Positions 1 to 39,526 of a stretch of 39,526 nucleotides of DNA are shown one piece after another. The stretch spans positions 1-39,526 of the forward strand of contig QMOK01000003.1 in the NCBI GenBank assembly GCA_003648195.1. The letters are read 5' to 3'. Position 1 is the first letter of the stretch; each line of letters begins with the position of its first letter. The DNA is from Chloroflexota bacterium. Its GTDB lineage: Bacteria > Chloroflexota > Anaerolineae > Anaerolineales > UBA11858. The position numbers and the translations under genes are program-made. Under the pieces are notes generated by a model. That model was not told the DNA's origin, searched no databases, and worked only from the letters and a program-made list of their open reading frames with translations.

Positions 1-2584
1 AAAGTTTTGCGTGTTTTAGGCCTATGCGGGGATGAGCGTTTAGGGTATTGGTTACTGCCATTTGGTAATGTGCGTTCGCCAGGGCGTTGAACACTCTTGC
101 TTCTTCGGTACTGCCCGCCCCCAGAGTCAGCGCGTCTTGAAACATTTCTTCCGCTTTATCCAAGCGATTTAGCATATAGAGAAATACGCCTCTCCGAACC
201 AGGCTTTCTATGTACTCTGTTGTGTGCCGTGTTTCATCTAAATAAGTTAAAGCCCGATCAATAAAGGTAAGTCCTTCTTCAAATTCGCCAGTTGCCATGC
301 AGGCATCGCTCAAGTTTCCCCAAGCGGTACCTTTGAGCAAATCGTCCTCGCGTTGCTCTCCAATCTCTAATAAGGATTGGTTAAGTCGCTTCAATAATTC
401 AATGTCTTGGGTTTCAAAAGCGATGGCACTCCAAGTGGTGAAAAACCGGTATATTCGATTATTAGTGGGGGATAATTTGTGGGTTATTAATAGTTCTTCA
501 GCGTGTTGGAAAGCATGAACGGCTTCCGCCGAGGAAGCCAAGTGCCGGGCTTCTTCGCCTGCTTTCACCCAATAATGAAAAGCGGCTTCAAAAACTCCGG
601 CTTTTTCATAATGAGCGGCAATGATAGCGGGGGGCGCCTCTTCGTCTACTCTGATACGCGCGGCCTGATTGTGCAGCAGCACACAGCGAGCTGAGTTCAT
701 CCTCTGTAGTAAAACTTCACGAAATTTTTGCTGGACAAAGCGGTACTTGTGCAAATCGCTTTGGTTTTCTTTTTGCTCGGTAACAATATTTTTCTTAACC
801 GCTTTTTCAAACGCTATAAAGACTTCTTCTTCTGTTTCTGTTGTGGTCATTAGCGGCAATAGGCTCAAGTCAAAACTTGTTCCTAACACGGCTGCCGCCT
901 CCAAAATTCTATAGGTCGCTTCGTCTAATCCCATTAGACGTGTCTCTATAATTTTAGAAAGTTTTTCACTAATGGGCAATCCGGTTCCTGATTTTATATC
1001 GAATTTGACGTCCGCATCTAAAATAGCCCATAATATTTCCGCGATAAAAAGTGGGTTTCCGTCGGATTCTTGGGATAGCATTTGCGCTAATTCCCTTGAT
1101 GGAGATTCTTGAAGAATGTGATACGCTAATTTTGAGATGTCATTTAAGGATAATTTTTGCAGCCTTAGGAAATTTATGTGTTTGGAATCGCAGAATGAAT
1201 TCACTAATTCTGGGTATCTATATGTCAATTCGCCTTCGCGCGCAGTCCCAATCAACATTCCCCGCCCGTCCTTGAACGGATACCGTTCCATGAGGTAGGT
1301 GAACGTTTGTAAAGTAGCCTTATCCGCGTATTGAATGTCATCGAAAACGAGCAAAAGAGGCTTTTTAGAGGCTAGCAGTTTAAAGACTTGCCGAATAGCT
1401 TCTAGCAACAGATTTTCCCTTTGGGAATCGTCCGTGACTTCTATTTCTTCGACACTTGGCCGAATCATGGCAATCTCTGGCAACATCCGTGTCAAGCAGC
1501 TTACCCACGTGAGGGGCAGCTCAAGCCATTTCTCTGGCGTAATTTGATAACGAAATAGGCTTTTGAACGGTTGATATGATAGATTCACTTCATTGGGTTT
1601 GCAGGTAATGTAAAAGACATCTGCCCGTGAAGATATTTTATCTGCATATTCTTTGAGTACTCGCGTTTTGCCTTGTCCTACATCGCCAAGCAACAAAACG
1701 CTTTGCTGTTGTTTTCTACTCAGCCGTAATTGGGTAAGAATTTTCTCCCGACCCACTAAGGGCATATCTATTCCAGGGTGAATGTCCCAGGTAGGCTGCG
1801 GTTCTGGAATATCTACTGAAATTTCTTTCTGGATTTCCTGGTATAAGGCTACTAAGTTGGGAGCAGGGCCAACTCGTCCATGGGACAGCATCACCTTGGT
1901 CACTTTTCTATAGTATTCACGAGCCCGAGGCATTTCCCCTCGCTCTACAAGTATTTTCATTTGGAGGTAATGGAGATAATCCGAAGTGTTGTTTTCTTTG
2001 AGAGCCTGTTGAATCAAAGGTTCAGCAGATTGAAGGTCTCCAATTGTATGATAATAATCTGCCAAACGTTCAAGCACATCCCCGCGTAGTTTTTCTACTT
2101 CCTGCGCTATTTTCCGCACTTCGTTCTCAGCTTGTGGTTCACTTGAAAAATCAACCCCTTCTAAAAAGTGATTCCCATTCCACAAACCCAGTGCCCGATT
2201 TAATAGGTTAACAGTTTTACGGGGAAGTTTCTGTGTCCTAGCGGTACACCAAGGGATTTGCCCAACGTCATCTAGCAGGTCATGAAATTGGGTTAGGTCA
2301 ACATCTGTATGCTCAAAATCTAGCCCTATGAACTCATCTATTGAAATAATGAGTCCGGCATCGGGCAAGCTTGCTTTTAGTTGAGAAGACGCTTTTGCAA
2401 CCCAATTTGGAGAGGATGCTGTCTTATTCGCAAAAGCGATTTCCAGCTCCTCGCGAGAGATTAAACTATTTTGAAAAGCCAAATAATAAAAAAATAATTT
2501 CAAGAAAGGCTCATCAATATCAATAGTTTTTTTACCAAAATGAATTTTCGGCGTGCCAAGTAAATATACGTGAAACTGGTTCAT
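1..2584 (-). CDS. SARP/BTAD-type transcriptional activator with AAA ATPase and TPR-like region (partial, runs off window start)
   Basis: Own reverse-strand reading: starts MNQFHVYLLGTPKIHFGKKTIDIDEPFLKLFFYYLAF; Walker A 'LLLGDVGQGKTRVLKEYA', Walker B-like 'KPLLLVFDDIQYAD', then a TPR-like C-terminal region; open to base 1, so absent from the complete-ORF track. Confidence 0.85.
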   Translation of the reverse strand, partial: MNQFHVYLLGTPKIHFGKKTIDIDEPFLKLFFYYLAFQNSLISREELEIAFANKTASSPNWVAKASSQLKASLPDAGLIISIDEFIGLDFEHTDVDLTQFHDLLDDVGQIPWCTARTQKLPRKTVNLLNRALGLWNGNHFLEGVDFSSEPQAENEVRKIAQEVEKLRGDVLERLADYYHTIGDLQSAEPLIQQALKENNTSDYLHYLQMKILVERGEMPRAREYYRKVTKVMLSHGRVGPAPNLVALYQEIQKEISVDIPEPQPTWDIHPGIDMPLVGREKILTQLRLSRKQQQSVLLLGDVGQGKTRVLKEYADKISSRADVFYITCKPNEVNLSYQPFKSLFRYQITPEKWLELPLTWVSCLTRMLPEIAMIRPSVEEIEVTDDSQRENLLLEAIRQVFKLLASKKPLLLVFDDIQYADKATLQTFTYLMERYPFKDGRGMLIGTAREGELTYRYPELVNSFCDSKHINFLRLQKLSLNDISKLAYHILQESPSRELAQMLSQESDGNPLFIAEILWAILDADVKFDIKSGTGLPISEKLSKIIETRLMGLDEATYRILEAAAVLGTSFDLSLLPLMTTTETEEEVFIAFEKAVKKNIVTEQKENQSDLHKYRFVQQKFREVLLQRMNSARCVLLHNQAARIRVDEEAPPAIIAAHYEKAGVFEAAFHYWVKAGEEARHLASSAEAVHAFQHAEELLITHKLSPTNNRIYRFFTTWSAIAFETQDIELLKRLNQSLLEIGEQREDDLLKGTAWGNLSDACMATGEFEEGLTFIDRALTYLDETRHTTEYIESLVRRGVFLYMLNRLDKAEEMFQDALTLGAGSTEEARVFNALANAHYQMAVTNTLNAHPRIGLKHAKL

Positions 2585-2756
2585 AGAAGTTTCGCAGAAA
2601 AGTTTATTTATTCAGGGTGACTAATATTACAGAGTCGTAAAATCCGCTTGTTGAACAGTGGCACATACAACGAAAAGGATACCAAAGGCGCATTCAATTT
2701 TATTACGAAGCGCATCAATATTTCATCGGCTTTTATGAGAACTATATGACAAGAGA

Positions 2757-4487
2757 CTACGAAGATTCAATTATCTTATCCGCTCTCGTTAAAATTTCTT
2801 GAGCAGCTTGTTTATTGCTCTCGCTAGTGCTTCCCAGCATTTGGGCAAGTTCATTTTGCCGCTCTTCGCCTGTTAAAATTCCCACTTGCGTGACTGTGCG
2901 TCCATCCTTAATTTGCTTTTGAACGCGGAAGTGCTGCTGCCCAAAGCCAGCCAGTTGCGGTAGGTGAGTGATGCAAAGGACTTGATGTTCAACTGCTAAG
3001 AGCCGTAACTTGTGCCCCACAACAGTGCCCACCCGCCCTCCAATTCCTTGGTCAATTTCATCGAATACCAAGGTAGAGATGCTGTCAACGTTAACTAGCA
3101 CTTGTTTCAAGGCCAGCATCAGACGGGATGTTTCTCCGCCAGAGGCGACTTTCGCCAGAGGTTTCAAGCCTTCGCCGGGGTTGGTTTCTACCATGAATTC
3201 AATCTCTTCTAGGCCATCTTGAGTGTAGGCTAGTCGGCGGTTACCATCTACTGGCACACCCGCTGGGTCTGGGGTTTGATGAAAATTAACTCGGAAGCGA
3301 GCTTGCGCCATGCGCAAGTCTTCCAATTCTTTCTCTAGGGCTGCTGCCATTTGCTCTGCGCCTGTCTGACGGCGCTGCGTTAGAAGTTGGCCTTTCGCGC
3401 CTAATTCTGGGAGCAGATTTTCTACTATCGCTTCTAACTCGATAATACGCGCGTTGCTATTGGTGATTGTTTCTAGTTCAGCACGAGCGTTCTCAGCGTA
3501 ATTCAAAACTTCTGGGATTGTTTGACCGTATTTCCGCTTTAAGGAGCGTATCACATCTAAGCGTTCTTCAACTTCTGCAAGTCGTCCGGGGTCAAATTCT
3601 ATGACGTTCAAATAGTCGTGCAAGTCGTGCGCCAGCTCTGCGATGCCTTCAAATAGGTCATTAGCTTTCTCGCTCAACGCAGTTTGAGAAGGATCAGTAT
3701 TAGTCAAATTTGTAATATTATCTACGATCTGACCTAGAAGCTCCGTGACTGTAGGTTGGTCTGGGGGAGCTTCATCTAGGAGGCTCAAGGCAATTTGGGA
3801 AAGTTCAGCCAGTTTTTCTGAATTTGCCAAACGTTTGTGTTCTTGTTTTAGTTCTTCATCTTCTCCATCGGCAAGATTTGCCATGTCAATTTCGTTCAGT
3901 TGATAAGCTAATAACTCGGAACGCTGGGCATTGTCGTACTCAGATTTCCTTAATTTGGTTAATTCTTGTTTGGTTTGCTGTAATTCGCGGTAAGTTTTTC
4001 GATAATCGGCTAAGGCTTCTCCTACATCTGCGTAGCGGTCTAGCAAGCCAATGTGTTGGTTGACGCGCATAAGCGAAAGATGTTCAAATTGGCCGTGGAT
4101 ATCGACTAGGCACTCTCCTAGTTCAACTAGAATGCTCACGCTGGTGCGGTGTCCATTCACACGGGCTACGTTTTGTCTATCACGTCTGAGTTCCCGGCTT
4201 AGGGTGAGGTAGTCGGTGTCTTCTAACAGTGCTTCACGTTTGAGAATGGCAAACACTTGTTTTTTGACTTTCGCTGGGATACAGAAAACCGCTTCCACGC
4301 TTGCTCGTTCGGCACCGCTTCGGAGGTCTGTCATATCTGCCCGATTCCCCAGCAGCATGCCCAAAGCGCCCATAATAATGGATTTTCCAGCCCCTGTTTC
4401 TCCAGTAAAGACAGTTAGGCCTGGCTTAAATTCTAGCTCAAGTTCGTTTATAATGGCGAAGTTTTTAATACGAAGTTCAGTAAGCAT
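2757..4487 (-). CDS. recN: DNA repair protein RecN
   Basis: MLTELRIKNFAIINELELEFKPGLTVFTGETGAGKSIIMGALGMLLGNRAD; 'VASGGETSRLMLALKQVL' signature and 'LVFDEIDQGIGGRVG'. Start set at the MLTEL Met rather than the longer track start. Confidence 0.97.
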   Translation of the reverse strand: MLTELRIKNFAIINELELEFKPGLTVFTGETGAGKSIIMGALGMLLGNRADMTDLRSGAERASVEAVFCIPAKVKKQVFAILKREALLEDTDYLTLSRELRRDRQNVARVNGHRTSVSILVELGECLVDIHGQFEHLSLMRVNQHIGLLDRYADVGEALADYRKTYRELQQTKQELTKLRKSEYDNAQRSELLAYQLNEIDMANLADGEDEELKQEHKRLANSEKLAELSQIALSLLDEAPPDQPTVTELLGQIVDNITNLTNTDPSQTALSEKANDLFEGIAELAHDLHDYLNVIEFDPGRLAEVEERLDVIRSLKRKYGQTIPEVLNYAENARAELETITNSNARIIELEAIVENLLPELGAKGQLLTQRRQTGAEQMAAALEKELEDLRMAQARFRVNFHQTPDPAGVPVDGNRRLAYTQDGLEEIEFMVETNPGEGLKPLAKVASGGETSRLMLALKQVLVNVDSISTLVFDEIDQGIGGRVGTVVGHKLRLLAVEHQVLCITHLPQLAGFGQQHFRVQKQIKDGRTVTQVGILTGEERQNELAQMLGSTSESNKQAAQEILTRADKIIESS

Positions 4488-4488
4488 A

Positions 4489-5007
4489 TTAGTGATTGAA
4501 TTGGTAGTAGACTGTTGTAGTAACAATCGTAGAGTAAAGTCCTATCCAAGTTAGGGGTAAAATCGCTCCCAGCCCCAGGCTTTCAATTATAAGCACAGAG
4601 CCAATAATGTTGATGAGCAAAATGGGAACGCTTCCCAAGAAAGACGCGGCAGCGACCACTTGATAAAGTCTAGGAGAACGCCTTTTTTTAGTTATTTTCC
4701 GAACTATTGCCACAATGATGGCGCCGACTATGGGGGCAATGAAAACAACGTAAAATCCAAAAGCCCCTGCCAGCAAGCTCCCTAAAAATGAGAGTATTCC
4801 CGCTGCCAAAGAACCTGATAAATAATCATACCACTTTGTGGTGATAAATATTTTTTGCTGGTTTTTTATACATTCGGGGCAACGGTAGCCAGTGGGAGTA
4901 TGTTGAGCGCATTTTAGGCAGATAGGTCTTCCGCACTTGTTACAGCGCAAACGAGTTTCACGTTTGGGGTGAAAGGCGCAGGTAAGGGGTGGTGAATTCT
5001 CGCTCAT
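4489..5007 (-). CDS. B-box-type zinc finger plus multi-TM membrane protein
   Basis: N-terminal CAFHPKRETRLRCNKCGRPICLKCAQHTPTGYRCPECI Cys/His pattern followed by several hydrophobic segments; overlaps nadK by 4 nt. Confidence 0.75.
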   Translation of the reverse strand: MSENSPPLTCAFHPKRETRLRCNKCGRPICLKCAQHTPTGYRCPECIKNQQKIFITTKWYDYLSGSLAAGILSFLGSLLAGAFGFYVVFIAPIVGAIIVAIVRKITKKRRSPRLYQVVAAASFLGSVPILLINIIGSVLIIESLGLGAILPLTWIGLYSTIVTTTVYYQFNH

Positions 5008-5858
5008 TGTTTTTTCTCTATTGATGGGTTGCAGCTCATGTGAGGGGTAAGGTTTCGGTAAAAATACCCTGGGTCTTCAAAACGAACGAAGCGGACAGTG
5101 TGTTCACCAGCTCTAATTTCAATACGATCACTTTCTTGAAGTTCAATGGGAAATTGTCCATCAATGGAAAGTACGGCTTCGTGTTCGGTATGAGCTAACA
5201 CAGAAATATGGGAGCCTTCTGCTAAAACAATGGATTGCTCAATGGAAAGATGAGGTGCCAAGGGGACGAGAAGAATATTGCGCAATTCTGGTAATAGAAT
5301 AGGCCCCCCGGCTGCCATGGCATAAGCGGTAGAACCTGTTGGCGTAGAGGTAATAATGCCATCGGCCACATAGGTGCTTAATAGCCGTTCATCGACATAA
5401 ACTTCTAGTCGAATAGGTCGAGCAAATCTTCCTCGGCTGATAACGGCATCATTAAGGGCCATCCACTGCCCAATTTGTTGTTCGTCACGCCACTGTGCTA
5501 TTTTCAACGTCATGCGATCTTCAAGCCAAAACTCGCCCCGAGCCAACCGGCCAAGGGCGTCTTGCCATTCATCGTGCCCAATCTCGGTGAGAAAACCAAA
5601 TTTGCCTAAATTAATCCCTAGAATAGGCGTCCCGCTGGGAGCGCACATATGTCCCGCTCGGAGCATTGTTCCATCTCCGCCCAAGGCAATGAATAAATCT
5701 TGTTCGTCAACATCAAGGTCGTTAAGCATACCCGCTACAACTTCTAAATTTCTTTCACGAAGATGTTCCGCGATTTGCTCAACAAGTTGAGATGCCTCTA
5801 TAAATTTGGGATGAGTGCCTATTAGTATTCTTCGAAATTCAGAGAGTTTTCTTGTCAT
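5004..5858 (-). CDS. nadK: NAD kinase
   Basis: 'ALGGDGTMLRAGH', 'LGINLGKFGFLTEI', 'TPTGSTAYAMAAGGPIL' NAD kinase motifs; start MTRKLSEF overlaps the upstream stop (TAATG). Confidence 0.95.
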   Translation of the reverse strand: MTRKLSEFRRILIGTHPKFIEASQLVEQIAEHLRERNLEVVAGMLNDLDVDEQDLFIALGGDGTMLRAGHMCAPSGTPILGINLGKFGFLTEIGHDEWQDALGRLARGEFWLEDRMTLKIAQWRDEQQIGQWMALNDAVISRGRFARPIRLEVYVDERLLSTYVADGIITSTPTGSTAYAMAAGGPILLPELRNILLVPLAPHLSIEQSIVLAEGSHISVLAHTEHEAVLSIDGQFPIELQESDRIEIRAGEHTVRFVRFEDPGYFYRNLTPHMSCNPSIEKKQ

Positions 5859-6382
5859 TAACTTTTTTCGGGTTCTAGTGATTGGTCGCATTTGGCGCGG
5901 TAGCCGCATTTCGCGCATCGTGCCAGAACTTGGTGATCTCTTGGCACGCTGGTTCGAAACTCGTCCCGGCGCATGTCGGCCAGCACATCTAAAAGAGAGT
6001 CCTCAAGTTCTTCTGTATAGTCAATGCGAAATGTTTTTTGGGGGTAATGCAAAATCCCGTAGGAAGGCCGGCGTCTGTATTCTGTTTCTACCAGTTTACA
6101 GTAAACGGCCAATTGAAAAACATGAGCATCGTAAGGTTCATTGCGCACCTTGCTTGACTTAACCTCAACGGGGATAATTTCCCCGCCGTGCTCTACTAAA
6201 TAGTCTGGCTTGCCCGTCAGCTTTAAAACAGCATCGTAAAGCGGATTCTCGACTGCTCCCCATTTTCGCGTGTCGGCGTAGATGACCTTTCCGGGAGGCA
6301 TGGCGGTTGATTGCCGTTGGCGTTGAGAGACCCAGAATAAAACTATCGCCGCTAAAAATACAAAAAACGCTAGATATAACAT
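5858..6382 (-). CDS. Cas4/RecB-like PD-(D/E)XK nuclease, C-terminal half with N-terminal TM anchor
   Basis: TM 'MLYLAFFVFLAAIVLFWVS'; 'GKPDYLVEHGGEIIPVEVKSSKV' (GxxD...ExK), 'FQLAVYCKLVE' (QxxxY), C-terminal 'CAKCGYRAKC' (CxxCx5C). Confidence 0.8.
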   Translation of the reverse strand: MLYLAFFVFLAAIVLFWVSQRQRQSTAMPPGKVIYADTRKWGAVENPLYDAVLKLTGKPDYLVEHGGEIIPVEVKSSKVRNEPYDAHVFQLAVYCKLVETEYRRRPSYGILHYPQKTFRIDYTEELEDSLLDVLADMRRDEFRTSVPRDHQVLARCAKCGYRAKCDQSLEPEKS

Positions 6383-6395
6383 TTTTGCCGCAACC

Positions 6396-6650
6396 TTAAA
6401 CGAGATGCCGCGCTACGTAAACGGTGAACAATCCCAATGCCAACAAGATTAATGCATAAGCTAAAAGTCGCAGCAATCCACTGACGAATACCGTTGTTCC
6501 GTGCTGATAGTGAAGCTCCTGACCATTGACCAATTCCTGCTCGTTTTGGGATCTGACACCTTTAATGGCGTACCACCAGGCACGCTTGCAATACAAATAA
6601 GAAGCAATTTCAGACGCTCGAATGATACGCCGTTCTGATTTTTTGGTCAT
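6396..6650 (-). CDS. Cas4-like N-terminal half with C-terminal TM anchor
   Basis: 'RIIRASEIASYLYCKRAWWYAIKG' matches the Cas4 N-terminal Cys motif, 'NGQELHYQHG' resembles the GxxxH motif, then TM 'VSGLLRLLAYALILLALGLFTVYVA'. Start could instead be at 6683. Confidence 0.7.
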   Translation of the reverse strand: MTKKSERRIIRASEIASYLYCKRAWWYAIKGVRSQNEQELVNGQELHYQHGTTVFVSGLLRLLAYALILLALGLFTVYVARHLV

Positions 6651-6685
6651 TGGTGTTTCGCTATCTTCTCTACTTGCCGCCAAGT

Positions 6686-7009
6686 TTATTCATCGGTTGG
6701 GGTGGGAGGATGAAATAAAGATTCGGCCAAAGAGGTAAAACCAGGTGATTTGATTTCGCCAAATTTCTGTTCGTACTTAGCAATGTTTTCCTGTAAGGCA
6801 TGACAAAACGCTTTAACGCTTAAAGGGCTCATAAGAATACGAGACTTGATCTCTGGCCTTTTTTGGCCCGGCAACATCCGCGCAAAGTCTAGCACTACTT
6901 CAGAAGGAGAATGCGCGATGCGCACTAAATTCACATACTGTGCTTCTAAATCAGGAGGCAAATCCACTGAGAGTAAATTTTTTTTTATGTTTTCTTGATT
7001 TTGGCTCAT
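6686..7009 (-). CDS. DUF3467 family protein
   Basis: 'YVNLVRIAHSPSEVVLDFARMLPGQKRPEIKSRILMSPLSVKAFCHALQENIAKYEQKFGEI' fits DUF3467. Confidence 0.85.
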   Translation of the reverse strand: MSQNQENIKKNLLSVDLPPDLEAQYVNLVRIAHSPSEVVLDFARMLPGQKRPEIKSRILMSPLSVKAFCHALQENIAKYEQKFGEIKSPGFTSLAESLFHPPTPTDE

Positions 7010-7135
7010 GTTTGTATTTTCCCGGCTTGTTAGCAGCAATAAAAAATCTTCGCCGTCTTACCACAAAGTCACAAAGTACACGAAGTTTTTCTCCGTGTAC
7101 TTTGTTTATTTGTAATTGGCGATAACGAGTGTGAT

Positions 7136-7558
7136 CTAAAAGGGAATCTCATCTTCTTCGGCTGGGGGTTGACCTCCCACATTGCCCTGAGCTTGGTAAG
7201 CCTCATTTTCTGCTTTACTGGACAAGAAAACTACTCGATTGGCGGAAATTTCAAAACTGGCGCCCGCCGAGCCATCCTGTCGAGTCCAAATTCGGGGGCC
7301 GCCGGTTTGGGGGTCTGGTTTGATACGGCCTTCTACTAACACTTTGCTACCCCTGCTAAGGTATTGGTTAACCGATTCGCCTTGGGCTCCCCATACTGAG
7401 ACACGGAACCAGGTTGTTTCTTCTTGTTTCTGCCCATCATTACTAGTCCAACGCCGACTTGTAGCAACGGAGATATTAGTAACAGCTCGCCCATCCGGCA
7501 TGTAGCGCAATTCTGGGTCACGGCCTAAGTTTCCTACAATAATAATTTTCTGATACAT
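7136..7558 (-). CDS. ssb: Single-stranded DNA-binding protein
   Basis: MYQKIIIVGNLGRDPELRYMPDGRAVTNISVATSRRW OB-fold; acidic tail 'PPAEEDEIPF'; GGAG RBS upstream of the ATG at 7558. Confidence 0.96.
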   Translation of the reverse strand: MYQKIIIVGNLGRDPELRYMPDGRAVTNISVATSRRWTSNDGQKQEETTWFRVSVWGAQGESVNQYLSRGSKVLVEGRIKPDPQTGGPRIWTRQDGSAGASFEISANRVVFLSSKAENEAYQAQGNVGGQPPAEEDEIPF

Positions 7559-7669
7559 GGTAATTTCTCCTTTTGAATAAACCGCAGATCTTAATTTATC
7601 TGAACAACGCCTATTATACAATGTTTTAGCGTGAGATGTGAGGCATGAAAAATCCTCATTCGTCACTCC

Positions 7670-8659
7670 TTACGCTTTATTAGACCATTCTCGCGTTCGG
7701 GCGAATAATTCCTTGAGAGGACGCAATTCGTGAACGGGAAGAGTCAGGTTCTCTGTTTGCGTCCTCTGCCCAGAGAATATGCGATTCCCGCTTGGTAAAC
7801 GCTTAGCCTTCCGCGCAAATGTCTCTCCCTGCAAATAGCCCACAAAAACCATTCTCATTCCGTAAACCCAAATATTAGCCCATTGCGAAGAAGAGATAAG
7901 ATAAGGCTCTTCCCAAGTGGGAATATGCACCCCTATCACACCATCCGGCCATTTAGCAACTTGAAGGTAGCTTAAAGTCTGAAAATTTACCAGCGCTTCA
8001 ACCCGCTCTCTGGGAATGAGCATCAAACGCGTTGTTTGAAATTCTCCTTTGATGTTCTGCCCCCCCAGCGTAACCTCAACAGGTTCGGTAGTATCGCATT
8101 TCAGGGTTACCTTGCCAATGGGGTTTCCGTCACGCGAACGGGACACATCGGCGGGCAAACTATGAATAAGGTGAACGTGTTGCCCGGCTTTTACCGCTTG
8201 TTCTACACGCTGACGAGTTCCAGTGATCAACGCGGTTAGAAAAGCGAATACATAAATCCAATTTCGTACTTGGGGCAAGCCAGGAACCTGTTCGGCGGGG
8301 ATAACAGTTTGAGCCTGCAATAATGTTTGGGGAGATTGATGAGCCAAGCGAATACGGTTTTTCTCTAAAAGCAGCGAGGTGCTCAACGCACATCGCCAGC
8401 CGCCTAAATTGAGAAGGCAATCTTCTGGATTAGCAAACTGCGCCGAACCCCAAACCTCGTGCGGGATTTCCCGGGCGACAAGATAACGTTTGAATGCAAG
8501 CTCCACGCCTTTATAAGCCACAATCTGGCGCAAACGCTCAGGAATGTTTTCGCACCTCTGAGAATAGAAATATGGCAAGGAACGAAGCCCATAAGCTATT
8601 CCAGCCCAAGTCAAATCATCGCTATACGAAAGGGTCAAAAAGTCTGCGCTTGTAACCAT
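7670..8659 (-). CDS. Hypothetical protein
   Basis: 329-aa ORF on the coding strand of this block; no motif recognised. Confidence 0.7.
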   Translation of the reverse strand: MVTSADFLTLSYSDDLTWAGIAYGLRSLPYFYSQRCENIPERLRQIVAYKGVELAFKRYLVAREIPHEVWGSAQFANPEDCLLNLGGWRCALSTSLLLEKNRIRLAHQSPQTLLQAQTVIPAEQVPGLPQVRNWIYVFAFLTALITGTRQRVEQAVKAGQHVHLIHSLPADVSRSRDGNPIGKVTLKCDTTEPVEVTLGGQNIKGEFQTTRLMLIPRERVEALVNFQTLSYLQVAKWPDGVIGVHIPTWEEPYLISSSQWANIWVYGMRMVFVGYLQGETFARKAKRLPSGNRIFSGQRTQTENLTLPVHELRPLKELFARTREWSNKA

Positions 8660-8714
8660 GTTTCTATTAAGCGTAAAACGTGATCAGTGATGGCTACGTT
8701 TTACGCCTCATTTT

Positions 8715-9467
8715 TTACTCTATATCTCTCACAATCAAGTCTGTAAAACTAACGGTGACGGCGTTTTCGCCTACAGAGCGAGCGAAAACACCAAAAGACC
8801 CCAACGCAATCTGATCATCAATCACAGAAAATTGATAATCGCCGTTTATGAAAAAGTGAAGTTCGCTATTCTTGGCCCACACGCCCAAGCGAGATTCGCC
8901 AGGGGCTGCCGTGGGAACGGAAGCGCTGGGAAGCCAGTCTTGAGGGGAAAAAGCAACTCCGTTCAAAATACGATCTAAACGCACCTCTCCATCACAAGAC
9001 AACGAATAGCGGTAATAAGAAACATTTCTTGCTGCCCGAAACATTAACCCGTACTCATCTTTACCAACACACAAGTTAGTGCGAGCTGTTATTTCAACAT
9101 AAAAATCAGTGAATAGCGCGCCTTCTAACACACTGTACAAAAAGACTCCGGGAGCATTAATGACCAAGTTTATCGCGTGGTTGTTTATGTTCACGCTCCC
9201 CCTAATAGTGTCTTCTAGCAACCATTCACCTGGCGTGCTGAAATCATCGCTGAAGATGATGTCTCTCGTACCAGGCGAGAATTGGGGGGCAGGTGTAAAC
9301 ATTTGGGTAGGGGCTGGAATTGGTGTTTCGGTAGCGGGAAACCATTCCACCGTTGCCGTGGGAGATGGCGAGGGGGTGACGGTTATTGTCGGTAAGGGCG
9401 CGGGGGTTGGAGCAGCTAGGCAGGAGGTCAGGCTCAACGCCAGGAGGAAGAAAATGATTTTCCGCAT
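8715..9467 (-). CDS. Lipoprotein with TP-rich linker and LamG/DUF1080-like beta domain
   Basis: Signal peptide with lipobox 'LTSC', 'TPAPLPTITVTPSPSPTATVEW' linker, then a beta-rich domain with 'RLGVWAKNSELHFFINGDYQFSV'. Confidence 0.75.
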   Translation of the reverse strand: MRKIIFFLLALSLTSCLAAPTPAPLPTITVTPSPSPTATVEWFPATETPIPAPTQMFTPAPQFSPGTRDIIFSDDFSTPGEWLLEDTIRGSVNINNHAINLVINAPGVFLYSVLEGALFTDFYVEITARTNLCVGKDEYGLMFRAARNVSYYRYSLSCDGEVRLDRILNGVAFSPQDWLPSASVPTAAPGESRLGVWAKNSELHFFINGDYQFSVIDDQIALGSFGVFARSVGENAVTVSFTDLIVRDIE

Positions 9468-9476
9468 GAGAGGTCT

Positions 9477-10766
9477 CTAACGCCGAATTATCTGGTCTCG
9501 TTCAGGGCCTACAGAAACCAAGCTTACCGGCACATCCACCAAGGTTTCTATACGCTGGATGTATGCCTGCGCCTGAGCGGGGAGATCCGCCCATTTCCGC
9601 ACCTCCCAAACGTCTTTCTCCCACCCTGGCAATTCTTCGTAAACAGGTTCAAAGGGAGTTAAATCTTTTGGGCCGAGGGGGAGATTTTCTAGCGTTTTGC
9701 CATCAGTTTTGTATCCCGTGCAAATTCGCAGGGTATTAAGCCCGGTGAGGATATCCAATTTGGTGAGAGTAAGCTCGGTGAGGCCATTGATTTGAACCGC
9801 GTACCGCAAGAGAACAGCGTCTAACCACCCCACTCGGCGTGGACGCCCTGTAGTGGTTCCAAACTCATCCCAGGGGTTGGTGCCTGTTCCCCTTAGGCGT
9901 GTTGCCGCCTCCCCGAACACTTCGGTGGGGAATGGGCCTTCGCCTACGCGGGTTTGGAAGGCTTTGGTTACCCCAACCACGCGATTGGTGCGGCCTACGC
10001 CTAATCCTAGCCCCACCAGGGCGCCAGGGGCAGTAGGTGTAGAGCTGGTCACGAAGGGATAGGTTCCATGGTCTAGGTCTAGCAATGTACCCTGCGCGCC
10101 TTCTGCCAGCACATATTTGCCGTTTTTGAGGGCGGTTGATAATAGGGTCGTTATGTCACCCACGTAGGGGGCCAATATGCGGGCATATCCAACGTATTCT
10201 TGAGCTACAGATTGCGCGTCAAGGGGTGGCGCGCCATAAAGTGATGTGAGTTGCTGGTTGATTTTTTCAATATGCGCCATAATTTCATCGGCGAATGTTT
10301 CTGGAGAAAGAACGGATTCCATGCGGATTCCGCTTCGAGCGGCTTTGTCATTGTAGGCTGGGCCAATTCCTCGTTGGGTGGTGCCAATTTTGCCTGCGCC
10401 ACGGGCCATCTCGCGGGCCTTGTCTAGGGCAATGTGCCCAGGGGTAATTACGTGCGCAGCGTATGAGATGCGCATGCGCTGAGGGTTAATGTTAACGCCC
10501 GCTCCACGGATTTGTTCCATTTCGGCCAGCAACACGGCGGGGTTGATGACCATCCCGTTTCCTAGCACGCCAATGGTATGGGGGTGAATTACGCCAGAGG
10601 GGATGAGGTGGAGCTTGAAAGTTTGCTCTCCCACTGTAACGGTATGCCCGGCGTTATCTCCTCCCGAATAACGGGCTACGTAATCTGCCTCCGAGGCTAA
10701 TAAATCTACCACGCGCCCTTTCCCCTCGTCTCCCCATTGCGCGCCAACTATGATATTGAATGTCAT
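9477..10766 (-). CDS. purA: Adenylosuccinate synthetase
   Basis: 'IVGAQWGDEGKGRVVDLLA', 'GTTQRGIGPAYNDKAARSGIRM', 'PTAPGALVGLGLG', 'TTTGRPRRVGWLD'. Confidence 0.98.
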   Translation of the reverse strand: MTFNIIVGAQWGDEGKGRVVDLLASEADYVARYSGGDNAGHTVTVGEQTFKLHLIPSGVIHPHTIGVLGNGMVINPAVLLAEMEQIRGAGVNINPQRMRISYAAHVITPGHIALDKAREMARGAGKIGTTQRGIGPAYNDKAARSGIRMESVLSPETFADEIMAHIEKINQQLTSLYGAPPLDAQSVAQEYVGYARILAPYVGDITTLLSTALKNGKYVLAEGAQGTLLDLDHGTYPFVTSSTPTAPGALVGLGLGVGRTNRVVGVTKAFQTRVGEGPFPTEVFGEAATRLRGTGTNPWDEFGTTTGRPRRVGWLDAVLLRYAVQINGLTELTLTKLDILTGLNTLRICTGYKTDGKTLENLPLGPKDLTPFEPVYEELPGWEKDVWEVRKWADLPAQAQAYIQRIETLVDVPVSLVSVGPERDQIIRR

Positions 10767-10866
10767 GATTACCTCCTAAGTACTTTAAGGTGATGTTTTT
10801 CACTACTCTAAAACAGCTAAAGCATTGAAAATGTTAGCGGTCAGTTCATGCATGTCACCCCAAAAA

Positions 10867-10894
10867 TTGGGCAAGCTTTAGAAGTTTGCCCCAA
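10867..10894. repeat. Intergenic hairpin between divergent genes
   Basis: TTGGGCAAGCTT-tag-AAGTTTGCCCCAA imperfect inverted repeat. Confidence 0.5.
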
Positions 10895-10984
10895 GATTGG
10901 AATGATACATTTATTCTAGCATAAACCACCTAAGAATAAATACAAAGGTAAAATAATACCATAAGTAAAAACGAGGAAAAATCC

Positions 10985-11995
10985 ATGCTTAAAAAAACAA
11001 CTTTAATTACCGGCGTTTGCGGTGAAATTGGGCAGGCACTTCTAGAAACCCTCGCCGAGAAAAAAGAACACAACATAGTCACTTTCGACTTAAAACCGCT
11101 TCCTAAGGCATTTCAGGGAAAATCTACCCACATTGAGGGGGACATCCTAGACGAAAGTATCCTTGCTCATTTAGCTAATGAATATGAGTTTGAAGTTATT
11201 TATCATATGGCAGCTCTGCTTTCTACAACTGGAGAAAAGAAACCGCTGCTAGCCCACGAAGTTAATGCCTGCGGGACGATTGCGCTCATGGAAATAGCCA
11301 GTAAGCAATCCCGGGCGCGCGGTGAGCGGGTCAAGTTCATCTTTCCCAGCTCAATTGCCGCCTATGGCCTCCCCGACCTAAAAACCAAAACGGAACATTA
11401 TTACATTGGCGAAAAGGAATGTACCGAGCCTACCACCATGTATGGATGCACCAAGCTCTACTGTGAGAAAATAGGGAATTATTATAGCGAATATTTGTTG
11501 CAGTTGGCAGAAGAAGCGCCAGTGCGGATGGATTTCCGGTCACTGCGTTTTCCGGGATTAATTAGCGCTTTCACCGTTCCCAGCGGGGGAACCAGCGACT
11601 TTGGTCCCGAGATGTTACACGCTGCCGCCCAAAATAAGCCGTATGCCTGCTTCGTGCGCCGTGATGTGCGCATCCCATTCATGGTTATGCCAGACGCAGT
11701 AAAATCTCTTATCACGCTAGCAAATGCTCCGTTAGAAAATTTAAGTACGCGGGTCTATAATGTGACTAGTTTTAGCCTCTCCGCCGAAGATTTCGAAGAG
11801 CAGGTGCAAAAATATTTCCCCAACGCAGAAATCACGTTTGAACCAGACCTAAAGCGTCAGGCTATTGTTGATAGTTGGCCCGCCGATTTGAATGACGATG
11901 CAGCTCGCAAAGATTGGGGGTGGAAACCAGATTATGACGTCACACGGGCTTTTGAAGAATATTTAGTGCCTAATATCCGCAAGCGTTACAGATAG
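10985..11995 (+). CDS. NAD-dependent epimerase/dehydratase (SDR; L-threonine 3-dehydrogenase-like)
   Basis: 'LITGVCGEIGQALLETLAEKKEHNIVTFDLKP' Rossmann start, YxxxK 'MYGCTKLYCEKI'. Confidence 0.85.
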   Translation: MLKKTTLITGVCGEIGQALLETLAEKKEHNIVTFDLKPLPKAFQGKSTHIEGDILDESILAHLANEYEFEVIYHMAALLSTTGEKKPLLAHEVNACGTIALMEIASKQSRARGERVKFIFPSSIAAYGLPDLKTKTEHYYIGEKECTEPTTMYGCTKLYCEKIGNYYSEYLLQLAEEAPVRMDFRSLRFPGLISAFTVPSGGTSDFGPEMLHAAAQNKPYACFVRRDVRIPFMVMPDAVKSLITLANAPLENLSTRVYNVTSFSLSAEDFEEQVQKYFPNAEITFEPDLKRQAIVDSWPADLNDDAARKDWGWKPDYDVTRAFEEYLVPNIRKRYR

Positions 11996-12126
11996 GGGGT
12001 CTTGGGAAGAGCAACACAGAGGAACACAGAACAATCATCAACAAAACTAGAATTTGTGTTAAAATACCTCCTTACAATCTGATAAACGCGCTCGAAAACC
12101 TGCACAAGAGATTCATAAAAAGGCGT

Positions 12127-12229
12127 GACTCATGTATGAAAAATGTGCAAAACGACATGAATGTCGTCCTACGAAACCGTAACGCGATATTTATATCGCC
12201 TTTTGTTGCACACATTCAACAGATGAGCC
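12127..12229 (-). mobile_element. MITE family 1, copy A (103 bp)
   Basis: Reverse complement GGCTCATCTGTTGAATGTGTGCA...TGCACATTTTTCATACATGAGTC is near-identical to copy B; flanks aaaggcgt/aaaggcgc (7/8 TSD). Confidence 0.85.
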
Positions 12230-12440
12230 AAAGGCGCTGTTATACAACATCTAGCTCAGACAAGCTGAAACCAAAAAATCTTTCAACTCACACGCAATAT
12301 GCCGCAGCGGAGCATGAGGTACACAGAGAAGCATTACGATGTAACTCTGTGGTAAATTTTTTGTTTCGCTGTACACACCATTCGGTATTGTGCAAATATT
12401 TTATTGCTAGATACTAAAACAAATACATGGAGGTATTATT

Positions 12441-13649
12441 ATGGCAAATATAAATAAAAAAAAGGGTGTTCTCGGCATTCTCACAGGCGGCGGTGACGTT
12501 CCGGGGTTGAACCCAGCCATTCGCGCAGTCACTATCCGTGCCATTCGCGAGGGGTATCAGGTCATTGGTCTCCGGCGAGGTTGGGCAGGCATTATGGAAA
12601 TGATCCGTGATAAGAAGGCGGATAACTCCAGAAACTATGAGATATTAACCGAAGAAGTTGTCAATAAAAAAGGAAGAACGGGGGGAACATTCCTCCATAC
12701 TTCGCGAACGCGCCCCAGCCGTGTTCCAAAAAACAATGTTCCTGTACACTTGCAAGAACAATATAGCAAAGAAGTGAATGATCTCACCGCAGAGGTTATC
12801 AAAAATCTTGATTTCCTAGGCATTGATTACCTAATTCCAATCGGCGGCGATGATACATTAAGCTATGCCGTTGAACTGTACCAAAAAGGCGTCAAAATTG
12901 TCGCCATCCCCAAAACAATGGACAACGATGTTCCCGGCACAGACTACTGCATCGGATTTAGCACCTGTGTCACCCGCACCATTGAAATTACTAACAGCCT
13001 GCGCACAACAGCAGGCTCCCACGAGCGTTTTCTGGTCTTGGAAGTTTTTGGGCGTTATGCGGGTTTCACCGCTATGCTGCCCACAATGGCCGGAGCAGCC
13101 AATCGCTGTGTGATTCCCGAATATAAGTTTGACATGGATAATCTAACCGAACTTTTAACAATTGACCGCATGGAGAATCCTAGCCAATACTCAATTGTCT
13201 TGGTTTCGGAAGGGTCTATGTTCAAAGGCGGAGAAATGATATTCAAGGACTCTACAACCGATGCCTATGGTCACAAAAAATTAGGGGGGATCGGAGACCT
13301 AGTTTCCGAAGAACTCAAAAACCGTTCTCCTAAATTTAACAATGGTACTCCTATTGACGTTGTCAATCAAAAACTGGGATATTTGGTACGTGGCGGCAGC
13401 CCAGACGCCATCGACTCCATCGCGCCTATGGTCTATGGCAACTTGGCTCTAGACTTGGTTCTAGAAGGCGTTCATGGCCGGCTAGTAGTTCTAAAAAATG
13501 GCCGTTATGACAATGTTCCTATTGAGATAGTCGCCCGCTCAAGCAAAGTTGTTGACATACACAAACATTACAATATAGAACGCCTGCGCCCACGCTACAA
13601 ACGCTTCACGATGAAACCTCTCTTCATCATGACCAGTGATCTAGAGTAA
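12441..13649 (+). CDS. pfkA: 6-phosphofructokinase, PPi-dependent type by active-site residues
   Basis: 'GILTGGGDVPGLNPAIRA', 'PIGGDDTLSYA' (GGDD), 'PKTMDNDVPGTD' (PKTxDND); GGAGG RBS. Confidence 0.93.
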   Translation: MANINKKKGVLGILTGGGDVPGLNPAIRAVTIRAIREGYQVIGLRRGWAGIMEMIRDKKADNSRNYEILTEEVVNKKGRTGGTFLHTSRTRPSRVPKNNVPVHLQEQYSKEVNDLTAEVIKNLDFLGIDYLIPIGGDDTLSYAVELYQKGVKIVAIPKTMDNDVPGTDYCIGFSTCVTRTIEITNSLRTTAGSHERFLVLEVFGRYAGFTAMLPTMAGAANRCVIPEYKFDMDNLTELLTIDRMENPSQYSIVLVSEGSMFKGGEMIFKDSTTDAYGHKKLGGIGDLVSEELKNRSPKFNNGTPIDVVNQKLGYLVRGGSPDAIDSIAPMVYGNLALDLVLEGVHGRLVVLKNGRYDNVPIEIVARSSKVVDIHKHYNIERLRPRYKRFTMKPLFIMTSDLE

Positions 13650-13655
13650 GTATTT

Positions 13656-13758
13656 GGCTCATCTGTTGAAAGTGTGCGGGGAAAGGCGACATAAATATCG
13701 CGTTACGCTTTCGTAATACGACATTCATGTCGCTTTACACAATATTTATATATGAGCC
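13656..13758 (+). mobile_element. MITE family 1, copy B (103 bp)
   Basis: GGCTCATCTGTTGAAAGTGTGC...ATATATGAGCC; perfect 8-bp TSD aagtattt on both sides. Confidence 0.9.
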
Positions 13759-13817
13759 AAGTATTTTTGGTTCTTCAGGAAATAGAGGGGTTGCACTTAA
13801 CGAAGTAAGCCCTCTAT

Positions 13818-13928
13818 GTCGCGGTGAGGAACATCTTTTGTGACATGACAGCCGCCCCCCAACTGTCTGAGGGATTGCCGTATCTCCTGCCAACGGTACG
13901 CAAAGCGAAAACGGAGGTTCGCAATGAC
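13818..13928. repeat. GTCATTGCGA-type dispersed repeat, copy 1
   Basis: gtcgcggtgaggaacatcttttgtgac...gcaaagcgaaaacggaggttcgcaatgac; reverse complement resembles 20529..20638; flanked by ctctat on both sides. Confidence 0.75.
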
Positions 13929-14141
13929 CTCTATCCCACTACTTCCCATTGAGCTATACTTTTCACAATTACCTAATACACGGTCAATGCCATTTAATTG
14001 AGGAGTATGTCATTTCAAACGCAGAGAGAGATTTTTCCCGCGCGAGTAAATTTTAGTTAATGAAATACCACCCCAAAAATGGACTGACCTTTAAATATTA
14101 GAAAGGTACACTATGAACAAAACAACAAAAAGGAGTAAACC

Positions 14142-15140
14142 TTGTTATTAGGATTATCCCCTTTTATGCTAATATTCGTCGCCACGGCACTGTTATTTGA
14201 TTTCTTAAATGGATTTCACGACAGCGCGAATGCAGTAGCGACAATGATCTCATCCAGAGCTATGGGGCCTCGAAAAGCCTTAATACTCAATGCTGTTGCT
14301 AACTTTATCGGCCCATTTCTCTTTGGTGTAGCCGTAGCCGAGACCATCGGACACGAAGTAATAGCAGAGAGCGCGGCAAGTTACACAGTCATTCTCGCGG
14401 CTCTTGTAGGGGCTATCTTGTGGAATATATTCACCTGGCTAATGGGAATTCCTTCTAGTTCGTCTCACGCGCTAATAGGCGGATTGGTAGGGGCGGCAAT
14501 CATTGGGAATGGCTTTGAAGCCATCCTTTTGCCCGGCTTAGAAAAAGTATTGCTAGCATTGCTCCTCTCGCCCATTATTGGGATGTTCTCAGGATTTCTC
14601 TTGATGAAAATCACCCTTTTTCTGGCTCGTGGAGCAACCCCCCGAATTAACCATTTCTTCAAGCATGCTCAAATAGTAACCGCCACAACGTTGGCACTAA
14701 GCCATGGAGCCAACGACGCCCAGAAAACAATGGGAATGATCACTATGGTACTTTTGGTAGAAGGAATTTTGCCGCATTTTGTTGTCCCCACTTGGGTAAT
14801 CGCCGCCTGCGCTGGAGCGATGTCACTTGGCACGGCATTGGGCGGCTGGAAAATCATCCGCACTTTGGGTAGCAAATTCTACAAAGTTCGCCCAGTGCAT
14901 AGTTTCACTTCTCAGCTAGCCTCGGCGGGGATAATTTTAGGCGCGGCAATTTTCGGCGGTCCAGTGAGTACCACACAGGTGGTGAGCACTTCTATTTTAG
15001 GCGCAGGCTCGGCGGACAGAGTGAACAAAGTCCGCTGGGGAGTTGTTAAAGAAATCATGGTCGCTTGGCTGCTAACTATTCCCGCCTCGGGACTTTTCGG
15101 GGCATTGGTATATCTAGGACTAAAATATATAGGATTATAA
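14142..15140 (+). CDS. pit: Inorganic phosphate transporter, PiT family
   Basis: 'FDFLNGFHDSANAVATMISSRAM', 'GIPSSSSHALIGGLVGA', 'ALSHGANDAQKTMGMI'; TTG start with AGGAG RBS. Confidence 0.95.
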   Translation: MLLGLSPFMLIFVATALLFDFLNGFHDSANAVATMISSRAMGPRKALILNAVANFIGPFLFGVAVAETIGHEVIAESAASYTVILAALVGAILWNIFTWLMGIPSSSSHALIGGLVGAAIIGNGFEAILLPGLEKVLLALLLSPIIGMFSGFLLMKITLFLARGATPRINHFFKHAQIVTATTLALSHGANDAQKTMGMITMVLLVEGILPHFVVPTWVIAACAGAMSLGTALGGWKIIRTLGSKFYKVRPVHSFTSQLASAGIILGAAIFGGPVSTTQVVSTSILGAGSADRVNKVRWGVVKEIMVAWLLTIPASGLFGALVYLGLKYIGL

Positions 15141-15157
15141 TAAAACAGGAGAAAAAA

Positions 15158-15790
15158 ATGGGATGGTTACAAAAAATATTTAAAGGAAAACGTCCAGATC
15201 GTTTCATTCAGTTATTGATACAGCAAGCCGAATACACAGTTCAAGGAGCAGACGCTTTACTTGAATATCTTAAAAAACCTAGCAAAAAACACGCGGATGA
15301 AGTCTCTCGTATAGAAAAAGAAGCTGATGAAATAAGGCGCATTTTAATAGCTGAATTGAACAATACTTTTGTCACTCCAATTGACAGAGAAGATATTCAC
15401 GCTCTCTCGCGTGCCATTGACGACGTGCTAGATTACGCATTATCAACAGTTGATGAAATGTATATCTTAGAAGTGCAACCCAATGAATACTTGCGCCGCA
15501 TGATTTCAATGCTAGGAGACGCCGCTCGTGAAATCCACTTAGCGGTACAACGATTAGAGGACCACCCAACAGTAGCCGAAGAACACGCTGTGCGGGCCAA
15601 AGCGCTGCACAACCGTATGGAGAAAGTCTACCGCGAAGCTCTAGCAGAATTATTCCATCGCCCGCAAGACATTAACCACATCATGCAAATGCTCAAACTG
15701 CGCGAGACTTACCGCCACTTAAGCAATGCCGGCGACCGTTGGGATGAAGCCGCAAACACTATGCACGATATTGTAGTAAAAATGCCTTAA
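15158..15790 (+). CDS. DUF47/PhoU-like Pit accessory protein
   Basis: MGWLQKIFKGKRPDRFIQLLIQQAEYTVQGADALLEYL; 'TPIDREDIHALSRAIDDVLDYA'; follows pit. Confidence 0.92.
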   Translation: MGWLQKIFKGKRPDRFIQLLIQQAEYTVQGADALLEYLKKPSKKHADEVSRIEKEADEIRRILIAELNNTFVTPIDREDIHALSRAIDDVLDYALSTVDEMYILEVQPNEYLRRMISMLGDAAREIHLAVQRLEDHPTVAEEHAVRAKALHNRMEKVYREALAELFHRPQDINHIMQMLKLRETYRHLSNAGDRWDEAANTMHDIVVKMP

Positions 15791-15928
15791 ATTTTTAAAT
15801 TTGTGTGAAAATTTGGTGCGAAGACAACAAGCAAATTAACCTCTTCTCAAAAAAAGGGCAGCTTACACAACCCTACGCTCCAGAGCGGCAAAACGCCCAA
15901 GAACAACAAAACCGGAGAAAGTGCCATT

Positions 15929-16921
15929 ATGCTAACCGAACACCCTCTGAAAATCTTAGTTGTAGACGATGACTTTGTAAACAACAAACTACTTTGCCAG
16001 CAATTACAAACTGCGGGGCACCAAGTAGTAAATCAAGCTTATAATGGCAAACAAGCCATCGAAATGACAAAAAGTCTAAACCCCGACATAGTATTAATGG
16101 ATATGCAAATGAAAAATCCAGATACAGGAGAAATAGACATCCAGGCTGGCATAAAAGCATCCCGCCTCATTCAAGAACAATGCCCTACCCCAATAGTAAT
16201 AATCTCGGCTCACAAAGACCCCACCCTAATAAAAGAAGCCAACAAAGCAGGCGTAGGCGCGTATCTTATCAAGCCATCTAACTTAGACGAAATAGAACGA
16301 ACCATAGCCATAGCCATGACCCGCTTCAACGATCTAATGGAAGTACGCCGTCTGAACAAAGAACTCCAAAACGAAATATCCCGCCGCGTGAAATCGGAAA
16401 AGATCATCAAATTCATGGCCACTCACGACCCTCTAACCAGTTTACCTAACAGATGGCTGTTCAACGATCGCATGAATCAAGAAATAGCTCATGCAAAACG
16501 TAACCAGCAAAAACTAGGCGTAATATTCTTAGACCTAGACCACTTCAAAAAAGTCAATGATACCTTAGGTCACAAAGCTGGAGACCAATTGCTAAAAATA
16601 ATTGGTCAGCGGCTAACCAGTCTTCTACGCAAAAGCGACACCGTAGCCCGCATCAGCGGAGATGAATTTGTCATACTCTTGCCCAGAATGACAACACAGC
16701 TAAACGCCACTGAAATCGTCCAAAAAATACTAACAACTGTTAGCGAACCCCTAACCATCAATGAACAAGCAGTTCAAATCACCAGCAGCATTGGAATTGC
16801 CATCTATCCCCACGATGGCGAAAAAGCTAATGAACTAATAAAAAACGCCGACAGCGCCATGTACTACATCAAAAAACACGGGCGGAATAATTACCATTAC
16901 TACAACGCTGACGCCGAATAA
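15929..16921 (+). CDS. Response regulator with C-terminal GGDEF domain
   Basis: Receiver 'KILVVDDDFVNN...DIVLMDMQM...PIVIISAHKD...YLIKPSN'; GGDEF domain 'DPLTSLPNRWLFNDRM', 'FLDLDHFKKVNDTLGHKAGDQLL', 'RISGDEFVILLP'. Confidence 0.95.
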   Translation: MLTEHPLKILVVDDDFVNNKLLCQQLQTAGHQVVNQAYNGKQAIEMTKSLNPDIVLMDMQMKNPDTGEIDIQAGIKASRLIQEQCPTPIVIISAHKDPTLIKEANKAGVGAYLIKPSNLDEIERTIAIAMTRFNDLMEVRRLNKELQNEISRRVKSEKIIKFMATHDPLTSLPNRWLFNDRMNQEIAHAKRNQQKLGVIFLDLDHFKKVNDTLGHKAGDQLLKIIGQRLTSLLRKSDTVARISGDEFVILLPRMTTQLNATEIVQKILTTVSEPLTINEQAVQITSSIGIAIYPHDGEKANELIKNADSAMYYIKKHGRNNYHYYNADAE

Positions 16922-16935
16922 AAACAAAAAAACTT

Positions 16936-17007
16936 GGCTCATCTGTAAAAAATGTGCAAAAGGGCAAGATAAATCTTGCCCTTTTGCACAAATACTACGC
17001 AAGAGCC
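16936..17007 (+). mobile_element. MITE family 1, shorter divergent copy C (72 bp)
   Basis: GGCTCATCTGTAAAAAATGTGCA...TGCACAAATACTACGCAAGAGCC; flanks aaaaactt/aaaatatt (6/8). Confidence 0.7.
16953..16990. repeat. Perfect 18-bp-stem hairpin inside MITE copy C
   Basis: TGTGCAAAAGGGCAAGAT-aa-ATCTTGCCCTTTTGCACA. Confidence 0.95.
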
Positions 17008-17123
17008 AAAATATTTAGATTGTTTCCCAATGTGCCAACCCGCCACTTCTGCAACTTTACCCAACTCTCCCCGTATAAACATACAAGAAAACGCGGCATG
17101 AACCACGACCTAGGAGAAAATTT

Positions 17124-17738
17124 GTGCACAACGATGAAAAACAATGGGCTATACAAGCCCAGCAAGGCAACTCAGACGCATTCACTAACTTGGTAATCAA
17201 ATACCAAAAACAGGTCTTTAGCGTATGTTACCGAATGTTAGGCACTCCCACCGCAGCCGAAGACGCGGCCCAAGAGGCTTTTCTCCGTGCCTACCTAGCT
17301 ATTGACAAATACGACATAAACCGCTCTTTTGCAACCTGGGTGCTTTCTATCGCTTCTAACTACTGCATCGACCAAATTAGGAAAAGAAAAGTCATTCTGC
17401 TTTCTGTAGACAACGAAAAACACAGCTGGATGGTTCCACCATCTCAAGACCCCACCCCCGAAAGAGCAGTCCTAGATCAAGAAAAACAAGAACAGATTCA
17501 TGCTCTGTTAGAAACATTAAACGAAACCGACCGCGCCATCATCGTCCTCCAATACTGGCATAACTTCTCCTATAACGAGATTGCCGAAACTCTCTCACTC
17601 TCTGTCAGCGCGGTCAAGAGCCGCCTCTTCCGCGCTCGCAAAACAATGGCTAAAGAATGGCAAAAAGAAACAATTCTCACTCCTCACCCCGCTCATCTCC
17701 CTTTGGAAAGGATAGCTCATGAATCACCAACCATTTGA
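17124..17738 (+). CDS. ECF-type RNA polymerase sigma factor
   Basis: 'DAFTNLVIKYQKQVFSVCYRMLGTPTAAEDAAQEAFLRAY' and 'NFSYNEIAETLSLSVSAVKSRLFRARKTM'; GTG start after TAGGAG. Confidence 0.95.
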   Translation: MHNDEKQWAIQAQQGNSDAFTNLVIKYQKQVFSVCYRMLGTPTAAEDAAQEAFLRAYLAIDKYDINRSFATWVLSIASNYCIDQIRKRKVILLSVDNEKHSWMVPPSQDPTPERAVLDQEKQEQIHALLETLNETDRAIIVLQYWHNFSYNEIAETLSLSVSAVKSRLFRARKTMAKEWQKETILTPHPAHLPLERIAHESPTI

Positions 17739-18255
17739 AACTTGGATTCTTCTAGAAACCAAACTAACACCCGCACAAAACAGGGAACTCTTAAACCACC
17801 TAAGAACTTGCCCACAATGTCGCCGCTTGGCTCAGTCTACCAGGGAAATTACCCATCTCTTCAAGACGACCCCCACCCCCTACCCCTTGCCCGGATTCAC
17901 CACTCGCTGGAAAAGACGCCTAAACCAAAAGGAGCAAGGGAAAAAAAATCTCATCACCTGGGTAACCCTTAGCACCCTAACCTTGACCGTCATTCTAACC
18001 ATGATTAGCTTCAGCACCCAAATCCCCTCCCTATCGGAGCATTTTCCGCAACTTTTAACAGCGTTCATCTCACTAACCACACGTTGGATCACCTTCATAA
18101 CATCACTTCAAAACATCTTCTCACCCCTTTTCCGCGTGGGAATAAAACTAATTCCCTCTACTTGGATATTCGCGTTCGCAATTAGCTTAAGCGGCATCAC
18201 CATAGCTTGGCTCGTAACACTCTCAAAATCCAATTCCTTTTTCATTCGGAGGTAA
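17719..18255 (+). CDS. Putative zf-HC2 anti-sigma factor, membrane-anchored
   Basis: 'LLNHLRTCPQCRRLAQ' (HxxxCxxC), two hydrophobic segments; overlaps the sigma gene by 20 nt. Confidence 0.8.
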   Translation: MNHQPFETWILLETKLTPAQNRELLNHLRTCPQCRRLAQSTREITHLFKTTPTPYPLPGFTTRWKRRLNQKEQGKKNLITWVTLSTLTLTVILTMISFSTQIPSLSEHFPQLLTAFISLTTRWITFITSLQNIFSPLFRVGIKLIPSTWIFAFAISLSGITIAWLVTLSKSNSFFIRR

Positions 18256-18259
18256 CAAA

Positions 18260-19342
18260 ATGAAAACAACCTATAAACTTCTACTCTTAACCCTGCTTAT
18301 CGCTACCATTCTCATACCCCAAGCTGCACAAGCTTCAGGGCTTATGGATGATAAAGTCGTCTTTGGCGGCAACTATACCCTTAGCGAAGGCGAAACCCTA
18401 AACGGTGACCTGGTAGTCTTTGGCGGCAACGCGACCATTGAACGCGGCTCAACAATCAATGGAGATGTCGTTATCATGGGCGGAAGCGCTGATATAGACG
18501 GCACAATCAACGGCACCCTAGTCTCTATGGGCGGATACCTAAAAATCAAAGCCAACGCCCAAATTAACGGAGAACTAACAGCCTTAGGAAGCAGCATAGA
18601 ACGCTCTGAAGAAGCGCAAATCAATGGAAACATCGTCACCTCAGAAGACATCCCCTTTGAATTTGATTTTCCGCGCGGCATCACCATGCCCAAGCAATTC
18701 TCTCAAGCATTCCAATACACACACAACCCTTTAACCTCTGGAGCATGGTTCCTATTCCAAGTGCTAATTTGGACTGGAGCGGCCATCTTACTCACCCTAT
18801 TCTTCCAAAAACAAACCGAGACCGTCAGCCAAACCGCGCTAGAGCAACCAACCATGAGCGCAGGGATAGGGCTGCTAATAGTCATTCTCACCCCAGTCGT
18901 ACTGCTCCTCCTAATCGTTACCATCCTGCTCAGTCCGCTCGTCATAGCCGCTATCCCCATTCTCTTTATCGCCTGGCTATTTGGATGGGCAGCCCTAGGC
19001 CTCGAAGTTGGCAAACGCCTCATGAAAGCGACCAACCAAATCTGGTCTCCCGCGCTTTACGCAGGGCTGGGCATGTTCATCTTATCCCTAATCTTCAACG
19101 GCTTCCAAGAAGTGGTTCCATGTGTGGGAGGTCTTCCTAAATTCTTCGCAGGAATGTGGATGTTAGGCGCAGTCGCCCTCACCAAATTCGGCACCCAGAA
19201 ATACGCACCAGCGGGAGTGGTACCGGCTTCCCCAGCCCCTGTGCCAGTCCCCGCCGCGCCACAGTTACCAGAAGATTTCCCCGCCGAAGAGATTGAACCG
19301 CAAGAAGAAATTCCATCTCCCGAAGGTGAAGAAACCGAATAA
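18260..19342 (+). CDS. Secreted/membrane polymer-forming (bactofilin-like) repeat protein
   Basis: Signal peptide; repeats 'GDLVVFGGNATIERGSTINGDVVIMGGSADIDGTINGTLVSMGG'; C-terminal TM segments and Pro/Glu-rich tail. Confidence 0.8.
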   Translation: MKTTYKLLLLTLLIATILIPQAAQASGLMDDKVVFGGNYTLSEGETLNGDLVVFGGNATIERGSTINGDVVIMGGSADIDGTINGTLVSMGGYLKIKANAQINGELTALGSSIERSEEAQINGNIVTSEDIPFEFDFPRGITMPKQFSQAFQYTHNPLTSGAWFLFQVLIWTGAAILLTLFFQKQTETVSQTALEQPTMSAGIGLLIVILTPVVLLLLIVTILLSPLVIAAIPILFIAWLFGWAALGLEVGKRLMKATNQIWSPALYAGLGMFILSLIFNGFQEVVPCVGGLPKFFAGMWMLGAVALTKFGTQKYAPAGVVPASPAPVPVPAAPQLPEDFPAEEIEPQEEIPSPEGEETE

Positions 19343-19361
19343 ACTCAACTGTTGAAAAAAC

Positions 19362-19402
19362 AAAAGACCTCAAAGGACAAAACGCCTTTGGGGTCTTTTT
19401 TG
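19362..19402 (+). terminator. Intrinsic terminator after the sigma/anti-sigma/polymer-forming operon
   Basis: AAAGACCTCAAAGG-acaaaacg-CCTTTGGGGTCTTTTTT. Confidence 0.9.
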
Positions 19403-19462
19403 TTACCCGCGGCAAGTTTCTGTTTACCTGCGCGAAATTCCAAGAGCAATCAAATTTTAAGC

Positions 19463-19592
19463 GTAACTACTCAGCCCATCTTTGAAATATCACTGCGAGG
19501 GGCATTTTTTACCCCGAAGCAGTCTCCCAGACGCTTAGGAGATTGCTTCAGCGGGAAAACATCGCTTCGCAATGACATGCCTGAGTAGTTAC
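19463..19592 (-). mobile_element. MITE family 2, copy 1 (130 bp)
   Basis: 12-bp TIR GTAACTACTCAG...CTGAGTAGTTAC; perfect 8-bp TSD ttttaagc; near-identical inverted to 28951..29081. Confidence 0.93.
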
Positions 19593-19650
19593 TTTTAAGC
19601 TATAATTGGGACAAATTTCTAAAACCGCTAAAAAATAGCGAAGTTATGTA

Positions 19651-20472
19651 GTGAAAGGAAATGCCAAAATGTCAAATCTGCTAAACAATCCCCCATCTCC
19701 ACAACGAATATTCTTTTATATCATCCTCGCGTTTGCAGTGAGTGCCTGTAATTTACCCTCTTCCACCCCTGCCAGCTCACCTAAAGAGAAACTAATTGGA
19801 ACGAGCGTAGCGCAAACCATGGAGGCAGTTAAAGCTCAACCCCCTACAGCGACAAACGCTCCCACGCACACGCCAACAAAATTGCCCCCAACCCTAACCG
19901 CAACAATCACTTTAACAACAACGCCTACTCCAACTTATGCGCTACCCATCCTAAGCTTTGAGGGAGATACAAATTGTCGCAGCGGCCCGGGGCTAAATTA
20001 CGAGATAATTGGCACTTACATTGAGGGCGAAAAAGCAGAGATTCTAGGAAGACACCCCAGCGAGGATTTCTGGGTGGTCAAAGCCCCGTACGGAGAAGGA
20101 GATTGCTGGGTTGTAGGTGACTATGCCTCAGCTTCTGGGAGCTACTTGGTGGTGCCAACAATGACGCCTCCACCCACCAATACACCCAGCCCACCCATCG
20201 CGCCAACCCTACAAGAATACAATTACGCCTGTAATTGGGATGGCAGCCAGACTAATATGACTATGACCATGGTATGGAGCGATTGGGCCGACAATGAAGA
20301 CGGGTATCGCATCTACCGCAACGGTGTACTAATTATTGATTTGAGCGCAAACACAACAACCTACGTAGACGTGGTCGCCGTAAACCTCACCCAGACCATC
20401 ACTTACGGAATTGAAGCCTACAATTCCAGCGGAGTTTCGGGGCAAGCGACATTTTCTGCATCTTGCCAATAA
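19651..20472 (+). CDS. Lipoprotein with SH3-like domain and C-terminal Fn3-like domain
   Basis: Lipobox 'VSAC'; TP-rich linkers; 'LSFEGDTNCRSGPGLNYEIIGTYIEGEKAEILGR' bacterial SH3; start may be at 19669 (MSNLL). Confidence 0.8.
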   Translation: MKGNAKMSNLLNNPPSPQRIFFYIILAFAVSACNLPSSTPASSPKEKLIGTSVAQTMEAVKAQPPTATNAPTHTPTKLPPTLTATITLTTTPTPTYALPILSFEGDTNCRSGPGLNYEIIGTYIEGEKAEILGRHPSEDFWVVKAPYGEGDCWVVGDYASASGSYLVVPTMTPPPTNTPSPPIAPTLQEYNYACNWDGSQTNMTMTMVWSDWADNEDGYRIYRNGVLIIDLSANTTTYVDVVAVNLTQTITYGIEAYNSSGVSGQATFSASCQ

Positions 20473-20528
20473 ACGGGCAGCAAAGCCCACCTCACCTTTT
20501 AGGCTCTTTTGGAATTCACGGGGTAGAT

Positions 20529-20638
20529 GTCATTGCGAACCTCCGTTTTCGCTGTGCGTGCCCGTTGGCAGGAGGTGCGGCAATCCCTCAGATAGCTTGG
20601 GAGGCTGCCACGTCACAAAAGACGTTCCTCGCAGCGAC
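20529..20638. repeat. GTCATTGCGA-type dispersed repeat, copy 2
   Basis: gtcattgcgaacctccgttttcgctgtgcg...cacgtcacaaaagacgttcctcgcagcgac; inverted homolog of 13818..13928. Confidence 0.75.
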
Positions 20639-20711
20639 ATAGTTGGGGTACTTTGTTAAATCCCCGCCATTTCCTGAAGAACCACCTTTTAATATGCCAA
20701 GAGGACTAACT

Positions 20712-21683
20712 ATGAACATTTTTATCACCGGCGGAGCGGGCTATATCGGTTCCGCTACCGCCCAAAAACTACTAGAAGCCGGATATAAAGTAACAGTGTA
20801 TGACGCATTAATCACAGGGCACAGGGAAGCAATCCCCAACGGAGTGCAACTCGTTGAGGCTAACCTTGCTAATAAAGAAGCACTCCGCCAGGCGTTAACC
20901 AGCCAACCTTTTGATGCCGTGATGCACTTCGCGGCTTTTATAGAAGCCGGCGAAAGTATGAAAAATCCGGGCAAATATTACCAAAACAACCTGGTGAATT
21001 CCATCAACCTCATTGAAGCAGCCACTCGAGCGGGGGTAAAACGCTTTGTGCTTTCTTCTACAGCGGCTGTCTACCAATCTAGCAACGAACCTCTCAGTGA
21101 AGAATCCACGCTGGGGCCAACTAATGTGTACGGGCACACCAAATTGATGATTGAACAAGTGCTGGACTGGTATCGCCAGGTACACGGATTACACTACGCG
21201 GCTTTGCGCTACTTTAACGCGGCGGGCGCTCTTCCCGGGCGTGGAGAAGCCCATCAACCCGAATCGCACCTCATCCCGCTTGTGCTTCAAGTTCCCCTTG
21301 GGCAGCGAGAAAATATCAGCATCTTTGGTACCGACTACGCCACCCCCGATGGAACGTGCATCCGCGACTACATCCACATTTCAGACTTGATTTCGGCGCA
21401 TCTCTTGGCTCTTGACGCGCTTGAAGAGCATGAGAAATTGATTTATAACCTGGGGAACGGGCAGGGATATTCGGTGCGCGAGGTAATTGAGACAGCGCGT
21501 GAAGTAACTGGGCACACCATCCCGGCCATTGAGACGCCCCGGCGTCCCGGCGATTCCGCGCGGCTGGTGGCGTCTTCGGATCGCATCCGCCAAGAGTTGG
21601 GTTGGGAGCCTGAAACGCCTGACTTAAAGAAAATTATCGCCAGCGCGTGGGAATGGCACCAGGCACATCCAACAGGGTATTAA
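20712..21683 (+). CDS. galE: UDP-glucose 4-epimerase
   Basis: MNIFITGGAGYIGSATAQKLLEAGYKVTVYDAL; 'VYGHTKLMIEQVL'; 'LRYFNAAGA'; 'DGTCIRDYIHISDL'. Confidence 0.95.
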   Translation: MNIFITGGAGYIGSATAQKLLEAGYKVTVYDALITGHREAIPNGVQLVEANLANKEALRQALTSQPFDAVMHFAAFIEAGESMKNPGKYYQNNLVNSINLIEAATRAGVKRFVLSSTAAVYQSSNEPLSEESTLGPTNVYGHTKLMIEQVLDWYRQVHGLHYAALRYFNAAGALPGRGEAHQPESHLIPLVLQVPLGQRENISIFGTDYATPDGTCIRDYIHISDLISAHLLALDALEEHEKLIYNLGNGQGYSVREVIETAREVTGHTIPAIETPRRPGDSARLVASSDRIRQELGWEPETPDLKKIIASAWEWHQAHPTGY

Positions 21684-22058
21684 GGGATGAACAACAGACG
21701 CATTGCACACAAGCTTGTAGTGTTGAAGAAATACATTGTGAGACCATATCTAGTGCTGTTCCTATGTGTTAATCCTACTGAACTGAGGTAATTGGGATAC
21801 GCGTGCATTTTCCCTATTTTACGATTGTTTTTGGGCTTGGTCACAAATAACTTTCACCCGATGAACACGGCTAGTTCAAAGACCGTGTCCCTTGGGCACG
21901 AAAAGCACAAAGTTAATAATGCACAACCTCTTTGCGTGTTTTCTATTTTCTTCTGGTATACTTTCTTATCGGCATGGCAAGGTTTTTAAGTCTTGCCTCA
22001 TCTTATCAAGAACCAATTTTTCTATCTTTACTCCCTACAAGAAAAAACGAGGCCCAAA

Positions 22059-22883
22059 ATGGCTACTTACCAAGAATCAATGCAAATGCTCAAACTAACA
22101 AGCCGAACATTTTATCTGCCCATCGTTCGGTTACCTAAAGGAATCAGGGAAGCTGTTGCGTCTGGATACCTTTGTCTTCGAGCAATTGATGAAGTAGAAG
22201 ACCATCCCACCTTAGAAGCAGAGCACAAAGCCAGAATACTCCACACCATCAGCCAAATTTTTCAAGCCCAAACATCGGCAGACTCTTTTGCTTACCATGC
22301 CCTTGAAACAGCTTTTGTGGAATATCATGACGTTCTGCCTGAAGTAACCCTGCGCGTTGGAGAATGGGCATGCCTAGCACCAACCTTTATAGCCCCTCGC
22401 GTCTGGGAGGCGACAGCTACAATGGCCGATCGTATGGCTCATTGGGCCGCCAATGGATTTGAAGTGGTCTCAATAGCGGACTTGGACCGCTATACTTACG
22501 GTGTGGCCGGGGCGGTAGGCTTGCTGCTTTGCGATCTTTGGGCTTGGTTTGAAAAAATACAAATTCACCGTACACACGCTATCCAATTTGGACGTGGTTT
22601 ACAAACTGTTAATATTTTGCGTAACCGCAGCGAAGACTTGTCTCGCGGGGTGAATTTCTTTCCCGAAGATTGGGACAAGGCGCGCATGTTCGCTTACGCT
22701 CGTGAGAATCTCGATAGTTTCAGTGATTACGCTAAAACATTGCCCAAAACAACATTTATGAATTTTGTCGCAATCCCCCGCGCGCTGGCTTACGCTACTC
22801 TTAATGTCTTAGAGCGCGGCGAAAAGAAACTCACCCGCAAAGCGGTGATGGAGATAGTTAAGCAACTTGAGTCAAAAGCATAG
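22059..22883 (+). CDS. Squalene/phytoene synthase family protein
   Basis: 'SRTFYLPIVRLPKGIREAVASGYLCLRAIDEVEDHPTL' and 'GRGLQTVNILRNRSEDLSRGVNFFPEDW' with both Asp-rich motifs. Confidence 0.9.
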   Translation: MATYQESMQMLKLTSRTFYLPIVRLPKGIREAVASGYLCLRAIDEVEDHPTLEAEHKARILHTISQIFQAQTSADSFAYHALETAFVEYHDVLPEVTLRVGEWACLAPTFIAPRVWEATATMADRMAHWAANGFEVVSIADLDRYTYGVAGAVGLLLCDLWAWFEKIQIHRTHAIQFGRGLQTVNILRNRSEDLSRGVNFFPEDWDKARMFAYARENLDSFSDYAKTLPKTTFMNFVAIPRALAYATLNVLERGEKKLTRKAVMEIVKQLESKA

Positions 22884-22906
22884 TTAAGCAACTTTTATCA
22901 AAAACA

Positions 22907-24115
22907 ATGAACACACTCTACGATATTGCCATCATTGGTGCCGGGCCTGGGGGAACCACTACGGCCAGTTATTTAGCTAGAGCGGGGGTTCGCGTTCTGC
23001 TAGTAGATAAAGCTAAGTTCCCACGCGACAAAACCTGCGGAGATGCTCTATCGCCCAATGCTCTTAAAGTTCTAGGGGATTTGGGGTTGCTAGGCGCGGT
23101 CAAGGATTTTGGGTTCCGTCTCAATGGCGTTCGGCTTGTTGCGCCAGATGGCAACGAGATGGTTGCGTCAATTCCCCAAAAAGCGGGGTTAGTTGACTAT
23201 CTCTATATTGCGCCACGCTATAGGCTAGACAATTTGCTTCTTCAACATGCTATTGATTCAGGAGCTGAATTTAAGCCTGGATTCAAGGTTAGTGATATTC
23301 AAGTAGAGCGTGATAAGGTGGCTATTGTTGGAAAAAATCGTAAGGTTACCAGTAGTTTTACGGCGCGGATGGGGGTAATTGCAACGGGGGCTAATATTTC
23401 GCTATTGAAAAAGACTGGATTGATGTCTCATTCACCAAAATTTGCAGTTGCAGCCCGCGCGTATTTTGAAAATTTGACCAATTTAGACAACCTGATGGAA
23501 ATCCGCTTTGATGGAGTACCAATCCCGGGCTACGGTTGGATTTTTCCAACTTCGGCTACATCTGCTAATGTGGGGGCTGGTTTCTTGAAAAAATCCCGCA
23601 ATCTACCAATCACAGCTAGAAGAGTATTCGATACATTCCTGGCTCACGGCCCGGTTCAAGAAAGGCTGGGGAATAGCAAACGCATGGGAACGGTTAAAAG
23701 TTATCCCTTGCACATGGGTTTTTCCGCCGCCCGTACTTTCAGTGACCGGCTTATAGTTGTGGGCGAGGCGGCAGGGTTAGTAAATCCATTTACTGGGGAG
23801 GGAATTGATTACGCTATGGAATCCGGACAAATTGCGGCGCAGGTGTTAAATCACCAATTGGGTAGAGGTGATTTTTCATCGCGGGCATTGCATGCCTACG
23901 ATAAAAAACTACGCGCTCGCTTTCAAAGTATCTTTGTTTGGAGTACCCATATGCGTGGTCTTTATATGAATAATTGGTTACTCAATCCCCTTATCCGCGC
24001 GGCTGGCAAAGAAAGCTTCGTGAGAAAAAGTTTCATAGAAATATTGTTGGGCTACTGCAATGCAGGCAAGGCTCTGTCTCCCCATATAATTTACCATGTG
24101 CTGCGGAATTTTTAA
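22907..24115 (+). CDS. Geranylgeranyl reductase family FAD-dependent oxidoreductase
   Basis: 'DIAIIGAGPGGTTTASYLARAGVRVLLVDKAKFPRDKTCGDALSP'; 'VVGEAAGLVNPFTGEGIDYAMESGQIAA'. Confidence 0.93.
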   Translation: MNTLYDIAIIGAGPGGTTTASYLARAGVRVLLVDKAKFPRDKTCGDALSPNALKVLGDLGLLGAVKDFGFRLNGVRLVAPDGNEMVASIPQKAGLVDYLYIAPRYRLDNLLLQHAIDSGAEFKPGFKVSDIQVERDKVAIVGKNRKVTSSFTARMGVIATGANISLLKKTGLMSHSPKFAVAARAYFENLTNLDNLMEIRFDGVPIPGYGWIFPTSATSANVGAGFLKKSRNLPITARRVFDTFLAHGPVQERLGNSKRMGTVKSYPLHMGFSAARTFSDRLIVVGEAAGLVNPFTGEGIDYAMESGQIAAQVLNHQLGRGDFSSRALHAYDKKLRARFQSIFVWSTHMRGLYMNNWLLNPLIRAAGKESFVRKSFIEILLGYCNAGKALSPHIIYHVLRNF

Positions 24116-24166
24116 GCCTTGTGAGTAGGCGCAACGCAAGTTCAAAGTCTCGCTGAGTTAAAATGT

Positions 24167-24215
24167 AACGCCTTGGTCGCACATTCCCTCAGGAATAAGG
24201 CCAAGGCGTTTTTTA
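24167..24215. terminator. Bidirectional intrinsic terminator between convergent genes
   Basis: AACGCCTTGG...CCAAGGCGTTTTTTA with inner ATTCC-ctca-GGAAT hairpin. Confidence 0.85.
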
Positions 24216-24245
24216 TCTCTAATTGAATGCTCGTGTGTCTCGCTT

Positions 24246-27200
24246 CTAAACGACATCCTTTCTTTTTTGGGCAATAAACATGATAATGAAATAGCCTAAC
24301 ATGATTGCGCAAGTTGCCAGCCAACGCCTGGCAATAGTCTTATCAAAAACGTACCCATAATCATCGTACACAGAGCCAAGTAATGTTTCAGCGCTGTTGA
24401 TAGCCTTTTCCCGATTCTTGACCCAGTCGGCGCGTTCGTCTCCATATTCTTGCATGGCGTTTGTGTATTCATCCGCTTGCTCTTGGCGCAAGTTGGCATA
24501 ATCATCGCTCTGTCCAGCCATTAGGTCTGCGTATACTTGCCCCTGATCTTTGCTTTCCAGACGATAATTTTCAAACTGCTCCATGAAGGCGTCTTGTTGT
24601 TCTTGTCCTTGATTGCGTTGATTTTCCATATACACACCCATTTCACGGGGGTCAACTGGAGTTGGAAACGGGGTAAGGGATGGCAACGGAGTAGGCGTAA
24701 AGATTGGCGTTAGCGATGGCAAAGCTGTAGGGTAAGCGTAAGCTGTTGGTTGAGGTGGTTCTTCAGGTTCGGGTATGGCAAGCTTTTCTTTGGCGATATC
24801 GTCGTAGAAATCAGGAGATAGTACGCCAGGAAAATCAGCGCAATCTGTAAAGATACTTTCTCCCATGCAAATACAATCTTGTTTGATAGCGTCTGGCAGG
24901 CGTTGCCGATCTTCTTGGAATGCCATGCAAGGGTCTATCATTAGTTTATCTCCCATATGCGTGGATTTAACAAGTCCTTCCCAAATCCAGCGCGAGGACA
25001 TAATCGTGCTAATCTGTCTTCCTCCGGGCATGACGTCAATGGGCAATAGGGCGCCGGCAAACAAGAATTGCGGCACTAAAATAATTATTAGCAAAATCAT
25101 GGACGAGTTCTGGTTGGGGGCAATAGCCGAGACCATCAAGCCAATAAGATAGCCTGACAAACTCCCCAGCAACAAGGTTATAAAGAGGGCAATATAATCT
25201 TGGATGCTAGGAATAGTTGGCCGCACGAAGAAAATGCGGAAAGCCATCAACACAGCCGCCTGGTAAATGGCTAAGACGACGCCAACCCATACCTTTGAGA
25301 GGAGGTAGGGAAGGATACGTAAATTGACTGCCCTTTCCCTCTTGTAAATATCCGTTTCTTTAACTATCTCTCTAACACTGCACAGCGAACCGGCCAATAA
25401 GGCAACGATGGATAGCATGTACCATTGGGACATGACCAATTCTACGTCACCGGTTACAGGGTCAAAAAGGTCTTTACCCCAAATGAAATCCATCATCCCT
25501 AAAATTGGCGCTAAGGCCAACATCATAGTTAATGAGACTTTGTCTTGCATCATAATTTTAAGGTTACGAGCGGAAAGAATCAAGAATTGGCGTAGTGAGG
25601 AGAGTTTTCTTTTGGCTTTATGCAGTTTCTCGGCTTGTTGAGCTGTAACAGGCCGGTTTTTCGCTTGGGGACTGTCTTTTCCCATAATTTTGGCGTAAAC
25701 GCTAGAGTGCAGATAACGCTCGCGCCATTCGTTGGGGGCACCACGTGAATCGTCATCCAAAATCCGGTAAATATCATCGAATTCCATTTTCTTTTCGCGG
25801 CGTTCACGATCTGTTCGATGTTCATCAAAGTATGCTAAGGCATCTTCAGGGGCACCGTAGAAGGCTAAATTTCCCCCACGCGCTAAAAAGATAACCTTAT
25901 CACACAGCATCACGTTTTTAGTGGCGTGCGTGATTAAAATTACCGTGCGGCCTTGGTCAGCTAGGTTGCGCATCAGTTTCATCATGTCGTATTCGGTGCC
26001 GGGGTCTAAGCCGCTGGTAGGTTCGTCCAAGAAGAATAGACGCGGTTTGGTTAGCAGCTCTACACCTATAGATACGCGTTTTAGCTGTCCGCCAGATAAA
26101 TTGGAAATTGGTACATCTTGCCGTTCAATCAAATCTAGTTCTTTGAGTACTTCTTGAACCGCAGCATGTCGCTCTGACTTGCCAATATCTGAAGGCATGC
26201 GCAGTTGCGCTACGTAATCTAAGGCGATCTTGGGAGTTAATTCTGCGTGAACAATGTCTTTTTGGGGGACGTAACCAATGTCGTTTCGGAAAAGATCGTA
26301 GTGATTATAAAGTTCAACTCCATTGATTAGCACCTGACCATGGCTAGCAGGCCAATACCCGCTTATGGCATTAAGGAACGTTGTTTTTCCCGATCCGCTC
26401 ATTCCAACCAAGGCAACAAATTCATTCGGTTCAATAATTAGGTTAATATTTTTTAGTAGGTTGAGCGTGTCGCTAACTCGTTGGTTGATGTTTTTAGCTG
26501 TGATTTTTAAACCAGTTTCAATTCTTCCTTGTAGTTTATTTCCGGCAATTTCAAAGACAAATGGGCCAATGCAAATCTGGTCATAGTCCTCTAAAAATTT
26601 CTCGTTTTCGACAATATCTTTATTAACATAAACTCCGTTAGTGCTGCGTAAGTCTTTTATGCGGTAACGCTTCCCTACTTTTTCAAACACTGCATGGTAA
26701 CGGCTAACCAGGGGATGCTCCAAGACAACATGATTATCTCGCGCGCGGCCAATTGTCACGCGGGCATGAGAAGCCAAATCCATAGTTCTTACCTGAGTAG
26801 GGACTATGGACATATCTGTATCTATGATGGTTTCTGAAGTATCAACGCCATCTATCCAAACGGCATCCCCCGGCATGATCATTGTTCCACTGACAGCGGC
26901 TCCTATTTCACTTAGAACTTCAACGCAGAGTTCATGGTTTCCTATGGTTATTTTCTGCCCGGCGTCAAATTGGTATTTCTCACGCGGTTTCAATGGTAAT
27001 CCATCTAACTCAATCCCATTCGTAGAATCCAAATCCGTTATCCAAAGAGTGCCAGCATCAACTGTTATAGTGCCATGCAGCCGCGAAACCTCATGATCGT
27101 CTAGGCATAAATCATTATCTTCATCGCGCCCAATTGTAATATCACCAGGTAGAAGGACAAACGTGTTCCATGCCCCACCCTGCAAACGATACCGCAACTG

Positions 27201-27611
27201 GAAACGATCGTTCACGCCATGGCTTTGGTCGCCGCCCGCAATTACCGCCTTTGGGGAAGAGGCATCTACTCTAACGGCCTGAGGCATATCCACAGGTTTT
27301 ACCTCCTGAAGCGGGAACTTTAGCATCAACGTACAAGCTCCTATCGTCACCGATTGCCCTGCTGAAAGTTTAAAAGGAACGTTTGGCACCAACTCTTGAG
27401 AATCTACAAATGTGCCGTTACTGGAGCCTATATCTATCAAATAGGCCTGGGTTCCATCCCATTGTAAATAGGCATGTTGGCGTGAGACTCTAACATGATC
27501 AAGAATCAAATCACAATCTACGCCGCGTCCAATTACAATATTCCCCACAGCCAGAGGAAATTCTTGCCATTCTCCATTTTCTATCTGGTATTGAATTACG
27601 TAATCTGCCAT
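24246..27611 (-). CDS. Triple-FHA ABC transporter fused ATPase/permease (ABCG/Rv1747-like) with large exported insert
   Basis: Three FHA modules (GRGVDCDLILDHVRVSRQH..SSNGTF; GRDEDNDLCLDDHEVSRLH..STNGIEL; GRARDNHVVLEHPLVSRYH..STNGVYV), Walker A 'GMSGSGKTTFL', 'LSGGQLKRVSIGVELL', multiple TMs, TP-rich/Gln-Glu-rich segment before the last TM. Confidence 0.95.
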   Translation of the reverse strand: MADYVIQYQIENGEWQEFPLAVGNIVIGRGVDCDLILDHVRVSRQHAYLQWDGTQAYLIDIGSSNGTFVDSQELVPNVPFKLSAGQSVTIGACTLMLKFPLQEVKPVDMPQAVRVDASSPKAVIAGGDQSHGVNDRFQLRYRLQGGAWNTFVLLPGDITIGRDEDNDLCLDDHEVSRLHGTITVDAGTLWITDLDSTNGIELDGLPLKPREKYQFDAGQKITIGNHELCVEVLSEIGAAVSGTMIMPGDAVWIDGVDTSETIIDTDMSIVPTQVRTMDLASHARVTIGRARDNHVVLEHPLVSRYHAVFEKVGKRYRIKDLRSTNGVYVNKDIVENEKFLEDYDQICIGPFVFEIAGNKLQGRIETGLKITAKNINQRVSDTLNLLKNINLIIEPNEFVALVGMSGSGKTTFLNAISGYWPASHGQVLINGVELYNHYDLFRNDIGYVPQKDIVHAELTPKIALDYVAQLRMPSDIGKSERHAAVQEVLKELDLIERQDVPISNLSGGQLKRVSIGVELLTKPRLFFLDEPTSGLDPGTEYDMMKLMRNLADQGRTVILITHATKNVMLCDKVIFLARGGNLAFYGAPEDALAYFDEHRTDRERREKKMEFDDIYRILDDDSRGAPNEWRERYLHSSVYAKIMGKDSPQAKNRPVTAQQAEKLHKAKRKLSSLRQFLILSARNLKIMMQDKVSLTMMLALAPILGMMDFIWGKDLFDPVTGDVELVMSQWYMLSIVALLAGSLCSVREIVKETDIYKRERAVNLRILPYLLSKVWVGVVLAIYQAAVLMAFRIFFVRPTIPSIQDYIALFITLLLGSLSGYLIGLMVSAIAPNQNSSMILLIIILVPQFLFAGALLPIDVMPGGRQISTIMSSRWIWEGLVKSTHMGDKLMIDPCMAFQEDRQRLPDAIKQDCICMGESIFTDCADFPGVLSPDFYDDIAKEKLAIPEPEEPPQPTAYAYPTALPSLTPIFTPTPLPSLTPFPTPVDPREMGVYMENQRNQGQEQQDAFMEQFENYRLESKDQGQVYADLMAGQSDDYANLRQEQADEYTNAMQEYGDERADWVKNREKAINSAETLLGSVYDDYGYVFDKTIARRWLATCAIMLGYFIIMFIAQKRKDVV

Positions 27612-27892
27612 TTTAACGCTCTCCATAATTAGCTATATACACGTTAATGCACCATACTAAAAAATGCCCACCTATTTCTAGTCCGTTTTGAGTCATGCCA
27701 AAATACTCACAAACAAAACTAAATTGTAAATGACACACAATAAATTACAAATAATTGCTACAATCAATTCCCCACATTTTAAATTTACCATTCACCATTT
27801 CGCTTGACACAGACCCCTTACCACAGATTTTGGGCATAAAAACCCGTTTTCTAGACAACCTCAAATCATTTGAAACAGACCCTAATCATTCC

Positions 27893-28702
27893 TTATCGCT
27901 TCCTGAACCATACGGCATAAACCCCAAGTCCCACCCCGCCCAAAAGCAAAACAACACCCATCAACCCAAGCAAAGGCGACTTGCCAACATCTTCAGTAAT
28001 AGGCAAATTCTCTTCCACCGTTTCAGAATTAGCTTGAGCGCCAAAAGTAAGGTAAGAAATATCCCCTGCGGCCAACTCTACAGCGGTATTCAATACCATA
28101 GTTGGGTTATACCCTTCGGGAATAGCAGCACTAGCATTATAAGATCCCTCCTCTAAATTTTCAGTGCAAAAATAATCATCCCCCTCTACAGTATCTTCGG
28201 TGATAGAAACGGAGCCATCCCTGTTACTAATATTAATCGCCCCACCGGGTAAAGAATGTTCCTCTTCTTGGCGAATAGAATCGCCGTTCTCATCCTCAAA
28301 AACTAACACGCACAATGTTCCAAAACCCGGTTCAGGAGTTTCTGTAGGCATAGCTGGAGTAGCAGTGATAGCAAAAACCACGGTCGGCTCCACGACTTCT
28401 GCCGGCCCAGCCAACCCCAAAAACAATTCCTGCCCCGGAACAACCACTTCGTCTGCGCCAAGATTATTCAAAGCCCGCAAGTCAGCCACCGAAATCCCAG
28501 TAATGGCAGCTATACGCCACAAAGTATCTCCCTGCTTTATAATATAAATAATTCTCCCATCTGTCCCAGGTGTAGGGGTAGGAAAAGGAGTGAGCTGGTA
28601 CTGTGGAGCAGCTTGAACAGGCCCTTGCCAAACAACGCCCAACACAAGAAGAATAGCAAAGCCAAGGCCAAAAACAGTTTTTGTAAAAGTGAGTTTCTTC
28701 AT
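27893..28702 (-). CDS. LysM-domain membrane protein with SdrD-B-like domain
   Basis: Signal peptide, 'IYIIKQGDTLWRIAAITGISVADLRALNNLGADEVVVPGQEL' LysM, 'LVFEDENGDSIRQEEEHSLPGGAINI', C-terminal TM plus 'RKR'. Confidence 0.85.
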   Translation of the reverse strand: MKKLTFTKTVFGLGFAILLVLGVVWQGPVQAAPQYQLTPFPTPTPGTDGRIIYIIKQGDTLWRIAAITGISVADLRALNNLGADEVVVPGQELFLGLAGPAEVVEPTVVFAITATPAMPTETPEPGFGTLCVLVFEDENGDSIRQEEEHSLPGGAINISNRDGSVSITEDTVEGDDYFCTENLEEGSYNASAAIPEGYNPTMVLNTAVELAAGDISYLTFGAQANSETVEENLPITEDVGKSPLLGLMGVVLLLGGVGLGVYAVWFRKR

Positions 28703-28950
28703 ACCTTGATTATACCCATTCATTATGTTTTCTCCAAGGAGAGATTAAAAATGCTGAGAATTGGAGAAAAAAAGGCGGAGCGCCCGAGGAAGAGCAGTTC
28801 GCCAAAATAGGGCGGATAGGCGTGGGGGAGGGTACACGCAGACAATGGAATGTTGTGCAAGGGAGCAGGGCGAAAAGAAAATGGAACGAAAACATATCTC
28901 AAAAAAGTAAAAAATAGCGCAAAATGAGTTACAATAGACAAAATATAATC

Positions 28951-29081
28951 GTAACTACTCAGGCATGTCATTGCGAAGCGGTGTTTTCCCGCTGAAGCAA
29001 TCTCCTAGAGCGTCTGGGAGACTGCTTCGGGGCAAAAAACGCTCCTCGCAGTGACATTTCAAAGGTGGGCTGAGCAGTTAC
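28951..29081 (+). mobile_element. MITE family 2, copy 2 (131 bp)
   Basis: TIR GTAACTACTCAG...CTGAGCAGTTAC; perfect 8-bp TSD atataatc. Confidence 0.93.
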
Positions 29082-29138
29082 ATATAATCAACAGAATATC
29101 CCCTGATGCTAACCGCACTAAAAGGATAAAAAAGACCC

Positions 29139-30575
29139 ATGACCAAATATGAAACCGTAATCGGCCTCGAAACCCACATCCAACTAAACACCCAAAGTAA
29201 AATTTTCTGTTCCTGCAAAGCAGACTCTTGGGGAGATCCACCCAACACCAATATTTGTCCAGTATGCACAGGGCAACCGGGCGTACTACCCATTCCCAAC
29301 AAAGCTGTCATAAAAAAAGGCATCCTCCTCGCCGCAGCTATGAACTCTGAGATTCGCCCCGTTTCATTCTTCGATAGGAAAAACTACTTCTACCCCGACC
29401 TCCCCAAAGGGTACCAAATAACACAATACGACATGGCTCTTGGCAAGGGCGGGTATATGGACATTCCCACCATCAACGGAGAAACACGAAGAGTAACTAT
29501 CGAAAAATTGCACCTTGAAGAAGATGCGGGGAAAACCATCCACAAGCCTGGGCGCAGGTTGCTAGACTTCAATCGTTGCGGCGTCCCTCTTATAGAAATG
29601 GTGACCGGGCCAGACTTACGTTCTGCAGACGAAGCCGCCGAATACCTCACCCGCCTCCGGCAACTTCTGCGCTGGATTGGAGTCTCAGAAGCAGAGATGG
29701 AAAAAGGCCACCTCCGCTGCGATGCGAACGTATCCATTAGACCAATAGGCTCAACCGAGCTAAACCCCAAAATGGAAATCAAAAACGTTAACTCTATTGA
29801 ACACGTTCGCCACGCCATCAATGCAGAAGTCAAACGTCAAATCAAAGAAGTAGAAGCCGGACGCAAGATTACATCTTGGACGCTAGATTGGGATGAAGAC
29901 ACGCAAACCCTTTCTAAGATGCGCTCTAAAGAAACAGAAGCCGACTATCACTACTTTCGAGAGCCAGATTTACTGCCCGTGCGCTTAGACGCAGAAGAAA
30001 AAGATAAGGTCCTCGCTCAACTCCCTGAACTCCCCTTAAAGCGTCAAGCCCGCTTCGAGAAAGAATACGAACTTCCTACTTACAACGCAGAAATTTTAAC
30101 CAGTGAACGTGCGCTCTCCGATTATTTTGAAGCCACTGTTAAATTCTATCGGGGAGAAGCTAAACAGGTTTCCAATTGGATTATGAATGATGTACTCGGC
30201 ATCCTCAACGAACGTGGACTTTCCGCCCCGGAGCTTCAACTTACTCCCGAACGCCTGGCAAAAGTCATCATTCTCGTAGACAATAAAGTCATAAATACCT
30301 CTACGGGGAGAGATATTCTCCGCAAAGTAGAAAGCAGCGGCAAAGATCCCGCTCAAATTGTAGAAGAAGAAGGCTTAAGTCAGATGACCGACAACGCAGC
30401 CATTGAGAAAGTTTGCGCCGAAATTATTGAGGAAAACCCCTCTCAGGTGGAGCAATACCAAAATGGAAAGAAAATGGTCTTGGGCTGGCTCATTGGTCAG
30501 GTGATGGGAAAAACGCGCGGCAAAGCCGATCCTCAGGCAGTTAGAGCAATGTTGCAAAAATTACTATCCGATTAA
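29139..30575 (+). CDS. gatB: Asp-tRNA(Asn)/Glu-tRNA(Gln) amidotransferase subunit B
   Basis: 'YETVIGLETHIQLNTQSKIFCSC', 'NTNICPVCTGQPGVLPIPNKAVIKKGI', 'FDRKNYFYPDLPKGYQITQYD'. Confidence 0.98.
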   Translation: MTKYETVIGLETHIQLNTQSKIFCSCKADSWGDPPNTNICPVCTGQPGVLPIPNKAVIKKGILLAAAMNSEIRPVSFFDRKNYFYPDLPKGYQITQYDMALGKGGYMDIPTINGETRRVTIEKLHLEEDAGKTIHKPGRRLLDFNRCGVPLIEMVTGPDLRSADEAAEYLTRLRQLLRWIGVSEAEMEKGHLRCDANVSIRPIGSTELNPKMEIKNVNSIEHVRHAINAEVKRQIKEVEAGRKITSWTLDWDEDTQTLSKMRSKETEADYHYFREPDLLPVRLDAEEKDKVLAQLPELPLKRQARFEKEYELPTYNAEILTSERALSDYFEATVKFYRGEAKQVSNWIMNDVLGILNERGLSAPELQLTPERLAKVIILVDNKVINTSTGRDILRKVESSGKDPAQIVEEEGLSQMTDNAAIEKVCAEIIEENPSQVEQYQNGKKMVLGWLIGQVMGKTRGKADPQAVRAMLQKLLSD

Positions 30576-30617
30576 CGCCTATATTCTTAGACAATACCTA
30601 TGCCGCTAAATATTAAA

Positions 30618-30668
30618 CTTCAAGTCTCCGGCGCGGTTGTAAAAAACAGCCGTACCGGAGACTTGAAG
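30618..30668. repeat. Hairpin downstream of gatB
   Basis: CTTCAAGTCTCCGG...CCGGAGACTTGAAG, perfect 14-bp arms. Confidence 0.9.
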
Positions 30669-30682
30669 CGTCCGAGCAAAAC

Positions 30683-30790
30683 GCGGGGGAATGGCATCAC
30701 GTTAGCAGAGCGGCGAATACCAGCCCGAAGGGGAATTGGGCACGGGGGTTGCAGTGGGTTCGCTCTGGAGCGTCATGCCACTCCCCCAGC
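30683..30790. repeat. ~108-bp imperfect palindromic element
   Basis: gcgggggaatggcatcacg ... gcgtcatgccactcccccagc outer arms, AGAGCG/CGCTCT and GCCC/GGGC inner pairings. Confidence 0.65.
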
Positions 30791-30800
30791 ATTCACCCTC

Positions 30801-31223
30801 TCAATCAAGTTCTTGAGACATCATCGTCAACTTCACCCTTTCTGTCCAGCCCAAACTTTCCCAAAAATCCATGCCGTCTTTGTTATCCTCAAAAATGAAG
30901 AGATGGCATTTCTGAATGCCAATGCGGGTGAGGGCATATAAGCAACGCCCTACCAAGGAGCGTCCAAGACCTTGGTGGCGATAGTCGGGATGCACCATCA
31001 AATGATGAATATACCCCCGCCGGCCATCGTTTCCACACAAAACGGCTCCGGCTATCTCACCATTTTTCCAGGCCACGAAGCTCATGGATGGATTGCGCTT
31101 CAGGAATTTCTCAATTCCTGAATAAGAATCCGCTTGGCTCAATTCGATATCTTCGCTCATCTCCCAGAGCTGGTAAATTTTATCATAGTCTTTTAAGTTC
31201 ATTTCGTAAATTTCAAAATTCAT
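30801..31223 (-). CDS. GNAT family N-acetyltransferase
   Basis: 'GAVLCGNDGRRGYIHHLMVHPDYRHQGLGRSLVGRCLYAL' acetyl-CoA binding motif. Confidence 0.93.
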   Translation of the reverse strand: MNFEIYEMNLKDYDKIYQLWEMSEDIELSQADSYSGIEKFLKRNPSMSFVAWKNGEIAGAVLCGNDGRRGYIHHLMVHPDYRHQGLGRSLVGRCLYALTRIGIQKCHLFIFEDNKDGMDFWESLGWTERVKLTMMSQELD

Positions 31224-31299
31224 TGCATTTACTTCCTTGGATTCAACTCGGTGGGTGTTCCTCTTTTGTGAGTGCCCTTTTTTTATTTATACGGGTAAT

Positions 31300-32499
31300 C
31301 TAAATTATTTCAATCGCCATAGCAACCGCTTCTGCTCCGCCAAGGCAAAGGGAGGCTATGCCACGCTTAAGCCCACGATCTTTGAGGGCGTAGAGCAAGG
31401 TGGTCAGGACGCGGGCGCCACTGGCCCCAATTGGGTGTCCCAGAGCAATTGCTCCGCCGTGGACATTCACTTTTTCCCAATCCCAGCCTTGGCCGGTGAG
31501 GGCTTTTCCATCCGCTAAGACTTGAGCGGCAAAGGCTTCATTCAGCTCAATAAGATCAACGTCTTCCAATTTCCAGCCAGTTTTCTTAAGTAAAATGGGG
31601 ATGGCTTTTGCCGGCGCGTAGAAGAGATATTTTGGCTCTACGGCCGCATAGCTATAGGCTATAATTCGAGCCATAGGCGCAACCCCCATTTCTTCTGCTT
31701 TCGCAAGACTAGAGATAACAACAGCCGAAGCGCCATCGTTCAACCCCGGCGCATTCCCTGCCGTCACTTTTCCACCTTTGACGAAGGCCGGGCGCAATTT
31801 AGATAAGACTTCAATTGATGTGTCTCGGCGTGGTGTCTCATCGGTGTCAAAGATGGTCACTGCTCCTTTGCGGCCTTTCACTTCTACGGGAACAATTTCG
31901 GCCTTGAATTTGCCCTGGTCAATGGCATTGATGGCCTTTTGGTGGCTCTGGTAAGAAAATTCATCCATGGCTTCGCGAGAGATGCCATATTCTTCGGCGA
32001 TGAACTCTGCGGCATTACCCATGCTCCAATCTTCAAAGGGATCCCATAATCCATCTTTTAGAAGCGCGTCTGTAAGTTCAGTGTGACCAAATTTTAGTTT
32101 CCCTGTCCGTCCAGACACCAAATAGGGAACGCGGCTCATGTTCTCCATTCCACCAGCCACAAAAAGATCGGCATCACCAGCTTTAATTGCTTGCGCGGCC
32201 AGCATGGCGGATTTCAAGCCCGAACCACAAACTTTGTTGATGGTGAACGCCCCAACCGAAACCGGCAATCCAGAGAAAATGGCCGCTTGTCGGGCTGGGT
32301 TTTGCCCCAGACCAGCGGAAACGACATTTCCCATAATTACTTCGTGTATGTCTGTTGGTTGGGGAATAGCAGCGCGTTTGACGGCTTCGCGCACGACAAT
32401 TGCTCCTAGTTTTGGGGCAGGAATACCACTCAAAGATCCTTGGAAACGTCCAGAGGGCGTCCGCACCGCGCTAAGGATTACAGGGATATTACTCGTCAT
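31300..32499 (-). CDS. Acetyl-CoA C-acetyltransferase (thiolase)
   Basis: '[16 protein letters not shown]', '[17 protein letters not shown]', '[21 protein letters not shown]', '[18 protein letters not shown]'. Confidence 0.97.
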
Positions 32500-32810
32500 A
32501 GTTCATCCTCCTTGAGATAAAAATCAGTGATAAATTATTCCATCGTTTCAACACATGTTTCACGCTTCAATTCTCCAAAATTACTCTAGCGTCTACAGGA
32601 CAAGACGTAGATAGCCAGCGTTTTCGCCCCTATGCGTAATCAAGTTCGCTGCGTCATCATCTTATGCATATGTTCAGCAGGAGGGGGGAGAAATTGCATG
32701 AGGGGGGGCAAGTCGTTCGAAAAATGTTTTTAGGGGGATATGGTTTCGCTTTCATCTAATTGTAGCAGAAAACTCACAAATATGAAAAAATCTTTCCATT
32801 CAATTTCCCC

Positions 32811-32841
32811 TTGACAATTATAGAACATCTGTTCTATAATT
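32811..32841 (+). promoter_or_regulatory. Consensus -35/-10 promoter overlapped by a perfect 26-bp palindrome with GAACN4GTTC core
   Basis: TTGACA (32811-32816) - 18 nt - TATAAT (32835-32840); palindrome AATTATAGAACA-TC-TGTTCTATAATT at 32816-32841. Confidence 0.85.
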
Positions 32842-32918
32842 ATGTTCACATCCCTTACCCACGCCTCTCTGCGTTCCTGCCAAGCACGCAGGGAGGCGGT
32901 TAGTCACAAGGAGGAACC

Positions 32919-33620
32919 ATGAGCATTCCACTATTATCTAATAACTTCCGCGTCAAACGCGGCACATTATTCGGAGCCTTAATCATCACCGCCCTCATCG
33001 CCTTTGAAATCTTCAACTACAGCTCCACCGACTTCGCCCTCTCCGACCTGCTCGGAGAACTCAGCTTCTGGGGTCTAAACTGGGCCACAATTCTCGCCGT
33101 TGCCTTTTGCGGCATCGACTTCGCCGGTATTGCCCGGCTCTTCACCCCCGAACAAGGCGCGGACGAACCCGCCGAGGTCTGGTACCTCTTCGGCGCCTGG
33201 CTGCTGGCCGCCACCATGAACGCCATGCTCACCTGGTGGGGCGTCTCCATCGCCGTCCTCAACCACGAAAGCCTAGGCAACCCCGTTGTCGCCCCCGAAA
33301 CCCTGCTCAAAATAGTTCCCGTCTTTGTAGCCATTCTAGTTTGGCTCATTCGAGTGCTAATCATCGGCACATTCTCAATAGCGGGGGATAACCTCTTTAG
33401 CCAGGATGACCAAAAACTGCACCTCGCTGCTAACCGGAGAGAAACCATCACCTCACGAAGACCAGCGCCAGTTGCCACGGGCAGTCGTCTCTCCTCATCT
33501 CGGAGCGCACGGCCATCCTACAAGCCATCACCCAAACCAAGCTCACGCCCCCGCCCCGAACCCACCTACGAACCGCTCGCCGCACGCGGGCAGTCGCGCC
33601 AAGGCAAATCACAATTCTAA
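32919..33620 (+). CDS. Multi-TM membrane protein with Pro/Ser/Arg-rich tail
   Basis: AGGAGG RBS; hydrophobic segments followed by 'SRRPAPVATGSRLSSSRSARPSYKPSPKPSSRPRPEPTYEP'. Confidence 0.8.
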   Translation: MSIPLLSNNFRVKRGTLFGALIITALIAFEIFNYSSTDFALSDLLGELSFWGLNWATILAVAFCGIDFAGIARLFTPEQGADEPAEVWYLFGAWLLAATMNAMLTWWGVSIAVLNHESLGNPVVAPETLLKIVPVFVAILVWLIRVLIIGTFSIAGDNLFSQDDQKLHLAANRRETITSRRPAPVATGSRLSSSRSARPSYKPSPKPSSRPRPEPTYEPLAARGQSRQGKSQF

Positions 33621-33629
33621 AAGCCCACT

Positions 33630-34352
33630 ATGGATTACTATCCCGAACCTTCCGCCGAAGAGCGGGCGGCTTCCCCCGTAGGGGGCGGTTGCCTGCTTCT
33701 TCTTTTCCCACCCATCATAGTCGCCTTGCTCGCCTTTTTCACCTTTGGAGAAGTAAGCATCGCCGAAACAGCGCCCCTGCCCAGCCCCACGCCTACAATT
33801 GTCCCAGCCCAAGACGCGGAAGCAGAAACCGCAAAGGCGCAACCAACCGCATCCAGCGGTCAGTTGGCGCGTCTATTCACCCCAGAAGTGCTCTTTTGGG
33901 AAGAAGAAATTCTAAAATGGAGCGAGCAATACAAACTAAACCCAAACCTAGTAGCCACGGTAATGCAAATTGAATCCTGCGGAGACAAACAAGCGCGTTC
34001 TGGGGCGGGAGCAATGGGGTTATTTCAGGTGATGCCCTACCACTTCGCGGCGGGAGAAAACGCCTACCATCCGGGCACAAACGCCAAGCGCGGGCTGCAA
34101 TATTTGAGGGCCGCGCAAGAAAAGGGTGGGAGCGTGCGCATGGCTTTCGCCGGATACAATGGAGGGATCACAGGCGCGGCCCAAGGGGAGGCGTACTGGC
34201 CCGCTGAAACCAAACGCTACGTTTACTGGGGGATGGGCATCTACAAAGCCGCCAAAGCGGGAGATACCACCAGCGCGCGTCTGAACGAATGGCTAGCTAG
34301 TGGAGGGGCTAGCTTGTGCGCTCAGGCGGCAAGACGCCAGGGTTCGCAGTAA
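33630..34352 (+). CDS. Membrane-anchored lytic transglycosylase (SLT domain)
   Basis: N-terminal TM, TP linker, 'NLVATVMQIESCGDKQARSGAGAMGLFQVMPYHF' and 'AFAGYNGG'. Confidence 0.92.
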   Translation: MDYYPEPSAEERAASPVGGGCLLLLFPPIIVALLAFFTFGEVSIAETAPLPSPTPTIVPAQDAEAETAKAQPTASSGQLARLFTPEVLFWEEEILKWSEQYKLNPNLVATVMQIESCGDKQARSGAGAMGLFQVMPYHFAAGENAYHPGTNAKRGLQYLRAAQEKGGSVRMAFAGYNGGITGAAQGEAYWPAETKRYVYWGMGIYKAAKAGDTTSARLNEWLASGGASLCAQAARRQGSQ

Positions 34353-34480
34353 CGCCTGGAAGCGGTTCTACCATCCCCTGCGCGTTAAAACCTTTGGGGA
34401 ATAGCCTTAAGTTTGAAGATTGTTAGCACGTTTTTTGGGGGTTCTACGCCTTTGTTTTCCCCCATTCAGTTTAAATAAAT

Positions 34481-34512
34481 AAAACCGCTGGTTTAAGCCC
34501 AGCGGTTTTTTT
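34481..34512. terminator. Intrinsic terminator shared by the transglycosylase gene (+) and tRNA-Pro (-)
   Basis: AACCGCTGG-tttaagc-CCAGCGGTTTTTTT. Confidence 0.9.
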
Positions 34513-34513
34513 G

Positions 34514-34587
34514 TCGGGATGGAGGGATTTGAACCCACGGCCTCGCCGACCCGAACGGCGCGCGCTACCGGACTGCGCCACATCCCG
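34514..34587 (-). tRNA. tRNA-Pro (anticodon CGG)
   Basis: Reverse complement CGGGATGTGGCGCAGTCCGGTAGCGCGCGCCGTTCGGGTCGGCGAGGCCGTGGGTTCAAATCCCTCCATCCCGA; anticodon loop TTCGGGT; CCA not encoded. Confidence 0.93.
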
Positions 34588-34660
34588 ATGCGGCAAGATT
34601 ATATCTTAGGATAGGGAAGTGAGCAAGGCTGGCATATTGGGAAAATGGTGAATCGGTAAT

Positions 34661-35866
34661 TTACCGTTTTTCTTCAAGTGTGATGGGGCCAAAGAATGAA
34701 CGAAATTTTCCAAGGCGCTGATGATTGAGGGCTACAAGGCAGGCCAATAGTGTTGTGATTGGGACAGCGGCAATTAGCCCCAGAGAGCCAACGAAAGCGC
34801 GGACGATTTCCTCGGTTACAAATTCTAGGTTGAGAACGTAGCCTATTTGTTCTCCGCCTAGGCTGAACAGAAGCAGCATAGGAAGAGCGGCTCCTGCGTA
34901 GGCTAGCACCAGGGTGTTGACCGTGGCCGCGACATGGTCTTGCCCCACGCGCATAGATCGGGTGTATAGCTCTTTGAATTTCATGACAGGGTTTAGGATA
35001 TGAAGTTCAAAAGTTAATGAGGCTTGCATGATGACGAGGTCATCTAAGACGCCCAAGGCGCCGATAAGCATCCCACCCAGCACGAGGCCTCTAAGGTTGA
35101 TGCGCACATTAGATTGTTGAACCAAGAAGAGGGCGTTCTCGTTTCCGAAGCCGGTTAGGCGTGTTAAATCCACGAAAAAGTTGGCTAATAGCGCAGTCAC
35201 TATTAAGGAAAGGAGAGTGCCTAGAACAGCGGCGTGCGTTTTTAGCGTCCAGCCATAGATGAGGTAGAGAGACACGGCTAATAGGAAGAAGGCTCCGCTT
35301 ACACTGACCAGGACAGGATTTTTCCCTGCCAAGATTTGAGGGATGATGTACCAGAGGATAACGCCAAGACTGATTCCCATACCTATTAGGCTGCGTACAC
35401 CTTTCCATCCGCTAATGAGCACACTAAAGACTACGAATGTCCCGAATAGCCATAGAAGAGGGCGGGTGCGGACAAAGTCCATAAAGAATGTGTTGAGGTT
35501 TCCGGCGGGGTCTTGACCTACGGAGACGATGATTTGATTTCCGGCGCTTAAGTTCAGGCCTTCGGGGCGAGTTTGTTGTCTGCCGTAGTCTATTTCCATC
35601 TCTTGCCCTGCGAATTCGCCTTCTAATATTCGTATATTCAGGACTTGATAGGTTTGGGTGTGATTTCCAAGCTGAATCTCGCCTTCTTCTACAATGCCTA
35701 GAACTTCTGCCTTGACGGCGTCTTCTCCGAACCCAAGCGAGCTTTTAGTGTCCTCGGGTTGGTTTGCGGCTTGTTGGAGGTGAGGAATAAAATAGAGGAT
35801 GATAATTCCAGCTAGGATGACCACGCCGATTATAGAAAGTATGAAGAGGATGGTGCTTTTTTTCAT
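34661..35866 (-). CDS. YibE/F family membrane protein
   Basis: 'RTRPLLWLFGTFVVFSVLISGWKGVRSLIGMGISLGVILWYIIPQILAGKNPVLVSV' and 'GMLIGALGVLDDLVIMQASLTFEL' typical of YibE/F. Confidence 0.92.
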   Translation of the reverse strand: MKKSTILFILSIIGVVILAGIIILYFIPHLQQAANQPEDTKSSLGFGEDAVKAEVLGIVEEGEIQLGNHTQTYQVLNIRILEGEFAGQEMEIDYGRQQTRPEGLNLSAGNQIIVSVGQDPAGNLNTFFMDFVRTRPLLWLFGTFVVFSVLISGWKGVRSLIGMGISLGVILWYIIPQILAGKNPVLVSVSGAFFLLAVSLYLIYGWTLKTHAAVLGTLLSLIVTALLANFFVDLTRLTGFGNENALFLVQQSNVRINLRGLVLGGMLIGALGVLDDLVIMQASLTFELHILNPVMKFKELYTRSMRVGQDHVAATVNTLVLAYAGAALPMLLLFSLGGEQIGYVLNLEFVTEEIVRAFVGSLGLIAAVPITTLLACLVALNHQRLGKFRSFFGPITLEEKR

Positions 35867-35875
35867 ATAGTTTTT

Positions 35876-36550
35876 TTACCATTGATAGTATTGAGCTTGC
35901 GATTGAGGTTTCGCGAAAATTTTGGCGAGGATAACACCACTCATAAATCCGCCAATGTGTGCCCAGAAAGCGACTCCGCCTACATCGGGACCTCCCAGCG
36001 AGAGAACACCCTGGAAGAATTGGAGCAGAAACCAAGCTCCCAGCACCAGACTGGCTGGCAGCATTGTCATGCGCATGTAGAATCCGAGTGGAATTAGAGT
36101 TACTATCCGTTGCTGGGGATACAGAACCAGGTAAGCACCCAGCACGGCGGCTATGGCTCCACTGGCTCCTACGGTGGGGATCATGGAAGAAGGGTTGGTG
36201 ATGATGTGAACCAGAGAAGCAATCGTTCCGCCCAATAAATAGAAAATAATGAATTTGCCCTTGCCCATGGAGTCTTCAACGTTGTCGCCAAAAATCCATA
36301 GATAAAGCATATTGCCGAAGATGTGCGCTAATCCCGCGTGCATGAACATACTGGTGAAAATATCGGTCATATTTCCAATTGATAAATGGCTTGTAATTTG
36401 CGAGGGAATGAGCGCGAATTGATAAACGAACGCATCATTAGAAGGTCCAAGCATGGTCTGAAAAATGAAGACAAGCACATTGATGGCAATGAGCGCATAG
36501 GTGATGAGGGGAGTTGTTCTGGTAGGGTTTTTGTCTCGGATGGGAATCAT
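35876..36550 (-). CDS. Rhomboid family intramembrane serine protease
   Basis: 'MFMHAGLAHIFGNMLYLWIFG', 'GASGAIAAVLGAYL' (GxSG), 'FWAHIGGFMSG' His. Confidence 0.95.
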   Translation of the reverse strand: MIPIRDKNPTRTTPLITYALIAINVLVFIFQTMLGPSNDAFVYQFALIPSQITSHLSIGNMTDIFTSMFMHAGLAHIFGNMLYLWIFGDNVEDSMGKGKFIIFYLLGGTIASLVHIITNPSSMIPTVGASGAIAAVLGAYLVLYPQQRIVTLIPLGFYMRMTMLPASLVLGAWFLLQFFQGVLSLGGPDVGGVAFWAHIGGFMSGVILAKIFAKPQSQAQYYQW

Positions 36551-36660
36551 AGAAATATCCTTTTTTGTGTTTGTAGGTACGTTGAATTATACCGTAGGTT
36601 GGTATGTTGGTATATTGGGAAACTGTTTCTTTGCCTTTTCCATCTCCTCTGTTTCCTTTA

Positions 36661-36917
36661 CGGGAGCACTCAAAGGTTGTTGGAAAGCTCTGCCCCCTGT
36701 CAAGTGTAATTTGATAGGCTCGTTTTAGGGCATGGAATTGATTCCATGTTTACATGCGATTGCGGATTGAGAGGGGCTAAGGTTTAACCAACAACTTTTT
36801 AGCACACCCTCCTTTAGGGAGCACTAAAAGGTTGTTGGAAAAAATGTCACTTCGTCAGGGTAAATTGTAGCGGCATTAGAGGATTAACCAACAACTTTTT
36901 AGCACTCCCCTCCTTTA
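36661..36917. repeat. Two tandem inverted-repeat-bounded elements separated by TCCTTTA
   Basis: GGGAGCACTcAAAGGTTGTTGG...CCAACAACTTTTTAGCACaCCC / TCCTTTA / GGGAGCACTAAAAGGTTGTTGG...CCAACAACTTTTTAGCACTCCCC / TCCTTTA; a third TCCTTTA at 36654-36660. Confidence 0.85.
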
Positions 36918-37070
36918 CCTTCATCTTGACAGGCAACCAGCCTTTGGTAAACTAAGCCCATTATGACAAACAGACTTTTTGCCCTAACCCCCGTCCCTAG
37001 CAACCCAAAACTAAGATAATGTGCTTTCAGTCTTTGAGACGCGGGTAGGTTGCATATGTACTAAAGTGTG

Positions 37071-37107
37071 CCCTCTAGACTGGAAAGTCGGAGGGTTTTT
37101 TATTTTT
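37071..37107 (+). terminator. Intrinsic terminator in the proS 5' leader
   Basis: CCCTC-ta-GACT-GGAA-AGTC-g-GAGGG followed by TTTTTTATTTTT; no + strand gene nearby upstream. Confidence 0.8.
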
Positions 37108-37144
37108 AGACTTCCGAAGTCTCCGAGGCTTCGGAAGTCTAAAA
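37104..37144. repeat. Perfect 16-bp-arm hairpin between the leader terminator and proS
   Basis: TTTTAGACTTCCGAAG-tctccgagg-CTTCGGAAGTCTAAAA. Confidence 0.9.
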
Positions 37145-37171
37145 GGTCTGCCGACCAGAGGAGAACGAATT

Positions 37172-38950
37172 ATGCGCATGTCGAAACTTTTTAGCCAAAC
37201 TTTGAGAGAAGCTCCCTCAGATGCAGAAATTACCAGCCATAAATTATTAATCCGTGCCGGATATATCCGCCAATTAGCGGCTGGCATCTTCACCGCCATG
37301 CCCCTGGCAAAGCGATCCCTGACCAAATTAGAGAACATCATGCGCGAGGAGATCAACGCCATCGGCGGACAAGAAATGTCCATGCCCGTTGTGCAGCCTG
37401 CCGAGATATGGAAACAGACCGGGCGCTGGTACAAAATTGGAGCTGAAATGGGACGTCTCAAAGACCGCAATGGCCGAGATATGGCCTTAGCCATGACGCA
37501 CGAGGAAGCGGTATCCGATATTATAAAGAATGAAATCCATTCTTACCGCCAACTGCCCGTTCTCATTTACCATATCCAAACCAAATGGCGCGATGACCCC
37601 CGTCCCCGGGCCGGCCTTATCCGCGTCCGCGAGTTCACCATGAAAGACAGCTACAGTCTCGACAGGGATTGGGATGGCCTCGATAAGCAGTACCGCGCCC
37701 ACTACCAGGCCTACTTTGACATCTTCCATCGCTGCAACCTGCCAGTAATCGCCGTCAAATCCGATGTCGGCATGATGGGCGGGCGTATGGCTCACGAATA
37801 CATGTACTTGACACCCTCTGGCGAAGATACCTTGCTCCTCTGCGATGCGTGCGGATATTCTGCCAACCGCCAAATTGCCGTTTCCCAAAAAGAAAACGCT
37901 CCAGAAGAGGATGCCCGCCCCCTTGAAAAAATAGCCACCCCACACATGAAAACCATTGCTGACTTATCCGAGTTCCTGGAAGTTCCCGCGTCCAAGACCG
38001 CGAAAGTCGTCTTTATGATGGCTACCGTCCTAGAAGACGAGGAAGAGGTTGAAAAACTGGTTTTCGCCATTGTGCGGGGAGACATGGACTTAAACGAAAC
38101 CAAGCTCACCAATGCCATCAAAGCCAAAGAACTTCGTCCGGCAGAAGAGGAGGAGATAGTGGCCGTGGGCGCGGTACCGGGATACGCTTCCCCCATCGGG
38201 CTGGAAAATATCCTGGTCGTGGTCGATGACCTCATCCCTCAATCGCCCAACCTGGCGGCGGGTGCCAACGAAGATGGCTACCATTACATCAATGTCAATT
38301 ATGGCAGAGATTACGAAGCAGACGTTGTCACCGATATTGTCGCCGTGCGAGACGGAGACGCCTGCCCCGAATGTGGCGCTCCCTTACAAGCTGTGCGCGG
38401 CATCGAGGTTGGGAACATTTTCAAGCTAGGAACGTGGTATAGCGAAGCCGTGGGCGCAACTTACCAAGACGAGGATGGCGGGGAAAAACCGATCGTCATG
38501 GGATCCTACGGCATTGGCAGTGGACGTCTCTTGGCCTCCATTGTGGAGGAATACAACGACGAATACGGCATGATACTGCCTATCAGCGTTGCCCCTTACC
38601 AAGTGTATCTTGTCGCCATTGGCGGGAAGGGAGATAAAGGCGCGAAAGCCCTCGCAGTCGCCGAGCAGCTTTATGCGGATTTGCAGGAAGCGGGCGTGGA
38701 AGTCCTTTTCGATGATCGTGACGAAAGCCCCGGCGTAAAATTCAACGACGCCGACCTAATCGGGATTCCCATTCGCCTGACGGTGGGGGCACGCTCCCTG
38801 GCGCAAGGCGGAGTGGAGCTCAAGCGGCGTGACCAAAAAGAACGTGAAACCATTCCTCTCGCGGAGACGGTCACCAAAGTTAAAGGACTCATCACTACCC
38901 TCTACGCCGAAATCGCAGAGCGCATTGTCCCCATGCCCCTTGAAGATTAA
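37172..38950 (+). CDS. proS: Prolyl-tRNA synthetase (bacterial type with editing insertion)
   Basis: 'MSKLFSQTLREAPSDAEITSHKLLIRAGYIRQLAAGIFTAMPLAKRSL', 'THEEAVSDIIKNEIHSYRQLPVLIYHIQTKWRDDPRPRAGLIRVREFTMKDSYS'; GGAG RBS. Confidence 0.98.
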   Translation: MRMSKLFSQTLREAPSDAEITSHKLLIRAGYIRQLAAGIFTAMPLAKRSLTKLENIMREEINAIGGQEMSMPVVQPAEIWKQTGRWYKIGAEMGRLKDRNGRDMALAMTHEEAVSDIIKNEIHSYRQLPVLIYHIQTKWRDDPRPRAGLIRVREFTMKDSYSLDRDWDGLDKQYRAHYQAYFDIFHRCNLPVIAVKSDVGMMGGRMAHEYMYLTPSGEDTLLLCDACGYSANRQIAVSQKENAPEEDARPLEKIATPHMKTIADLSEFLEVPASKTAKVVFMMATVLEDEEEVEKLVFAIVRGDMDLNETKLTNAIKAKELRPAEEEEIVAVGAVPGYASPIGLENILVVVDDLIPQSPNLAAGANEDGYHYINVNYGRDYEADVVTDIVAVRDGDACPECGAPLQAVRGIEVGNIFKLGTWYSEAVGATYQDEDGGEKPIVMGSYGIGSGRLLASIVEEYNDEYGMILPISVAPYQVYLVAIGGKGDKGAKALAVAEQLYADLQEAGVEVLFDDRDESPGVKFNDADLIGIPIRLTVGARSLAQGGVELKRRDQKERETIPLAETVTKVKGLITTLYAEIAERIVPMPLED

Positions 38951-38961
38951 TGATTTACCGA

Positions 38962-38992
38962 GTGCGATGCACTTGAAAAAAGTGCATCGCAC
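38962..38992. repeat. Hairpin downstream of proS
   Basis: GTGCGATGCACTT-gaaaa-AAGTGCATCGCAC, perfect 13-bp stem, no T-run. Confidence 0.9.
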
Positions 38993-39016
38993 CTGATTGC
39001 TTACCCAGATTTTCCT

Positions 39017-39526
39017 ATGACAGAAAAATACAGCATGGACGCCATTGAAAATTTCCGCGATTTTGGGGGATACGTATCTCAAAGCGGAGCGAAATTAAAG
39101 AGCGGAATACTCTTTCGCAGCGGCGCATTAGACGAAGCCACAGACAATGATTTAGAAAAGCTGACCTCCCTTGGCATTCAAACAATTTGTGATTTAAGAA
39201 CTGACCAGGAAAGAAATCGTTGGCCCGACCGTGTGCCAGCCAATTTAGGCATAAAACAAGTTCACATTCCCGTAAGCGGAAGTATGCAAACTGAGGCAAA
39301 TGAACTGTCACGCTTATCTTCTTGGCTATTTGGCAGGGCACGGAAAACTAATTACGCTGAAATTGCCCAAAGAACCTATACCGAATACGTTACCCGTTTT
39401 CAGGCTGAGTTTTCAAAGGTGTTGAAGCTTTTTAGCGATAGCAGCAATTTGCCCATTCTAATTCACTGTACAGCAGGGAAAGACCGCACTGGTTTTTCTT
39501 GCGCGGTGGTACAGTTAATTCTGGGA
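39017..39526 (+). CDS. Tyrosine-protein phosphatase (Y_phosphatase3-like), partial at window end
   Basis: 'MTEKYSMDAIENFRDFGGYVSQSGAKLKSGILFRSGAL', 'ICDLRTDQERNRWPD', 'ILIHCTAGKDRTGFSCAVVQLIL'; open to window end. Confidence 0.93.
   Translation, partial: MTEKYSMDAIENFRDFGGYVSQSGAKLKSGILFRSGALDEATDNDLEKLTSLGIQTICDLRTDQERNRWPDRVPANLGIKQVHIPVSGSMQTEANELSRLSSWLFGRARKTNYAEIAQRTYTEYVTRFQAEFSKVLKLFSDSSNLPILIHCTAGKDRTGFSCAVVQLILG

Follow-up and report, generated by a model that had tools for sequence, protein, structure and literature searches.

Two neighbouring open reading frames in a Chloroflexota genome each encode part of what looks like a single Cas4-like nuclease, which raises the question of whether this is a broken gene or an enzyme that is encoded as two membrane-anchored half-proteins. 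The locus lies in a 39,526-nucleotide stretch of DNA (contig QMOK01000003.1 of GCA_003648195.1), which we refer to as the window. The original prediction was that the two frames form a split, membrane-anchored Cas4/RecB-like Fe-S nuclease that needs both halves and acts in a housekeeping role outside CRISPR. We found that the split, the membrane anchors, the Cas4-like character, the joint requirement for both halves, and the independence from CRISPR are all supported, whereas the housekeeping role fits the data but is not shown.

Both frames are on the minus strand, head to tail, 13 nt apart and in different frames. The first, P1 (6396-6650, about 84 aa), is best read from the ATG at 6650, because homologues start near this codon; the start at 6683 in the original prediction is an upstream TTG. 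The second, P2 (5858-6382), has 174 aa. The P1 stop runs into an AAGG about ten bases before the P2 ATG, and the P2 stop codon overlaps the likely ATG of nadK at 5858, although the longest nadK frame starts at 5918 inside P2, so the genes read like a tight operon. In the numbering of the translations P0001 and P0002, P1 carries C32 in YLYCKRAWW (codon 6588-6590), the predicted first ligand of the Fe-S cluster, and H58 in GQELH (GxxxH, codon 6510-6512), a predicted metal-site histidine. P2 carries G57/D60 (GKPD), E73/K75 (EVK), Q90/Y94, and a CxxCx5C motif with C156, C159, and C165 (5888-5917), the predicted other three cluster ligands; the catalytic D60, E73, and K75 are encoded at 6158-6205.

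These residues are not chance matches. The Cys, Arg, Gly, and His are invariant in 45 aligned P1 sequences, and the G, D, E, K, Q, Y, the three Cys, and a few more residues are invariant in 48 aligned P2 sequences. Each half matches the complementary part of the Cas4 model TIGR00372: window P1 covers model positions 2-45 (43 of 45 P1 homologues match) and window P2 covers positions 32-178 (48 of 48 match). Window P2 passes the cut-offs of both TIGR00372 (74.6 bits, cut-off 65) and Pfam PF01930 (44.4, cut-off 22.7; E 2.5e-11), whereas P1 alone stays below both (PF01930 4e-4, just under the cut-off) and has a PADLOC Cas4 match at 3e-7. AlphaFold2 predicted the structure of window P2 with a pLDDT of 87.8, and the best Foldseek hit is Cas4 (8d3l, E 1e-6).

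Every aligned P1 and P2 sequence has one strongly hydrophobic 19-mer (minimum mean hydropathy 1.8), which is located at the C-terminal end of P1 and the N-terminal end of P2. In the window, these predicted transmembrane (TM) helices correspond to about residues 70-92 of P1 (6408-6476) and about residues 2-20 of P2 (6323-6379), the latter matching a helix at residues 2-26 in the AlphaFold2 model. Across the aligned sequences, K+R is 2.7 before versus 0.3 after the P1 helix, and 0.04 before versus 3.3 after the P2 helix, so both catalytic parts should be cytosolic.

We next asked whether the cut is conserved. A search of 100 relatives identified P2 in 77 genomes and P1 in 74. In every adjacent pair examined in Chloroflexota the halves are separate frames, with gaps from -10 to about +700 nt and all three frame relations, and seven genomes have a 4-nt overlap, as in coupled translation. 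In a phylum sample of 349 genomes, all 72 with a strong P2 (E up to about 1e-50) also have P1, and only one genome (G157, 82% complete) has a strong P1 without P2. In nine of these 72 genomes the halves are clearly unlinked (G134, G243, G296, G348, G362, G369, G374, G395, and G414), as they are in four genomes of the window's order (G035, G048, G068, and G100). In G296, a single-contig genome, they lie at 0.24 and 3.05 Mb; several genomes are drafts, and some unlinked cases on short contigs are weaker than G296, G374, and G414. The unlinked halves that were inspected keep their motifs and TM helices. In G048 and G035 the ancestral operon broke exactly between the halves, leaving ssb-DUF3467-translin-P1 on one contig and P2-nadK-zinc finger-recN on another. 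Seven genomes of the window's own genus lack both halves, with the flanking operon genes otherwise in place as far as the retrieved stretches show. The near-perfect co-occurrence, even when unlinked, and the joint loss say that the two products work together.

Natural fusions in archaea provided a control. The first archaeal relative (locus L064) and 20 more Thermoplasmatota proteins join P1-like and P2-like parts in one chain, and the six checked by hydropathy have four TM helices between them. Other members appear from their length and sequence to have one hairpin (L276, L277) or longer TM inserts (L278, L279). Both bacterial halves match the archaeal single-chain form in profile comparisons (E 7e-10 for P1 and 9e-53 for P2). 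The AlphaFold2 model of the L064 protein (21 rows, pLDDT 81, pTM 0.75) shows the helix that carries the GxxxH motif running straight into TM1, and TM4 running on towards the nuclease core. Foldseek ranks Cas4 chains first for this protein and for window P2, followed by MGME1, Dna2, and the Argonaute-associated ACE1. Unexpectedly, other Thermoplasmatota have the split pair, with a P1 of about 90 aa and a P2 of about 170 aa, each with a hydrophobic segment in most reads, and adjacent in 15 of 15 loci. In a tree of 75 P2-type domains, the membrane forms separate from 12 ordinary Cas4 (93/94), the fused archaeal forms are one clade (100/98), and split versus fused needs one change. Rooted on ordinary Cas4, this suggests that the split form came first and was re-fused once in archaea, although long outgroup branches make the root uncertain. 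A scan of genome contigs with P2 gave only two loci, and the surveys thus cover Chloroflexota and Thermoplasmatota only.

In the window's order, the usual operon is ssb, DUF3467, translin/TRAX-like, P1, P2, nadK, a zinc-finger membrane protein, and recN. In the window, all on the minus strand, these include ssb (7136-7558, single-stranded DNA-binding protein), a DUF3467 protein of unknown function (6686-7009, PF11950, 2.7e-20), nadK (5004-5858, NAD kinase), a B-box-like zinc finger plus membrane protein of unknown function that is kept in almost all operons (4489-5007), and recN (2757-4526); ssb and recN were named from their sequences and are conserved neighbours. The operon link to ssb and recN is limited to the window's order, and Chloroflexia and genomes with unlinked halves have other neighbours. 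The translin/TRAX-like protein, encoded between DUF3467 and P1 in most genomes of the order (e.g., L075:3711-4343 and 26 further loci), is a clear relative of archaeal AfTRAX (3e-35) with conserved acidic residues. It is not an obligate partner, as it is missing from the window's genome and occurs without the pair in five genomes (G011, G021, G034, G045, and G069).

The most likely reading, to which we assign a probability of roughly 0.6, is that P1 and P2 are the two subunits of one membrane-tethered Cas4-family PD-(D/E)XK nuclease for chromosomal DNA housekeeping. Each would be anchored by a single TM helix with its short tail outside and its nuclease part in the cytosol, and the two helices would pair where the single-chain archaeal relatives have TM hairpins. 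Together the halves would complete one active site (His from P1; Asp, Glu, and Lys from P2) and one Fe-S cluster (one Cys from P1, three from P2), so neither half could be active alone and the cluster would staple the heterodimer. By analogy with Cas4, Dna2, and MGME1, the enzyme would trim or cut single-stranded DNA or DNA ends at the inner face of the membrane, beside SSB and RecN. The anatomy is near certain, but, without a model of the complex or measured distances between the cysteines, the heterodimer and its cluster are inferred, as are nuclease activity, substrate, and the repair or end-processing role; the pair is also dispensable. It is further likely, though not demonstrated, that these proteins represent a clade of membrane-embedded Cas4-family nucleases normally assembled from two separately encoded membrane subunits, such that cluster insertion at the membrane gates nuclease assembly, and that archaea later fused the halves through TM hairpins.

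An artefact or dying gene (a sequencing frameshift, programmed frameshift, assembly error, or pseudogene) could be suspected from two frames 13 nt apart, but is refuted by the same cut across the order and phylum with variable frame and gap, by the unlinked halves, and by the invariant motifs. A role as a CRISPR-adaptation Cas4 acting in trans is suggested by the Cas4 family membership, by the P2 score above the TIGR00372 cut-off, and by cas1 in the host genome, yet this reading is largely refuted: the host has its own ordinary cas4 next to cas1 on another contig, 11 of 26 pair-bearing genomes of the order in the phylum sample lack a cas1 match, and the membrane forms separate from ordinary Cas4 in the tree. 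The absence of CRISPR in the original prediction is therefore true of the window only, in which no cas1 and no CRISPR-like array were found; two short direct repeats at 22854-22905 (26 nt, tandem) and 36780-36909 (30 nt at 100-nt spacing) are not CRISPR-like.

Other readings assign the pair a different task. The least improbable is that the same two-subunit membrane nuclease destroys DNA entering the cell by phage injection, conjugation, or transformation. Placing a nuclease at the membrane suits entering DNA, the membrane nuclease SNIPE is a proven case (PMC13190303), a cyanobacterial Cas4-like nuclease reduces plasmid transfer or maintenance (PMC10653904), and some archaeal fused genes lie beside a PLD-type nuclease gene. 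We consider this unlikely, though it cannot be excluded, given the order-wide presence in an operon with ssb, nadK, and recN rather than in defence islands, and given that searches of plasmids yielded only distant matches and searches of phages none. A competence factor that processes the strand imported through ComEC would fit the membrane position and the ssb and recN neighbours, but is improbable: no association with ComEC was seen in 101 relatives, all ten same-genus genomes have ComEC though seven lack the pair, and several pair-bearing genomes that are at least 90% complete (G017, G024, G033, and G083) give no ComEC match. Recruitment as a non-nuclease Fe-S sensor or scaffold is similarly doubtful; Cas4-like folds may lose activity, and a TM anchor and redox cluster would suit a sensor, but no analysis supports this directly and the D, E, K, Q, Y, and His are invariant in 45-48 diverse homologues.

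Cas4-family genes outside CRISPR loci are already known. Hudaiberdiev et al. 2017 (PMC5704561) reported solo-Cas4 in Chloroflexi and Thermoanaerobacterales, mostly vertically inherited, including a monophyletic group in many Chloroflexi that is probably the P2 half seen here, and our pair likewise lies in a conserved chromosomal operon without close plasmid or phage relatives. That paper states that all members hold four cysteines, and its main text mentions neither splitting nor membrane anchoring; here, one Cys and the His are on another gene. CRISPR Cas4 (PF01930/TIGR00372; structures 8d3l, 7mi4, 4ic1, and 4r5q) provides the best sequence and fold matches and shares the PD-(D/E)XK core, GxxD, ExK, QxxxY, and the 1+3 Cys, but P1 and P2 are two polypeptides in all Chloroflexota loci examined, are membrane-anchored, and are not beside cas1/cas2. 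SNIPE also holds its nuclease domain on the cytosolic face of the inner membrane by a TM helix, but it is a single-chain defence protein with a GIY-YIG nuclease and DUF4041, whereas a Pfam scan here shows only Cas4/PDDEXK-type nuclease matches. Dna2, MGME1, and ACE1 have the same nuclease fold but are single chains without the TM pair, and Dna2 also has a helicase. Cas4-type nucleases are described as single soluble chains, and we found none described as split or membrane-bound in the literature searched, which mostly excluded subscription papers. If one Fe-S cluster and one active site are shared between two membrane proteins, which evolution has kept separate across much of a bacterial phylum and in archaea, this would be a natural two-key switch for a dangerous nuclease. 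It also means that a standard model (TIGR00372) names P2 CRISPR-associated Cas4 although it is neither complete nor CRISPR-linked.

Predicted secreted proteins with a lamin-tail domain and PLD nuclease domains lie beside or near the fused archaeal membrane Cas4 genes (L064:1608-3548, L193:2418-4235, and L197:7404-9233), and a TPD-motif protein (PF14811) is encoded directly upstream of the fused gene in many Thermoplasmatota (L189, L190, L191, L194, L198, L200, L203, and L205). One family, possibly Ktedonobacter-like (L219-L222), has a longer P1 (135-154 aa) with an insert between the Cys and the His and a very divergent P2, preceded in most cases by an HD-domain gene.
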